Shown: in pieces, positions 1-64,000 of the stretch
Position numbering within the stretch: position 1 is the first letter of the stretch
Layout of the letters: the number at the start of each line of letters is the position of its first letter
Made by a program: the position numbers and the translations under genes
Assembly (NCBI RefSeq): GCF_025370785.1
Contig: NZ_JAMXFA010000005.1
Coordinates: forward strand, 62,001 to 126,000
DNA: 64,000 nt
Reading direction: 5' to 3'
Source of the DNA: Laspinema olomoucense D3b
Lineage (GTDB): Bacteria; Cyanobacteriota; Cyanobacteriia; Cyanobacteriales; Laspinemataceae
Notes under the pieces: generated by a model
Told to the model about the DNA's origin: nothing
Databases searched by the model: none
The model's input: only the letters and a program-made list of their open reading frames with translations

Positions 1-162
1 CAAGCCGAAGCCCAGCGTTTGTTACGAGAAAACCTAACTCCATCGATTCTTCAAAAAGAAGCAATTGAAAAGTGGAACGGACAGTTTCCAATGGTGATGG
101 GGGGTAACGGAGCCTTGCCTTTTATTAATATTACGCCGCCTGCTTCTACGGCAAATCCCTAA
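1..162 (+). CDS. Prohibitin/SPFH-family protein, 3' end only
   Basis: Only the last 53 codons are inside the window, in frame 1, ending at TAA. The visible tail contains LLRENLTPSILQKEAIEKW followed by NGQFPMVMGGNGALPF, which is the pattern I recognise from the C-terminal end of cyanobacterial prohibitin homologues (SPFH domain proteins that form large membrane-associated rings). The coiled-coil and SPFH parts lie upstream of the window. The assignment rests on this short tail alone. Confidence 0.6.
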   Translation, partial: QAEAQRLLRENLTPSILQKEAIEKWNGQFPMVMGGNGALPFINITPPASTANP

Positions 163-276
163 CTCTAAAGGAGGGGAGAAATGTCATCAATTTACCTAAA
201 AATATGGAATCAGGTTTCACTTTCCCGCCTTCCAGTGTCAAAATAAAGGCGGAGTAGTTTTGAGACAGACAAACCC

Positions 277-1611
277 ATGACTTCCAACGAGACCCGGCGA
301 TCGCTTCCCCTCCCTCCCGGAAAATTAGGCTTACCCCTAGTGGGGGAAACCGTGAGCTTTTTGCGCGATCGCGATTTCCAAAAGAAGCGCCGCGAAAAAT
401 ATGGAACCGTTTATAAAACCCATCTGTTTGGACAACCCACAGTTGTTCTAATTGGCTCCGAAGCAAATCGCTTTTTGTTCACCCATGACAATAGCTATTT
501 TACCGCCACTTGGCCTGAGAGTACACGCATCTTACTAGGTCCTCAATCCCTCGCTATCCAAAGCGGGAATGAACATACCACTAGAAGGCGCTTGATGGCG
601 CAGGCATTTCTTCCCAAGGCGATCGCCGGATACCTTCCCGGCATGGAACAACTCACCCATCGCTATCTAAAACAATGGGAAACCCCAAGAGAAATGACCT
701 GGTATCCCGAACTTAGAACCTATATGTTTGACATTGCCAGTACGTTATTAATTGGCACTGAAACCGGCTCGGAAACCGCCTATCTGGGCCAAATTTTTAA
801 AACCTTTTGTGGGGGATTATTTTCAATTCCCATTAATCTCCCTTGGACCCAATTTGGAAAAGCCCTCCGCTCCCGAACCTTGCTCCTAGAAAAAGTCGAA
901 GAACTTGTCCGCCGCCGTCAACAAGAAACCGAACCGAGAACTGATGCGCTAGGCTTACTTTTAGCCGCCAAAGATGAACAGGGAAATGGATTAACTTTAG
1001 ACGAAATCAAAGACCAAGTATTGCTCCTCCTCTTTGCCGGTCATGAAACCCTAACCTCCTCCCTTTCTTCCTTCTGTCTCTTGCTGGCACAACATCCCCA
1101 AGTCATCACTAAACTGCGAGAGGAGCAGGAACAATTAGGATTTACAGGCTCTCTCACGATGGAGATGCTCAAAGAGATGACCTACTTAGAACAGGTTATC
1201 AAAGAAGTGCTCCGATTAATCCCCCCGGTTGGTGGTGGATTTCGACGAGTGGTCAAATCTTGTGAATTTAGCGACTATCAAATCCCCGAAGGTTGGATGG
1301 CTTTGTATCAGATTACTCAAACCCATCAAGATAGTTCAATTTATCCGAATCCCAAAGAATTTGACCCGGATCGCTTCAGTTTAAACCGCACGGAAGAGAA
1401 GCAAAAAGCCTTTGGATTCATCCCCTTTGGCGGAGGTGCGCGAGAATGCGTGGGTAAGGCATTTGCGATGTTAGTCTTGCGGGTATTCGGAACCCATTTA
1501 GTCCACGGTTATGACTGGGAATTACTACCCGACCAAAATTTAGAATTAGTCACCGTACCCACCCCCTCTCCTCGGGATGGATTGCGCGTCAAGTTTAGCC
1601 GACGAGGGTAG
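277..1611 (+). CDS. Cytochrome P450, CYP120-like
   Basis: A 444-residue soluble P450 without an N-terminal membrane anchor, as usual for bacterial members. The proline-rich start PLPPGKLGLPLVGET is typical of the family. The I-helix oxygen-activation motif AGHET is at residues 254-258, the K-helix ExxR motif (EVLR) at 310-313, and the heme loop FGGGARECVG at 384-393 with the heme-ligating Cys at 391, so all catalytic signatures are intact. Overall style resembles CYP120 enzymes of cyanobacteria, one of which is known to hydroxylate retinoids; the substrate here is not visible. No redox partner gene is adjacent. The first ATG is used; it has no strong ribosome-binding site. Confidence 0.92.
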   Translation: MTSNETRRSLPLPPGKLGLPLVGETVSFLRDRDFQKKRREKYGTVYKTHLFGQPTVVLIGSEANRFLFTHDNSYFTATWPESTRILLGPQSLAIQSGNEHTTRRRLMAQAFLPKAIAGYLPGMEQLTHRYLKQWETPREMTWYPELRTYMFDIASTLLIGTETGSETAYLGQIFKTFCGGLFSIPINLPWTQFGKALRSRTLLLEKVEELVRRRQQETEPRTDALGLLLAAKDEQGNGLTLDEIKDQVLLLLFAGHETLTSSLSSFCLLLAQHPQVITKLREEQEQLGFTGSLTMEMLKEMTYLEQVIKEVLRLIPPVGGGFRRVVKSCEFSDYQIPEGWMALYQITQTHQDSSIYPNPKEFDPDRFSLNRTEEKQKAFGFIPFGGGARECVGKAFAMLVLRVFGTHLVHGYDWELLPDQNLELVTVPTPSPRDGLRVKFSRRG

Positions 1612-1655
1612 AAAAAGAGGGAGTTAAGAACGTTTCCGTATAGCTGCACCCTAAT

Positions 1656-1683
1656 GTAGAGTTGATTCGCGAATCAACTCTAC
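1656..1683. repeat. 28-bp perfect palindrome after the P450 gene
   Basis: Two 14-bp arms, GTAGAGTTGATTCG and its exact reverse complement, with no loop. It lies 45 bp after the P450 stop codon and about 75 bp before the promoter of the next operon. There is no T tract on either side, so a rho-independent terminator is not well supported. It looks like a dispersed palindromic element. Confidence 0.7.
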
Positions 1684-1758
1684 CTTGAGCGTTTAATAGT
1701 AGTAAATATTGCCTAATTCCTACAGAAATATGGCTGTTATATCGCATCCCATAACCTC

Positions 1759-1787
1759 TTGACAATTAGGGTAAGATTAGGTAGTAT
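1759..1787 (+). promoter_or_regulatory. Candidate sigma-70-type promoter of the toxin-antitoxin pair
   Basis: TTGACA (perfect -35) is followed after 17 bp by TAGTAT, a fair -10. Transcription would begin about 30 bp upstream of the antitoxin ATG. Confidence 0.5.
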
Positions 1788-1823
1788 GATAAAGTAATGC
1801 TACCAACCCCCAAAAGTTAGACT

Positions 1824-2054
1824 ATGAGCAAAAAAGTTAGCATCACCCTAGATGATGAAGTTTTAAAATTTGTAGACACAATCGCACCCGGACATAACCG
1901 TAGCCGGTTTATTAATGAGATTCTTTTAAAAGAAAAACACCAGCGTTTAATTACAGAGCTTGCCGATGCTTATCGAGAACAAAGTAATGACCCAGAATTT
2001 CAACAAGAGGTCTTAGCTTGGGACGTTACTGTGAGCGATGGTTTAAATGCCTAA
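1824..2054 (+). CDS. Ribbon-helix-helix antitoxin, MazE-like partner
   Basis: A 76-residue protein. It starts with the pattern SKKVSITLDDEVLKFVD, a short beta strand followed by helices with NRSRFINEILLKE, typical of ribbon-helix-helix DNA-binding antitoxins. The acidic C-terminal half (residues about 45-76) is expected to wrap the toxin. Its 3' end overlaps the downstream toxin gene by 8 bp, which indicates translational coupling. Antitoxins of this kind normally repress their own promoter, here probably the TTGACA/TAGTAT element just upstream. The family is assigned from fold-like pattern and partner, not from a close homologue. Confidence 0.82.
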   Translation: MSKKVSITLDDEVLKFVDTIAPGHNRSRFINEILLKEKHQRLITELADAYREQSNDPEFQQEVLAWDVTVSDGLNA

Positions 2055-2409
2055 CGGAATTTTAAATTATAAACGAGGCGAAATCTGGTGGGTGGATCTT
2101 CAGCCAGTTGTTGGGAGTGAAACTGATAAACAGCGTCCTTGTTTGATTTTGCAAAATGATATGGGTAATCAACATGGCTCGACTACAATTGTTGCTCCCT
2201 TATTGCCAGGAAGTAAAAAATATCCTTTTGTGGTTAATGTCAAGCCAACTCGACAAAATGGATTGGATGGCGATCGCTATATCAATTTAAGCCAAATCAG
2301 AGCAGTAGATGCTCAACGGATCAAGAAAAAGCAGGGAGTTTTAGAGGATGAATATTGGAGTGAAATTGAAAAAGCAATAACAATTGAGCTGGGTTTCTAT
2401 AAAGAATAG
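2047..2409 (+). CDS. mazF: MazF/PemK-family mRNA interferase toxin
   Basis: A 120-residue toxin. Near the N-terminus is YKRGEIWWVDLQPVVGSE, then the RPCLILQND stretch with the conserved Arg-Pro, and TTIVAPLL, the core barrel strands of MazF. Members cut mRNA at short sequence motifs and stop growth when the antitoxin is lost. The length is standard and no residue is obviously missing. It is translated in another frame from, and overlaps, the antitoxin gene. The gene is followed by about 225 bp without a supported gene before tRNA-Leu. Confidence 0.9.
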   Translation: MPNGILNYKRGEIWWVDLQPVVGSETDKQRPCLILQNDMGNQHGSTTIVAPLLPGSKKYPFVVNVKPTRQNGLDGDRYINLSQIRAVDAQRIKKKQGVLEDEYWSEIEKAITIELGFYKE

Positions 2410-2586
2410 TTCTGAGGTTCTATGGTACTTTGGAGCGGTTATCCTCATCTTTGACTCTTCATCAGCTTGCCGCCACAGCTTTTTATGCAGGAAATTTTGC
2501 CAGTTACTATAGTCTAGGCAGTGATCTGATTTCAAATTGTCAATCATAGATTTAAGGAGCGCTAAAAAGAGCGAACCCAAAAATAA

Positions 2587-2621
2587 AAGAGTTTACAACT
2601 TGCTCTAAGCTGTAAACTCTT
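2587..2621 (-). terminator. Terminator-like hairpin downstream of tRNA-Leu
   Basis: An 11-bp perfect stem (AAGAGTTTACA and its complement) encloses a 13-nt loop. Read on the minus strand the stem is followed by TTTTATTTTTG, so it fits a rho-independent terminator for the leftward tRNA-Leu transcript, which ends 14 bp before it. It may also receive the mazF transcript from the other side. Confidence 0.7.
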
Positions 2622-2634
2622 ACTCATAATAGAG

Positions 2635-2715
2635 TGCGGACGGGGAGACTCGAACTCCCACATCAAAGACACTAGAACCTAAATCTAGCGCGTCTACCAA
2701 TTCCGCCACGTCCGC
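2635..2715 (-). tRNA. tRNA-Leu (anticodon UAG)
   Basis: Read on the minus strand, the acceptor arms GCGGACG and CGTCCGC pair over 7 bp, followed by discriminator A. The anticodon arm is CTAGA / TTTAGGT / TCTAG, giving anticodon TAG. A long variable arm (class II) and the T arm with GTTCGAGTC are present. The D arm carries the TGGCGGAATTGGTAGACGC pattern of leucine tRNAs. The 3' CCA is not encoded. Confidence 0.95.
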
Positions 2716-2785
2716 ATAAGTTCATCTTAGCAGAGGTTGCCTTCTTGCACAAGCATTTTGTGCCAACTCGCCAAAATCTGAACTC

Positions 2786-3736
2786 CTACCCCTTCATCCC
2801 CATCAGGGTGACTTCCCAGACGAGGCGGGGACTGGCGTAACTGAGGAGATAACGCCTTGCGCGATCGAGGAGATGGAGGGGGTTAGGGTTGAAGGTTCCA
2901 CGCTGTTGGGACGATAACCAGTACGCCTGTTGCAGATATTCAATGAGCCAGAGTTGCGACTCGGTGTCGAGACTGCGATCGATTTCTTTAGCAATTTCTA
3001 AGGCTTGTTTGGTGGAGAGGGAGGGTTTTAGGGGTTTTTCCCGAAGTTCGGCAGGGATTTCCTGGAGTTTTTCCCAGCAGGCGATCGCCGTTCCCGGAGA
3101 CCCCTGCGCCATTGCCAATACTGCCGGATTCTCCAAAATCTGCGGGTATCCCACGGTTGCCAAAACTTCCCCCATCTGTGCATCGGTGAGGCGATAAAAA
3201 GGAATGCGCTGACACCGGGAAACTAAGGTGGGGAGGAGAGAATCAATTCCCGGCGCAATTAAAATAATACTTGCGCGTCCCGGTTCTTCCAGGGTTTTGA
3301 GCAATCCATTGGCAGCACTTTCTTTCATGGTTTGTGCTTCTTCTAGGACGACAACCTTGCGCAGTGCCTCTAAGGGATGGCGTCCCAAAAATTCCCCGAT
3401 TTGACGGATTTGTTCCAGGCGAATTTGCGGGGGGGATTTGCGCTTAAATCCGGTTGCTGCCGCTTCGGTGGCGGTGAGCATTTTGCCTTTATCGAGATAG
3501 GTGGGTTCTATCCAGAGTAAATCTGGGTGATTTTCCAGTTTGCGAGTAGAGGCAGGGGTTGCGCCAAGATTTCTGGCGGTGAGGAGGAGTTCGAGGAAAT
3601 ACCGCGCTGCCAAACTGCGTCCCACACCGGGAGCACCGGCAAAGAGATAGGCGGGTGCAATGCGATCGCGATACACTGCCTGATTCAGCAGTTCAACAGC
3701 CTGGGGTTGTCCGATAAGTTTAGCAAAAACGGTCAT
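2786..3736 (-). CDS. holB: DNA polymerase III delta-prime subunit
   Basis: A 316-residue clamp-loader subunit. It has an AAA+ fold with a P-loop-like GAPGVGRS at residues 34-41, where the usual Lys is Arg; delta-prime subunits are non-hydrolysing stators, so this degeneration is expected. The SRC motif (LVSRCQRIPF), which supplies the arginine finger to the neighbouring DnaX subunit, is present in the second half of the protein. The four-cysteine zinc module of the E. coli protein is absent, as in many cyanobacterial homologues. It is divergent from glcE with a 75-bp gap. ATG is the only sensible start. Confidence 0.9.
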   Translation of the reverse strand: MTVFAKLIGQPQAVELLNQAVYRDRIAPAYLFAGAPGVGRSLAARYFLELLLTARNLGATPASTRKLENHPDLLWIEPTYLDKGKMLTATEAAATGFKRKSPPQIRLEQIRQIGEFLGRHPLEALRKVVVLEEAQTMKESAANGLLKTLEEPGRASIILIAPGIDSLLPTLVSRCQRIPFYRLTDAQMGEVLATVGYPQILENPAVLAMAQGSPGTAIACWEKLQEIPAELREKPLKPSLSTKQALEIAKEIDRSLDTESQLWLIEYLQQAYWLSSQQRGTFNPNPLHLLDRARRYLLSYASPRLVWEVTLMGMKG

Positions 3737-3811
3737 AAATTTTAGTTTTTAAAATTTAGATGGGAGAGTGCAAAGATAGTAAGAGATGTCCTAGGGTTCA
3801 ACCGTTCTATC

Positions 3812-5125
3812 ATGTCAGCGATCGCCCAAACTTTATCGAGTATTCTTGGTTCCGATGGTGTTATCGAGTGGGATAGTCTGGATTCGCCTACTCAACAGCG
3901 TCTCCGTCTGGCTTTTCCTGCGTCTTCCCTGCCACATTGCATTGCCTATCCCTCAACTCAAGCTCAATTAACGGAGGCGATCGCCGCTGTTGCTGGTAGT
4001 CGGTGTGCCTGGGTCCCTGCTGGGTCCTTGAGTAAAATCGAGTGGGGTGGTGTTCCCTCGGGGGTGCAAGTGATTCTGAGTACCGCACGTCTGAATCGCC
4101 TGATTGAACACGCTGTCAATGATTTAACAGTGACGATGGAAGCGGGGATGAGTTTAGCTTCGTTACAATCGATTCTCGCAGATGCGGGGCAGTTTTTGGC
4201 TTTAGATCCGGCGTATGGCGATCGCGCTACTTTGGGAGGAATTGTTGCCACGGGAGATGCGGGAAGCTGGCGACAACGGTATGGGGGAGTGCGAGATCAA
4301 CTTTTGGGAGTTTCTTTCGTGCGATCCGATGGTGAGTTGGCGAAGGCAGGGGGTCGCGTTGTCAAGAATGTGGCGGGATATGACTTGATGAAATTATTTA
4401 CCGGGTCTTACGGCACATTAGGGATGATTTGTCAAGTCACATTTCGAGTTTATCCGCAAGCGGAGGCATCGGGAACGGTGATGTTATCCGGGGATACAGC
4501 AGCGATCGCCTCTGCGAGTCAAACTTTATTGGGTTCGGCCCTCACGCCAACGGCAGCGGATTTGTTGTCTCCCGGATTGGTGAAACAATTGGGGAGAGGG
4601 GACGAGATGGGACTGCTAGTGCGCTTTCAAAGTGTAGCAGAAAGTGTGCAAGAACAATCGGTGCGGCTGATGGCGGTGGGGGAAACGTTAGGATTAAAGG
4701 GGACTTGTCATACGCAGAAAGACGAGGCGGATTTATGGCAAGGATTGAGAGAACGAATGCAACCGGATGGCACAGAAGGGGCGATCGCCTGCAAAATAGG
4801 AGTACGTCCCGCAGAAGCGGTGGCAGCTTTATCCAAATTTGCGGCAATTTCTGATGGCAGCGGGTTGGGTCAAATTCATGTCAGTAGTGGCTTAGGTTGG
4901 TTGCGCTTTGCTGAGGAAACGGTGCAGGAGTCGGTTTTATCCCTGCGGCAATTCTGTCAATCTTCTGGAGGCTTTTTAAGTTTAATGGTTGCACCGATTT
5001 CCGTTAAAAATCAGCTTGATGTTTGGGGTTATCCGGGAAATAGTGTTGAGGTGATGCGAAAGATTAAGCAGCAGTTTGATTCAGATAATATGTTAAGTCC
5101 TCATCGATTTGTTGGGGGAATTTAA
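3812..5125 (+). CDS. glcE: Glycolate oxidase/dehydrogenase FAD-binding subunit GlcE
   Basis: A 437-residue FAD-binding (PCMH-type) protein. The N-terminal part has the stretches CIAYPSTQAQLTEAI and GDRATLGGIVATGDAG that bind FAD, then GGRVVKNVAGYDLMKLFTGSYGTLG, the hallmark of the GlcD/GlcE group. The length, and the direct following of the iron-sulfur subunit gene, favour GlcE over GlcD. The complex oxidises glycolate from photorespiration to glyoxylate; glcD is not in this window. The translational start at 3812 lies within a GCGATCGC-containing 5' end. The downstream gap of 264 bp contains a double-hairpin repeat, so co-transcription with glcF is likely but not certain. Confidence 0.87.
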   Translation: MSAIAQTLSSILGSDGVIEWDSLDSPTQQRLRLAFPASSLPHCIAYPSTQAQLTEAIAAVAGSRCAWVPAGSLSKIEWGGVPSGVQVILSTARLNRLIEHAVNDLTVTMEAGMSLASLQSILADAGQFLALDPAYGDRATLGGIVATGDAGSWRQRYGGVRDQLLGVSFVRSDGELAKAGGRVVKNVAGYDLMKLFTGSYGTLGMICQVTFRVYPQAEASGTVMLSGDTAAIASASQTLLGSALTPTAADLLSPGLVKQLGRGDEMGLLVRFQSVAESVQEQSVRLMAVGETLGLKGTCHTQKDEADLWQGLRERMQPDGTEGAIACKIGVRPAEAVAALSKFAAISDGSGLGQIHVSSGLGWLRFAEETVQESVLSLRQFCQSSGGFLSLMVAPISVKNQLDVWGYPGNSVEVMRKIKQQFDSDNMLSPHRFVGGI

Positions 5126-5270
5126 TAGTTGGGGTTTCCCTATTCGTCCGGAGGAGGTTTGTTGTTTTTTAGTTGGGTGTGATTTAAGGCAGGAATGAGA
5201 TTTTTAATAGGGATAAGAGGGGATTAAACTGATACAAAATCGGGACATAACAACTTATTTTTCTCTCTAT

Positions 5271-5317
5271 AGCCCGCGCAGGCGGGCTTGGTCCCTGTAG
5301 ATCCACCCTTTAGGGTG
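5271..5317. repeat. Double-hairpin intergenic element upstream of glcF
   Basis: Two consecutive hairpins: AGCCCGC-GCAG-GCGGGCT, then after a short spacer CACCC-TTTA-GGGTG. This bipartite form is one I know from intergenic repeats of filamentous cyanobacteria. It lies between glcE and glcF, 73 bp before the preferred glcF start, and includes an in-frame upstream ATG that would give an implausible N-terminal extension. Confidence 0.6.
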
Positions 5318-5389
5318 CGTGCCAAAAGCTGTACAAACCGAATTTACCATAAATTCGTGATACCGAACATTGGAGAATATATTGAGTTG

Positions 5390-6790
5390 ATGAGTATTAA
5401 ACCTGTGGAATCTACTATTGCAGCTAAATCTAGTAACTTTTTGGGTCAAAATCCGCATTTGAATGAGTTAAGCGAGTCGGAAGCATTGCCCGGATTTGAT
5501 GCCAAACATCCACCGGATCCGAAACTGATTGATACTTGTGTTCATTGTGGCTTTTGTTTGTCTACTTGTCCCAGTTATCGGGTGATTGGGAAGGAAATGG
5601 ATTCGCCGCGAGGGCGGATTTATTTAATGGATGCGATCGCCAATGGGGAAGCACCTCTGGCAGAGGGAACGGTGGAACATTTCGATACTTGTTTGGGATG
5701 TTTAGCTTGTGTCAGCACTTGTCCCTCGGGGGTACAATATGATAAATTGCTGGCGGCAACTCGTCCTCAAGTTGAGCGCAATTATGAACGGTCCCTAGGC
5801 GATCGCGTGATTCGCAGTCTCATTTTTAACCTATTCCCCTATCCCAATCGTCTGCGTCCTTTATTGGTTCCCCTTTATGTTTACCAAAAGTTAGGAATTC
5901 CCAAATTAGTGCGCCAGACGGGTTTATTAAAGAAACTCTCCCCGCGATTGGCAGCAATGGAGTCAATTTTACCCAATATTACCGGGGAATTTTTCAAGGG
6001 TAACTATCCCGATGTGATTGCGGCACAAGGAGAGAAACGGTATCGGGTGGGGATGTTACTCGGATGTGTACAGCGGTTATTTTTTAATCCCGTAAATGAG
6101 GCAACGGTAAGGGTTTTAACCGCCAATGGCTGTGAGGTAGTGATTCCGAAAGGACAGGGATGTTGTGCGGCTTTACCGGCACACCAAGGACAAGAAGAAC
6201 AGGCTATTGCGATCGCCCGTCAGATGATTGATAGTTTTGAAGGCACTGAGGTTGATTTTATCATTATTAATGCCGCCGGATGTGGTCATACTCTCAAAGA
6301 ATATGGTCACATTCTCCAGGATGACCCCAATTATCGCGACAAAGCTCAAGCCTTTGCCAATCAGGTAAAAGATGTCCAAGAATTCCTAGCAATGGTGGGA
6401 TTAACCGCTCCACTTTCTCCTTTAACGGAAGGGAAATTAACCGTAGTGTATCAGGATGCTTGTCATCTCTTGCATGGTCAAAAAATTAGTCAGCAACCGC
6501 GCCAAATTCTCAAACAAATTCCTGGAGTTGAACTGAAAGAAGCGCTTGATGCGGCGTTATGTTGTGGCAGTGCGGGGGTTTATAATATGCTCCAGCCGGA
6601 GGTATCGGAAGAGTTGGGGCAGCAAAAAGTGCAGAATTTGCTCAATACCGGGGCCGAATTAATTGCCTCTCCTAATCCCGGTTGTGCGTTGCAAATTCAA
6701 AAGCATTTGCAGTTACAGGGAAAAGATATACCGCTGATGCACCCGATGGAATTATTAGATTTATCAATTCGGGGGGTGCGGCTGAAATAG
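5390..6790 (+). CDS. glcF: Glycolate oxidase iron-sulfur subunit GlcF
   Basis: A 466-residue protein from this start. Two CxxCxxCxxxCP clusters bind 4Fe-4S centres: Cys 50, 53, 56 and 60, and Cys 101, 104, 107 and 111. The C-terminal two-thirds holds two CCG domains, seen as QGCCAALPAHQG and AALCCGSAGVYN. The subunit passes electrons from the FAD subunits of glycolate dehydrogenase into the membrane chain. I chose the ATG preceded by GGAGAA; an earlier in-frame ATG at 5288 sits inside the repeat hairpin and adds 34 residues without similarity to the family. It is downstream of glcE in the same direction. Confidence 0.9.
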   Translation: MSIKPVESTIAAKSSNFLGQNPHLNELSESEALPGFDAKHPPDPKLIDTCVHCGFCLSTCPSYRVIGKEMDSPRGRIYLMDAIANGEAPLAEGTVEHFDTCLGCLACVSTCPSGVQYDKLLAATRPQVERNYERSLGDRVIRSLIFNLFPYPNRLRPLLVPLYVYQKLGIPKLVRQTGLLKKLSPRLAAMESILPNITGEFFKGNYPDVIAAQGEKRYRVGMLLGCVQRLFFNPVNEATVRVLTANGCEVVIPKGQGCCAALPAHQGQEEQAIAIARQMIDSFEGTEVDFIIINAAGCGHTLKEYGHILQDDPNYRDKAQAFANQVKDVQEFLAMVGLTAPLSPLTEGKLTVVYQDACHLLHGQKISQQPRQILKQIPGVELKEALDAALCCGSAGVYNMLQPEVSEELGQQKVQNLLNTGAELIASPNPGCALQIQKHLQLQGKDIPLMHPMELLDLSIRGVRLK

Positions 6791-6873
6791 GAGTGGGGGT
6801 GCGTCAGAACATTGAAGTCCTGATGGTTGGAATGAGTGAGATTCTGAGGGGATATCTGACCGTTGGACCCTCA

Positions 6874-6917
6874 TCCCCCAACCCCTTCTCCCTTTCAAGG
6901 GAGAAGGGGTTGGGGGA
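6874..6917. repeat. Long G/C-tract palindrome after glcF
   Basis: A perfect inverted repeat with 21-bp arms and a 2-nt loop. The arms carry CCCCCAACCCCTTCTCCC and its complement. It lies between two convergent genes. A related, less perfect palindrome with CCCTTCCCT-GAGGGAAGGG occurs near 26455 and near 41781, so this is one of a dispersed family in this genome. Confidence 0.75.
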
Positions 6918-7057
6918 TTCAAAGTCCCTCTCCCTTTGAAGGGCCGCCATCGATTTAGGGTGAGGGATGCACTCGATTCTGACCCCCCCATGAGGGCTAA
7001 AAAACCAGCAAACGGATAAAAAGTAGACACATTTTGGATGGAGTGGGGGAAATCGGG

Positions 7058-7621
7058 TTAACTCAAATCTTGGATCAGTTTTTCCAACTCGTTGCGGAGT
7101 TGGCGTGTATTGGGGGCAGGTTCGATTTCCAGGGACTTATCAAAGGCGAGGAGGGCTTGTTGCAGCAGGGGAATGGCTTCGTTAGGACTGGGTTTTTCTC
7201 CAGCAAAGAGGATGAGGGACCCGCCAAAATTCAGCCAGCCACTGGCTTCGGTTCTTTCTCCCCAGTTGCCATCGCCGGTGAGTGCACGGCGACAGGATTC
7301 TACGGCGTCTTGATAGCGATCGAGTTGCAGGAGAGCGACGCAGCGGTTGGTTAACCCAAGGGAATAGTCAGGTTTGAGGGTAATCGCCCGATCGCAAGCG
7401 GCGATCGCTTCACTGAAGCGCTGTTGCTCCACCAAATTGCTACATTCGTTCCCCCAGGCGTCATAGGTGTTTTCTGCGGTTTGGGCGATTTGAATACTGG
7501 CATTCACCGCCAACTCGGCGTCAAGTTCCGAATAAGCGGCAGTAGTCGCGAAGACTGGCATTTCCAGACACAGACAGGCTGCTGCTGTGAGGAGTCCAGA
7601 TCCAAGGAGATGGGGTTTCAT
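7058..7621 (-). CDS. Exported TPR-repeat protein
   Basis: A 187-residue protein from the ATG at 7621. Residues 1-26 form a signal peptide (MKPHLLGSGLLTAAACLCLE), with likely cleavage after a VFA stretch. The mature part carries tetratricopeptide repeats, for example EAIAACDRAITLKPDYSLG and DAVESCRRALTG, and a C-terminal repeat around NEAIPLLQQALLAFDKSLEI. Such proteins act as scaffolds in the periplasm or thylakoid lumen; no partner is indicated. An upstream in-frame ATG would prefix 16 residues that spoil the signal peptide, so I reject it. No enzyme domain is visible. Confidence 0.78.
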   Translation of the reverse strand: MKPHLLGSGLLTAAACLCLEMPVFATTAAYSELDAELAVNASIQIAQTAENTYDAWGNECSNLVEQQRFSEAIAACDRAITLKPDYSLGLTNRCVALLQLDRYQDAVESCRRALTGDGNWGERTEASGWLNFGGSLILFAGEKPSPNEAIPLLQQALLAFDKSLEIEPAPNTRQLRNELEKLIQDLS

Positions 7622-8089
7622 TGTTACGATTTGTGAACGGAGGAGTTTACTTTGACTATGAAACCACAACTGTTACCTAAAATGTCAAGTTTAATGTTAA
7701 AATTTTAGCCCATTTTTCTCTGATTAGAGAAAGTTATAGATAGGAGTGAGGATCACTTATATAGCGTGTCTAAATCATGCTGACCCTAAAAGTTAAGGAA
7801 GGGGAGCCAGATGCTCCCTTTTATGGAGACTCGCACTCTTAAAATGACCCCATTTTGGCAATGTTATCCAGTCAGTAGCAGCTAAACCGGAAAGTGCCCC
7901 TACTCAGGATCGGGGGAAATGGGACCCGATCCTGGACCCTGAGCGGAAAAAATAACGACTGTATCAGTCGCTATTCCGTGGAGTGAGATAAAAAAGTTTC
8001 GATCGCCCGGTAAACAGAGGCGGATCACAGTGGCGATCGCCCTTTCAAGAGATCCGGCGAGGAATCAGCGAGATTCCGCTGGGAATAGC
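7622..8089. other. Gene-free interval with a strong hairpin
   Basis: No coding region is supported here. At 7905-7934 there is a perfect 10-bp inverted repeat (CAGGATCGGG and complement, 10-nt loop) without an adjacent T tract. The sequence on the left is AT-rich and probably contains the promoter of the TPR gene. The rest shows nothing I can name. Confidence 0.5.
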
Positions 8090-8290
8090 TTACGCGCACA
8101 CTTTGAGCCATCCGCGACGGACAGCATAAAACAAGCGATGGACGAGCAACGCATCATCCCGACTCAGGGCGTTATTCAGTAACGCAATCTCAAGGGTATG
8201 CTGTTCGATCGCAGATAGTTTCCCAGAAAACCAGGCTTGCGCGAACAGATCAGTGAGGTTATCTTCCAGATTCAGAGTAGGTGCTGGCAT
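8090..8290 (-). CDS. Small conserved cyanobacterial-type hypothetical protein
   Basis: A 66-residue protein. The pattern LTDLFAQAWFSGKLSAIEQ, then DDALLVHRLFYAVRRGWLK, resembles a family of short cyanobacterial proteins of unknown function that share an acidic helix followed by an RLxYAVRRG tail. It is predicted to be all helical, soluble and without signal peptide. It lies alone between murD and the TPR gene, with about 200 bp on the murD side. No function can be assigned. Confidence 0.6.
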   Translation of the reverse strand: MPAPTLNLEDNLTDLFAQAWFSGKLSAIEQHTLEIALLNNALSRDDALLVHRLFYAVRRGWLKVCA

Positions 8291-8488
8291 AAGTTCGGAT
8301 TCAACTCTACTGCGCTTCTAGTTTGCAGTACCCGGTCCCGGTGAGCGGTGATTTGAGTATTACCCACCCCTTGGATTAATCACCAGCACTTGTGATTCAA
8401 ATCGCAGCACATTGCGATCGCCTGTAGTTATCTCCAGGGGTTAGGAACAAGAAACCCCCAGTTTTAACCCTCTGACCCTCTGTGCGCA

Positions 8489-9865
8489 TCACTCCGGTAG
8501 CATTTCCAAACACAGTTGCCGGAAATGATCCCCCCGTTGCTCAAAGTTTTGATATTGATCGAAACTGGCACAAGCCGGAGACAACAGGACCACCTTTGCC
8601 TCCAGTTCTTCTGCTAATTCGGCCCCCCGAATCACCGCCCGTTCCATGCCATAGACGATTTCATAGCGCTCATTCCCCACTTGTTCTAAGCGTTTGGCAA
8701 AGGCATCGGCAGCATCGCCAATCAGCAGCACTTGGGCAACTTTCGCCTCAATGGTTTGCAACCAGCTAGTATCATCCCCTTCTTTCGCTTCACCCCCAGC
8801 AATTAAAATCACCGGCGCAGCAACAGAAGCTAATCCCACTTGTGCGGCATCGTAGTTGGTGGCTTTACTATCATTAATAAAGTCAATTCCGTGCCAAGTG
8901 CGGATCAGTTCCAAACGGTGAGCAACCCCGGGGAAGTTGGCAACAGCATCAGCGATCGCCCCTTTATCAATTCCTGCCAAGCGCGCCACACCCACCGCCA
9001 TGAGTAGATTGGTGAGGTTATGTTCCCCGGGCATTTTCAAGGCATCAATCGGCACCACTGCCTCGCCCATTGCCACCGCCCAACCGTCTTCAATATAGAC
9101 GCCCTTATCAGGATTTCCTAATAACTCACTTTTACCTTTAATGCTCGTCCAACAGGCATTCGGCCAGCGATCACTTAAACTTTTTCTTAAGTAAGGGTCA
9201 TCCCCATTTAAAACTGTTTGCTGCGATCGCTCTAACAAAGACGCCTTAATATTAAAATAATTTTCTAACGTACGATGACGGCTCAAATGATCCGGCGTAA
9301 AGGTCGTCCAAACCCCAATTTGCGGCGCAACTGTTTCTGATGCCTCGATTTGATAGCTACTAATTTCCGCAATCACCCAATCGGGATAACCGGGGGTTGC
9401 CTGCTCCTCGCCAAACCCTTTTAACGCCAACTCCGTCGCCGCATATCCGATATTGCCACAAGCCGGTGCATTGAGTCCGGCAGCTTGAAAAATTGCAGCA
9501 ATTAAAGCAGTAGTCGTCGTTTTCCCATTGGTTCCTGTAATCCCCACCCAGGGACAAGCATTGAGATTGCGCCAAGCTAATTCCATTTCCCCCAGGGTGG
9601 TAATTCCCATCTGCCGCGCATTTACCAAGGCGGGAATATCCCAGGGAACCCCGGGACTGACGACTATCCAATCCAAAGACTTCTCAGGTTCAAAGGACTG
9701 ATTTAGGTGTACCTCGATGCCATCAGCAGCCAACAGTTGTTGTTGTTGTCGCAAGGAGTCATTCTCCGAGCGATCGCTCAAGGTGACATCCCATCCTTGC
9801 TTTTTTAACAACCGCGCTGCGGCAACCCCTGACCGTCCTAGTCCAATAATATGAGCCTTTGGCAT
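8489..9865 (-). CDS. murD: UDP-N-acetylmuramoyl-L-alanine--D-glutamate ligase
   Basis: A 458-residue Mur ligase of peptidoglycan precursor synthesis, cytoplasmic, adding D-glutamate to UDP-MurNAc-L-Ala. The N-terminal Rossmann-like domain starts [17 protein letters not shown]. The ATP-binding motif [10 protein letters not shown] is at residues 108-117 with Lys 115. The central domain includes [10 protein letters not shown], and the C-terminal domain has [11 protein letters not shown] and [12 protein letters not shown], both MurD signatures. Full length with an intact active site. It stands alone rather than in a dcw cluster, as is common in cyanobacteria. Confidence 0.96.
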
Positions 9866-9958
9866 ACTTTTATGGATCGCATTTTTTCAAAATCTAACTT
9901 TCATCTTACCGTTTGTTGCTGCGTCTAACGGGGGTTTTCTCTGCAAAAAGATTTCACC

Positions 9959-9996
9959 CAACAACGGACGGGGGTTTAAAGTCCCGTCCGTTGTTG
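9959..9996 (-). terminator. Inverted repeat at the 3' end of glyS
   Basis: A perfect 14-bp stem (CAACAACGGACGGG and its complement) with a 10-nt loop, 16 bp after the glyS stop on the minus strand. No immediate T tract follows, so it is either an imperfect terminator or a repeat. Its position at a 3' end favours the former. Confidence 0.5.
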
Positions 9997-10011
9997 TCAC
10001 GGTTCCTGGTC

Positions 10012-12174
10012 CTACTGGGGCTTGACAATGGGGCCGAAATCCGCCAAAACCCGAGCGTGATTTCGCAGTAAACCGATGGAGTTGAGGCGGTTGCGCCGGA
10101 TTTCTGGAGCTGGATCCATGACCAGTACGCTGTCCTCCCCATCAAAAAACTGGCTGACAATCGGGGTAATTTCAGCTAAGGCATCCACCAACTGCTGATA
10201 GTTCCGCTGCGATCGCGCCGCTTGGGTAGTCGGCATTAACCGGATCAAGGCATCATAAAACCCTTGTTCTGAGGATTTTTGGAACAATTCCGGTTTCAGC
10301 ACTTGAGTCGGATCCAAAACCGAGGTTTCTAAATCCCCCTGTTTCGCCAATCTTGCGGACCGATTCACGGTTTCATAGATGGTATCCAAGCTGCCATTTT
10401 TGCGGATGGATTGGAGGAATAAAGCGCGATCGCGAACATCCAAAACATCCTCTAAAGCACGTTGGCTATATTCCTCGTCCTCTTCCCCCAAAACCGCATT
10501 CACCAAGTCATAATCTATTCCCCGTTCCTCTTGCAACAGCGTGCGAATTCGTTGTAAGAAAAACTCCTGTAATTGCAAGAGCAACTCCGGGGACGTTTTC
10601 GGATGGCTGGCGGTAAATTCAGCCACAATCTTTCCTAATAATTCCCCTAAGTTTAAGGGTAAATTTGCCGTCCAAGTTAGATTAATCACCGCATTGGCGG
10701 CCCGTCGCAAGGCAAAGGGGTCCGAGGAACCTGTGGGAATCATCCCCAAGCCAAAAATACTGACTAAGGTATCTAATTTGTCAGCTAATCCCACCACTTG
10801 ACCCACCGGAGTTTGCGGTAAGTTATCTCCCGCATTCCGAGGTAAATAATGTTCGTAAATTGCAGTAGCAACGGCTTCCGATTCCCCACAGGCCCGGGCA
10901 TATTTTTCGCCCATCACCCCTTGGAGTTCGGGGAATTCATAGACCATTTGCGTAACTAAATCGGCTTTGCAAAGTAAGGTAGCCCGTGCAATTTCCTCTT
11001 TTGGTTCGCCCTGAATTTGCAATTGTTCCGTAATCAAAGCGGCGACCTGGGAGAGGCGATCAACCTTCTGGCGCATTGAGCCTAAATCTTCTTGGAACGT
11101 GACTTCTTCTAATTTAGGCAGGTAGGCTTCTAAGGGTTTTGCCCGGTCGGTTTCATAGAAAAATTGACCATCGGCTAATCGGGCGCGGATGACTCGTTCG
11201 TTTCCGAGGCCAATTAGGTCCGATTTGGCCGGATCACCGTTAGAAATGGTGATGAAATAAGGGAGAAGTTCGGGAGTTTTGCCGGAGGTTTCGGCGGATT
11301 TTAAAACAGGGAAATACCGCTGGTGGCTGACCATGACTGTGGTAATCACTTCAGCGGGTAAAATCAGAAATTCTTCATCAAATTTCCCTAAAACAGCCGT
11401 AGGCCATTCTACCAAATTGGTGACTTCTTGCAGTAAATCCGGGGAAATATCGGCGGTTCCTCCAACTTTTTGGGCTGTTGCTTTTACTTGGTCTTGAATA
11501 ATAGCTTGACGGCGGTCCGGATCTACGGAAACAAATGCCTTTTCTAGGGATTTGACGTAATCTGAGGCAGTGGCAATTTCCACAGGTTGGGGATGTAAGA
11601 CGCGATGACCCGAGGAAATGCGATCGCTGGTGAGACTTTCGGACCCGTTGTCCAGTTGAATCGGTAAAATATCCTGGTCAAACAGGGCCACCAACCAGCG
11701 CAGGGGGCGAGAAAACCGCATTTCTCCATTCCCCCAGCGCATTAAGCGTTTGCCTTCGAGTTTGCTAATCCATTGCGGGACCAACTCCTGCAGCAGGTCC
11801 GTAGTGAGACGTCCGGTGATGGTTTTCCGCAGGAAGACAAAATCCCCTTTATCCGTGGGGCGAATTTCTAAGGCATCGAGTTCCACCCCTTGTTTTTTGG
11901 CAAATCCTTCTGCCGCTTTGGTGGGTTTGCCGTCTTTATAGGCAGCGGAAGCGGGAGGGCCTTTAATTTCTTCCTCGCGATCGCCTTGTTGAACCGGCAA
12001 CCCTTCTATCACCACCGCTAACCGACGAGGCGTGCCATATACATAAACTGCGGTATTTGTCAAGTAATTTTCAGCCAGGGAATCGGGAATGCGCGATCGC
12101 CACTGGGTAATAGCGCTCTCAAGAAACCCTGCGGGTAATTCTTCTGTACCGACTTCTAATAGAAAGGTAGCCAT
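10012..12174 (-). CDS. glyS: Glycyl-tRNA synthetase beta subunit
   Basis: A 720-residue subunit of the heterotetrameric bacterial glycyl-tRNA synthetase. It opens with the conserved [17 protein letters not shown] block and continues with [31 protein letters not shown] and SSGHRVLHP, all standard in this family. The C-terminal part (from about residue 590) is the anticodon-binding DALR-like region. Length is normal. The alpha subunit gene glyQ, which makes the catalytic core, is not in this window. No frameshift is visible. Confidence 0.96.
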
Positions 12175-12532
12175 ATCGGATTGTACTCTAAAGGACTAGA
12201 GGTCACTTGTGCCTTCCAACTGAAGCCAACAGCCAACCCCATTCAACAACTCTTTCCAGAATACGCCAAGAAAGCCCCTGGATTCCACCCACCCTTCCCA
12301 CTCCAGGCGGGATCCCCCCTAAAGGGGATGTTTGCGTGAAAAGCTTAAAAATGCGGGTTTTTTCTATGCCACTCCCCGGATTGAAAATGTTATTGTAGAA
12401 CAGATTATCCCAACCGTAGCGATTTTTGAACCCAGTCAGAGAGTCTCAAGGCTCGAAGTTTTTAAAACAGCAGTAATCAGCAGGGTTTTTTTAAGAGCAA
12501 ATCCGGTTAAATTAGAAAAGACAAACGGTTTT
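12175..12532. other. Interval between glyS and the histidine kinase
   Basis: No gene is supported. A short hairpin ATCCCC-CCTAAA-GGGGAT lies at 12312-12329. An open frame from a TTG at 12332 joins the downstream kinase, but its first 67 codons look unlike a protein start. The interval presumably holds both divergent promoters. Confidence 0.45.
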
Positions 12533-14557
12533 ATGGCGGTTCAGTTGAAAGATTTTGGACAAGTTAAAAACGCCCTTTTGGGAATCCAGACCTACCTCCC
12601 AGTTGGATTAACTTTACTCGTTGGTTTGTCCCTGTCTGCGATCGCTGCCACGGGAGTTTATGAATGGGAACGAAGATCCGCCCAGGAAACCTTAGCGCAA
12701 CGCCGGGAAACCGTGACCGTCACCTTACAAAGCGATATAGAAGAATATCTTCAAGTGACCCGATCGCTAGGTGCATTGTATGATATCTCCGGCACGGTGA
12801 GCGAGGCAAATTTTCAGCGGTTTTCTCAATCCTTTTTCGAGAATTACCCCGGAATTTTCGGGATGGCATGGCTCGAAAAAGTGCCGAAGTCAGAACGGAG
12901 GGCTTTTGAGCAACGGATGCAAGCCCAAGGGAAGGAAAATTACCAGATTCGCGATCGCACCCCTGATGGCAACTTAGTCCCCTCCGGCGATCGCGCCGAA
13001 TATTTTCCCATTGTCTATGGACAACCCGCCAGTCGCTATACAGGAACACTCTTGGGACTGGATCCCAGTTATCACCCCAGGGTGAGGGCGGCGATCAACC
13101 GGGGAAAAAATGCGGGCAAGATCTCGGTAACGCAACGATTTCTCTTAGCAGATGGCAAGACTTATGGGGTAGCGATGTTTCGACCCGTCTACGGGGAAGG
13201 CGATCGCCCCGCCGGAATCCGCGATCGCCGTAATACCTTTAGGGGAATGACTTACACCGTCTATAGTCTCTCCAACTTGTTAGAAAAGTCCCTCGGCGGA
13301 TTAACCCTCCATCACCTCGATTTTTACTTACTCGACCAGGGAGCGGATCCAGATAATCAAGTCCTGATCTTTTATGACTCTAACACTCAACGATTTATTG
13401 CGGATAACCGACTGAAACCCCCGGCTCCCCTCTCTCCTAAGTCTTTGTGCTACAAAAATCCGACCCTGTGCACCCAGACCCTTGAGGTTGCCAATCGCGA
13501 ATGGACCCTTTTACTCCGGCCCACCTCGACCTTTCAAGGATTCATGGCAAACACCATCGCCACCCTGGCGATCGGCTTGCTACTCACCGGACTGATCGCC
13601 ATTTATTTAGGATTATCCATCCGCCGCACCAGAGATTTAGAAGCCGCGATGCAGCAGTTGCAAACTACCCAAGGTCAACTGATCCAAGCGGAAAAAATGT
13701 CCTCCATTGGTCAATTAGTAGCTGGGGTTGCCCATGAAATTAATAACCCCGTCAGTTTCATCTACGGCAATGTTAATCATGCCGATGAATATGTAAAAGA
13801 CTTACTCTTTTTGCTAGAACTCTATCAACAACACTATCCCGACCCCGTGGCGGAAATTCAAGAAGAAGCCGAAGCCATAGATGTAGATTTTTTGATAGAA
13901 GATTTACCCAAAACTATCAAATCCATGAGTGTAGGGGCCGAACGGATTCAAAATATTGTCTTGAGTTTGCGCAATTTTTCCCGCACGGATGAAGCGGAAA
14001 TCAAGGCTGTAGACATTCATCAAGGTCTGAATAGTACCTTAATGATTTTGCAACATCGACTCAAAGCCACCGCCGGACATCAGGCGATCCAAGTGGTCAA
14101 AAAATACGCAGAATTACCCTTAGTCGAGTGTTATCCAGGGCAACTTAATCAGGTATTTATGAATCTTTTGAGCAATGCCATTGATGCCTTAGAAGACACC
14201 CTGGCTCAACCCCATTCAAAAGACTATATCCCCACCCTCACCCTCTGTACCGAAGTGGTGCAAAAAGCTCCAGGGGGAACTGAAAGCGAGGGGGGTGCAG
14301 TGAACCCCGAGTTCATCGTAATTTGGATTGAGGATAATGGATCGGGGATTCCTCCAGAGGTTCTCCCCAATATTTTTAACCCATTTTTTACCACAAAACC
14401 AATCGGAAAAGGCACGGGATTAGGGCTTTCGATTAGCTACCAAATTATTGTGGAAAGACATTTAGGAAAGTTAAACTGTTTTTCAACCGTGGGAAAAGGA
14501 ACCGAATTCCGGATTCAACTTCCGGTGAGTCAAACCGCGCAAAGTCACCGGGCATAA
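12533..14557 (+). CDS. CHASE-domain sensor histidine kinase
   Basis: A 674-residue membrane kinase from this ATG. A first transmembrane helix (VGLTLLVGLSLSAIAATGVY) is followed by a periplasmic CHASE sensor domain, roughly residues 55-290, recognisable from the GALYDISGTVSEANFQRF and IFGMAWLEKVP stretches. A second membrane helix (IATLAIGLLLTGLIAIYLG) precedes a coiled coil. The H box is VAGVAHEINNPVSF, and the ATPase part has N (LLSNAIDA), G1 (DNGSGIPP), F (NPFFTTKPIG) and G2 (GTGLGLS) boxes. No receiver is attached and no response regulator is adjacent, so the output partner is unknown. The ligand of CHASE domains is usually a small extracellular molecule. Confidence 0.88.
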   Translation: MAVQLKDFGQVKNALLGIQTYLPVGLTLLVGLSLSAIAATGVYEWERRSAQETLAQRRETVTVTLQSDIEEYLQVTRSLGALYDISGTVSEANFQRFSQSFFENYPGIFGMAWLEKVPKSERRAFEQRMQAQGKENYQIRDRTPDGNLVPSGDRAEYFPIVYGQPASRYTGTLLGLDPSYHPRVRAAINRGKNAGKISVTQRFLLADGKTYGVAMFRPVYGEGDRPAGIRDRRNTFRGMTYTVYSLSNLLEKSLGGLTLHHLDFYLLDQGADPDNQVLIFYDSNTQRFIADNRLKPPAPLSPKSLCYKNPTLCTQTLEVANREWTLLLRPTSTFQGFMANTIATLAIGLLLTGLIAIYLGLSIRRTRDLEAAMQQLQTTQGQLIQAEKMSSIGQLVAGVAHEINNPVSFIYGNVNHADEYVKDLLFLLELYQQHYPDPVAEIQEEAEAIDVDFLIEDLPKTIKSMSVGAERIQNIVLSLRNFSRTDEAEIKAVDIHQGLNSTLMILQHRLKATAGHQAIQVVKKYAELPLVECYPGQLNQVFMNLLSNAIDALEDTLAQPHSKDYIPTLTLCTEVVQKAPGGTESEGGAVNPEFIVIWIEDNGSGIPPEVLPNIFNPFFTTKPIGKGTGLGLSISYQIIVERHLGKLNCFSTVGKGTEFRIQLPVSQTAQSHRA

Positions 14558-14590
14558 AAAAAGCGCGATCGCCCGGTTGTCAACAAAGAT

Positions 14591-15493
14591 TTAGGGATTG
14601 CGCGATCGCTCTAACAATCGTTCCGCATTCATCGCACGTTCCGTATTTCCCTCCAAAGTATAAAGGTCTCGGGCATATTGCAAGACTCGTTGAGCCTCGG
14701 TGAAATTCCCCTGACGTAGAAACACTAACCCCGCCCCATAATAGGCATTAGCATAATTAGCATTCCCTTCAGCCGCCCGCCGAAACGAGTCTAAAGCCGC
14801 ATTCAAATCCCCTTGATTGTAAGCAATAAACCCCAGATGATAGTGAGCCGCAGCATGAGTTGGGGTAATCCCCACTGCCCGGTTAAATGCTGATTTAGCC
14901 TCCTCCAGTTTCCCTTGTTCCAGATAAACCAATCCGAGATGATAGGGGGGTTCTGGAGTTGTGGGACTATACTGCATCGCCTGTTGAAATGAAGCAGCAG
15001 CAGCATCCCATAACTGCTGTTGTTCCAGGACCAGACCCAGATTATAATGAGCTAATCCCATTTGGGGGTCCAAGGCGATCGCCCGTTGTAAATAATCCCG
15101 GGCGCGATCGAGATTATTCCCTTCAATCAGGGCCGCCCCCAAATTAGCAAAAGCGAGAGTAAAGCTCGGATCCGCTTGCGTCGCTTGGTAGAACGAATCC
15201 GCCGCCCCTTGTAATTCCCCGGATTGTCGCAGAGCCAAGCCCAGATTATAATGAGCCACAGCCAGGGTCGGGTCTAGTTGAGCCGCTTGCCGAAACGCGG
15301 CGATCGCCTCAGATACCTTACCCGCTTGAATCGAGCCTAGTCCCCGGTTTACCCAATCCAGGGCCGCTTGGGAATTCCCCTGGGCGAGAGCGCGCATTCC
15401 TGCCCCATCCCACGACATCCACAGCAACGGCATCATCCAAATCCCCACCGTCACGCCCACGATTCCTGACCTTATGTTCCGTTGTAATTGCAT
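14591..15493 (-). CDS. Exported tetratricopeptide-repeat protein
   Basis: A 300-residue protein with an N-terminal hydrophobic segment (IVGVTVGIWMMPLLWM) that serves as signal peptide or anchor. The rest is about seven tandem TPR units of 34 residues, with repeating patterns such as AVAHYNLGLALRQSGEL, AFANLGAALIEGNNL, GLAHYNLGLVLEQQQLW and AAAHYHLGFIAYNQGDL. It is almost entirely repeat, so it is probably a protein-interaction scaffold in the envelope. Its 3' end faces that of the CHASE kinase 33 bp away. Repeat-length regularity suggests no internal disruption. Confidence 0.85.
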   Translation of the reverse strand: MQLQRNIRSGIVGVTVGIWMMPLLWMSWDGAGMRALAQGNSQAALDWVNRGLGSIQAGKVSEAIAAFRQAAQLDPTLAVAHYNLGLALRQSGELQGAADSFYQATQADPSFTLAFANLGAALIEGNNLDRARDYLQRAIALDPQMGLAHYNLGLVLEQQQLWDAAAASFQQAMQYSPTTPEPPYHLGLVYLEQGKLEEAKSAFNRAVGITPTHAAAHYHLGFIAYNQGDLNAALDSFRRAAEGNANYANAYYGAGLVFLRQGNFTEAQRVLQYARDLYTLEGNTERAMNAERLLERSRNP

Positions 15494-15856
15494 CGCCCCT
15501 CCTGGTTGCGAGTCGATGTGGTTTAACCTGGTTTTACCCTAAAATCCCTGCCTCTGACTAGAGTTGGGCAGAATTTTAGAGCCAACACTCACCCGCCACG
15601 ATAATTTTCTAGGGATAACACTTCTTTAAAATTCAAAAAAAAAGGATTAAGTTTAGAAAAAAAAGTCCCTCAATCGGTAATTCTTTGGTTCAAAAATACG
15701 GTAATCTAAAATACATCAAGACCCATCCGAGAAGTGCTGATGCTGATCGCCTTGTTTCCAATAGAGTCAGGATAAGGATTTTACTTTAAATAGGCTATCC
15801 CCTTGGACCCCTTAAAATTTTTTTAATCTTTACTAACTAACTCACGGGAGTGAATC
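15494..15856. other. Divergent promoter interval without a gene
   Basis: AT-rich stretch between a leftward TPR gene and the rightward GTPase gene, with A-runs around 15650. No coding region is supported. A good ribosome-binding site GGGAG lies 8 bp upstream of the GTPase ATG. Confidence 0.5.
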
Positions 15857-17905
15857 ATGACCGAAAACGTTGTCTCCGACGTGCGAAACGTCGCTATTGT
15901 AGGCCCATATCTGAGTGGAAAAACCACCTTACTCGAAAGCCTGTTGTTTGTAACAGGTGCAATTAGTCGTAAAGGGAACGTCAAAGAAGGGACAACCGTG
16001 GGCGATAGTTCCGCCGAAGCGCGCGATCGCCAAATGAGTGTGGAGATATCCGCCGCCACCACGGAATACAAAAATGTCCGCTTCACCTTCGTAGACTGCC
16101 CGGGTTCCATAGAATTTATCCAAGAAACCTACAACGCCCTCAAAGGAACCGGCGCCGCCGTTGTCGTCTGCGAACCCGAAGTCAGCCGGGTGCTCACCTT
16201 AGCCCCCCTATTTAAGTTCTTAGATGACTGGGAAATCCCCCATATCGTCTTTGTCAACAAAATGGATCGCGCCAAAGATAGCTTTATGGACGTACTCCAC
16301 GCCCTCAAAGCCGTCTCCACCCGACCCTTAGTCCCCCATCAATATCCCATTCTCAAAGGCTCAGACCCCGTAGGATTTATTGATCTAGTCACGGAACAAG
16401 CCTATCACTACCACGGAGGCAGCGACCCCGACCCCGTTCCCATCCCCGAGGAACTCAAACAAGAAGAACATGAAGCCCGTCAAGAAATGTTAGAACAGTT
16501 GGCTAACTTTGACGATCGCCTCCTTGAAGAACTCCTCGAAGAGATCGAACCCTCCCAAGATGAAATCGTCGCCGACCTCAAAATGGAATTAGGGGCCGAT
16601 TTAATCGTCCCCGTCTTTATGGGCGTAGCGGATTCAGATTATGGCGTCAGACCCTTGCTCGATGCCCTGATTCGGGAAGCCCCGGAACCCAGCACCACCG
16701 CCGATCGCCGGGGAATTCCCTTGCATTCTGGTGCACCCTTAGCCCAAGTGATTAAAACTTACTACACCCCGCAAGGAGGCAAGATGTCCCTCGTCCGGGT
16801 GTGGAAAGGGGAAATCACCGATAACATGACCCTCAACGGCGTTCGTATTGGCGGAATGTATCGGATGAAGGGACAGCAAACTGAAACCATTCAGAAGGCA
16901 GTTGAGGGAGATATTGTCGCCCTCTCGCGCATGGAAGGGATTCAGACGGGAGATACCCTTACCACTGGCGAAGGCAAGCTCAAATCGGAATTACCCAAAG
17001 CCGAGCAACTGCCCCCCGTTTTCGCCCTGGCGATCGCCCCAGAACGACGCAGCGACGAAGTGAAAATCAGCGCCGCCTTGACCAAAATCCTGGAAGAGGA
17101 CCCCGCCCTCGCCTGGGAACAAAATCCCGATACCCACGAGATTATCCTCTGGGGTCAAGGTGAAATTCACATCAAAGTCACCTTGGATCGGCTGCGGCGC
17201 AAGTACAACCTGCCCATGATCACCCAAATCCCCCATGTGCCCTACAAGGAAACCATTCGCAAAGCAGCGCCCCGGGTTCATGGGCGCTACAAGCACCAAA
17301 GTGGGGGTCACGGTCAATTTGGCGATGTTTACCTGGAAATCAAACCCATGCCTCGGGGGGAAGGGTATCACTTCAACGATAAAATCGTCGGCGGCGTTGT
17401 CCCGAAACAGTATATTCCTGGGGTAGAAATGGGGGTGCGCGAGTACCTGAATCAGGGACCCTTGGGATTCCCCGTGGTGGATATAGCCGTCACCCTCACC
17501 GATGGGTCCTATCACTCCGTGGATAGTTCAGAACAGTCCTTTAAACAGGCGGCACGTTTGGCAATGCAAGAGGGGTTGGCGCAATGTGAACCCACCCTGC
17601 TTGAGCCGATCGCCTCGGTGGAGATCTGTGCACCGACAGACTTTACCTCGAATATGATGCAACTGATCAGCGGACGACGGGGCCAAATTTTAGGCTATGA
17701 ACCTTTGGAAAACTGGAAATCATGGGATAAGGTCTTGGCCTATTTACCCCAGGCTGAAATGCAGGATTTGATTGTGGAGTTGCGATCGCTGACAATGGGA
17801 GTCGGGTTCTTCCGGTGGAAGTACGATCACCTCCAGGAAGTCCCAGATAAACTCACCGATCGCCTCTTAGCTGCCGCCGCCAATGGCAACGGGAATTCTA
17901 AATAA
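15857..17905 (+). CDS. Elongation factor G-like translational GTPase (EF-G paralogue)
   Basis: A 682-residue protein with the EF-G layout: G domain, domain II (about 285-375), III, IV (VHGRYKHQSGGHGQFGDV) and V. The P-loop is GPYLSGKTT at residues 16-24, where canonical EF-G has the AHIDAGKTT form, and the G3 motif is DCPG rather than DTPG; G4 is NKMD. These changes and the length below canonical EF-G (about 690-700) mark the EF-G-like paralogue group found in cyanobacteria and other bacteria. Its exact role is uncertain, and it may act in recycling or stress rather than main translocation. It stands alone and ends at a strong terminator. Confidence 0.9.
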   Translation: MTENVVSDVRNVAIVGPYLSGKTTLLESLLFVTGAISRKGNVKEGTTVGDSSAEARDRQMSVEISAATTEYKNVRFTFVDCPGSIEFIQETYNALKGTGAAVVVCEPEVSRVLTLAPLFKFLDDWEIPHIVFVNKMDRAKDSFMDVLHALKAVSTRPLVPHQYPILKGSDPVGFIDLVTEQAYHYHGGSDPDPVPIPEELKQEEHEARQEMLEQLANFDDRLLEELLEEIEPSQDEIVADLKMELGADLIVPVFMGVADSDYGVRPLLDALIREAPEPSTTADRRGIPLHSGAPLAQVIKTYYTPQGGKMSLVRVWKGEITDNMTLNGVRIGGMYRMKGQQTETIQKAVEGDIVALSRMEGIQTGDTLTTGEGKLKSELPKAEQLPPVFALAIAPERRSDEVKISAALTKILEEDPALAWEQNPDTHEIILWGQGEIHIKVTLDRLRRKYNLPMITQIPHVPYKETIRKAAPRVHGRYKHQSGGHGQFGDVYLEIKPMPRGEGYHFNDKIVGGVVPKQYIPGVEMGVREYLNQGPLGFPVVDIAVTLTDGSYHSVDSSEQSFKQAARLAMQEGLAQCEPTLLEPIASVEICAPTDFTSNMMQLISGRRGQILGYEPLENWKSWDKVLAYLPQAEMQDLIVELRSLTMGVGFFRWKYDHLQEVPDKLTDRLLAAAANGNGNSK

Positions 17906-17918
17906 TCGGTGAATTCCA

Positions 17919-17968
17919 AACAGGCAAAAGGGCTGAGTTTTTCCTCGCCCTTTTGCCTGTTTTTTTTG
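17919..17968 (+). terminator. Rho-independent terminator of the EF-G-like gene
   Basis: A perfect 15-bp stem (AACAGGCAAAAGGGC and complement) with a 13-nt loop, followed by a run of eight T. It lies 13 bp after the stop codon. Confidence 0.95.
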
Positions 17969-18534
17969 TGGACGGGGCGCTACTAGGACCTCCGTACCGT
18001 TTTAGCGCCCCAGCACAACCAACCCAGTTTGGTGAAAAAATCTCTGCTTGCTTTCCCACAAATCTGTTCCAGAAACCCGGTTGTCTTCCCTTTCCTGTAC
18101 CGACGCTCTAAAACTTGCCCCTTTGGGAATCGGGGCTGATTCTTATTCCTAAGTCTTCCTCCCTCCTCTCAACCCCCGCTTGTTTCTCCCGGCTTCAAGG
18201 GCAGCAAATCCCCTCATCAATCCAAAGCTGTGATAAAATCAGAAGTGAAGTCAAGACGGGAAATCCAGTTGTTAGTCTCGGGAGTCGTCTAGTTCAAATT
18301 CTGGGGAAAATTCTACTAAAAATTTAACGTTTAGACACTTTATAGCAGCTTTCTGGCAAATGTTGCGCCTCAGAGAAATTAAATCCCCCTGTTTTAAGTC
18401 AAACTCAGGGTTCGGGAGGGAATCGATGCACCTCATTTCCATCAAAATTGCTATTTTCCCTTACCGCTACAACAACAGATTAAGTTTTGAGTTAAAATCC
18501 ACCCCTCTGTAGAAATAGCAGGCGAGGAGTCCCC
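17969..18534. other. 566-bp interval without a supported gene
   Basis: A 9-bp inverted repeat (GGGGCGCTA / TAGCGCCCC) spans 17974-18011. The stretch around 18060 (CCAGAAACCCGGTTGTCTTCC) recurs in a variant form near 51215, so it is dispersed intergenic sequence. A 70-codon open frame from 18115 has no protein-like composition. The right end should hold the promoter of the receptor gene, which has GAGGAG 10 bp before its ATG. Confidence 0.45.
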
Positions 18535-19860
18535 ATGTTATTTAATTTAAAGTTAAAAGCGCGAATTCTCTTAGGCTATTCCCTCCCTTTAATATTTTCC
18601 ATTAGTTCTGCTGGCTTAGTTTTTGTGAGTAGCCAGCAAGTTCAGAAAGAAGTCACCAATTTAGAAAAAGGGGCGGCTATAGTCCGGGAGTCTGACCGGC
18701 TGGCTTTAAGGGTCATGTCCATCCAACGGTCTGCAAGAGGTTACATTATCGACCGGGAAGAAGTTATTCCCAATGCGATTGAGGCCGACATCCAACACCT
18801 AGAAAATTCTGCCGAATTTTTACAGATTCATGTGGAAGAGGCCGCACAACAAAAAAAATTAGAGCAAATTTTAGCCCTGAGTAGAAGAACCATTGAATTT
18901 AATAAAAATCTGGTTAATTTAGTCCAACAAAACCGAGTACCCGACGCTATCAAAGCTTATACCTCCCGGGAACGCGAACAATTGAATCGGGAACTCGAAA
19001 CGCTACTGGCAGAGTTTAATCAACGGGAAGATGAGCTTCAGAAGGAAAAAAGCGATCGCACCAATCATGTCCTCAACTTATTGAGTGTCTTGGTGTTATT
19101 GAGTACCGCCATCACCGCGATCGTCGCCTGGGCATTAGGATGGGCGATCGCCAGCCGGATTACCGACACCCTCAGCGAGACCACCAATACCATCGCCTCT
19201 TCCTCCTCCGAAATCGCTGCAATGACCGAACAACAAGAGCGCGTTGCCAACCAACAAGCCAGTGCAGTCCATGAAACCACTAGCACAATGGAACAACTGG
19301 GCCTCTCCTCTCAAGAGTCCTCCGAACGCGCCGAAGCCACCACCGTTCAAGTCGAACAAATTGCCAATCAAATTTTGCATCTAAGTGAGCAAGTTAACCA
19401 GATCGACAAAATTGCGGGATTAGTCAGCGATATTGCCAATCAAACCAATATGTTAGCGCTCAATGCTGCCGTGGAAGCGGTCCGGGCAGGAGAGCAAGGC
19501 AAAGGCTTTGGCGTTGTTGCTTCGGAAATTCGGAAACTGGCCGATCGCAGCAAACAATCTGCCGAGAAAATTAGCGACCTAGTAACCGATATTGAACGGG
19601 CGACCAATTCAGCAGTAATGATCACCAAAGACGGAACTCGCAGCGTAGAAAGCGTGGTTTCAGCCGTCAATCACATCGCCGTCAACGCCCAACAAATTTC
19701 CTTCAGTGCCAAACAACAAGCCCTGGCTATCCAACAAACCCTGGAGGCCATGAATAGTCTGACTCAAAGCGCTCAAGAAACCGCCAGCGGGATTGCTCAA
19801 ACCAAAATCAGCATTCAACAACTCAATCAAGTCGCCCTCAAGTTACAACGGGAAATTTAG
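18535..19860 (+). CDS. Methyl-accepting chemotaxis protein with CHASE3-type sensor
   Basis: A 441-residue membrane receptor. An N-terminal transmembrane helix ([20 protein letters not shown]) is followed by a helical extracellular domain (about 30-185) with the [11 protein letters not shown] signature of CHASE3, and a second transmembrane helix ([21 protein letters not shown]). The cytoplasmic part is a methyl-accepting signalling domain with the hairpin tip [35 protein letters not shown], listed here only as the blocks [15 protein letters not shown] and [11 protein letters not shown]. No HAMP domain is clear. It heads a plus-strand chemosensory set. Its N-helix is about 48 residues shorter than that of the next receptor. 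Confidence 0.88.
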
Positions 19861-20209
19861 GCGTGAGAATCCCTCAAGGGTATTGTCACCCTGAGTTAGA
19901 CTCGCTATATCACACCCCAAAAGCCGTAAGTCCGGTCGAGATTTCCAGGTAAGGAATGTAGAGGGGCTGTTTTGCAGGGGAAAGCCCCCAACTTTAGCCC
20001 GGATGCGTAAGTCTTCAGTTAAGATAAGCTGCAAGCGGGAACAACAATATAACCGATGGGACAGTCAATCCTCAGAATCTATCGATTCTGAGTTTACGCA
20101 CCTCCCTTGGGAAAATCTCATCATAATTGAGGTAAGCCACTCAGGGCTGCAATAAACCCGGTTTAAATCGGTGGATTGAGGTCAAATTTAAGGAGTCATC
20201 ATCTAAATT
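19861..20209. other. Interval between the two CHASE3 receptors
   Basis: No gene is supported. An AAGGAG lies about 14 bp upstream of the next ATG, a little far for a ribosome-binding site. No hairpin terminator was recognised, so the receptors may share a transcript or have separate promoters. Confidence 0.4.
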
Positions 20210-21688
20210 ATGTTGGACAGCTTAAAACTGAGGGGACGAATTCTTGCCTGCATTATTATCCCATTGTTAGTGTCAGGTGTCCTGGCTACCCTGATTGTTT
20301 CAACGGTTAGAAAAGCCGAGCAACTTGATGAACAGATTGGGGTTTCTTCAGAAGTCATTGATCATTTAGCCGAAGCCACCCTGCAAGTGATTCGCATGGA
20401 ACGGTCAACCCGAGGATATTTGGTGAAGGCCAGCGATCGCCATCGCCAAGGATTTGAAGCCGGAAGCGAGTCCTATAGCCGGGTGATTAATAGCTTAGAG
20501 CCAAAAATTGCGCAACTGGAGGACCCCGTACAACGGCAGCGGTTTGAGGAGTACATTCAGTTGGGAAATCAACTGCGACAAGTTGATCAGCAAATGCTCC
20601 AACTGGCACAAACGGGTCAGATGGAGGCGGCGGTAGCCTTATTTTCCACGGACCAAAGTAGCAATATCGTCCGGGAAATCGAGTCGCTTTATAGTGCCTT
20701 TGTCCAACAAGAACGAGAGACCTTGGCGGCTAGAAAATTAGAAGCCCAAGAAGCGTTACATTTGTCCCTGGCTATTGCCGGGTGGGGAAGTGCCCTCGTA
20801 GGTTTGGTAACGATCGCCATTGGCGCAAAACTAGCCTCTAGCATCCGCGATCGCATCGAACGTGCCATCCATGAAGTGGCGACCTCCTCTACGGAATTTG
20901 CTGCCACCTTCAGTCACCAGGAAACTTCCACTAACGCTCAAGCGATTTCCGTCAGCCAAACAACAACCTCAATGGAGGAGTTGAACGCCTCCTCCAAAGC
21001 CACCGCTGAACAAGCCGAATCGGCTGCGGCTAACGCGATTCTGGTCTTAAACTTAGTGGATTCCTCCAACCATCATGAACTGCCGGTGCATCTGTCCTAC
21101 ACTTTTGGTTCCAACCACACCACCATTCCGTCTCGTAATCGCCAGATGGGACACCAAAATACCAGCTTAAAAGAAACCGTCCATCAGATTGCCAGTCGCA
21201 TCGAACAACTTACCCAGCAACTGTCGCAAATTGATGGAATTGCCAGTAACGTTAGCAATATCGCCAATCAAACTAATATGTTAGCGCTCAATGCTTCTGT
21301 GGAAGCAGTTCGGGCCGGTGACGCCGGGAAAGGATTTGGCGTGGTTGCCACAGAAATTCGCAAACTGGCGGACCACAGTGGCCGATGTGCCGATCGCATT
21401 AATTCTCTGGTCAAAGAAATTCAATTGGCAACTTCCATGACGGTTCAGGTCACAGAAGAAGGGACAAAAACTGTCGAAGTGGTGGTGGATGCGATTGATG
21501 AAATTGTTAATAATACCCAACAAATTTCATTAACCGCGCAACAACAGGCGATCGCCATTCAGCAGGTTTTTGAAGCCATGAATTCCCTGAACAGAATTGC
21601 CTCAGAAACCGTTAACAGCATTTCTCAGGCCAAAATGGGGACTGAAAAACTCAATCAAGCCGCCCTCGACCTCAAAGAAATGGTCTGA
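20210..21688 (+). CDS. Methyl-accepting chemotaxis protein with CHASE3-type sensor, long N-helix
   Basis: A 492-residue paralogue of the preceding receptor. It has a transmembrane helix at about residues 9-30 ([20 protein letters not shown]), a CHASE3 domain containing [14 protein letters not shown], a second transmembrane helix ([21 protein letters not shown]) and a signalling domain with [18 protein letters not shown] and [19 protein letters not shown]. Between [11 protein letters not shown] and [10 protein letters not shown] it carries a polar, His-, Asn- and Pro-containing segment (roughly residues 283-325, including [10 protein letters not shown] and [12 protein letters not shown]) that does not look like the regular coiled coil expected there. 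Either the helix is interrupted or this segment has acquired a separate role. Confidence 0.87.
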
Positions 21689-22502
21689 GCATTCTTTCTA
21701 TTCGGGTTCGGGGAGATTCACCAGCCCGGGGCCTTTCTCTTCCAGGGAAAGCTCATAGAAATCAGTCAGGTAGGCATCTGGAATTCCCGCTGAATTATCC
21801 CGATTCCGGTTATTTTTGCGGAAATTAGGCATCGATCAGGGGTGCTTTCCCTTGCCTTTGTTCCCAAATTATGCGAAAATTGCAACAGGCCAAAATATCG
21901 CAGCCGTTTGGGTTAGGCCCAGAGATGGAGAGAGTCCCCGGCCCCAGATTTGGGGCTGAGAAAGAGCCGGAAAGTGGAGGAATTAAGCCCCACTCTCCCA
22001 AGATTCAGGGATGGGAAACTCCTGTAGGTTGGGTTTCCGGTCTCAGCGGCGAGTGTCCATCGAGGAACCTGTTCAGGAATTCCGCCTGCGATCGCCTCGG
22101 GGTCTCGTTCCTCACTGCTCCTCACTGGAGGTCTCTCCTCAACAAGCAGTTAAGCGACCATAAAATCAGGGTGGAAACAAGAGTGTGAACGGCCACGTTC
22201 ACCGTCAGTTCAGGAAACAAACCGGGGATGAGATGAGCCAAAAAATTGCCGATTTTGCCCCTTTACAGATTAGCCGGTAGGAATTCGCCCAAACCGCAGA
22301 TGAGCTGATGAAAACCCGAATAAATCCCGAGAGTTTTGGGCAAGGATTTTAAAGATTTAAACCCGTCCAAAACCGAGTCGATCAAGCAAGGAAGCAGGCA
22401 GAGCAGAAAAGCGGGAAATTTAAGTAAAAAAGGGGAATCTTCAAGGTAGGGGAAATGGTCCCCGGGAAATCCCTAAGATCTGACTTTGGAGGAGCTAAAA
22501 CC
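21689..22502. other. 814-bp interval without a supported gene
   Basis: The only sizeable open frame (about 105 codons from 21871) has a low-complexity, non-protein-like composition and no ribosome-binding site. A weak inverted repeat GTGAACG/CGTTCAC is at 22185-22202. The last 20 bp contain GGAGGAG, the ribosome-binding site for cheA. The length suggests an untranslated leader or a lost gene, but I see no specific element. Confidence 0.4.
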
Positions 22503-25103
22503 ATGATGATCGACGATGAAGAACTCAGAATTACATTTAAAGTAGCCAGTGAAGAGCACGTGCAGAAACTCAACGAAGGGTTATTGCACCTAGAACAGCA
22601 GCCAGATGACTTGGGGAAACTCGAAGAATTGATGCGAGAAGCCCATAGTCTGAAAGGGGATGCGGGAATGTTGGGGGTGAAAGATATTGCGACCCTGGCG
22701 CATCAGTGGGAACATCTGTTGGGAACGGTGAAGCGGAAAGAAACCCCTTTAACCCCAGAGTTGTGCGATCGCCTTTATCATGGCTTAGATGCGATCGCAA
22801 AACTCGTTGCGCAATCCGTCACCGGCGAAGATGCTGGAGTCAATACCTTTTACGTCCTCGCCTATTTGATGGGCGCTTCCTCCGACACCAAGGAGAGCGA
22901 AACGGCACCTGCGCCACCACAACCCCAGGAAGCCCAAAACTCCCCCCCCACAGAAAAGCTCACCCCAGAACAGAGGGACAGTCCCCCAGAAACCTTAGAC
23001 CCCATAGAGGCGGTAACGGAAACAGAAACCAGGGAAACCTTCCCGGAAGCCTCAGAACAGAGCGACCTCGACCGGGAGAAAGCCCCAGAGGAAGACCGCT
23101 TTGAACTGCTAGAAGTCATCTCCCCAGTAGAACTCGCCGCCACTTCCCCAGCCCGAGTCAGCGCCTCAGCCAATGGACATACTTTAGCTCAAAAACATCC
23201 GATTCCGGAGATTTCTAAACCCCTGGGCAGTAGCCCACCCCCGCCACCCCCAGGGGGCGATCGCCGTCGAGATTCCGCACCCTCCAAAACCCCCGCCCTT
23301 CCCGTCGTCCCCGTTACCCCGGCGCCAGGAGGCAGTAGTAACTACCGGATCGACACCATTCGGGTGGAAACCCGCAACCTGGATAGTCTGATGACCCAAA
23401 CCGGGGAACTCACCGTCAGCAAAATCCGGATCGCACATCGTCTCTCGGAAGTCGAAGAAATTGTCACCCTGTGGGAAGAATGGAGTCGCGATAGCTTTGT
23501 CAATCGCTTTGCCTTAGAAGAAGTCATGCGGGGCAGCCGCAATGGATCCTTAGAGCGCTTGCAAAGCTTTCATCATCGCACCGAAGAGCGACTCGAACGC
23601 CTCGGCCAAATTGTCAGCCGCCTCAGAAATTCAGTTTATGAAGATAACGCCCGCCTAGATACCATTGCCGATGAACTGGAAGAAGGCATCCGCACCTTGC
23701 GCCTGCTCCCCTTATCCACCATCTTTACCCTGTTTCCTCGCATGGTGCGGGATTTAGCCAAACAAGAAGGCAAGCAAGTAGAACTGCTAATTGAAGGGGG
23801 AGAGACTCGCGCCGACAAGCGCATCCTCGAAGAAATGAAAGACCCCTTGATGCATATCATCCGGAATGCGATCGACCACGGCATCGAAACCCCTGGCGAT
23901 CGGCAACAAAAAGGCAAACCCCCAAAAGCCACCATTGTCCTCAAAGGCTACCAAACCGCCAACAACATCGTCATCGAAATCCGCGATGATGGGCGCGGAC
24001 TAGACGTGGAAAAAATCAAACAAACCGCCATCAAGCGGGGAATCTGCCGAGAAGAAGAACTCGCCGCCATGACCCCCCACCAAATCCATAGCCTAATTTT
24101 CACCCCGGGATTCTCTACCAGGACCTTTGTCACCGAGGTGTCTGGGCGGGGGGTGGGACTGGATGTGGTTCGCACCAACGTCGAACGGCTCAAAGGTAGT
24201 ATTCACATTGACTCCACCCCCGGAGTGGGCACAACCCTGCGCTTATCTCTGGGCACCACCCTCGCCACGGCTCATGTTCTGTTGGTCGAGGTGGAGGGCA
24301 TTGCCTACGCCCTGCCGGTGGAGTTCGTGCAACTGGCTCGTTTGGTCCCAGAGAGCGATATTTTTGCCCTGGAAGGACGGGAAACGATTATTTTAGAGGG
24401 GCAACCCGTTTCCGTGGTCAAACTCGCCGATTTGCTGGAACTGCCCCCGAGAGGCATCCTCAATTCTTCCACAACCATCAATAATTCCAGTCTGCCTTGC
24501 ATTATTTTGCAAGTGGGCGAAGAACGCCTCGGTCTCCTGGTGGATGCTTTGGTGGATGAGCAAGATGTGGTGCTCAAACCCCAAAGCAAACTGCTCAAGC
24601 GGGTCCGGAATGTGTCGGGAGCAACGATTTTGGGAACAGGGGAAGTCTGTATGGTGTTAAACCCCCACGACTTGCTCAAGTCGGTGCGCAAGCCGGGAAA
24701 ATCCATCGCCCCTCCGAAACCGCAGCCTGAGAGCGATCGCAAATTATTAGTGTTGCTTGTGGAAGACTCGATCGCCACCCGCACCCAAGAAAAACGCATT
24801 TTGGAAAATGCGGGATATGAGGTAGTTACCGCTGTGGATGGTATGGATGGATACAATAAACTTAGAACTCGGAACTTTGATGCGGTGATCTCCGATGTCC
24901 AAATGCCGAATTTGGACGGGTTAGGGTTAGTGACCAAAATTCGTCAGCACAAGGAATATTCAGAATTGCCGATTATTCTGGTAACCTCCCTAGCTAGTGA
25001 TGATGATAAACGCCGAGGTGCGGAAGCCGGGGCTAATTCCTATATTCCCAAAAGCAGTTTCAATCAACACGTGTTATTAGAAACGCTCAAACGGCTGATT
25101 TAG
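22503..25103 (+). CDS. cheA: CheA-type hybrid histidine kinase with C-terminal receiver
   Basis: An 866-residue kinase. An HPt domain at the N-terminus has REAHSLKGDAGMLG with phosphorylatable His 48. A Pro/Glu/Ser-rich linker of about 160 residues follows, then the CheA dimerisation and ATPase domains (HIIRNAIDHGIETP, IEIRDDGRGLD, FSTRTFVTEVSGRGVGLDVV), a CheW-like regulatory domain, and a receiver ending the protein with Asp 798 in ISDVQMPNLDG. The ATG was chosen because GGAGGAG stands 8 bp upstream. It lies between two receptors and cheB, and is the likely kinase for them. No separate cheW is in this cluster; the built-in CheW domain still needs an adaptor or direct receptor contact. Confidence 0.92.
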   Translation: MMIDDEELRITFKVASEEHVQKLNEGLLHLEQQPDDLGKLEELMREAHSLKGDAGMLGVKDIATLAHQWEHLLGTVKRKETPLTPELCDRLYHGLDAIAKLVAQSVTGEDAGVNTFYVLAYLMGASSDTKESETAPAPPQPQEAQNSPPTEKLTPEQRDSPPETLDPIEAVTETETRETFPEASEQSDLDREKAPEEDRFELLEVISPVELAATSPARVSASANGHTLAQKHPIPEISKPLGSSPPPPPPGGDRRRDSAPSKTPALPVVPVTPAPGGSSNYRIDTIRVETRNLDSLMTQTGELTVSKIRIAHRLSEVEEIVTLWEEWSRDSFVNRFALEEVMRGSRNGSLERLQSFHHRTEERLERLGQIVSRLRNSVYEDNARLDTIADELEEGIRTLRLLPLSTIFTLFPRMVRDLAKQEGKQVELLIEGGETRADKRILEEMKDPLMHIIRNAIDHGIETPGDRQQKGKPPKATIVLKGYQTANNIVIEIRDDGRGLDVEKIKQTAIKRGICREEELAAMTPHQIHSLIFTPGFSTRTFVTEVSGRGVGLDVVRTNVERLKGSIHIDSTPGVGTTLRLSLGTTLATAHVLLVEVEGIAYALPVEFVQLARLVPESDIFALEGRETIILEGQPVSVVKLADLLELPPRGILNSSTTINNSSLPCIILQVGEERLGLLVDALVDEQDVVLKPQSKLLKRVRNVSGATILGTGEVCMVLNPHDLLKSVRKPGKSIAPPKPQPESDRKLLVLLVEDSIATRTQEKRILENAGYEVVTAVDGMDGYNKLRTRNFDAVISDVQMPNLDGLGLVTKIRQHKEYSELPIILVTSLASDDDKRRGAEAGANSYIPKSSFNQHVLLETLKRLI

Positions 25104-25186
25104 ACTCGCTATCGGGGGAGTTCCAGATACCTAACTGAACGGGGTTGGGTGATGGGTTCAAGGGCAAGAAGCAGCCAGAGTAAAGT

Positions 25187-26392
25187 ATGAACAAGAAGCC
25201 GATTCGAGTTTTGTTGGTGGAGGATTCTCCCGTGGCGTTGATGATTTTTAAGCGCCTACTGGGAGCAACTCCCGAGATTGAAGTGGTGGGGACGGCAAGG
25301 ACGGGAATTGAAGGTTTGGAGTTGATTCCCCAGGTTCATCCCCATGTGATTTGTACCGACCTCAATATGCCACAAATGGACGGTTTGGAATTTACCAAAG
25401 AGGTGATGGCAAAGTTCCCCTGCCCTATTTTGGTGATTAGTTCTTCGGTACAAGCGGAGGATACTCACACTGTTTTTAATCTGCTCAAGGCAGGGGCGGT
25501 AGATGTGTTTCCCAAACCGCGTCAGGGGGTGATGGGGAATTTTGAGGTGATTCGTCATGAACTGATTTCTAAAATTAAGGTGTTATCTGGGGTGACTGTG
25601 TTTACGTTGCATCGCCGGGGTACGGCTAATCGGGAGACTCTGCGAGCATCCCCTGGGGTTGTTCCTCCTAGAAATACTGAAAAAGTCCTCATCCCGGAAC
25701 AGAAGCGGGTAGATCCGGTGATTCAAACGGTGAAAATTCCGTCATCCTATACCCCGACTCCTCGGGTGACTGCTACCCCTGTGACTCCGGATGCGGCGAC
25801 GGTGGCGGCTTCATTTCACGGGGTAAAAATCGTCGCGATCGGGGCTTCGACGGGAGGACCCCAAGCGTTACATACGATTTTATCTCAACTCCCTCCGAAG
25901 TTTCCGGTGCCGGTGATTTGCGTGCAACATATTAGTGAGGGATTTTTAAAAGGGTTGGTGGATTGGTTGGGTTCGGAATGTCAGTTGCCGGTGAAAATTG
26001 CCCCTGCCGGAGAAAGACCCGAACCGGGAATTATTTATTTTCCTCCGGAACAAAAGCATTTAGAGTTTGACAGTAATGGTCGGTTTTTGTATTCGATCGC
26101 CGGTCCGGTTTCGGGACATCGCCCTTCGGTGACGGTGACGTTTAATGCGGTGGCGAAGTTTTATCGCCAGGGGGCGTTGGGAATTTTGCTCACGGGGATG
26201 GGTCGAGATGGGGCGGATGGGATGTTAGAACTATTCAAGCTCGGGGGGATTACGATCGCCCAAAATGAGGCCAGTTCTGTGGTGTTTGGAATGCCCCGAG
26301 AGGCGATCGCCTTAAGTGCGGCTCAATATATTCTCCCGATTACTGATATTGCTCCCATGATCCTCCATCGCCTGATGAGCGATCGGCATTAG
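25187..26392 (+). CDS. cheB: Chemotaxis response regulator / protein-glutamate methylesterase CheB
   Basis: A 401-residue enzyme. The receiver domain occupies about residues 6-125 with acidic pocket Glu 12/Asp 13 and phospho-acceptor Asp 58 (CTDLNMPQMDG). A linker of about 80 residues leads to the methylesterase domain with catalytic Ser 221 in AIGASTGGPQAL, His 248 in CVQHIS, and an Asp in TGMGRDGADGM. It removes methyl groups from, or deamidates, receptor glutamates and glutamines when phosphorylated by CheA. It lies 83 bp after cheA in the same direction. The opposing methyltransferase cheR is absent from the window. Confidence 0.95.
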   Translation: MNKKPIRVLLVEDSPVALMIFKRLLGATPEIEVVGTARTGIEGLELIPQVHPHVICTDLNMPQMDGLEFTKEVMAKFPCPILVISSSVQAEDTHTVFNLLKAGAVDVFPKPRQGVMGNFEVIRHELISKIKVLSGVTVFTLHRRGTANRETLRASPGVVPPRNTEKVLIPEQKRVDPVIQTVKIPSSYTPTPRVTATPVTPDAATVAASFHGVKIVAIGASTGGPQALHTILSQLPPKFPVPVICVQHISEGFLKGLVDWLGSECQLPVKIAPAGERPEPGIIYFPPEQKHLEFDSNGRFLYSIAGPVSGHRPSVTVTFNAVAKFYRQGALGILLTGMGRDGADGMLELFKLGGITIAQNEASSVVFGMPREAIALSAAQYILPITDIAPMILHRLMSDRH

Positions 26393-26454
26393 CCATTCTC
26401 ACTTAATAGAACGCGATCGGCAGCAATTGTAAAGTGAGAAAGGTCTTTCCGGCT

Positions 26455-26479
26455 CCCCCTTCCCTCTGAGGGAAGGGGG
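26455..26479. repeat. Palindromic intergenic repeat, G/C-tract family
   Basis: Perfect 12-bp arms (CCCCCTTCCCTC and complement) around a single T, flanked by GGTCTTTCCGGCT on the left and GCTGGGGGGTTAGG on the right. A close relative with the flanks TTTCTTTCCGGTTG and GGGTTTGGGGGGTTGGG lies at 41781-41803, so this is a dispersed repeat. Confidence 0.7.
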
Positions 26480-26653
26480 CTGGGGGGTTAGGTCTCTCGG
26501 ATTCGCCAAAAACCCCAGATGTTATAGACACCCGATTTTCAAAAGATGTTGTCTTGAGGGCTACCAAAAGCCCGCATCGTAACGCTATAGCGGTCGGTGT
26601 CGGGTAGTTTACCTGCTAGAATCTAACTGACTATGCTAAGTCTGGAGGTCGCT

Positions 26654-26887
26654 ATGGAACCGTTACGAATCATTACCAAAGCTATGAATGGTCAACTGGT
26701 GATTGACCTCCCCCCTTCATTGATGAGCGATCGCACTTATGAAGTCATCATCCTCCCAGTTATATCGGGGGAATCCGTTGCCACTCCACGACGCCGCCAT
26801 CCTTCTGAAAAACTAGCGGGTACTGTTTACTTGCTTGACGATTTAACCGCCCCTGCCACCCCTGAATCAGATTGGGACTTATCTTGA
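26654..26887 (+). CDS. Antitoxin-like protein paired with a PIN toxin
   Basis: A 77-residue protein from an ATG with GGAGG just upstream. It opens with LRIITKAMNGQLVIDLPPSL, a beta-rich start like AbrB/DUF2281-type antitoxins, and ends in a disordered acidic tail (DDLTAPATPESDWDLS) suited to wrapping a toxin. An upstream in-frame ATG would prefix seven residues and separate the Shine-Dalgarno from the start, so I prefer the second. Its TGA abuts the ATG of the PIN-domain gene, a strict operon. Family assignment is by context and pattern. Confidence 0.75.
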   Translation: MEPLRIITKAMNGQLVIDLPPSLMSDRTYEVIILPVISGESVATPRRRHPSEKLAGTVYLLDDLTAPATPESDWDLS

Positions 26888-27283
26888 ATGCTGTTACTGG
26901 ATACTCATATCTGGATCCGCTGGCACAATCCCCAGCCCAGTAATAGGGTTCTTTCTCAACCTCTAATCGATCTGATTGAAACCGCTGATCGTGTTGCCAT
27001 TAGTGCCATTTCCTGCTGGGAGCTCGGACAATTGGTGAAACGGCAGCGGGTACAGATTTCTCTTCCGCTTGATGAATGGGTACAAGCTGCATTGGAAGAT
27101 ATTCAGGTTTTACCCATTGATCGCGCAATTGCCCTGAAAGCCTCTCAACTACCAGAGCATCATCGGGATCCCGCTGATCGGATTATCATTGCCACAGCTT
27201 TAATCTATGATGCTTCACTCATCAGTCTAGATGAGATTTTTCCCACCTATACGCAGTTACAGGGACGTTTAATTTCCGGTTGA
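26888..27283 (+). CDS. PIN-domain ribonuclease toxin (VapC-like)
   Basis: A 131-residue PIN-domain protein. The first acidic residue is in LLLDTHIWIRW, the second in ISAISCWELGQL, and the third cluster in HRDPADRIIIATAL, which together form the metal-binding nuclease site. VapC-type toxins cut specific tRNAs or rRNA when released from the antitoxin. The start codon directly follows the antitoxin stop, so the pair is translated together. The active-site acids are intact. Confidence 0.9.
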   Translation: MLLLDTHIWIRWHNPQPSNRVLSQPLIDLIETADRVAISAISCWELGQLVKRQRVQISLPLDEWVQAALEDIQVLPIDRAIALKASQLPEHHRDPADRIIIATALIYDASLISLDEIFPTYTQLQGRLISG

Positions 27284-27421
27284 GGAGTAGACTGGGCTTT
27301 TTCCCATCCACCCCATCCTCCCCTGCTTAAGCCGGAAAGAGTGACGCGCAGTCGGCGATCGCCACATAACGGGAGACCCCACCCTAACCCTCCCCAAGAC
27401 ATCGGGGAGGGGACCGGAGAA

Positions 27422-27449
27422 TGACCAAGGACAAATGACCAATGACCAT
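27422..27449. repeat. Degenerate heptamer tandem repeat
   Basis: Four near-identical heptamers based on GACCAAT (GACCAAG, GACAAAT, GACCAAT, GACCATC) run up to the stop codon of the following minus-strand gene. Short heptamer tandem repeats are a known feature of filamentous cyanobacterial genomes; another kind is at 37437. Confidence 0.6.
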
Positions 27450-30400
27450 CACCGCTGCTTCATCACCACCAAAGTAATATCATCAAACACCTTCTGTTCC
27501 CCAATAAACTCCCGCACATCCTGAATCACCCCGGAACGAATCGCCTCTGCCGACTCCTGCCAATACTGCGACACCACCGCACACAATCGGTCCATCCCAT
27601 AAAACTCTCCCGCCATATTTTCCGCCTCCGGTATCCCATCGGTATAAAGCACCACCCCATCCCCAGGATTTAACTCTACTTCTGCCTGAGTAATAAAATC
27701 AGAAATATCTAACTCTAACCCCACAGGAAATCCTAAATCAATCGTATCAATCCGCTCAATTTCTCCCGTTCCACGAACAACTAAAACCTCCTCATGTTGT
27801 CCCGTAATCCGCAACACGCGATCGGCATAATCCAGCAACGCTAAAGTCAGATTCTTATCCGTCCGCATCCGGGCTACGTTGTCATGAATCATCCGGTTAA
27901 TCGTATTTAAAAACTTCACGTAATCCCTTTCATCGTTCACCAACAAAGTCCGCACAGCCGTTTGGACCATCACCATCACCATTCCCGCTTCTAATCCATG
28001 TCCCGTGACATCCCCAATCCCGATTTTGATATGTCCCTCATGGTTGAGCACATCATAATAATCTCCCCCAATTTCATCGGCGGGCTCCATAAATCCCGCA
28101 ATTTCTAACCCAGGAATCGCCTGCAATTCTTCATAGCGAGGCAGCATTTTTTGTTGCAGTTGGCGGGTGACATCCAGTTCCGCACTCATCCGCAGGTTGT
28201 CGGATTTGAGCAGTTCATTGAGGGCGCTGATTTCTTCGTTGGCTTCCGCGAGTTGGGCGGTACGTTCGATGACTTTATCTTCTAAGGTGCGATAGAGTTG
28301 GGCATTTTCTAGGGAAATTGCTGCTTGGGCGGAGATGACTTGTAACAGTTCGATGCGTTCTTTTGTAAATGCCCCAGTTGCTAAGTTATTTTCTAGGTAG
28401 ATAATGCCTGTGAGTTGTCCTTGATTGAGGATAGGCGCACATAAAACTGACTTAGGTTGATTCTGAACAATATAAGAATCGGTGGTAAAAGTGCCATCAT
28501 TCGCCGCATCATTTAAGATGACGCTGGACTGAGTGCGGGCCACATAGTGGACGATCGCACTCGACAGTTCCAGACTCTCTTCGATTGGCACCGACTGCAC
28601 AGCGATCGCCTCTGAACCATTGACAATTCCCGTAGCTTCAATCGATAATTTTCCGGCGACGGGCAAAATCAGAAACCCTTTTTGAGCCCCGGCATTCTCA
28701 ATCGTCAGCCGCATCAATTTATCCAGCAATTGATCTAAAACAATTTCGCTGGCAATGGCTTGGGAGGCTTTAACAACCGTTTCGATATCTAACCCTTTGC
28801 CATCCCGACCCGTTGTCGTCACGGGTAGCGTCCCGGTTTCTCCACGGCGCTGGGTGACTTTAACTAGAAGGTTGGGATAAGTTTCTGATAGGCATTTGAG
28901 TTTGGCCGTTGCTCCCCAGCTTGCATAACAAGCGTAGGCATTTTTAAGGTAAAACTGCCCAATTTCTTCTCGGTCCAGAGTCAAATAATATTCAGCCGCT
29001 CGTTCGTAGGCTAATCCTTCTTCATGAATAAACCCTTGTTTCCTGGCTCCTTGAATCGCTTTTTCGTACAGGGTTTGAGCGTCCAAATAGTTGCCAGAGA
29101 TGCGCGCCAGTTCCGCTTCTACCAAGTCGTATTTGTTTTGATAATTCTCCGGCGCATATTTCGCCCATTCTTTCATTAATTCTTGATTTGAACGGGCTTT
29201 TTCCAGAAATTCTGCTTTTTTGAGGGTGGGGATAGATTCGCTATGACAAACCGATACAAGAGCTAAAGAGTAATAAAATCTATGCTGGGGAAAGACAACA
29301 TACGAAGAAGAACTCTCTCCATATAGTTCGGCTTTTTGAGCAGCTTCTAATGCGCTATCAAACTGATTTAAGTAGTAAAAAACGAAAGCTTTCGATAAGT
29401 AAGCTATACAGAGTAAGAATGTAGCATTCATCTCCACCCACTCTGCTAATATCTGTTCCTCTTCTTCCCAAGACTTACCAACAGTTAAGCCATAATACTC
29501 AAAATCTTCTTTGAGTAAGTTTAAAGGAATACCCTGCAACGCTCGGTTCCAATAAACAGAATAGATTTGCTTTAATTTAATGATTAATTGTGTGTATTGC
29601 TCATGCTTTGGCAAAAATTCTAGTAAATTGACACCAGCAAATATTGAATAACAGCAATAATCCAGTGCATTATAACAAGCATTTTCAAAATTGCCGGTTT
29701 CTATGCCCACTTGAATCCCTTCTTGCATCTGTGCGAGTGGTATGTCACGAAATGACTCTTTCCAATGCCGAATCCCAATACTGTAATGGATGACTAGGGC
29801 TTTGAGGTTTCCTAACTCCATTTTGTCCTTTAACATTAAAGAGAGTTGACAAAACTGATGTCCCCACTCAATATTTTTGAGAACGCCGCACAAAAGTTGA
29901 GCATAAAAAATGTAGGCTCCTGCTGCCAAAGGTGAATTGCCATTTTGGATGCAAAACTTAACGGATACCATCGTCACCAAAGGACATAATAAGGGATCCG
30001 TAATAATTGTGGCTGATGTGACAGTCAGTAAAATCCTTAGCGCTGCAAGCTGATAGGGGTCGGTCATTTCCGGCAGATTGGCTAAATCCTCAATCTTTCG
30101 GTCACCCAATAGCTCTTTTATCAGATTCTCTTCTGCTTCAATCTGTTCCGGGGTAGGAGTTCGAGGCAGCACCACACCCAAGGGTTCCAAAATTTCTAAA
30201 GCAGTATCAATCACCGACTGTAACTGAAATTGCGCGTACTGGGATTGAATTTTTAGCTCATAAATTTTGACCCGCTCAAGTAGAGATTGAGCTTCTTGCA
30301 AAACCACAGCCCCTAATTGTTCCGCATCTTCAAACCGCGTATTCAGATAATACACTTCTACAGTTTCTACATGAAGTGCCAGAGTAAACTCATATTCAGT

Positions 30401-32797
30401 TTGCCAGCTATCTGGAGGCAGAAGTGCTAACCCCGCTTCTAAATATTGGAGAGCGGGTTCATACGCGGTAGAATCCTTGGCTTTTTTTCCGGCTTTCAAA
30501 TTCAAACGAGCCAGTTGATTTTTCTCAGAATCCGTCGCAATTAATTCCGCCCCCTTATTGAGTTGGTTGACAATATCAAAGATATTCTCTTCCAAGCTAT
30601 CGGATGGGGTGTTCTGTAGGAATAACCGCCCAATATTGAGGTGGAATTCTTTTTTCTGGGCTTCGGGAATCAAAGAATAGGCCGCTTGCTGAACCCGGTC
30701 ATGCAAAAATTTGTACGGAATATAAGCGGGATAACTGGCAAACAATTCTACTGATGAATCAGGACTTTCTAACATGAGCGCCTCTCGATCCCACAGCATC
30801 GGAGTTTTGTAGGCATCGGTCAAGGGAACAATCAACCCTTCCTGAAGTGCGGATAACAAATCGTTCGCGGTTGCTGAAATAGATTTAGCATTGACCACGG
30901 ACAAGGTTTCTAAATCAAATCGGTTTCCAATACAAGCTGCAAGTTTCAGGACGTTCTGGCTACTGGCATGGAGCTTGCCAATTTTATTGACCATTAACTC
31001 CACCACATTATCGGTGATTCCGACTTGTTGGATAGAGTCCATATTCCATTCCCAATTCCCAGAATTGTAGTTAAAAGAGAGAAACTTTTCCTGATATAAA
31101 TATTCCAGTAATTGAGTCAAGAAAAATGGATTGCCCCCAGTCTTACTGAAAACCAGTTCAGTTAACGCCTCAGATTCCGCAGTGGAAACATTCAAAGTAT
31201 CCCCAATTAATTGGCTAACTTGTTCAATCAATAAAGCCTGAAGCTGAATCGCATCCACTTGAGTCCCCGCTTTTTGAATCCGCTCTACGGTTAAGATAAA
31301 CGGATGAGTAGGACTCACTTCATTGTCTCGATAAGCGCCAATGGTTAGCAGGTATTGGTTGTCCGCATCACTCAGGAGTTGTTCCAGCAACTTCAATGAG
31401 GCAGAATCGGCCCACTGGAGATCATCGATAAACATCACTACAGGATGTTCGGCTTGGGCAAAAACACTTACAAATTGTTGAAAGACTAAGTTAAAACGAT
31501 TCTGAGCCTCGGTTGGTCCCAACTGGGGAACGGGAGGCTGTTTACCAATAATCAGTTCTAATTCAGGCATCACTTCAATGATTACCTGACTGTTATTTCC
31601 CAACGCATTTAATAGCTTTTGCTTCCAGATTTCCAGTTGACCTTCACTTTCCGTGAGCAACTGGCGGATTAATTCTTGAAAGGCTTGAATCAGGGAACTA
31701 TAGGGAATATTTCGTTTAAATTGGTCAAACTTACCGGAGATGAAATATCCTCGGGATTTGACTAGAGGTTTTTGAACTTCATTAACTAAGGCTGACTTAC
31801 CCACACCGGAATAACCCGCTACTAATATCAGGACGGGAGTTCCTTGACCGAGACTATCCCAACTGTTTAAGAGTTGTTGAACTTCCTGTTCTCTTCCGTA
31901 GAGTTTCTGGGGAATTTGGAATTTATCGGATTGGTCCTGAGTTGCTAAAGGAAATGCGGAAATTTCGCCGTTGGTCTGTAATTGATGTAAACAAGTTTCT
32001 AAGTCTAATTTTAACCCTCGGGCACTTTGATATCGCTCCTCGGCAGTTTTTGCCATCAGTTTCATGACCAAATCAGAAACAACCTGGGGAATCTTGGGGT
32101 CAATTTGAGCCGGTGGCACAGGCTGTCTGGCGATGTGAGAGTGAACCAGTTCTAAGGGTTCCGTGGCTGTAAAAGGAAGTTGATGGGTCAGTAGTTCGTA
32201 GAACGTCACTCCTAACGAATAAAAATCCGTGCGGTAATCGATCGCCCGGTTCATGCGTCCGGTTTGTTCTGGGGAAATATAAGCTAAGGTTCCTTCCAGG
32301 CGATCGGGGTTGAGAATCGTCGGATTTTCCCGAGACAAAACGCTGGAGATGCCAAAATCGATGATTTTAACTTCCCCAGCTTCTGGGTTATAGACAATAT
32401 TCGAGGGGTTAATATCCTTGTGAATGATATTAGCGGCATGGATTTCTCCTAAACTTTCGGCGATGGCGATCGCCAGAGTCAGAAATTCCCCCAGGGGAAA
32501 CGGGCGTTCCGTCATCCAACCCTTTAAAGATTTACCGCCAAAATCTTCTAAAGTCATCACCAGACTGTTCTGGTATCGGTGCAAATCGTAGACTTGAACG
32601 ACCCCCTTCCCCGCCAAGGACCGGGTAATTTCATATTCCTGCTTGTAGCGGGTGAGTTCAGAGGGGTTCGGATAATCTTGTTTAAGAACTTTCAAAATTA
32701 TCCGTTGATTGTCCCGTTCTCGAATCCCCCGATAAACTAATGAATTGGCACTTTCATAAATAGGGCTGAGGATTTGGTAACCAGTTAAATCAGTCAT
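27449..32797 (-). CDS. Giant Ser/Thr kinase-AAA ATPase-GAF-SpoIIE phosphatase regulator
   Basis: A 1782-residue multidomain signalling protein. Residues about 1-270 are a eukaryotic-type kinase with the catalytic loop HKDINPSNIVY and IIDFGIS. About 300-560 is an AAA_16-type ATPase with P-loop GYSGVGKS and Walker B MFIDDLQWADS. A long helical, TPR-like region follows to about 1330, then a GAF domain (about 1370-1515), a coiled coil, and a SpoIIE/PP2C phosphatase with EIGGDYYD, GDVTGHG and VLYTDGIPEA. All catalytic motifs look intact, so it both phosphorylates and dephosphorylates Ser/Thr. The ATG is chosen for the GGAG 9 bp upstream. It follows a cyclodehydratase and an amidohydrolase in the same direction; the kinase/AAA front end resembles regulator fusions described next to TOMM biosynthesis genes. 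Confidence 0.9.
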   Translation of the reverse strand: MTDLTGYQILSPIYESANSLVYRGIRERDNQRIILKVLKQDYPNPSELTRYKQEYEITRSLAGKGVVQVYDLHRYQNSLVMTLEDFGGKSLKGWMTERPFPLGEFLTLAIAIAESLGEIHAANIIHKDINPSNIVYNPEAGEVKIIDFGISSVLSRENPTILNPDRLEGTLAYISPEQTGRMNRAIDYRTDFYSLGVTFYELLTHQLPFTATEPLELVHSHIARQPVPPAQIDPKIPQVVSDLVMKLMAKTAEERYQSARGLKLDLETCLHQLQTNGEISAFPLATQDQSDKFQIPQKLYGREQEVQQLLNSWDSLGQGTPVLILVAGYSGVGKSALVNEVQKPLVKSRGYFISGKFDQFKRNIPYSSLIQAFQELIRQLLTESEGQLEIWKQKLLNALGNNSQVIIEVMPELELIIGKQPPVPQLGPTEAQNRFNLVFQQFVSVFAQAEHPVVMFIDDLQWADSASLKLLEQLLSDADNQYLLTIGAYRDNEVSPTHPFILTVERIQKAGTQVDAIQLQALLIEQVSQLIGDTLNVSTAESEALTELVFSKTGGNPFFLTQLLEYLYQEKFLSFNYNSGNWEWNMDSIQQVGITDNVVELMVNKIGKLHASSQNVLKLAACIGNRFDLETLSVVNAKSISATANDLLSALQEGLIVPLTDAYKTPMLWDREALMLESPDSSVELFASYPAYIPYKFLHDRVQQAAYSLIPEAQKKEFHLNIGRLFLQNTPSDSLEENIFDIVNQLNKGAELIATDSEKNQLARLNLKAGKKAKDSTAYEPALQYLEAGLALLPPDSWQTEYEFTLALHVETVEVYYLNTRFEDAEQLGAVVLQEAQSLLERVKIYELKIQSQYAQFQLQSVIDTALEILEPLGVVLPRTPTPEQIEAEENLIKELLGDRKIEDLANLPEMTDPYQLAALRILLTVTSATIITDPLLCPLVTMVSVKFCIQNGNSPLAAGAYIFYAQLLCGVLKNIEWGHQFCQLSLMLKDKMELGNLKALVIHYSIGIRHWKESFRDIPLAQMQEGIQVGIETGNFENACYNALDYCCYSIFAGVNLLEFLPKHEQYTQLIIKLKQIYSVYWNRALQGIPLNLLKEDFEYYGLTVGKSWEEEEQILAEWVEMNATFLLCIAYLSKAFVFYYLNQFDSALEAAQKAELYGESSSSYVVFPQHRFYYSLALVSVCHSESIPTLKKAEFLEKARSNQELMKEWAKYAPENYQNKYDLVEAELARISGNYLDAQTLYEKAIQGARKQGFIHEEGLAYERAAEYYLTLDREEIGQFYLKNAYACYASWGATAKLKCLSETYPNLLVKVTQRRGETGTLPVTTTGRDGKGLDIETVVKASQAIASEIVLDQLLDKLMRLTIENAGAQKGFLILPVAGKLSIEATGIVNGSEAIAVQSVPIEESLELSSAIVHYVARTQSSVILNDAANDGTFTTDSYIVQNQPKSVLCAPILNQGQLTGIIYLENNLATGAFTKERIELLQVISAQAAISLENAQLYRTLEDKVIERTAQLAEANEEISALNELLKSDNLRMSAELDVTRQLQQKMLPRYEELQAIPGLEIAGFMEPADEIGGDYYDVLNHEGHIKIGIGDVTGHGLEAGMVMVMVQTAVRTLLVNDERDYVKFLNTINRMIHDNVARMRTDKNLTLALLDYADRVLRITGQHEEVLVVRGTGEIERIDTIDLGFPVGLELDISDFITQAEVELNPGDGVVLYTDGIPEAENMAGEFYGMDRLCAVVSQYWQESAEAIRSGVIQDVREFIGEQKVFDDITLVVMKQR

Positions 32798-32889
32798 TTT
32801 TAAACTCTCCGGAAATGATATTGAGTCGGTGAAGCTGGAGCAGCACCCCATCCCCCAAATTTTGAACCCTACAGGTTAAAACCGCCATA

Positions 32890-33987
32890 TTACTGGGCGT
32901 TGATTGATTCCAACCCATAAAAACGAACCGCGTTATCCCAAAGAATCTTTTGGACAAGTGTGGGGGAGAGTCGCTCTGCCAGAGCCACGGCTTCCCCCAC
33001 AATATTAGGTTTATGATCCATGTGGGGATAGTCTGAACCAAAAATTAAATTATCAGCGCCAATATAATCAATCATCTGCCCTAAATACGGCTCACCTGGC
33101 TCGATTTCGATAAAGCATTGACGGCGAAAATACTCCGACGGCTTCATCTTCACCCGGTCTTTAACCTCCCAGTAAAGGTTCTCATACTCTTCATCCAGTC
33201 GCCATAGCCAATAAGGGAGCCAACCACAGCCAGACTCCAGAAAACCAACTCTTAGCTGAGGGTGGCGCTCTAATACCCCTCCTTCAATCAATGCCAACAA
33301 CGCCATCATCTGTTCCGTGGGATGAGAGCAAGCGTGCAGGGCAAAGCGAGTGTTAAAGCGATCCGCACCAGTGGTTGGCAATCGGCTGTGAGTCCCTTCA
33401 TGGAGTCCCACCGCCATGTTTAATTCCTCGCATTGGTTCCAAAATGGCTCATAAGCCGGGTCGCTTAAGATTCTCCCCTTGACTGGGTTGGGGCGCAAAT
33501 ATACCGCTTTCCAGCCAAACTCTGCTATCCGGTGCAATTCTATCACCATTTCCTCGGGGGCGTGGCAGTTAATCGCTCCCACACCTTTGAGCTTTTGTGG
33601 TGCATAGCTGCAAAAATCTCGCAGCCAATTATTATAAGCGCGAGTAAAGGCCCCTGCCAGCCGGGGTTCCATGTTATCAATCGCTAACAGCCACAGTCCA
33701 TGAGTTGGATAAATGAACGCGATATCAATCCCCATCTGCTGCATCGCCCGGACATGGGACTCGGCATCAAAGCCACTCAATACAGACATGGGGTGAGCCT
33801 GTTGGATTTGTTTAGCCCCCTCGCGACTGACTTGCTGGGAGATTTTATGAGTCACGGGCTCCCCCTTGATTTTAAAATCCGGTGATGGAGCAAAACTTTT
33901 AAAGGCCAGTTCTAAATACTTTTCCCACATATCAGGCGGTTCAAATACATGGGAATCCGCATCTATAATTTGATATCCGTTCAGCAT
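32890..33987 (-). CDS. Amidohydrolase-2 family metal-dependent hydrolase
   Basis: A 365-residue TIM-barrel protein of the ACMSD-like amidohydrolase group. The N-terminal metal motif is IIDADSHVFEP, a mid-protein HEGTHSR supplies another ligand, and FGSDYPHMD near residue 345 gives the final Asp. Members hydrolyse or decarboxylate small ring-containing substrates. It sits between the fused cyclodehydratase (81 bp upstream) and the giant kinase (92 bp downstream), all on the minus strand. In bottromycin-type RiPP clusters an amidohydrolase acts on the modified peptide, so a role here in azoline peptide maturation is possible, but that is inference from context. Confidence 0.82.
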   Translation of the reverse strand: MLNGYQIIDADSHVFEPPDMWEKYLELAFKSFAPSPDFKIKGEPVTHKISQQVSREGAKQIQQAHPMSVLSGFDAESHVRAMQQMGIDIAFIYPTHGLWLLAIDNMEPRLAGAFTRAYNNWLRDFCSYAPQKLKGVGAINCHAPEEMVIELHRIAEFGWKAVYLRPNPVKGRILSDPAYEPFWNQCEELNMAVGLHEGTHSRLPTTGADRFNTRFALHACSHPTEQMMALLALIEGGVLERHPQLRVGFLESGCGWLPYWLWRLDEEYENLYWEVKDRVKMKPSEYFRRQCFIEIEPGEPYLGQMIDYIGADNLIFGSDYPHMDHKPNIVGEAVALAERLSPTLVQKILWDNAVRFYGLESINAQ

Positions 33988-34068
33988 TCGTCTGGGTTAT
34001 GAATGGGATAATAGCTTAAGCCATTATCTCAAAGAGAGGGTCAGTATTTGCAAGTAATTTACCCCAAG

Positions 34069-36357
34069 TTACATCCACATGGGAAATGGGTTCAATTCAT
34101 GTTCTGAAGTCGGTTCTTTTACCCAACCCAATTTAACCGGAATCTCATACAGTCGGCCCTCTCCCAGCCGTTTCCAAAAATGGCGCATTCCTGGAACAAT
34201 CACTTTAACAGCTTTCAATCCGATATCAACTCGGGACCGATCCAAAACCAGCATTTCCATACCCTGTTGCTGGACAATCTGCTGGCAAGTCCTAATATCT
34301 TCTAACAGGTCGTCACTCCACCGTTGAGGATAATCCGCAACTACTTTGAGGGGGACGCTTCCATCGGGAACCAGGTAGGGCTGATTTTCTAGGGTAGCAG
34401 TTTTCCACCAGTTTATAGCAAGTGGGTCATAGGATCGATATTCGGTGGTCCCATCGGCATGGGCTGATAACACCGCAGGAAGGATTTGATTCACCTCAGT
34501 TAAAGCTCTTTGGATTGCCAGTTTGGGATCAAAATGAGTACCATAACCCAGCACGATGTCTTCTACTGGGCGATCGGTCCGGCGAGTCACTGCGGCAAAT
34601 GTGGGAATATTCAGATCGCTGGTCAGATCCAGAGCCCAGACTTCTCGATGCAGGGTTTGATAATAATCTTTCAGGGCTTGAAAATAGGGTTCATCAAAAC
34701 TTTCTAATTCTACTCTGGGTCGCTTCACGCGATTGTACCACCACAAGGCCACACAATCCCGTTCTACCAATTCCAAAAAGCCCTGCAAAATTGCTTCTTC
34801 TAGGCTATTCCCCGCAGCGCCTCCATTGGTATCTGCCCAACAGTCTGGCATGACGGGTTTGGGATAGCCATGATAGCAATAAGCCGTGGGGAGATACTTA
34901 AACTCTTCGTGGGTTAACGACCAAACCGGCGTCCAATCAATTGCTCTCTCCTCATCAAAGGGTTCAGGAACCCTCTGAAAAAAGCTCGGACAACTCGCAT
35001 TCCATTCCGCCCGATTGTTGTATTGGTCTGGGCTGAAATTCATGCACCAATTCGGATGTATTGCCTTTTCTCCCAAGGCTTGATAACTACTTTTATGGCG
35101 AATTTCATCCTCTTGAAACACGCCAGAATAGCGTTCCACTGCCTCCCCCAATGCGCTGGCTCTTGCTTGAGCGTCCGTCCTTCCTTTCCCCGCACTTCTG
35201 CCCATGAGATTTTGCCGCAAGGAGTGCAAATCATCAAACATTGAAGCAAAATGATGTCGAGCTGCATAAATATGGAGTAACTGATTAGAATCGGGTGAAA
35301 CATTTATCAGTTCTCGAACTACGCCAGTAATCGGGCTAATCTGATGTTGATATTTTTTGAGGGTTTCTTCCGGTGACAAGCAACGGTGTCCCCCATCAGC
35401 CGTAAAAACTTTTTTCCGATGTCCTAAAACAATAGGAATCGGTACACTGTTTAACCCGTTTTGAATTTCTCCACAGACTGGACATTGAGGACGCTTAACT
35501 AAAATATGATTTTGAGTCTCTAAAGACAGGGTATCGTAGGTAACCAGAATTCCTTCTAGCCGTTTATTCTCACCTCGAACAACCCATTTAAATACTTCTG
35601 TAGCCGCCATGCCTAACGCAGTTTGCAGCGTCGAGGGAAGGGTCACCTGTGGAATAGATAAAGGGGTAGAAATATCTGACTGTCTTCGGATAAACTCTTC
35701 AATGGGTCTGTTGCCTCGCAACCGTTGCGCTAGACATTCCCAACACCCAGTCTTTTGAGGGGAAAATATAGGTCCTAGCCAAACAACGGTTCCCACAGGT
35801 TTTACCAGCATCCAAGGGCGCTGGTTTTGTAAAGCCTGTTTGTTGACCTCTTCCAATTCTTCTTGGAGATAATCCTCAGTGAGGACAATTTCGATATCTC
35901 CTTCATCACAGACTTGTATCCCCAAGGTTTCAAGAGTAGCAATAAATTCTGAAGGAGAAAGCGCACCATAAGCCTTGACTGCAACTTTAGTGGTTTGCAA
36001 TCGATGGTTAGCATCCTGAGCATCAATATTTAACGTATCGCAAAAAGCCGCTAAATTAGAGGGTAGGGAATTATTGCATTCCACAATATAACCCTGTCGT
36101 TGCATTTCCACCAAAGCAGAAAAAGCTTGAACTCCCGCTGCAATAAAATCTTGGATACTCGGGTTTTCTGGAAGTAAATCCGGAATAATTTCTTCAACAA
36201 TTTCATCAACTGTCCGATTGCCGTCGATATAAGAGGCTAATAACTTGTGAGTCGGATTGCTAATTTCAACGAAGCCTCTTTCTGACAGTAAAAAAACTGC
36301 TTGTTTGTCGATATGTTGGCAATGAATTTGAAGTTTAAAACAAGGCTGATTAAGCAT
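34069..36357 (-). CDS. TOMM cyclodehydratase: leader-binding/C domain fused to YcaO
   Basis: A 762-residue protein with the layout of fused cyclodehydratases such as PatD. Residues about 1-100 form a PqqD/RRE-like leader-recognition domain (FLLSERGFVEISNPTHKLL, TVDEIVEEI). A ThiF-like segment follows (GTVVWLGPIFSP, CWECLAQRLRGNRP), then CPVCGE, which with the first Cys pair can bind zinc. The C-terminal half is YcaO: GKGRTDAQARASALGEAVERYS and NSLEEAILQGFLELVERD carry ATP- and Mg-binding acids. The tail ends NPFPMWM, proline-rich as in azoline-forming YcaO proteins. Function: ATP-dependent cyclisation of Cys/Ser/Thr in a ribosomal precursor. No flavin dehydrogenase is seen nearby, so azolines may remain unoxidised. 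Confidence 0.9.
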   Translation of the reverse strand: MLNQPCFKLQIHCQHIDKQAVFLLSERGFVEISNPTHKLLASYIDGNRTVDEIVEEIIPDLLPENPSIQDFIAAGVQAFSALVEMQRQGYIVECNNSLPSNLAAFCDTLNIDAQDANHRLQTTKVAVKAYGALSPSEFIATLETLGIQVCDEGDIEIVLTEDYLQEELEEVNKQALQNQRPWMLVKPVGTVVWLGPIFSPQKTGCWECLAQRLRGNRPIEEFIRRQSDISTPLSIPQVTLPSTLQTALGMAATEVFKWVVRGENKRLEGILVTYDTLSLETQNHILVKRPQCPVCGEIQNGLNSVPIPIVLGHRKKVFTADGGHRCLSPEETLKKYQHQISPITGVVRELINVSPDSNQLLHIYAARHHFASMFDDLHSLRQNLMGRSAGKGRTDAQARASALGEAVERYSGVFQEDEIRHKSSYQALGEKAIHPNWCMNFSPDQYNNRAEWNASCPSFFQRVPEPFDEERAIDWTPVWSLTHEEFKYLPTAYCYHGYPKPVMPDCWADTNGGAAGNSLEEAILQGFLELVERDCVALWWYNRVKRPRVELESFDEPYFQALKDYYQTLHREVWALDLTSDLNIPTFAAVTRRTDRPVEDIVLGYGTHFDPKLAIQRALTEVNQILPAVLSAHADGTTEYRSYDPLAINWWKTATLENQPYLVPDGSVPLKVVADYPQRWSDDLLEDIRTCQQIVQQQGMEMLVLDRSRVDIGLKAVKVIVPGMRHFWKRLGEGRLYEIPVKLGWVKEPTSEHELNPFPMWM

Positions 36358-36669
36358 AAATAAATTTTTTTAATATTTTTTATCTAAGATTTGACCAATA
36401 AATTAGTATGTTTATTCAAATTAAATTTTGAAAATTCCAAATTAATTCACACAAAAACACAATTATCATACAGGGTAATATGAGTAAGGTTAAATGTTAG
36501 CATTTTTTATAATTACAAGGTTTCCCCGACTTATAAGACCTATGTTTTTAAATAGTGGATATCTTAAATCACTAGCTATAAAAACGATTGATTCCTTACC
36601 CATCGACGAAACCTTATACAGGCTTTTTTCTAAGTAAGTGCCTTTTTTAACAAGCGAGAGTGACAGGTT
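36358..36669. other. AT-rich interval inside the RiPP-like locus
   Basis: AT-rich 312-bp gap between the cyclodehydratase gene and the candidate precursor gene. A 37-codon open frame exists on the minus strand at 36490-36603, with only a weak AAGG upstream, and I do not count it as a gene. No clear terminator is visible. A promoter for the cyclodehydratase could be here. Confidence 0.4.
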
Positions 36670-37149
36670 TTAGCAGGTAGTAGCTAAGGGAATATAAGGA
36701 TTAGGCGGTAAAGGAAATGGATGCTCAGGATTTTCATACTTCGCCTCTTTCAACCAAACATTACAACGCTCAATCCACACTTGTAATTCTGCTTCCGTCA
36801 CTCCGGTTTGAGGCCAAGGTGCATAAGGAATTTTTAAAATCATCTCCAGCCCGCCTTCATTACCTGGTTTGCTCCACATCCCCGCTTCACTCATTTGAAT
36901 TGAACCCAGAAAACTATCGGGATCTAGCTCTGCAATAAACCATTCAGCAGGGAAAAAAATGTGTTGATTTTCCAGAGCTTGATGTAAGCCCAATGTCATG
37001 ATTTCTTCTTTGAAAATTTTACCTGGCTCTTCATCTAGCCAAACTTGAACCAGAAGTTTTGAGAGTTCGACAATAGTCTTCCGAAAATTGGGAAGCCCTA
37101 AATCCTGATATCGACTTAAGCGCATTTCTTTTGACATTGGCTCGGACAT
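36670..37149 (-). CDS. Hypothetical protein; candidate TOMM precursor peptide
   Basis: A 159-residue protein of no family I recognise. The ATG is preceded by AGGGG at about 9 bp; an earlier in-frame ATG at 37191 lies inside a palindrome and lacks a ribosome-binding site. Most of the chain is predicted helical and acidic (NFRKTIVELSKLLVQVW, EELQVWIE-like stretches), with many aromatic residues. The last 16 residues are PFPLPPNPYIPLATTC: a proline-rich spacer followed by ATTC at the very C-terminus, that is, two Thr and one Cys that a cyclodehydratase could close. It is immediately upstream of the fused cyclodehydratase gene. It could instead be a partner protein of unrelated function. Confidence 0.6.
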   Translation of the reverse strand: MSEPMSKEMRLSRYQDLGLPNFRKTIVELSKLLVQVWLDEEPGKIFKEEIMTLGLHQALENQHIFFPAEWFIAELDPDSFLGSIQMSEAGMWSKPGNEGGLEMILKIPYAPWPQTGVTEAELQVWIERCNVWLKEAKYENPEHPFPLPPNPYIPLATTC

Positions 37150-37175
37150 TTGTTTTTCCCCTGTGTTCGTTGATA

Positions 37176-37193
37176 AGGTGCTAATTAGCACCT
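37176..37193. promoter_or_regulatory. 18-bp perfect palindrome in the leader of the candidate precursor gene
   Basis: AGGTGCTAA followed by its exact complement TTAGCACCT, 27 bp upstream of the preferred start codon. Size and symmetry fit the operator of a dimeric repressor; the regulator is unknown. Confidence 0.45.
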
Positions 37194-37436
37194 GAATATC
37201 TCAATTTCAATACAAATCGTTCTGATTATATTAGATTTTTTCCCGAAGGGAGAATTTCGCCATAAAAATTTACATTACTCAGTTGGCATATTGAATCCAG
37301 ACTGGAGCAGATCAGGTGAGAGAGTTTCCCATTAAATTCAGGTTCCCCCGAATACTACGAAATTAAGAACCGTCTTGCTCTCGGGAATTATAATTCGTTC
37401 CGAGGACTTCCCCACCCCATCCCCCCATCAACCAAG

Positions 37437-37460
37437 GACATAAGACATAAGACATAAGAC
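37437..37460. repeat. Heptamer tandem repeat (GACATAA, three and a half copies)
   Basis: Three exact GACATAA units plus GAC. It lies in a 321-bp interval between two divergent genes that otherwise shows no element I can name. Confidence 0.7.
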
Positions 37461-37514
37461 TCCCGATCGCCCCTCGCAGATGATAAAATTAGGTGAACGG
37501 TTCACGAGGTCAGC

Positions 37515-38096
37515 ATGGGCGATCGCCAACTTAACAGTTACACCCTTCCTTCCCCTGATTTAGCACCGGAGAACGGTCTGTCCTATCCCTTTACCGTAGA
37601 TCAGACTACCCGAACTCAGCAATCTCCCACTCAGAAACGGGTTACCCAAACTTTCTTCCAGCTTTTAATCCAGCACCTGCGCGGCACGAATGCGATCGTT
37701 TCTGTTCATCCGAGGCCGGTTTATATTGAAGCCGCATCGGCTTACTGTTATCCTGATTTAATGGTCACCCATGACCCTCGGGATTTAGATCGCCGCCACC
37801 GACTCGATGGGGTGATTCAATATCCCTGTTTAATTATCGATGTGATATCTCACCCCTGTCCCGCCAGTGAGAAACTCAGTCAATTTGACCATTATCGGCA
37901 AATTGAAACCTTGCAGGAATATGTTTGGCTTGATCCAACTCAACCCAAACTGAACTGTTTGCGTCAAATTGAACCGGGAGTTTGGGAAGCGTATCTGTAT
38001 GAGCCAGGGGATGATGTGTATTTGGATAGCCTGAGCTTTTTAATCGAAATTGAGGCCATTTATAACCGGACGCTGACGCCAGCAGGTCGGTCCTAA
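37515..38096 (+). CDS. Uma2-family (DUF820) nuclease-like protein
   Basis: A 193-residue member of a PD-(D/E)xK-like family greatly expanded in cyanobacteria. The motif AYCYPDLMVTHDP holds the first acidic residue, and CLIIDVISHPCPASEKLSQFDHY gives the central strand and helix; the typical E of the E-x-S/P motif is D in this copy (IDVIS). C-terminal to it are YVWLDPTQPKLNCLRQ and EPGVWE. Family members are annotated as endonucleases but no biological role has been settled. The gene is alone, convergent with cheW 8 bp away. Possibly transposon-associated, without direct evidence. Confidence 0.82.
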   Translation: MGDRQLNSYTLPSPDLAPENGLSYPFTVDQTTRTQQSPTQKRVTQTFFQLLIQHLRGTNAIVSVHPRPVYIEAASAYCYPDLMVTHDPRDLDRRHRLDGVIQYPCLIIDVISHPCPASEKLSQFDHYRQIETLQEYVWLDPTQPKLNCLRQIEPGVWEAYLYEPGDDVYLDSLSFLIEIEAIYNRTLTPAGRS

Positions 38097-38104
38097 AACC
38101 CGTC

Positions 38105-38599
38105 TCAATCCAAAAGTTTATCTAAGTTCAGATAGAAGGCGACTGTACCGGCATCGGTGGTAATAATTTTTTCCACTGCTGCCGGTGCAGCATTTTTGCC
38201 TTCCCTACCTTGTCGATAGGAGGCGGGAATTTCTGCAAATTGATCTTCAGGGACGTCTAAAATTGCGGGTAAATCTTGGAGGGGAATGCCAATGCGATCG
38301 CCATTGGTGAGGGTGCAGACAATCAAATAAGAATGCTGCTCTTGAGAAGGGTTTGGGGTGAAAAATAGCCTGGATAGATCCAAAAGAATAATCAAATCTG
38401 CATCAAGTTTAATTAAGCTCCGTCCATCTTCGAGGGTCCCTTGGGTGGTAAATTCGGTGAGAACACGCTGCACCCGTTCGATGGCGATCGCGTATGTTTC
38501 CCCCGCAACTTCAAAAATAACTAGCTTGCGCATCGGGGTGCGCTGAATGGCGGCCTTTTTATTGTGAAACCGGCGGCTGTACTTAGAGGGGGAGAACAT
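38105..38599 (-). CDS. CheW-like adaptor protein (second copy of the operon)
   Basis: A 164-residue protein whose CheW domain starts at RKLVIFEVAGETYAIAIERVQRVL and continues with LDADLIILLDLSRLF, the beta-barrel pattern of CheW. The first 22 residues are basic and outside the domain, so translation may start at an internal ATG at 38533. It is the last gene of the minus-strand chemosensory operon, 101 bp after cheA. CheW couples receptors to the CheA kinase in the array. The sequence differs strongly from the other CheW at the operon start, so the two may serve different receptors. Confidence 0.82.
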   Translation of the reverse strand: MFSPSKYSRRFHNKKAAIQRTPMRKLVIFEVAGETYAIAIERVQRVLTEFTTQGTLEDGRSLIKLDADLIILLDLSRLFFTPNPSQEQHSYLIVCTLTNGDRIGIPLQDLPAILDVPEDQFAEIPASYRQGREGKNAAPAAVEKIITTDAGTVAFYLNLDKLLD

Positions 38600-38700
38600 G
38601 GTAGGGATGCTCCATTAAGGGGGAGGAAATTCAAAACAATTGTCTAACCTTTAGGGAATTCTGCGATTTTTTTATCCAAATTTTAAGGATGAAAACCGGA

Positions 38701-41547
38701 TCAGGTCGCTCCCAGTAATTGAGCGATCGCCTCTAATAACTGACGTTCATTATAGGGCTTGGTGAAATATTTAACGGCCCCCAAATCCATTGCCCGTTGC
38801 CGATGTTTAGCACCGCTGCGGGAAGTCAACATCGCCACCGGAATAGGAGAAAATTGGGGATTTTCTTTGACTGCCGCCAGGAATTCAAATCCATCCATCC
38901 GGGGCATTTCAATATCAGCAATAATCAAAGCACATTTTAATCCATGATGCAATTGTTCCAAAGCATCTTGACCATCTTTGGCTTGAGCAACGCGGTATCG
39001 CGCACGGGTGAGGGTTAACGAGAGCATTTGGCGAATCGTATAAGAGTCATCAATCACTAAAATTTGGGGTTGAGAGGGCAGGGGAGGCAACAGGGGGACC
39101 GGAGAACGAATGCCTGGGGGGAGAAGGGTATTGCGTCCGGGACTATCAGTCTGGATCACGACCGCTTTTTGCACGTGAGGATGAAGTTGTCCGATTAAGT
39201 CATCTACATCGAGAATGCTGACGACTTCGCCATCGCCGAGAATGGTGCAACCGAGGATGCCGGTGGGTTTGGATAAGGGTTGGGGGAGGGGTTTGACGAC
39301 GAGTTCCTGTTGTCCGACGAGGCGATCGACGACGATCGCCAGAATCCCTTCACTTGAGCTTAAAACTAGCACCGGCATATAATCTTCTCCAACGGGTATC
39401 GGAGAAGGCAGATCCCGCGAGGACTCGTTGTAATGGAGTAAATGATTCAAGGGAACTAACCGAATATACTCGTCGCGCCACCGTAACATCGGTTGATGCA
39501 TGGCCATCTGGATTTCACTGGCGTTAACGTGCAGAATCTCTTCCACGGCATCGAGGGGTAAGGCGAGGGTCTGATGTTCGATGCGGACTAATAATGCATC
39601 GGAAATCGAGAGCATCAGGGGGAGTTTAATGATAAAGGTGGTTCCCCGACCGATGCGAGAGTCTACTTTGACGGTACCTCGCACTTGGCGCAAGTTATTT
39701 CGCACAATATCTAAGCCGACCCCACGTCCAGACAAGTCATTTACCTCACGTTGGGTACTAAATCCCGACCAAAACAGGAAGTCGTAGAGTTCGTTGAGAG
39801 AGAGTTCTAAAGCTTGTTCTTCGGAGACGAGATTTAATTCAACCAGACGGGAACGAATGGTTTCCGGGTCGATGCCTTGGCCGTCATCAGAGATGGTGAT
39901 GATGGTTTGTCCCCCTTGATGCCGCGCTTCGATTTCGATTTGGCCGTTGGGGGGTTTCCCTGCTGCTTTGCGGTCTTCGGGGGATTCGATGCCGTGGTCG
40001 AAGGCATTTCGCACTAAATGTACCAGGGGGTCGCGCAAGGCGTGTAATAAGCTTTCATCAATTTTGGTATCTCGTCCGATGAGGAGGAGGTTGACATCTT
40101 TATCATAAGTGCGAGACATATCACGGATGGCGCGAGGTAGGTGGTCTACGGCACGACTGAAACTGACGACGCGCAACTGCATCACCTGAGAGCGGAGGCG
40201 ATCGCAGATTCGTCGGAGGCGATCGGTACTCCGGTCCAGATTGAGCGCTACTTCGTCGATTTTGGCACTGGAGTGGGCGATCGCCTGGGTGGTTTCGATG
40301 GTTTCTCGGGCCGTATCATGGAACTCCGTATAATGATCCATTTCTAGGGCGTCGAAACCCAGGGGATGAGCGGGACTTCGACCCTGATGGCTTTTTTCTC
40401 CGGCAAGGCGGTCATATTCTTCCCGCAGTTGTACCCCAAATTGATTCAAATCGCGGATGTGCCGTCGCAGACGTTTGACTTCCCCGCGCAGTTGGGTTTC
40501 CTGGACTTCTAAATGGGTGCGACTAATTACTAATTCTCCCACAAGGTCCACCAGTTCCGTGAGGCGATCGAGTTCGACTCGGATGGTGGGTTTGACTCCG
40601 GATTCCCCTGGGGAGGCAGTGGGGAGTAGGGAGGGGTCGGGAGGGGTCGCACTTGGAGGCGGGTCCGAAGGCCGGAGTGGAGGGGGAGAAGGCACTGGAG
40701 AAATGGCCACATCCCGGTGCGGAGGAGGGAGTTCCATCGGTTGTAAGACGATGGGTAATTCTTGTAAGACTTGTTCCCGGACGGTTTCTAAATTTTGGGC
40801 GATGATCCAGCCCAATTTTTTCAGGTCTTCGACGGATACATTGGGTGTATCCACAGCGGTCCGCAGCGCTTCGGCAATTTCTCCGAGTTCCGGGACTTCT
40901 AACATCCCGGCTAAACCGGAAAGCTGATAATAAATTTCATTAAAAACCCGACAAGAGTCCTCGGCTGTCTCCTCTTGTAGTTGGGAAAGTTCGGTTTCTA
41001 AACGGTTAAAGATCGGGGGTAAATCTTGTTTGAAAATGGACTGAATTACCCCGGTATTGGCGGGATGTTTTTGCATCCAGTCTGCCGGGTGTTTTAATTC
41101 ACCGCATTCAGTTTCTAATTCTTGTTTGATGCGGGCGATCGCCTCCAAATCCGCCTGGAAATCTTTGGGGTTTTCTTCTTGCTTTTCCCTAACGAGGGCC
41201 GTAGATTGGGCCGTGAGTTTTTTTAATAAATCAACCCCTTGGAGGAGTTGAGTAATAGAACGGCTACTCAGGGGAGTATCTTCGGGGCGATCGCGCAAAA
41301 TTGCAAAACAATCTTCTATCCGGTGTGCCGCAGTTGAAAGGGATTGAAAACCAAACATTAAGGCCGAACCCTTAATAGAGTGCGCCGCCCGAAACATTTC
41401 CTTAATGGTGCTTTTTCGAGCTTCTGCGGTCTCAATTTGTTCCATTGCCAACAACTGAGTTTCTAAGCTCTGTAAAAACTCGTCGGTTTCGGCAATAAAT
41501 GCCCCCAGCAGTTCTTGAATATCGTTAAAGTCCATTAATGATGACAT
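38701..41547 (-). CDS. cheA: CheA-type hybrid histidine kinase with C-terminal receiver
   Basis: A 948-residue kinase. HPt: FRAAHSIKGSALMFGF with His 56. A second helical HPt-like segment spans about 160-260. A Pro-rich linker (about 275-320) precedes the dimerisation and ATPase domains (HLVRNAFDHGIESPED, ISDDGQGIDPE, FSTQREVNDLSGRGVGLDIV), a CheW domain (about 640-790) and a receiver with Asp 878 in IADIEMPRMDG. It resembles the PixL/PilL-like kinases of cyanobacterial phototaxis and pilus systems. In the operon it follows two receptors, so it probably reads their output and phosphorylates the stand-alone receiver encoded at the operon start. Confidence 0.92.
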   Translation of the reverse strand: MSSLMDFNDIQELLGAFIAETDEFLQSLETQLLAMEQIETAEARKSTIKEMFRAAHSIKGSALMFGFQSLSTAAHRIEDCFAILRDRPEDTPLSSRSITQLLQGVDLLKKLTAQSTALVREKQEENPKDFQADLEAIARIKQELETECGELKHPADWMQKHPANTGVIQSIFKQDLPPIFNRLETELSQLQEETAEDSCRVFNEIYYQLSGLAGMLEVPELGEIAEALRTAVDTPNVSVEDLKKLGWIIAQNLETVREQVLQELPIVLQPMELPPPHRDVAISPVPSPPPLRPSDPPPSATPPDPSLLPTASPGESGVKPTIRVELDRLTELVDLVGELVISRTHLEVQETQLRGEVKRLRRHIRDLNQFGVQLREEYDRLAGEKSHQGRSPAHPLGFDALEMDHYTEFHDTARETIETTQAIAHSSAKIDEVALNLDRSTDRLRRICDRLRSQVMQLRVVSFSRAVDHLPRAIRDMSRTYDKDVNLLLIGRDTKIDESLLHALRDPLVHLVRNAFDHGIESPEDRKAAGKPPNGQIEIEARHQGGQTIITISDDGQGIDPETIRSRLVELNLVSEEQALELSLNELYDFLFWSGFSTQREVNDLSGRGVGLDIVRNNLRQVRGTVKVDSRIGRGTTFIIKLPLMLSISDALLVRIEHQTLALPLDAVEEILHVNASEIQMAMHQPMLRWRDEYIRLVPLNHLLHYNESSRDLPSPIPVGEDYMPVLVLSSSEGILAIVVDRLVGQQELVVKPLPQPLSKPTGILGCTILGDGEVVSILDVDDLIGQLHPHVQKAVVIQTDSPGRNTLLPPGIRSPVPLLPPLPSQPQILVIDDSYTIRQMLSLTLTRARYRVAQAKDGQDALEQLHHGLKCALIIADIEMPRMDGFEFLAAVKENPQFSPIPVAMLTSRSGAKHRQRAMDLGAVKYFTKPYNERQLLEAIAQLLGAT

Positions 41548-41894
41548 GATGGTTCAGAGTAGAAGTTTCAGTGACAAAAGGCGATGAAACCCCAGGCGGG
41601 TTCAACTATTTTTGTTGAGAGATGCGGTGACTAGAAAATTAGTAGATGCACCTCCTAAGCTCTCTGATTTGGCCCTCTCCTAAAAGGAGAGGGAGGAAGA
41701 ACCTCTCCCCGACCCTCTCCTAAAAAAAGAGGGACAATAAGGAATAAATATCATTGCCGGAAGACCTTTCTTTCCGGTTGCCCCTTCCCTTTGAGGGAAG
41801 GGGTTTGGGGGGTTGGGTTTCCTAATTCCCCAACAAAGTCTTACCCAGAGGAGGGGACAGAAATTGATGAAGGATTGGAGCTTTGAATCTACAT
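41548..41894. repeat. Repeat-rich 347-bp interval within the chemosensory operon
   Basis: No gene is supported. It contains several hairpin-forming repeats: CCCTCTCC-TAAA-AGGAGAGGG near 41674, a related CCCTCTCCTAAAAAAAGAGGG about 20-40 bp on, and at 41781-41803 CCCCTTCCCT-TTG-AGGGAAGGGG with 10-bp arms. The last belongs to the same family as 26455-26479. It may act as an attenuating or mRNA-processing element between the receptor and cheA. Confidence 0.55.
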
Positions 41895-44800
41895 TTAACT
41901 GCGGAAATTAGAAACCGAGTCTTGAAGCTGAGTGACAGCGATCGCCAGTCCATCTAAAGACTGCCGAACTTGCACAGATTTTTCGGCGGTTGTGGTAGAA
42001 ATCGAGCTAACTTTTTGCATGACTGCGGCAATTTCCGAAGCATTTTCGGTTTGATTAGTCGCTGCCCGCGTGATATTTTGAACCAGGGCATTCATCTGCC
42101 GACTGACTTCAATAATGGCGACTAAATGCTGTTTCGCTTCAGCGGCTAATTTAGTCCCCGCGACTACCTCCTGAGTGCCTGCTTCCATTGCTTCAGTAAC
42201 CCGTCCGATTTCGCTTCTAATTTGTTCGACAATTTCGGAAATTTCCTCCGTAGCTGAACCGGAGCGATCGGCTAATTTGCGGATTTCTTCGGCAACTACG
42301 GCAAACCCTAACCCCTGTTCTCCGGCCCGGGCCGCTTCAATGGTAGCATTCAGGGCTAATAGGTTAGTCTGAGCGGCAATTTGAGAAATTGACGTCACAA
42401 TTTTACCAATTTGTTGCGAGCTTTCTCCCAACCGTTTAATCATTTTTCCGGTTTGGGAAATGGTTTGGCGCAGTTCGTTAATGCCTTCAGCGGCCCGGTC
42501 TACCGATTGGCCTCCCACTTCGGCAGTTTCGGCGGCTTTATGGGCGACATTTTCCGCTTTTTGAGCCACGGTACAGATATCTTGAATCGAGTTAGCCATG
42601 CGCTCAATTTGGCGCAAGGAAAACTCAACTTGTTGAGCTTGTTCTCCTGCCCGTTCCGTTAAATCTTGGGTATTGGCGATGGATTCCCCGGTGGCGCTGC
42701 GGACTTCTGTGGCCAGTTCTTGAATCCCGGTTACAACTTTTTTGAGGGAAGAAACAAGGAAATTAAAGGAGTCAGCTAAAGCCCCGAGAACATTATTGTT
42801 GACTTCAGCCCGCACGGTTAAATCTCCTTTAGCAGCCCCTTTAATTTCCATTAAAAGTTTAAGAACCTGTTGAGTCAGTTCATCGGCTTCAGCTTTGCGG
42901 TCTTGGGCAAATTTTTCCAACTCTTGGGCGACTTTTTTTCGCTCGGTGATATCAAACCGGATGCCAATATATTTAATAATTTTGCCCTGAGCATCAAAAA
43001 TGGGAGAAATGGTGGTATCTACCCAATAATATGTGCCATTTTTGCACTGGTTTCTGAGTTCTCCTTTCCAGACGCGACCGGCGGTGATGGTTTTCCACAT
43101 TTCCTCAAAGAGGGATGGGGGATGATATCCGGAGTTAATCATCCGATGATTTTCGCCCATGAGTTCGCGGTGAGAGTATCCGGAGATTTCGCAGAATTTA
43201 TCATTAACAAAGGTAATGTTGCCCTCGCTGTCGGTTTCACTGACGATCGCCGCTTCATCGAGGGCATTTTGGCGAGTTTTGAGTTCTTGAAGCAGTTGGG
43301 CTTGTTCTGCCGCCAGGACTCGAAATTGTTCTTCGGTTTGTTTGAGCGGGGTAATATCATGAGCAACGGCATAAAGCAGTTGCTGTTCTACGGAAGGATT
43401 GGAACTCCAAGCTAACCATTTATAGGAACCATCTTTACAGCGATAGCGATTTTCAAAATAGAGGGTTTCTATGCCGGTTGCCAGTTTTTTGGTTTCCTCA
43501 ATGGTGGCTTCGATGTCATCGGGATGAACAAAGTCGAGAAAAGATTTACCCAGGAGTTCCTGTTCACTGTAGCCCAGGAGGGTGGTCCAAGCGGGATTTA
43601 TCCGCTGGAACGAGGCGTCAAAACTGAAGATACTCAGTAAATCGAGGGAAATGGTAAAGAACCGATCGCAGGTGACTTGGGCTAATTTGCGATCGCTAAT
43701 ATCGGCATGAACCCCTAACCATTCCCGAATACTGCCATCGGTGGTGTTGAGAATGGGGACGGCACGAACACTCATATATCGATACTCGCCATCGTGACGG
43801 CGCAGGCGGTGTTCGACTTCATAAAGCCCCCGATTTTTGACCGCCTCGGACCAAGCTTGGGCCGTCTGTTGACGTTCCTCGGGATGAACAGCATTCAGCC
43901 ATCCTCGCCCCTTGAGTTGGTCGAAGGTTTGGCCGGTGAAGCTACTCCAAGCGGGTTGTTCCGTGACAAATTCGCCATCGGCAGCGGTATTCCAAATGAT
44001 TTGAGAGGTGGCTTCAATCAAGGAACGGAAGCGCGCTTCGGAAGCTTGTAGTGCTTTTTCGGCTTGTTTGCGATCGCTGATGTCGATGCCCATTTCCAGG
44101 ACCAGCCGTTTCCCATCCACATCGTTACAGGGGTAATCATAAATTTGGTACGTGCGCCCGGTGTTAGGGTCTTGCCATTCCCACTGCTGCGGCTGTTTGG
44201 TTTCAAAGACTTGGGTGCGAACCTCGGAGTAGAGTTTGCCACCGGGGTTCAAAAGGGTGGCAGCAGAACCCGGGTTACCAAAGAACTCGACAAATTGACG
44301 GTTGGCTAACTGGACTGTGTTGCTGCGATCGACGAGGTAGAGGAAGGCAGGAATCCCATCAAACAGGGTGGTGAGTCGCTGGCGTTCTGCTTCTAATGCC
44401 TTCTCAATGGCTTTGCGATCGCTGATATCCCGGACTAAAGCTAACAGGAGGGTTTCTCCCTGGCGGGAAAATTTGCCTAGGCGGATTTCTACAGGGAAGG
44501 TAGTCCCATCGGCGCGTCGGTGGAGACTTTCCAGGGTGAGGGCTTCGCTGGGGCGTAACTGGGCCACGGCTAGGGTGCGTTCCTCGCTGTGAAAGCGCGG
44601 TTCGATCGCCTCTAAATTCAAGGCCAGGAGTTGATTCTGACTATATCCTAAGCTCTCGCAGGCCCGCTGATTCACCGCTAAGATTTTGCCATCCAAGCTG
44701 GTCAAAAAGAAGGCATCCGCAGCATTTTCCACCAACTGCCGGAACCGTTCTTCACTCTCGCTGAGGGCGTTTTCTTGTTGTTGGCGATCGCTAATATCCC

Positions 44801-45578
44801 GAATCACCGTAGAAATACAATCAATTTCTCCATTGTCTTCTTTGTGGACCAGGATCACTTGGGAGGCGGGAAAAAATTCCCCATTGCGGCGTTTGATCAC
44901 GGTTTCCCCAGTCCAAACCCCCTGGGTGAGGGTGGAGGCGATCGCCTCTTCTAATCGCTGGCGATCGGGTCCGTCTTTAACAAAATCAAACGGGGTGAAA
45001 TCCGAGGCGGGTTGATCCGGGGAAATCCCCGTCATTTTGCGCGAGGCGGGATTCAGGTAAATAGCTTTCCCCTGACTGTCGCAGATGCCGACAAAATCAG
45101 GCGTATTTTCAATAATCCGCGCCAGTCGTTTCAGGGCCGCTTCCGCTTGTTGGCGTTCTTTAATTTCCCCTTGCAGGGCTTGATTAGCCTCCTCTAGTGC
45201 GGCTTTCGCACTGGGTAGGGCCAGGGCGGCAGGCAGGGTCGGGACCATTTCTAGGGCGGTTACCAGGGAAATGCCAGCGGTAAGGGCTTTGATACTCCCG
45301 GAAATCCAATAGTCTGGACGCCAAAGGGTCCAGACTTCCATCACATGGGTGAATCCACAAGTAATAATAAAGGCCGCAAATAACAGAAAAATCCGACTAA
45401 AGGGTAAATCTGGGCGTTGAAAGACGAAATAAATCAACATCGCCACAATCGAAAAATAGGCCAAGGCGATCGCGAAGTCCGATCCGGCGTGCAGCCAAAC
45501 TAGAACCGGATTCCACAGGTAGCAATGACCGTGGGGAATAAAATTTACCGTGAGGAGGATGGATAAGGGTTCTAACAT
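41895..45578 (-). CDS. Chemoreceptor with ethylene-receptor-like membrane domain and multiple PAS domains
   Basis: A 1227-residue receptor. Residues about 20-110 form three hydrophobic helices with [15 protein letters not shown] and [17 protein letters not shown]. Asp 34, Tyr 41, Cys 74 and His 78 stand with the same mutual spacing as the ligand-site residues of plant ETR1 (Asp 25, Tyr 32, Cys 65, His 69); Cys and His bind the copper cofactor there. About six PAS domains follow (about 150-910), several with PAC ends such as [16 protein letters not shown]. Then come a HAMP-like segment and an MCP signalling domain ([36 protein letters not shown]). It probably senses ethylene or another small molecule and feeds the adjacent CheA; ligand identity is inference. 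Confidence 0.88.
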
Positions 45579-45767
45579 ACAGGGTGCGTCAATCAGTAAC
45601 GGCGTTTAGGGGGGTCACAATTAGGGAAAGAAGACCGATGAGGGGCAGTTGAGCTATAGCAATTTTCCCATTCATGCCCCCCCAGCCCTAGGAAAATCAT
45701 CTTTTTGAAGAGAAAAAGCATACCAAACCGAAAACCCTACCCGGTTGAGTGTTGCTCTACTCCTCGG

Positions 45768-48700
45768 CTAACTTCGGAAATGGGCCACAGATTGCTGAAG
45801 ACTCTCTACTGAAATTGCCAAGCCGTCTAGGGAATTCTGAACCTGGACTGATTTTTCTGCCGTATTCCCAGAAATGGCACTGACGGCACGAATCATACTC
45901 ACAATCTCCGTAGCACTATTTGTCTGCTTTGTTGCTGCGAGGGTAATATTTTCCACCAGGGCATTCATTTCCCCACTGACTTGGATGATATCAATTAAAT
46001 GGGTCTTGGCTTCTGCGGCCAGTTTGGTGCCGATCGCTACTTCCTGAGTGCCTGCCTCCATCGCTACAATCGCCCGTCCAATTTCACTCCTGATCTGTTC
46101 GACGATTTCGGAAATTTCCTCCGTTGCTAATCCCGAGCGATCGGCTAACTTGCGGATTTCTTCAGCGACCACAGCAAAACCCAGCCCTTGTTCTCCGGCT
46201 CTAGCCGCTTCAATCGTAGCATTAAGTGCCAATAAATTGGTTTGAGCCGCAATTTGGGAAATGGAAGTGACAATTTTGCCAATCTGCCCGGAACTCTCCC
46301 CTAACCGTTCGATGGTTTTCCCCGTTTGAGAAAGGGTTTGCCGCAGTTCGTTAATCGCCGCCACTGCCCGATCCACCGACTCCCCTCCAACTTGCGCTTT
46401 TTCGGCAGCTTGTTGCGCCACATTTTCCGCTTGTTGAGACAGGGTAAACACTTCTTCAATCGAGTTGACAATCTTCTGAATTTTCTGGATTGTCTCCTCA
46501 ATCTTTTGGGCTTGTTCTTGGGCTTGGTGGGCCAATTCTTGAGTATTGGAAATCGATTCCCCGGTGGCAGTATTGGCTTCTGTTGCCAGTTTTTGAACTC
46601 CCTTAACCACTTTACGGAGGGAGGAAATCAAAAAGTTAAACGAGTCAGCTAAAGCCCCGAGAATGTCGTTCGTGACTGCCGCCCGCACGGTTAAATCTCC
46701 CTTCGCGGCTCCTTTAATTTGTTCCAACATTTTGATCACCTGTTGCGTCAGGGAATCCATCTCCGCTTGCCGTTGAGCCGACATAATTTCCAGGTCCGCG
46801 ATTAATTGGGTTTTTTCCATTTCTGCACCGATGCGATCGCCCACTTCTTGTTGCAGTTTCTCATTGATTTCCTGCAACTCTTGGGTGCGTTGGCTCACCC
46901 GATTTTCTAAGTCTGCGGCTAACTGTTCTAGGGCTTCTTGATTCCGCCGCTGTTCCGTCACATCTCGGGTAATCTTAGAGAACCCCTGCAACTCTCCTTC
47001 CGCATCCCGTAAGGGAGTAATAATCACATTCGCCCAAAATTTACTCCCATCTTTTTTGACCCGATACCCTTCATCTTCAAACCGTCCCTCGGTTTGAGCA
47101 GTCTTGAGTTCGGCTTCCGGTTTGCCACTGGCGCGGTCCTCTAGGGTATAAAACCGCTGAAAAGGTTGACCTAGAATTTCTGGAGCCCGATACCCTTTAA
47201 TTCTTTGCGCTCCCATATTCCAACTTGCTACCCGACCCACTACATCCAGTCGAATAATGGCATAATCCTTGACACTCTCTACCAAAGAACGAAACCCTTC
47301 TTCACTTTCTCGGCGTGCTTCTTCCGCTTGTTTGCGTTCGGTAATATCTAAGCCGGAGGCAATATACCCAAAAAAATTGCCCTGGCTATCAAACCGAGGT
47401 AATCCACTCATCCAACTCCAGCAATACTCCCCGTCCCACCGTTTAAGTCGCACTTCAAATTGGAAGGGTTGCCGCTCTTCAAAGGCAGTTTGATAACCAT
47501 TAATACATCGGTCTTTATCGTCGGGATGCAAATTTTGCGTCCAACCATAACCGAGGTCTTTTTCTAAGGGTCGCCCAGTAAATTCGACCCACCGCTTGTT
47601 AAAATAAGTCACCTGTTTATCAGGACCAGCAATCCAAATGATGGCCGGAACTGTATCCGCCATCAACCGAAATTGTTGTTCACTTTCTTGTAAAGCGCGT
47701 TCGGCTTGTTTGCGTTCGGTGATGTCCAAGGCGATCGCCACACAGGAGAGTTTAGGAGTCTGCTGGGCGATTTGAAGATACATCTCAATCGGATAGATAC
47801 TCCCATCAGCACGGCGATGCATTGCTTCAAACCGCATTCTCTGTTGGTGGCCCTCTAATAAGGGAGCCAAGGCGGTTTTAGCCTCCGCCAAAGTCACTAC
47901 GGCGGGATTGATATCCATTGCTGTTTTTTCGAGGATTTCCTCCTGGGAATACCCCAAATTAATACAGGCTCCTTTGTTCACATATTCAAAGCGCAGGGTA
48001 TCCACATCAAAAATATAAATCTCGTTGAGACTAGACTCGACGAGATTAAACAACCGCATCCGTTCTTGTTCAGCTTGGATGCGATCGGTAACCACTTCTG
48101 TCAGCAGCATAATGCCGCCAATTTCTCCGCTGCGATCGCGCCAGGGATACATCTCCCATTTTACCCAATCGATGCTGCCATCCACTCGGGTATAACCTTC
48201 GGCATCACAGCTAAAGGATTCTCCCCCTAAGACGCGTTGTAGCATATCTTTCACATGATCAGGCAGTTCCGGGAATAGCTCGTGGTGCGATCGCCCGATA
48301 ATGTTTTTCACACTCTGGAAGTCTTCTCTTTTATCTAGTTTATAATCTTTCACCCACCGTTGGGAGGCGACGACATAGCACATCTGGCGATCGAGCATGG
48401 CAACCGCTGCCGGAAGATGTTCCAGAAATAATTTGAGTTCTTCTTCCCGGTGGTGTAGTTCGCTTTCCAGCTTCAGGCAATTGCTGATGTCTCGCACACT
48501 CACCCAAATTACCTCACGATTGTCTAAAAGGGTGAGGGGTTTGCCGGAGATTTCCACATCCAATAGGTTACCCCCTTTCGGTTTGAGGGCTTTCCATCTT
48601 AACGTGCCTCCCTTGCTCACTACGCCTTCAAAATCCACCTGAGATTGCCCGAAACTGGATAAGTGGTTAAAAAAGTTTTTGCCTCGGAGTTGGGTTCGTT

Positions 48701-49535
48701 CAATGCCGTACAATTGACTGGCTTTTTCATTGGCATCTAAAATTGTGCCATCTCTGTGCTGAATCAAAATTCCCTCATCCATTTGATTCATCAACTCTAT
48801 GAAGTTCGAGGCAATTGCTTCCATATAGCCGGGAATTTTTTCGTAAGTTGAGATGATTCCTACGGCGTTTCCCTGGGGATTTTTTACGGGCCAGTGATTA
48901 ATTTTCCAGAGCCATTCTGGGGAGTCCCCCGGGGGGGAATTCGGCACTGGGACTAACAGGGTTTTGGTATCTTTTGGGTTGATTTTTACCCCATTTTGTA
49001 AAATACCCCCCCAAGAGAGTGCGCCGTCGGTTTTCCCGATGACTTGTGCGGGGGATGCGACGCCGACTTGTTCGGCAAAGCGCTGATTTCCCCCCAGGTA
49101 AACTCCTTGGGAGTCTTGCCAAGATACTGCCCAAGGTAAGCAGTCGAGGGCCATTTGCAGGAATGAACCACTAGAAAAGATGCCACTTCCAAGGGTTTCC
49201 CGGATGCCTTGACGGTAGGTGAATAGGGCAATCATCATGGCGATCGCACTCCCGCTTTCCAATGCATAGCTGAGGGTTTCCCATGCGGTTGAAAAAGAGG
49301 AGGTGGGGGTGGAAAACAAATGGAAGAAACGACTCCCAGTGGCGACTGCCAAAAAAGCACTCACTACCCATAAAAAACGGCAATGCAGACGAGCTCCGGT
49401 GATTTGCAGGAGGATTAAAGTCATCCCCAAATAAGATAGCGCTATTGCCCATTCGGCCCCGTTTTGTATCCCGACCCAATCCGTATCGCTCCCGATGGCG
49501 AAATACAGTTGAGAACCTATCCCGTTTATTAGCAT
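45768..49535 (-). CDS. PAS-rich chemoreceptor with degenerate ethylene-receptor-like membrane domain
   Basis: A 1255-residue paralogue of the next receptor. Its N-terminal helices align as [15 protein letters not shown] and [15 protein letters not shown]: Glu 28 replaces Asp, Tyr 35 and His 72 are kept, and Ser 68 stands where the copper-site Cys should be. Copper and ethylene binding as in ETR1 is therefore unlikely. About six PAS domains follow (about 125-870, for example [20 protein letters not shown] and [20 protein letters not shown]), then a coiled coil, a HAMP-like segment and the MCP tip [19 protein letters not shown]. It follows cheW at 47 bp and shares the signalling half with its paralogue, so they likely sit in the same array. 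Confidence 0.87.
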
Positions 49536-49582
49536 AATTCAGTCCCCAAGTAAAGCGAAATTTGCTAGAGGTTTTAAACGGT

Positions 49583-50104
49583 TTACCACCCTTCAGACTG
49601 GGCGATCGCCTCTACATCTAAAATCATCACTAAGCGTCCCGTCCAATCGTATAATCCCCTTAAAAAAGGTGCGAGTTCTTCCCCCACATCCATGCTAGAA
49701 ACCATGCGATCCAGATGAACCGAAATCACCCCTTGCACCCGAGAAACGGCCAAACCCATTCGCATCATCACCAAGTTTCCATCTCGCGGATCTGGGGCTT
49801 CTAAAATTAAAATTCGACTATGCACCGAATGACTATCCACCCCCTCAGTCCGCAAAAACCGACCGAAATCTGCCACTGCTAAAATTTCTCCCCTCAAATT
49901 CGTCAATCCTAAGACAAAATGACGGGTATTCGGAACAGGGGCGATCGGTTGCTGTCCCAAAAATAGCACCTCCCGTACTGACAGCAAATCTACCGCAAAG
50001 AGGCTCTCTCTTTGACCAAACAACAGAAATTGCTTGAGGTTCCCTGCATTCGGGGAACCGGGCAACTCACTCATCCCCGAACTGAGGGTCAATTTTCCAG
50101 CCAT
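49583..50104 (-). CDS. CheW-like adaptor protein
   Basis: A 173-residue protein with a CheW domain from FLLFGQRESLFAVDLLSVREVLFL to the end (VLGLTNLRGEILAVADFGRFL). This NxRGxILxVxD-like block is the CheW signature. The first 20 residues are an unstructured tail. It lies second in the minus-strand chemosensory operon, 47 bp before the receptor genes, as in the Pix, Pil and Hmp operons of cyanobacteria, in which receiver, CheW, receptor and CheA follow in this order. It should bridge receptor tips to CheA. Confidence 0.88.
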   Translation of the reverse strand: MAGKLTLSSGMSELPGSPNAGNLKQFLLFGQRESLFAVDLLSVREVLFLGQQPIAPVPNTRHFVLGLTNLRGEILAVADFGRFLRTEGVDSHSVHSRILILEAPDPRDGNLVMMRMGLAVSRVQGVISVHLDRMVSSMDVGEELAPFLRGLYDWTGRLVMILDVEAIAQSEGW

Positions 50105-50288
50105 AGCGTCTTAAATTTGGAAAAAACACAGCCTTTAAATCTTAGAGGCTTTCGGTTGAATTGCCGGAATTATTTGAAGGAATTAAGCGGTAAAGAATTA
50201 AGGGAGGATCTACCAATTATTCTTTTTAAAAATTAATTAACGGGTCATGGCATTACAATATCCCGCCTCATTCTTTCCGCTGAACCTT

Positions 50289-50648
50289 TCACAATAAGCG
50301 CTCGACAATATTAAGCAATTGCTCAGGGTCAACAGGTTTGGTAATATAGGCATCGGCTCCCAAATCCATGCCCCAAGTCTTATCAATCTCTGTATTTTTT
50401 TGACTGCAAAACACCACAGGTAATTTGGACGTCTTGCGATCGCCTCGTAACTCTCGGATCACCTCAAATCCATTCATCCGAGGCATCACCACATCCAGGA
50501 TGACCAGATCCGGTGCACTCTCTTGAATCCGGGCGATCGCCTCCTCCCCATTCGTTGCCACCACCACCTCCATCCCGGCTTTTTTTAAAATCCGGCCAAT
50601 CATCTCCAGTTCACTCGGCACATCATCTACCACTAAGATTTTGCTCAT
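50289..50648 (-). CDS. Single-domain response regulator (CheY/PilH-like)
   Basis: A 119-residue receiver domain. The acidic pocket is in ILVVDDVPSELEM, the phospho-acceptor Asp in LVILDVVMPRMNGFEV, and the conserved Lys in DAYITKPVDPEQLL. No output domain is attached, so it acts like CheY or PilH by protein contact. The start was chosen as the ATG with GGAAAGG upstream; a longer frame from 50681 adds 11 residues outside the fold. It is the first gene of the minus-strand chemosensory operon. Confidence 0.88.
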   Translation of the reverse strand: MSKILVVDDVPSELEMIGRILKKAGMEVVVATNGEEAIARIQESAPDLVILDVVMPRMNGFEVIRELRGDRKTSKLPVVFCSQKNTEIDKTWGMDLGADAYITKPVDPEQLLNIVERLL

Positions 50649-51320
50649 CTGGCCTTTCCCGTGCTTTGCATAAGTATTCAAATCTTATTTTAGCGTGAGA
50701 GTTAGCAATTTCCCTGCCCTCTCCCCAACTTTAACCTCATCCATTTTTACCCCCCACGAGAGCCAGGGCCAAGTCCTGCTTAAATCCGATTCTTTATATA
50801 ATCACTCCACTTCAATCCCCATGAACCGATGCCAAACCGAACTCAACCCCGGAACACAGCTAAAGCCGTGTCCCGCCAAATTGGCAGCTCTGCCTCCTCA
50901 CAACCTCCTCATAAAATCATCTCAATTCAAGCCCAATTAACCCAGGCCAAACCCACTTAAAGCCACCTCTAAACTCTTTATATAAAATCACCAACCCCTA
51001 GGCAAACCTAACTCCTTGATAAAAAGTAGAAATCCCCTAACAAACCCAGTCTTCTCCCCTCTACTTTAACCACATTTGAGGGCAAACTAAAAGTTACAGA
51101 TTCCTGAGTTGAGTGCCCCCAAACCCCAGAGCTTTGCGGGAGGGTTTAAATCCCGGGGACAAAACAGTGGGTTACTGGCCCTAATTGGCTACAAAGCAGG
51201 CAGAGAACTCCTCAACAAACCCTGTTGTCTTCCGGCTGGACATCCCGCAGACCCCGGCGAATTGTAAAGATTTTTAAGCCAAATCACTCTTCTCTACAAA
51301 CAGTGATAGAATCCGAAATT
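50649..51320. other. Long leader and intergenic region upstream of thiC
   Basis: About 670 bp without a supported gene. It contains loosely repeated stretches: TTCTTTATATAATCACTCCAC near 50791 and CTCTTTATATAAAATCACCAA near 50975, each after a CTTAAA-like segment. A variant of the dispersed sequence seen near 18060 recurs around 51220. Promoters for the receiver gene and for thiC must lie here, but I cannot place them with confidence. Confidence 0.45.
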
Positions 51321-52791
<1,471 letters not shown>

Positions 52792-52803
52792 GAGTAGAAT
52801 AGT

Positions 52804-52824
52804 AAGGTGGGCAATGCCCACCTT
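52804..52824. repeat. Hairpin after thiC
   Basis: AAGGTGGGC-AAT-GCCCACCTT: a 9-bp stem with 3-nt loop, 13 bp after the thiC stop. There is no T tract. The GGTGGGCA-type hairpin recurs in many cyanobacterial genomes, so I call it a repeat that may double as a terminator. Confidence 0.55.
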
Positions 52825-52851
52825 ATAAAATCCTTTATTCAGCGATTCATC

Positions 52852-53088
52852 ATGGATAATTCCCCCTTACAACGCATCACCATTGATCCAGAAATTTGTC
52901 ATGGTAAACCCTGTATTCGAGGGTTGCGCTATCCGGTGGAATTTTTACTAGAACTTCTCAGTTCCGGCATGACCCATGCTGAGATTTTAGCCGATTATGA
53001 AGACTTGGAAGAAGCCGATATTTTATCCGCCTTACTTTTTGCGGCGCGTTTAAGTCAGATTAAGCGAGTTTATACCCTAGCATCATGA
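52852..53088 (+). CDS. DUF433 antitoxin-like protein
   Basis: A 78-residue protein of the DUF433 family: [20 protein letters not shown] is the family signature, then [20 protein letters not shown], a small helix-turn-helix-like fold. DUF433 proteins are regularly the first gene of a pair with a PIN-like DUF5615 protein, as here, and are regarded as antitoxins. It overlaps the partner by 4 bp (ATGA), indicating coupled translation. The ATG at 52852 was preferred over a longer in-frame start that overlaps the thiC hairpin. Confidence 0.85.
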
Positions 53089-53438
53089 AATTTCTAGTTG
53101 ATGCTCAACTCCCCCTTCAGTTGGCTCGTTTTCTCCAAAGTGCCGGTTATGATGCCATTCATACCAGCGATTTACCCCAGAACAATTCTACCCCTGACTC
53201 TGACTTGAACACCTTGTCACTTCAAGAACAGCGAATTTTAATTAGTAAAGATGCGGATTTTGTTGAGTCATTCTTGCTCCAAAAACAGCCGTATAAACTT
53301 TTATTGATTTCTACTGGAAATATTAAAAATAGTGAATTAAAGAATTTATTTCAAAACAACCTGGAACAAATTACGACTCTTTTAGAAAATCACAGCTATA
53401 TCGAAATTAGTCGAGATGCCCTCATCATTCATCAATAA
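53085..53438 (+). CDS. DUF5615 PIN-like toxin protein
   Basis: A 117-residue PIN-like protein. It starts [17 protein letters not shown], with the first acidic residue in LVDAQLP, and continues with [11 protein letters not shown], which carries the second acidic pair, and LLLISTGN. These are the signature blocks of DUF5615, a shortened PIN fold likely to be a ribonuclease. It is translationally coupled to the DUF433 gene. Toxicity is inferred from family context only. Confidence 0.85.
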
Positions 53439-53535
53439 GCTATCCGAAAAACAACGGTTGATGAAAAAAGAGTGTTTAATTAATTATTGAAAATAAGGCT
53501 ATAAATTCAACTTTCCATTTATTGCTTAAATACCT

Positions 53536-54927
53536 ATGTCCCCCATCCCTCCGGTGAAATGGTTGTTTAACCGCCGTCGGTTCCTTCAGTTGAGTTTGTT
53601 TGCTAGTACCCTGGGTTTGAGTTTAGCTTGTTCTGAAAATCAGGTTCAATCTTCACCGCAAAAAGTGTTAGTGATTGGGGCCGGAATTGCGGGTTTAGCG
53701 GCAGCGCGAGAACTTCAGGGACAGGGGTTTCAAGTAACGGTGTTGGAAGGACGCGATCGCATTGGTGGCCGAATTCACACCAGTCGCACCCTGGGGTTTC
53801 CGGTGGATTTGGGGGCATCCTGGATTCATGGAATTACGGGCAATCCCATTACGACTCTAGCACAAGAATGGCAAATTCCCATCTTACCCACGGATTTTGA
53901 TAATATTATACTATACAACAGCCAGGGAAATCCGATTAGCGATCGCGATTTGGAGGTCAGTTACGCAGTCTACGAACAAATTCGCGATCAAGCTGCATCT
54001 CTAGCGGAAAACTCCGAACAGGACCTTTCTATTGCCTCCGCATTACAACAAGTTTTAGCCGCCCAAACCCTTACCCCTCAACAATCTCAACTGATTGAAT
54101 GGGCATTCAATTCTGAATTTGTAACGGAATTTGGAGCAGATTTAGAGAGTCTCTCCAGTTGGTATGTAGATGAGGGAGAAGAATTTGACGGGGAAGATTA
54201 TCTTTTTCCTCAAGGATATGACAAAATTATCACGGGATTAGCGAATAATCTGGAGATTCAGTTGCAACAAAAAGTGACTGAAATCCGTTACACCGATTCC
54301 GGTGTTTCTGTCACGACGGAACGGGAAACATTTACGGCAGATGCGGCGATCGTGACCTTACCCCTGGGGGTTTTGAAATCCGGCTCTATCAAATTTTCCC
54401 CGGAATTACCGGAAAATAAACAAGCGGCTATCAATCGCTTGACTATGGGAGTTTTAAATAAAGTAATCTTAAAATTTTCGGAACAATTTTGGCCTGAAGA
54501 CTATCAGAATTTGGACTATCTCCATGAAAAGCCTCCAGATTTTTCTGAATTTTTAAATTTGGCATTTTATACTCAAAAACCCGCATTAATGGCTTTGACG
54601 GGGGGTAGTTTTGCTCGGCAGATTGAACAACTTTCTGAGGGAGAAATTCGCTCACGACTGATGGGGGTGTTGCGACGGAGTTATGGCGATCGCATTCCTG
54701 AACCCGAAAGCATGATCGTGACGCGATGGAGTCAGGATCCGTTTACCTTTGGCTCTTACTCTCATATTGCCGTCGGGGGAGAGAGTGGCGATCGCGATAT
54801 CTTGGCTGAACCTATCGGCGATCGCCTCTTCTTCGCTGGAGAAGCCACCTCTAGCGACTATCCCGCCACCGTACATGGCGCTTACCTCTCCGGCATTCGG
54901 GAGGCAAAACGCGTGATTAATCCCTAA
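53536..54927 (+). CDS. Exported flavin-containing amine oxidase, Tat-type lipoprotein
   Basis: A 463-residue FAD oxidoreductase of the monoamine-oxidase/polyamine-oxidase group. The dinucleotide-binding motif is [16 protein letters not shown], followed by [25 protein letters not shown]. The C-terminal FAD motif is [20 protein letters not shown]. The N-terminus holds [13 protein letters not shown], a twin-arginine signal, and then LSLAC, a lipobox with Cys at about residue 33, so the folded, FAD-loaded enzyme is probably exported and lipid-anchored. Substrate is unknown; polyamines or amino acids are typical. Between a toxin pair and a cyclase gene, with no operon partner. Confidence 0.87.
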
Positions 54928-55037
54928 ATACCTCTTGAATACCCCTCAACTCTCAACGCGATCGGGTAAGATCTAACCAGTACCGACAGCTAAAATAGCC
55001 AAGCGGTTACTGAGTCAAGCGTGAAAAACAGCCAAAA

Positions 55038-56738
55038 ATGTCAACCCCCCATCGGCGTCAGGAAAATCAGCGAAGAGAGAGAAAAAAATCTGGTTTCAAA
55101 ATTCTCAAAACAATCATGAAGTGGAGCGTCGCCTTCCTGCCGTTAAAATTTTTTATCCCCAAGTTTAAGCGGGCTTTGGACCCGCGTTCCATGCAACCGG
55201 CAGGGTTACCCGATAATGAAGAAGAACGCTTACAAGCTCTCTACCGCTATAGCATTTTAGATAGTGATGCTGAAGACTCATTCGATGACTTAACCGCCTT
55301 AGCTGCTTCAATTTGCGGGACTCCCATTGCCTTAGTCAGTTTGATTGATGCCAATCGTCAATGGTTTAAATCCAAAGTAGGTTTAGATGCTTCCGAAACC
55401 CCCAGAAATCTGGCCTTTTGCGCTCATGCGATTCTCAATCCCAATGATATTCTCGTAGTTCCAAATGCGTTAGAAGATGAGAGGTTTGTCGGAAATCCCC
55501 TGGTTACTTCTAATCCGAATATCCGCTTTTATGCGGGAACGCCGGTTGTTACCCCCGATGGATTTCCTTTGGGAACCCTGTGTGTCATTGATACCATTCC
55601 GCGCCATCTCACCTCAGAACAATTGGAAGGACTACGATTGTTAGGACGACAGGCGATCGCCCAAATGGAATTACGACTCCAAGTTAAACGCTTAGAACGT
55701 CAAATTGACCGAGAAAAAGACGCCAAAGCCAAACTTCGGGCCACCGATGCCCAAATTGTCGATTTGCTGGAAAATATGACCGATGCTTTTTTCGCAGTTG
55801 ATCGCCAATGGCGGTTTAGTTATGCTAATCAAAAAGTTGGAGAAATTTTGCAGCGAGAACCTGAAAAGTTGCTGGGGAAAATTATCTGGGAAGAATTGCC
55901 CGAAACTGTGGGTTCTAAGTTTGAACGAGAGTATCGAAAATCCGCAGCGCAACAAGTCAGCGTCACCTTTGAAGACTGTTCTCCCATCACCAGGCGCTGC
56001 TTTGAAGTTCGGGTTTTTCCATCTTATGAGGGACTCTCTGTATTTTTTCATGACATTACCCAACGAAAAGAAACTGAAGATGCACTTTGCCGGGAACAAG
56101 AAAAAGTCCAAGAATTACTCTTAAATATTTTACCACCCACCATTGCCAAACAGCTTCAGGAACAACCCGGGCTAATTGCGGAAAAATTTGACGCGGTTAC
56201 TATTTTATTTGCAGATTTAGTTAAATTTACGGAACTCTCAACCCAGGTTTCTCCCCAAGAATTGGTGACTCTTCTCAACACCATTGTTTCCACTTTCGAT
56301 CGCCTCACGGAAAAACATGGATTAGAGAAAATTAAAACCATTGGGGATGCCTACCTGGTAGTCGGTGGCGTTCCCCTCTCTCGACCCGATCATGCCGAAG
56401 CGATCGCAGAAATGGCCTTGGATATGCAAGAGGCGATCGGGCAGTTCAACGCCGAATATCTCACAAATTTAAGCCTGCGAATTGGGATTAACACCGGACC
56501 CGTAGTAGCTGGTGTCATAGGCATTAAAAAATTCACCTACGACCTTTGGGGAGATGCCGTCAACACCGCTTCCCGCATGGAATCCCACGGAATAACGGGA
56601 AAAATTCAAATCTCTGAAACCACCTATCAGTTGTTGCAAGATAAGTATAAGTTTGAGGAACGCGGTGTCATTGATATTAAAGGGAAAGGAGAAATGAAAA
56701 CCTATTTTCTCACAGGTAGAAATGGGTCTACTCTTTAA
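55038..56738 (+). CDS. Class III adenylate cyclase with GAF and PAS sensor domains
   Basis: A 566-residue protein. A basic start and hydrophobic stretch ([15 protein letters not shown]) may associate with the membrane. A GAF domain (about 65-215, [19 protein letters not shown]) is followed by a PAS domain (about 240-345) and the cyclase domain (about 375-565). Metal-binding Asp residues are in [11 protein letters not shown] and [12 protein letters not shown]; Lys before TIGDAY and Asp in [16 protein letters not shown] select ATP, so cAMP is the likely product. All catalytic residues are present. Small-molecule or redox sensing by GAF is expected; the actual signal is unknown. Confidence 0.88.
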
Positions 56739-56974
56739 ACGGTTCTCCATCAGGTTCGCGATCGCCTCTAACACCCCCAACTACAGCTTGCCTATTGTAC
56801 CACACAAAGCGATCACCCTTTTTCTTAGAAATGTGATCGCCTATTTGGCTACAGGCGCTCGCCTCTTTTTTCCCACAGTTTCCTCCCCTTTGTCGGCAGG
56901 AGGGCGATTGTAGATTATAATAGGCACAGATTGACTTTTGGCTAACCCTGATAAAAATCAACTTGCCCCCAAAA

Positions 56975-57217
56975 ATGCTGACTCAATACATCCAAAGTGC
57001 TATGCACCGGGCCACTTATGAGTTGCTTGAAGATGATACGTTTTACGGCGAAATTCCGGGGTTTCCTGGGGTCTATGCTAATGCCGAAACCCTGGAATCC
57101 TGTAGAGACTTATTGCAGGAGGTCTTGGAAGGTTGGATTATCTTAGGATTGCGATTACAGCATAACCTCCCATCTATTGAGGGCATTGATCTAACTCCAC
57201 CACAAGAGGTCGCTTAA
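56975..57217 (+). CDS. HicB-family antitoxin-like protein, solitary
   Basis: An 80-residue protein with the HicB fold pattern: YELLEDDTFYGEIPGFPGVYANAETLE, then LQEVLEGWIILGLRL. HicB is normally the antitoxin of the HicA mRNA interferase. I find no hicA frame on either side, so the toxin is missing or was never adjacent. The ATG is used; a TTG four codons upstream is possible but unneeded. C-terminal DNA-binding domain is absent, as in the short HicB type. Confidence 0.75.
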   Translation: MLTQYIQSAMHRATYELLEDDTFYGEIPGFPGVYANAETLESCRDLLQEVLEGWIILGLRLQHNLPSIEGIDLTPPQEVA

Positions 57218-57362
57218 GGCCGCCATTTGGACCTATTCAACTTTTAAACATAACATTGGACAATTCACTGACGTTTTGTGGAAACAATCGGGTTGTGATA
57301 CTCCAGGCGATCGCCCCAAATCTCAGAAATGCGATCGCCTCTTAACCACAGATCCGTATTTC

Positions 57363-57656
57363 TCATGGAGCAACATTAACAACTTCACTGTATTGCTCAA
57401 GTTCTTCCTCTGTAACATGGATGCCATTTTGCCACAGTTCATATTCACTGATATCAATCTCGTCATTCCACACCAGTCCATAACCCCCCAAATCTACTCT
57501 GAAATTTTTGAAAAATCCTGGATTGCTTAATGGTACAAACATTGGTTTTTCCAATAAAGGAGTGATGTCATATTTTCGCCATTCTTGATTAGTAAATTGA
57601 ACCAGTAAGAGGCGATCACCAATAGCTTTAGCAGAAAAAATCCGAAAAATGTTCAT
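57363..57656 (-). CDS. DUF2442 domain protein
   Basis: A 97-residue protein with the DUF2442 pattern: DRLLLVQFTNQEWRKYDITPLLEKPMF is the conserved front, then WNDEIDISEYELWQNG. The family binds DNA-like ligands in a beta-rich fold but its role is unsettled. It directly follows the DUF4160 gene at 12 bp on the same strand. This pairing occurs repeatedly in bacteria, which suggests a two-gene module such as a toxin-antitoxin pair; that is inference. Confidence 0.8.
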   Translation of the reverse strand: MNIFRIFSAKAIGDRLLLVQFTNQEWRKYDITPLLEKPMFVPLSNPGFFKNFRVDLGGYGLVWNDEIDISEYELWQNGIHVTEEELEQYSEVVNVAP

Positions 57657-57668
57657 AACAATTCATCC

Positions 57669-57917
57669 TTATTTTAATGGAGGAAGTTTCCTAAATTGTT
57701 GGCTATCCCACATAGCCAAAAGTTCTTCTTTATACAAAATTGCCCATTCTAATACCATCTTTTCAGCCCGATTCGGTAAATCTCCTTCAATAACTTGTAA
57801 AGATTCAATACCGACCAAAGCATTGTACTCGCTGTAAACTGCGTGAAAATGAGGAGGTGGGTGATCTCCAAAGAAAATTTTGATGATGATTTCGTAAAAT
57901 CGGGTAACTTCTGGCAT
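57669..57917 (-). CDS. DUF4160 domain protein
   Basis: An 82-residue DUF4160 member with the signature KIFFGDHPPPHFHAVYSEYNA near the N-terminus (HPPPHFH is diagnostic), followed by a helix VLEWAILYKEELLAMWD. Function unknown. It is the first gene of a two-gene unit with a DUF2442 protein. Intact and of normal length. Confidence 0.82.
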   Translation of the reverse strand: MPEVTRFYEIIIKIFFGDHPPPHFHAVYSEYNALVGIESLQVIEGDLPNRAEKMVLEWAILYKEELLAMWDSQQFRKLPPLK

Positions 57918-58170
57918 AAAGGTTTTCTCAAGGACGAGATAAAGATTGTTGTACCCAAATCAAAGGGTATCATGACATTCGAGCAGAACCCATTTTTGAC
58001 CGATCGCCTTTCTCAGGGGTTCTGGAAACAGCGACTTTTCTCTCAGCAAGACAATCCTTCTCGACACCCGCAACTAGCGATCGCCCCAAATCCTACGGCC
58101 AATCCCTCACAATGGCAAAAACTGGCAAAAACTGCCATAATCGAGTCAGAAAGTTTATGAACTGACAGTG

Positions 58171-58440
58171 ATGAAAAGTATTAACATTTCTTTACCTGAC
58201 TCGATGCGAGCGTATGTGGAAGAGATTGTGGCAACGGAGGGATATAGCACCCTGAGCGAGTATTTCCGGGAGTTGGTACGGCAAGACCAAAAGCGCAAAG
58301 CCACCGAACGGCTGGAAACTCTGTTGTTGGAAGGTCTCGAATCCGGAACTGCAACGGCGATCGCACCGCAAGATTGGCAAGATATTCGCGCAGCAGTACG
58401 GGAGAGATTAGCCAAACGGTCTAACCCAACTCAGGAGTGA
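58171..58440 (+). CDS. ParD-like antitoxin
   Basis: An 89-residue ribbon-helix-helix protein: KSINISLPDSMRAYVEEIVATEG and YSTLSEYFRELVRQDQKR match the ParD/CopG antitoxin pattern. The C-terminal half (about 45-89) is charged and would bind the toxin. A GTG one codon earlier is possible; the ATG is preferred. It overlaps its partner by the sequence TGATG. Confidence 0.87.
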   Translation: MKSINISLPDSMRAYVEEIVATEGYSTLSEYFRELVRQDQKRKATERLETLLLEGLESGTATAIAPQDWQDIRAAVRERLAKRSNPTQE

Positions 58441-58766
58441 TGAGCAACGTTAGTAAACGCCCGCAAGTCATCCGGGATTTAATAGATTTGGCTACCTACA
58501 TCGCCGAAGATAGCTTGGATGCGTCCGATCGCTTTCTAGCGGCGGCAGAAAGTACCTTTCAGCAACTGGGAAAAATGCCCGGGATGGGAAAAATCTGCCA
58601 ATTTTCTAATTCTCGTTTGGCAGATGTTCGGCAGCAAGCAATTAAAGGCTTTAAGAACTATTTGGTTTTTTACCGAGTTACCGATACTGGCGTGGAAATT
58701 ATCCGGGTGATTCATGGTGCAAGGGATATTGAGGCTATTTTAGATGATGAAGAGCAGGAGGACTGA
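58440..58766 (+). CDS. ParE/RelE-family toxin
   Basis: A 108-residue RelE/ParE-superfamily toxin: RDLIDLATYIAEDSLDASDRFLAAAEST is the helical front and KGFKNYLVFYRVTDTGVEIIRVIHGARDI the diagnostic strand block, listed here as YLVFYRV and RVIHGARDIEAIL. ParE toxins block DNA gyrase, whereas RelE cleaves mRNA; this subgroup is usually called ParE. A GTG one codon upstream is an alternative start. Translationally coupled to the ParD gene. Confidence 0.87.
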   Translation: MSNVSKRPQVIRDLIDLATYIAEDSLDASDRFLAAAESTFQQLGKMPGMGKICQFSNSRLADVRQQAIKGFKNYLVFYRVTDTGVEIIRVIHGARDIEAILDDEEQED

Positions 58767-58918
58767 AGCTTTTGACAATATCCAAGGCTAAATTGGTTTC
58801 GGGGTTTTGAGAAATGCGATCGCCTTTTTCTAGACAGAGCGATCGCCTATTGTTCTACAGGCGATCGCCTCATTCACTTCTAATTCAAAGTTACTTCAAA
58901 TCCCCGCTCCTCTCTCAC

Positions 58919-59539
58919 TTATAATCCTAACTCCTGATAGCGAGCTTGAATCTGGGCGATGGTAAAGACGGCGCGAAACTTTAATCCCTCTTTTTGATAC
59001 AATTCTGCTCCGCCTTGTTCGCGATCGACTAGGGAAATCACTTCCTCTACTTTGTACCCGGCGTCGCGCAAACGGTGAACCGCTTTCATGGCCGAGGCCC
59101 CAGTAGTGACCACATCTTCTAGGACCACAACCTGGGTCCCCGGACTCAGTTCGGGTCCCTCGATATAGGCTTGGGTGCCATGTCCCTTGGCTTCTTTGCG
59201 AACAATTAGGGCCGGAATCGGTCTGTTTTCGTAGGCCGAGACGACGCTAACAGCGGTTACAATCGGGTCAGCGCCCAAGGTTAACCCTGCCACGCCTAGG
59301 GTTTCTGGGGAGAGCATGGAGAATAGCACCTGACCCGTGAGGAGTGCACCGATGGGGTGTAGAGTGACTTGTTTGCCATTGATATAGTAGCGGCTGCTCT
59401 GGCCGGAGGATAGGGTAAAGTCCCCCTCGCGATAGGCTAACTGGCAGAGTAAGTCCAGAAGCTGTTGGCGTTGGTCGTTTAAATCGGTAGGGTGAACTGA
59501 GACCGATGTCTCATCCAATCCTTGAGTAATCTCGGTCAT
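58919..59539 (-). CDS. pyrE: Orotate phosphoribosyltransferase
   Basis: A 206-residue enzyme of pyrimidine synthesis that makes OMP from orotate and PRPP. The PRPP-binding motif is VVVLEDVVTTGASAMKAV, and SGQSSRYYINGKQV and GLTLGADPIVTAVS are also characteristic. KEAKGHGTQAYIEG contains the flexible-loop residues. The length is standard. It starts divergently from a small exported-protein gene. The preceding 150 bp carry three HIP1 sites but no gene. Confidence 0.94.
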   Translation of the reverse strand: MTEITQGLDETSVSVHPTDLNDQRQQLLDLLCQLAYREGDFTLSSGQSSRYYINGKQVTLHPIGALLTGQVLFSMLSPETLGVAGLTLGADPIVTAVSVVSAYENRPIPALIVRKEAKGHGTQAYIEGPELSPGTQVVVLEDVVTTGASAMKAVHRLRDAGYKVEEVISLVDREQGGAELYQKEGLKFRAVFTIAQIQARYQELGL

Positions 59540-59633
59540 GGTTAATTGTAGTGACAGGAGGAAAATTTCAGCCGATAATTATCTTATCGTGGAAGTTGAG
59601 CTAATATCGAGCCAAAAGGTGAGGAGAAAATTT

Positions 59634-60038
59634 ATGAGACTCCAGTTAAAAACCGCGATCGGGGTGTTGGCACTCCTAGGCGCGTCTGTGGTGGGGACGC
59701 CCGAGGCAGTCGCCCAAAGTCAACCGGGAAGCATTGCTGAACAATTTGAGCGGGCTTTCTTTCGTAGTTCTGATACGTTTTACCAGAATCGCTCAATTTT
59801 TGACCAAATCGGCACTTATCTGCTGCCGATGACTTACCCGGAACGGGATGCGGAACGGGATGCGGAACGGGTACACAAGCTCTATGAGTCGGTCCTGCAA
59901 GTCCAAACCTCTAGCGATCCGATTATTAGAACCCGGGATTTGACGAACCCGTTTAACGAGTCTTTGCAGACGATGCCCAGTTATACCCCAAGTGGGATCC
60001 CTTTTAATCCTCAAAATGAAATCCTGCCCCTGCGGTAA
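59634..60038 (+). CDS. Exported hypothetical protein with short charged repeat
   Basis: A 134-residue protein with a clear signal peptide (RLQLKTAIGVLALLGASVVG, likely cut after AVA) and GAGGAG 7 bp upstream of the ATG. The mature part is mostly polar and contains a tandem ERDAERDAERV stretch, encoded by three 12-bp repeats (CGGGATGCGGAA). I recognise no family. The last 20 residues include PFNPQNEILPLR. It stands alone between pyrE and the tRNA/intron region. Confidence 0.65.
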   Translation: MRLQLKTAIGVLALLGASVVGTPEAVAQSQPGSIAEQFERAFFRSSDTFYQNRSIFDQIGTYLLPMTYPERDAERDAERVHKLYESVLQVQTSSDPIIRTRDLTNPFNESLQTMPSYTPSGIPFNPQNEILPLR

Positions 60039-60048
60039 GTAAAAATTT

Positions 60049-60070
60049 GGGGCAGTTGATGTACTGCCCC
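60049..60070 (-). terminator. Hairpin downstream of the split tRNA
   Basis: GGGGCAGT-TGATGT-ACTGCCCC: an 8-bp stem and 6-nt loop. On the minus strand the stem is followed by AAATTTTTAC, so it could end the leftward tRNA/intron transcript about 105 bp beyond the tRNA. On the plus strand it lies 10 bp after the exported-protein gene and could end that transcript too. Confidence 0.6.
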
Positions 60071-60222
60071 GAGAAAGGGGGGAACTCGTGAAATTGACGT
60101 GAGTTGGGAATTTCTTCTGGGCGATCGCCCAGAAGAGGTGGGGTTCGTTTCTGATTCCCGTTATCTTGTTTAATCGGCAGTGCAGGAGTTGAACCTGCCT
60201 AAGGCGAATTAGTTGCCTGAAC

Positions 60223-62016
60223 TTAGGAGTTACCTTCTAAGCTCGGCTGCCAAACCGGACTTACACCTTTCAATGTATCCGGCTTTAAGCTAGGTGGGGA
60301 GTTCCTTTGGGACTGGCCCCGCATCATGTTATGGATTTCATCGTGGCAGTGCAGGTGCACCAATGTTTTATTGGTCTTTTTATTATTTTCCCTGTTGCCG
60401 TCGATGTGATGGACCTCTATTGGGTCTTCTACATAAAACGGAAGCCCACAGTGTGAACATTTCCATTCTTGGCTTTTTAATCCCCTTTTTATGTCTTTTG
60501 GACATAAAGGGTGGCTCCCTCTGCGTTTTGCCCAGAACACCCAATCTCCGTCGTAGGGGCTTCTTGTCCCTTGTACTTTGATGTGCTGCTCATAGTCAAA
60601 CTCGTATAGAGTTACCGCCAAGTGTAGATGATTACCTTCCTTCCATCCGAAATTCCAGGCTGAAGTTTTAGATTTATGAAAAATCTTGCTTGCAATGTAA
60701 CCGTTTCCTCTTTGAGCGAACTTTTTCTGTCCCCAATTTAAGTAGACTGGGTACAAATCATGTTGCAGCTTTCTGAAGATTTCGCCTGAACTGTCGCCTG
60801 TTTTAAAGTAGTTTGCCCATCCTCTTACGAACCAGTTGTGCCTTTTTAGCATTTCTGCTGGGGGCATACTCTGTCCCGTTTTTAGTATGGTTTTTACCTG
60901 TTTGCGGAATTTTTCTATGGATTCTTCTGACGGTTGAACCCTTGTTCGCTGCATCAGGTTCTTTCCATGTGAGTTAGTTCCGCATTTATGTTTTCCTACC
61001 TCATAACTTCGGATGTTGAACCCTAGAAAATCGAATCCTGGTTTCTGACCTTCAACTTCTTTTATGGTGTGCGCTATTCGGGTTTTATTCTCATTGAGTT
61101 TTAACCCTATTGTTGCTAACCATTTTTCTGTTTCGGATTTGGCTTCCTGGATTACTTCTAGTTTTTCATGAAGGATTACGAAGTCGTCTGCGTACCTTAT
61201 TGTTCTAGCTTCACTCCATTCTTTCATTTTCCCTTTTTCTTGCCCTTTGCGGGTGCGGAATGTCGGGAATTTGTCTGCTATGTGTGTCTCAAGCCCGTGG
61301 AGAGCTATGTTGGCTAGTAAGGGTGAAATGACGCCTCCTTGTGGGGTCCCTGATTCGGTTTTGTAAAATACGTCTCCTTTCATGATTCCAGATTTGAGCC
61401 ATGCTCTTACCTGGTTTTCCATGATCGGAAAGGTATTTAACTTACCTATTAGCGCCTCATGGTCGATGTTATCAAAACAACCTTTAAGCTCAGCATCCAG
61501 TATGTATTTACTTTGACGTCTGACTTGCAGTTCGATTGCGATTATGGCATCGTGGCAGCTTCTTCCGGGCCTAAATCCGTATGAGTTAGGCTCGAATTTG
61601 GCTTCCCATTCAGGTTCTAGGGCTAATTTGGCTAGAGCCTGCTTCGCCCTGTCCTCTATGGTGGGAATACCTAAAGGTCGCGTCTCCTTCTGGCCCGGTT
61701 TGGGGATTTCTACCCTTAAAAGGGGAGTAGCCTTACCATCCAGGCTTAAGGTTTCTGCCAGTTTTAGGCGTTCTGATGGGTCAAGATTCTTGATTCCATC
61801 TACGCCTGCTGTGGCTTTTCCCTTGTTTTCCTGTGTTACTCTTCTGACTGCTAAGAGTCGGGCCGAGTAAGAGGTTATTAGGGTTTTCTGCAACCTTACC
61901 TTGAAGGCGGTGTTTCCATCTTTTGATGCTTCATAGATTCGAGTTTGTAGTTTCGCCACTTTCGTTTGGACTGTCGCCCAATCTATTTGTGACCATTCCG
62001 TTTTCACCTTGGACAT
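60223..62016 (-). CDS. Group II intron-encoded reverse transcriptase/maturase with HNH domain
   Basis: A 597-residue protein. The RT domain (about 60-330) includes SYGFRPGRSCHDAI, GTPQGGVISPLLANI and the YADD box at 275-278. At motif A, where a group II RT carries the metal-binding Asp (DIKGCF), this protein has ELKGCF with Glu 176, an unusual change at a catalytic residue. The X/thumb maturase domain (about 340-450) follows, then an HNH endonuclease (CSHCG, VHHIDGN, LHCHDEIHN) that looks intact. The reading frame does not stop in domain IV; it runs through domain V and ends in domain VI, so the last 30 or so residues are translated ribozyme. Function: needed for splicing of the host intron; mobility doubtful given Glu 176. 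Confidence 0.9.
   Translation of the reverse strand: MSKVKTEWSQIDWATVQTKVAKLQTRIYEASKDGNTAFKVRLQKTLITSYSARLLAVRRVTQENKGKATAGVDGIKNLDPSERLKLAETLSLDGKATPLLRVEIPKPGQKETRPLGIPTIEDRAKQALAKLALEPEWEAKFEPNSYGFRPGRSCHDAIIAIELQVRRQSKYILDAELKGCFDNIDHEALIGKLNTFPIMENQVRAWLKSGIMKGDVFYKTESGTPQGGVISPLLANIALHGLETHIADKFPTFRTRKGQEKGKMKEWSEARTIRYADDFVILHEKLEVIQEAKSETEKWLATIGLKLNENKTRIAHTIKEVEGQKPGFDFLGFNIRSYEVGKHKCGTNSHGKNLMQRTRVQPSEESIEKFRKQVKTILKTGQSMPPAEMLKRHNWFVRGWANYFKTGDSSGEIFRKLQHDLYPVYLNWGQKKFAQRGNGYIASKIFHKSKTSAWNFGWKEGNHLHLAVTLYEFDYEQHIKVQGTRSPYDGDWVFWAKRRGSHPLCPKDIKRGLKSQEWKCSHCGLPFYVEDPIEVHHIDGNRENNKKTNKTLVHLHCHDEIHNMMRGQSQRNSPPSLKPDTLKGVSPVWQPSLEGNS
60252..60285 (-). ncRNA. Group II intron domain V
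   Basis: A 34-nt element on the minus strand with AAGCCGGAT pairing to GTCCGGTTT (including the canonical G-U), a two-nucleotide bulge, and ACATT-GAAA-GGTGT closing a GAAA tetraloop. The catalytic AGC triad is present. Domain VI follows with an 8-bp stem (GAGCTTAG/CTAAGTTC) and a bulged A at 60218. Confidence 0.93.
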
Positions 62017-62561
62017 AACTACTCATCTGGTCTACTTTTCCTAGCTACCTACCTTTCTGCATATCCCAGGCGTTACTCTGGGCTTTGGCTTTTTGTAGGT
62101 TCCTTCACCTGTCCTTCCGTTCCTTAGCTGGAACCCCTTGATTAGGGTCGGAGGAATTAGCAGGTTTCCCGCTTATCTCTCTTCACATCTTGACAACTTA
62201 GGGGCCTCCTTTAGCCGGGAGAGTGTTTTAGGGCCATCTCTGAGCTACTCACGGCTCAGTTTCCTTACTCTCTTGTTCTTTTGAACCCAGGGGGTGCATA
62301 CCCTTACCCTGGTGCATCTGACCAGCTTTTATGCGGAGGTTCACTTTCGTTCCCCATATTGCCTCCCTCTCCCGTTCTTTCCCGGGGGTCTCCGGTACTA
62401 GGTGGGATTTATACCCTGGCTTGTTAATCCCTGAGTTTGCTAGTCTCAGGAACCGGGTATTGGAGTCTCCCGATGGACTGGGAGGAAGGATTTTCACCTT
62501 CATGTGTAGCAAGCGTCGCGTCGCACTGAGTTCGCTGCCTCATCCGCTCGGCCAACTGCCG

Positions 62562-62917
62562 TCTTTTTTTACTGATTGTAGCAGACTCATGGCAGAGTCG
62601 TGGGAAAATTTTGCGTTCAGAATGAATCCGAAAAGTCGGAATTCTGGAGCAAGCAACAGACTCTGACTGACGATTCTAACCCCTAGGGGTGTAACCTGTC
62701 TAGGGGGGAAGGGTAACGGGAGAAAAAATCAGTGGGAGGCAAGCGGGGAACGGATTGGCTCAGAACGTGATGGAATAAAAAAAATAGGGATTAAAATCGA
62801 GATGCCTGGGCTTGTCAAGGGCTGGTGTCATTTTCCCCCCGGGAAAGGCGAGGTACTCTTGAAGCTAGAACAATGAGTCGGTATTGCGGCGATCGCATAA
62901 GAGAAAGAAAAAGCATT
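62562..62917. other. Interval upstream of the split tRNA and of the next gene
   Basis: No gene is supported. A T-run on the plus strand lies next to the tRNA 5' end (an A-run in the leftward promoter region), and TACAAT on the minus strand may be the -10 of the tRNA promoter. The right part includes the start region of the following gene, whose ATG lacks a strong ribosome-binding site. Confidence 0.4.
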
Positions 62918-63601
62918 ATGAAAGTCAACCCCACTGTCATCCTCACGTTTTTGCTGTTATCCATGATGTTTGGCGCGGGTGCCTTGAGTGCCTCCCTGGG
63001 ATTAGAGTTAGGCAAAGCTGCGCTCAAGGAAGTAACTCAGCCTGATGTTCGTCCGAATACCTCGGGAGAGTCCAAAACCCCGGCGACAGGTAAGGGCCAA
63101 GGGCTGAAGCTGTTGAAGGAAGACGAAGTAATCAAAACCGTCAAGGCGAGAATCTCGGGCAAACAAGTGGAACCGGAATCCGCTGAAACGAAAGCGGCAA
63201 AACCGGAAGCCAAGGAGTCTGAAGAAGCCAAAGCTGCCGAAGAACCGAAGAAAGACGAGCGGTTTCCCATCGCCACCAAGGACCAGGATGTCAGTTTGGA
63301 AGTCACCGGGGTGCGGCGAGAAGGGTCCTCGCTGGTGCTGGATGTTAGTTTAAAGAATGAGAGTTCGCGATCGGTACAGTTTCTTTACAGTTTCTTGAAT
63401 GTGACTGATGATAAGGGCCGATCGCTCAGTGCCACAACGGAAGGATTGCCGGGAGATTTGTCCCCCAGCGAGGAGAGCTATTCGGGGACCGTCAGCATTC
63501 CCACAGCGTTGTTAGACAATGCACAGAAGCTGTCGTTAACCCTGACGGATTATCCGGATCAGGAGCTTGAGCTCAAAATGTCCGACATTCCGGTGCAATA
63601 A
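62918..63601 (+). CDS. Membrane-anchored hypothetical protein
   Basis: A 227-residue protein. The N-terminus is a hydrophobic anchor or uncleaved signal (VILTFLLLSMMFGAGALSAS). About residues 50-125 are a low-complexity Lys/Glu/Ala-rich linker (EAKESEEAKAAEEPKKDE). A compact beta-rich C-terminal domain follows, about residues 130-225, with DVSLEVTGVRREGSSLVLDVSL and ESYSGTVSIPTALL, like immunoglobulin-type domains such as DUF4352. It is probably exposed outside the membrane. The ATG here puts the anchor at the very start; an upstream frame extends 31 residues without sense. Confidence 0.72.
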   Translation: MKVNPTVILTFLLLSMMFGAGALSASLGLELGKAALKEVTQPDVRPNTSGESKTPATGKGQGLKLLKEDEVIKTVKARISGKQVEPESAETKAAKPEAKESEEAKAAEEPKKDERFPIATKDQDVSLEVTGVRREGSSLVLDVSLKNESSRSVQFLYSFLNVTDDKGRSLSATTEGLPGDLSPSEESYSGTVSIPTALLDNAQKLSLTLTDYPDQELELKMSDIPVQ

Positions 63602-63772
63602 ACGGGAGACTCATGTGCGGATACAGAGCAACTAACCAACCCTAGCATCGGGTTTAAGTTAGGGGGATGTTCTGGCATCGGGACCCCGAGTAATTTCTCG
63701 GAGTTCAAGTTCCGGTGCCAAGCGCTCAACGTTAAAATGGGTAATCCAAATGTTTCAAGATGAGTTGCAGTG

Positions 63773-64000
63773 GTGCGTTCTTTAAGCTATTTTTCTGCGG
63801 TGGGTGGAATGGTGACCCTGGGAGTCGTGGGATGGCACTCAAGCCGTGCGATCGCCAATGATGTAGCGGTGGTGGTCCCGGGGAGTTCCCTTCACACCGG
63901 GCAAGATATCGTACTGCGCTTGCTTGCGGTATTTGGACTGATCGCCATTAATGCTTTTTTCGTGACTACGGAATTTGCGATCGTTTCCGTACGGCGATCG
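63773..64000 (+). CDS. CNNM/hemolysin-family (CorC/DUF21) membrane protein, 5' part
   Basis: The first 76 codons are present and the frame is open at the window edge. After a leader (YFSAVGGMVTLGVVGWHS) comes DIVLRLLAVFGLIAINAFFVTTEFAIVSVRRS, given here only as LIAINAFFVTTEFAIVSVRR, the first transmembrane helix of DUF21/CNNM proteins. This family transports or senses divalent cations such as Mg. A GTG start is used; the codon just before is also GTG, and the next in-frame codon upstream of these is a stop three codons away. Confidence 0.75.
   Translation, partial: MRSLSYFSAVGGMVTLGVVGWHSSRAIANDVAVVVPGSSLHTGQDIVLRLLAVFGLIAINAFFVTTEFAIVSVRRS

Follow-up and report, generated by a model that had tools for sequence, protein, structure and literature searches.

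A tRNA gene lies split on the minus strand of the 64,000-nucleotide stretch analyzed here (hereafter the window), its 35-nt and 38-nt exons flanking a 2,315-nt group II intron and joining into a 73-nt tRNA with anticodon CAU (Table 1). Exon 1 holds the 5′ strand of the acceptor stem, the D arm, the 5′ strand of the anticodon stem, C34 and A35, while U36, the 3′ strand of the anticodon stem, the variable loop, the T arm, the 3′ strand of the acceptor stem and the discriminator A73 make up exon 2. The original prediction, made from the letters alone, had claimed an exact CAU tRNA of this length with the intron between nucleotides 35 and 36, that is, inside the anticodon, and both points were borne out. 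ARAGORN reads the joined exons as tRNA-Met(cat) of 73 nt, a label given by a program without an Ile2 class that also calls E. coli ileX a Met tRNA, and with introns allowed it returns c[60174,62561] (cat)i(36,2315), which places the intron after nucleotide 35; the joined tRNA moreover recurs in 16 genomes. With default settings ARAGORN misses the gene and reports a tRNA-Leu(UAG) as the only tRNA in the window, so that this tRNA will look absent to annotators, and we point this out as a warning for annotation.

Table 1. Positions of the features discussed in the text, numbered along the window.
Feature	Position	Strand	Evidence
tRNA exon 1 (nt 1-35)	62527..62561	-	ARAGORN on joined exons and in intron mode; identical uninterrupted tRNA in G003 and G007
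Group II intron, 2,315 nt	60212..62526	-	RF00029, ARAGORN intron mode, end-to-end alignment of homologues
EBS1 hairpin	62240..62259	-	covarying stem, invariant loop TGAG
Intron-encoded RT/maturase, 597 aa	60223..62016	-	ORF, domain models, motifs
Domain V helix	60252..60285	-	RF00029, covarying pairs, fold
Domain VI helix, bulged A at 60218	60215..60247	-	alignment, covariation, fold
tRNA exon 2 (nt 36-73)	60174..60211	-	ARAGORN on joined exons, intron mode, covariation
Adjacent phosphoribosyltransferase	58919-59539		PF14681 above cut-off; pyrE by eye

The intron begins with GTGCG and ends with GGCAAC. Among the 16 loci, 14 begin with GTGCG and two with GTACG, which falls outside GTGYG. The Rfam model RF00029 matches minus-strand positions 60212-60287 with 40.1 bits, barely above the gathering threshold of 40 (E 3e-5), and it is the sole match between positions 55000 and 64000 at E up to 0.1, a range in which the group I core model RF00028 is absent. 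Folded together, domains V and VI reach -31.6 kcal/mol, with z -5.1 relative to shuffled sequences. The candidate branch point is the bulged A in domain VI, 7 nt from the 3′-end of the intron; this A is invariant in alignment A3. Of the 14 domain VI pairs, 8 show double changes. The predicted GTGCG start, domain V, domain VI with a bulged A and AC end are all present.

Compensatory changes are found in both the exons and the intron. All 140 cells of the 20 tRNA pairs are paired among the seven distinct joined tRNAs, with double changes at nine of the pairs, and for domains V and VI plus exon 2 (9 distinct sequences from 11 of the 16 loci) 98.6% are paired, with double changes at 15 of 32 pairs. 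The covariation scores are 0.421 for the joined tRNAs (0.143 shuffled, at most 0.093 for slid controls) and 0.517 for domains V and VI plus exon 2 (0.213 shuffled, at most 0.102 slid), to be read with the reservation that the sequences are related, by which shuffles overstate significance, and that the slid controls retain this relatedness yet favor a structure derived from the same sequences. Near the other end of the intron, the stem of the EBS1 hairpin shows changes on both sides at all six pairs (89.4% of cells paired, 11 distinct sequences), and the loop reads TGAGT at 62247-62251, complementary to IBS1, ACTCA, at 62527-62531, the final five bases of exon 1. For EBS2/IBS2, visual inspection of the aligned 5′ part of the intron gave no convincing partner. 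The end-to-end alignment holds 10 full-length homologues, the window copy included.

The protein encoded in the intron contains the RVT_N (PF13655), RVT_1 (PF00078) and maturase domain X (GIIM, PF08388) domains, carries YADD at residues 275-278 and matches TIGR04416 with 317 bits (cut-off 300). A C-terminal HNH motif is seen by eye, where the model NF008448 scores 20.9, far short of its cut-off of 87. Among solved structures, the best relative by sequence is the maturase reverse transcriptase of PDB 6me0, from Thermosynechococcus elongatus, aligned over residues 3-568; its intron is not known to lie in a tRNA gene. A protein of Laspinema palackyanum D2a is 98% identical to that of the window intron, and the adjacent phosphoribosyltransferase is 97.6% identical in the record of that strain, which makes a Laspinema the probable host. 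The frame of the intron protein extends through domain V into domain VI. This stretch is open in the window and at three further loci (L045, L046 and L075), is closed by a stop at L074 and lies outside the aligned stretch in most others; on account of the stop and the unaligned relatives we treat the overlap as fortuitous and ascribe no functional role to it.

Distribution of the split gene and its empty sites

The insertion site is not peculiar to one strain. Following the suggestion to search other cyanobacteria for it, we find the split gene in five families of the order, in no fewer than 16 of the 388 genomes scanned (f1, seven genomes; f2, four; f7, one; f8 and f33, two each). A model of domains V and VI plus exon 2 (R1), run over these 388 genomes, gave 17 matches of at least 92 bits in 16 genomes, the next match having 67 bits. 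The extra match, in G006, comes from a partial duplicate lying downstream, and at one locus in each of the 16 genomes the 3′ flank reads as the tRNA exon. In all 16 genomes the intron mode of ARAGORN recovers the split tRNA, always interrupted between the second and third anticodon bases; seven of these tRNAs were read in named records with an exon-2 flank identical to that of the genome itself. A second model (R2), built from 11 of the 16 loci and run over a class-wide sample of 388 genomes that includes order members already scanned, gave 42 matches at E up to 1e-12, of which four are known split tRNAs and the other 38 reach at most 84 bits; 25 of these 38, L220 among them, were inspected and have no tRNA exon in the 3′ flank. 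The count of 16 is a lower bound, as both scans used strict filters and, of the many order-scan matches below 92 bits, nine among those listed were inspected.

Within the family, 7 of the 14 genomes have an uninterrupted tRNA (more divergent in G001 and G013) and seven have two halves only. The site is empty in G003 and G007, two species out of the eight in the genus: the identical 73-nt tRNA stands there uninterrupted, in orthologous flanks whose main matches are 85.7-93.1% identical. The same exon/intron/exon layout in 16 genomes, the compensatory changes in exons and intron and the exact empty sites in two sister species together place the split-tRNA anatomy far beyond chance, and we regard it as confirmed. 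Judged by its sequence, the window locus is a real bacterial case of a single-copy tRNA gene with a group II intron within its anticodon; it looks functional and belongs to a dedicated lineage.

Probable mobility of the intron and fate of its maturase

A tree built from 36 chosen proteins unites the 16 proteins of the tRNA introns, together with one off-site copy, in a single clade with support of 100/100. The off-site copy (L228, genome G104), placed within the tree with support of 87/74, is found in antisense orientation at the 5′-end of a frame for pentapeptide repeats (PF00805), has an intact YADD and is preceded by a left flank, GGTTAAGGCA...ACTCA, that resembles exon 1. We note separately that no copy of the split-type tRNA was found in G104 by pattern or BLAST. 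Beyond the cyanobacterial genomes, the intron element had no near DNA match in phages, and its protein no relative of 60% identity or more in 47 matching phage records or in the best 5,000 plasmid records; viral contigs held three distant relatives of the protein, at 28-29%.

The divergence of the intron is uncoupled from that of the neighboring gene. Measured against the window copy, dS of the intron protein is 0.027, 0.067 and 0.138 at L045, L046 and L074, whereas that of the phosphoribosyltransferase at the same loci is 0.245, 0.314 and 0.274. At fourfold sites the intron protein differs at 5/230, 10/227 and 25/215 positions and the phosphoribosyltransferase at 24/109, 28/108 and 23/107, and at L076 the relation is reversed, with 75/139 for the intron protein and 30/107 for its neighbor. 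This uncoupling suggests homing, and the genus contains two intron subtypes whose history is unlike that of the locus, a pattern to be expected from repeated homing. Part of the low divergence could be due to constraint on the intron RNA, but such constraint could not raise the divergence seen at L076. We suggest that copies with intact RT and HNH motifs, like the one in the window, may home into uninterrupted copies of the same tRNA gene in related cyanobacteria, and that, since the tRNA would be needed, an intron could be lost by exact removal alone.

The window copy and nine others keep YADD, while the remaining 6 of the 16 have lost it (YGDN in L077, YADN in L223, YANE in L224, YAND in L225 and YAHD in both L226 and L227), on at least three and probably four branches of the protein tree. 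MatK of plastids is likewise a protein without a working RT site; RT loss with a retained frame, as in matK, is a property of these six relatives and not of the window copy, in which the motif is kept. The six YADD-less frames are free of stops over 553-565 codons. For the only YADD-less pairs compared, dN/dS is 0.228 (L224-L225, dS 0.40) and 0.243 (L226-L227, dS 0.12); by domain, L224-L225 have dN 0.114 and dS 0.385 in the RT domain and dN 0.088 and dS 0.624 in domain X, whereas L226-L227 are identical in domain X and hence uninformative there. The maturase is not always intact, as shown by five stops in the frame of L229, in which YADD is kept (genome G376, with an estimated contamination of 7%), and by one stop near the C-terminal end in L074. 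HNH residues are changed in L225, L226 and L227.

Two readings of this history can be weighed against each other. The intron could be purely selfish, being spliced efficiently and neutrally, with a protein kept for mobility only and with the YADD-less copies on their way to decay. Its presence and absence among sister species and the uncoupled divergence fit active homing, and the off-site copy with its intact YADD, the copy with five stops and the changed HNH residues also speak for this reading. Decaying genes, however, would not be expected to remain open in all six YADD-less cases, with dN/dS of 0.23 and 0.24, or to have lost the motif repeatedly on separate branches, and we consider this reading possible but rather unlikely. 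Stop-free, conserved frames are what one expects if the YADD-less proteins are kept for splicing, presumably for splicing alone as in plastid MatK, and we see in them good signs of repeated maturase domestication. We therefore favor, with moderate confidence, the view that the lineage, specialized on the anticodon of one single-copy tRNA gene, is a bacterial counterpart of trnK/matK of independent origin, which would include every stage from an apparently mobile intron, as in the window, via patchy spread by homing, to immobile introns with maturases that lost the RT motif on several branches and are kept as splicing factors on which translation depends.

Identity of the tRNA and the other CAU tRNAs

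An intact second copy had been named as something that could make the split gene a pseudogene; we searched for one in the source genome by BLAST and pattern and in all 16 split genomes by pattern, and found none. An intact anticodon-arm pattern, allowing up to two mismatches, was matched by 356 genomes out of 388: none of the 16 with a split gene and 356 of the 372 others. The 32 genomes without it are thus the 16 split ones and 16 others, of which 12 are less than 90% complete, the exceptions being G104, G128, G149 and G180. BLAST with the tRNA of family f8 gave a 74%-identical match in G128 and no match in G104, G149 or G180. With the same query, the split f2, f7 and f8 genomes yielded halves alone, apart from an additional piece resembling exon 1 at the end of a contig in G345 and a weak match of 21 nt in G014; G148 and G285, in which the tRNA is more divergent, yielded no match. 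The cell thus probably depends on removal of the intron to make the tRNA of the split gene, much as plants do for a tRNA gene of their chloroplasts.

Three CAU types occur in the relatives, namely fMet, a second type and the split type. The fMet type matches plastid trnfM at 60/75 positions, and the split type matches plastid trnI-CAU at 49/74, trnM-CAU at 36/73 and trnfM at 49/74. Against E. coli, the split type has 48/76 matches to Ile2 and 44/77 to Met, and the second type is also slightly nearer to Ile2 (59/76, and 56/77 to Met). From pairing off the two elongator CAU types, we lean toward the split tRNA being Ile2 rather than elongator Met. A fragment of the plastid trnI-CAU sequence also matches a chloroplast primer in PMC6583991, in a passage that does not label it as this tRNA; other fragments gave no match in the literature.

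We consider it very probable that the locus is a functional single-copy CAU tRNA gene, probably for tRNA-Ile2, that is interrupted by an intron from a group II lineage specific to this one site; in this, splicing, identity, essentiality and homing are what we infer. The whole split gene would be transcribed as a single precursor, and a maturase translated from the intron's own RNA would assist the intron ribozyme. The EBS1 sequence TGAGT would pair with IBS1, ACTCA, in the exonic part of the anticodon loop, branching would take place at the bulged A in domain VI, and the exons would be joined into a tRNA that, if it is Ile2, would decode AUA after lysidine modification.

The prediction had added that splicing is essential if this is the only gene of its kind. 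This stands in so far as no intact copy of the type was found, but in the source genome the split gene might not be strictly essential, given its other CAU tRNAs: two inside an array of 30 tRNA genes and an isolated one of another type. The array-type CAU tRNAs, which also occur in other split genomes of the genus, could serve as backup in Laspinema. Carried further, this would make the split gene a dispensable relic, killed by the intron and replaced by other CAU tRNAs such as those of the array. We think this very unlikely, as the exons match the uninterrupted tRNA of sister species exactly and show compensatory changes across families. The array-type tRNAs furthermore do not track the intron, since G003 and G007, with their intact gene, have them too, and in G148, G285 and G012 no extra CAU tRNA was found by pattern, the intact ones there being exactly two, fMet and one other type.

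A regulatory switch, in which splicing efficiency would set the supply of the tRNA and an AUA-rich maturase frame would close a feedback loop with it, could be read from the translation of the maturase from within the tRNA precursor and from the share of AUA among isoleucine codons, which is 16/35 in the window protein and 217/614 over the 16 tRNA-intron proteins. AUA is, however, also common in 18 related group II proteins from outside tRNA genes (189/638, with the off-site copy L228 counted among them), and no clear enrichment is seen between the two sets; with little sign of selection, and with the need for the tRNA to be Ile2, we give this reading hardly any weight. An artefact of assembly or annotation, which might be feared from a draft of 104 contigs (7.02 Mb), can practically be dismissed, as the same structure is present in 16 genomes including the assemblies G148 (one contig), G285 (two contigs) and G002 (three contigs).

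Relation to known tRNA introns

Chloroplast tRNA genes frequently contain group II introns according to PMC8393795, and one such intron is described in a red-algal mitochondrial trnI in a passage of PMC6279150. Bacterial tRNA introns, on the other hand, are group I in the part of PMC4033280 that treats them, in line with the statement of the original prediction that they normally belong to this class. A survey of prokaryotic group II introns describes the CL type as abundant in Cyanobacteriota, and no tRNA host gene is named for group II introns in the excerpts that bear on this (PMC8919778). In the literature, judged mostly by titles and abstracts and drawn largely from outside the subscription journals, we recognized no previous description of a bacterial tRNA gene that carries a group II intron.

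The prediction had likened the locus to trnK/matK. A group II intron with its own maturase in the anticodon of a bacterial tRNA gene is supported by our results, but the closest anatomy is found elsewhere, in the plastids of florideophyte red algae, where a maturase-bearing group II intron follows the third anticodon base of the elongator tRNA-Met gene, trnMe (PMC3607583). Both cases share a CAU tRNA, an intron at the anticodon, a GTGYG 5′-end, a maturase inside and conservation across distant species; the likeness is drawn from the published description. The position differs, in that the window intron lies between the second and third anticodon bases, and so does the setting, as the algal gene is plastid and assigned to elongator Met, whereas ours is bacterial with Ile2 favored. 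The trnK(UUU)/matK system of streptophytes is alike in having a group II intron in a tRNA gene and in the loss of the RT motif from a retained protein, as in some relatives of the window copy; it differs in the tRNA concerned, and the window copy keeps its YADD and HNH motifs and looks mobile.

If true, a free-living bacterium with a single gene for a CAU tRNA type that depends on a group II ribozyme would be a model for the change of a retroelement protein into a splicing factor of its host, a subject otherwise pursued in plastids and in relation to the spliceosome. The lineage would offer natural comparisons, between YADD-bearing and YADD-less maturases at one site and with the empty sites of sister species and the off-site copy. 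Catalytic introns are known from other cyanobacterial tRNAs; these are alike in host and belong to an unrelated ribozyme class. The fMet gene of the source genome itself contains a catalytic intron in the anticodon loop, of 245-246 nt as read by ARAGORN, which is too short to encode an RT.

A second CAU tRNA gene with an intron

In the genome of the window (G000), the initiator tRNA-fMet gene was found by ARAGORN to hold an intron of ~246 nt in its anticodon loop, and the same intron site is present in loci L305, L307, L310, L311 and L312. The introns of L306, the locus from the window's genome, and of L305 match RF00028 (group I) above the gathering threshold. As the split CAU tRNA gene contains a group II intron, two CAU tRNAs of this genome thus harbor catalytic introns of different classes.

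An array of 30 tRNA genes (ARAGORN) lies on the window's contig, beyond the window. Two of the 30 have a CAU anticodon, and congeneric species also have CAU tRNAs of these array types. Two fragments carry the sequence from anticodon to T arm of the second CAU type, which is neither fMet nor the split tRNA; ARAGORN did not call these fragments as tRNAs, and they are possibly integration-site remnants.

Features in the window's genome (G000) and in compared genomes
Feature	Genome:contig position	Locus position
Initiator tRNA-fMet gene with intron	G000:C52	L306:1495-1814
tRNA array	G000:C68:194994-200442	L001:12995-18443
CAU tRNA fragment	G000:C72:12956-12985	L318
CAU tRNA fragment	G000:C98:205961-205990	L319
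Off-site tRNA-intron copy, antisense, start of pentapeptide-repeat frame	G104:C1:1023072-1025386	L320 / L228
Direct repeat, first copy	G006:C158	L230:136-408
Direct repeat, second copy	G006:C158	L230:5496-5768
Frames between repeat copies: methyltransferase/short-chain dehydrogenase fusion; class II aldolase-like; Rieske ring-hydroxylating; SAM hydroxide adenosyltransferase		L230

The maturase frame and the off-site copy

The maturase frame crosses domain V into domain VI (window 60223-60287, minus strand), ending 11 nt before the intron end; this part is open in some relatives and broken or unaligned in others. The intron protein at the split tRNA locus of G376 (contamination estimate 7%) has five in-frame stops, and splicing of this intron would involve help in trans or require none. 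The off-site copy in G104 retains an intact YADD motif, and pattern and BLAST searches of that genome (99% complete, 2 contigs) found no split-type CAU tRNA, intact or split.

A repeated tRNA 3′-end

In G006, which has the split tRNA, a direct repeat of 273 nt (95%), its copies 5,360 nt apart, covers exon 2 of the tRNA together with the 3′-terminal part of the intron. The stretch looks like a segment bounded by the duplicated tRNA 3′-end.
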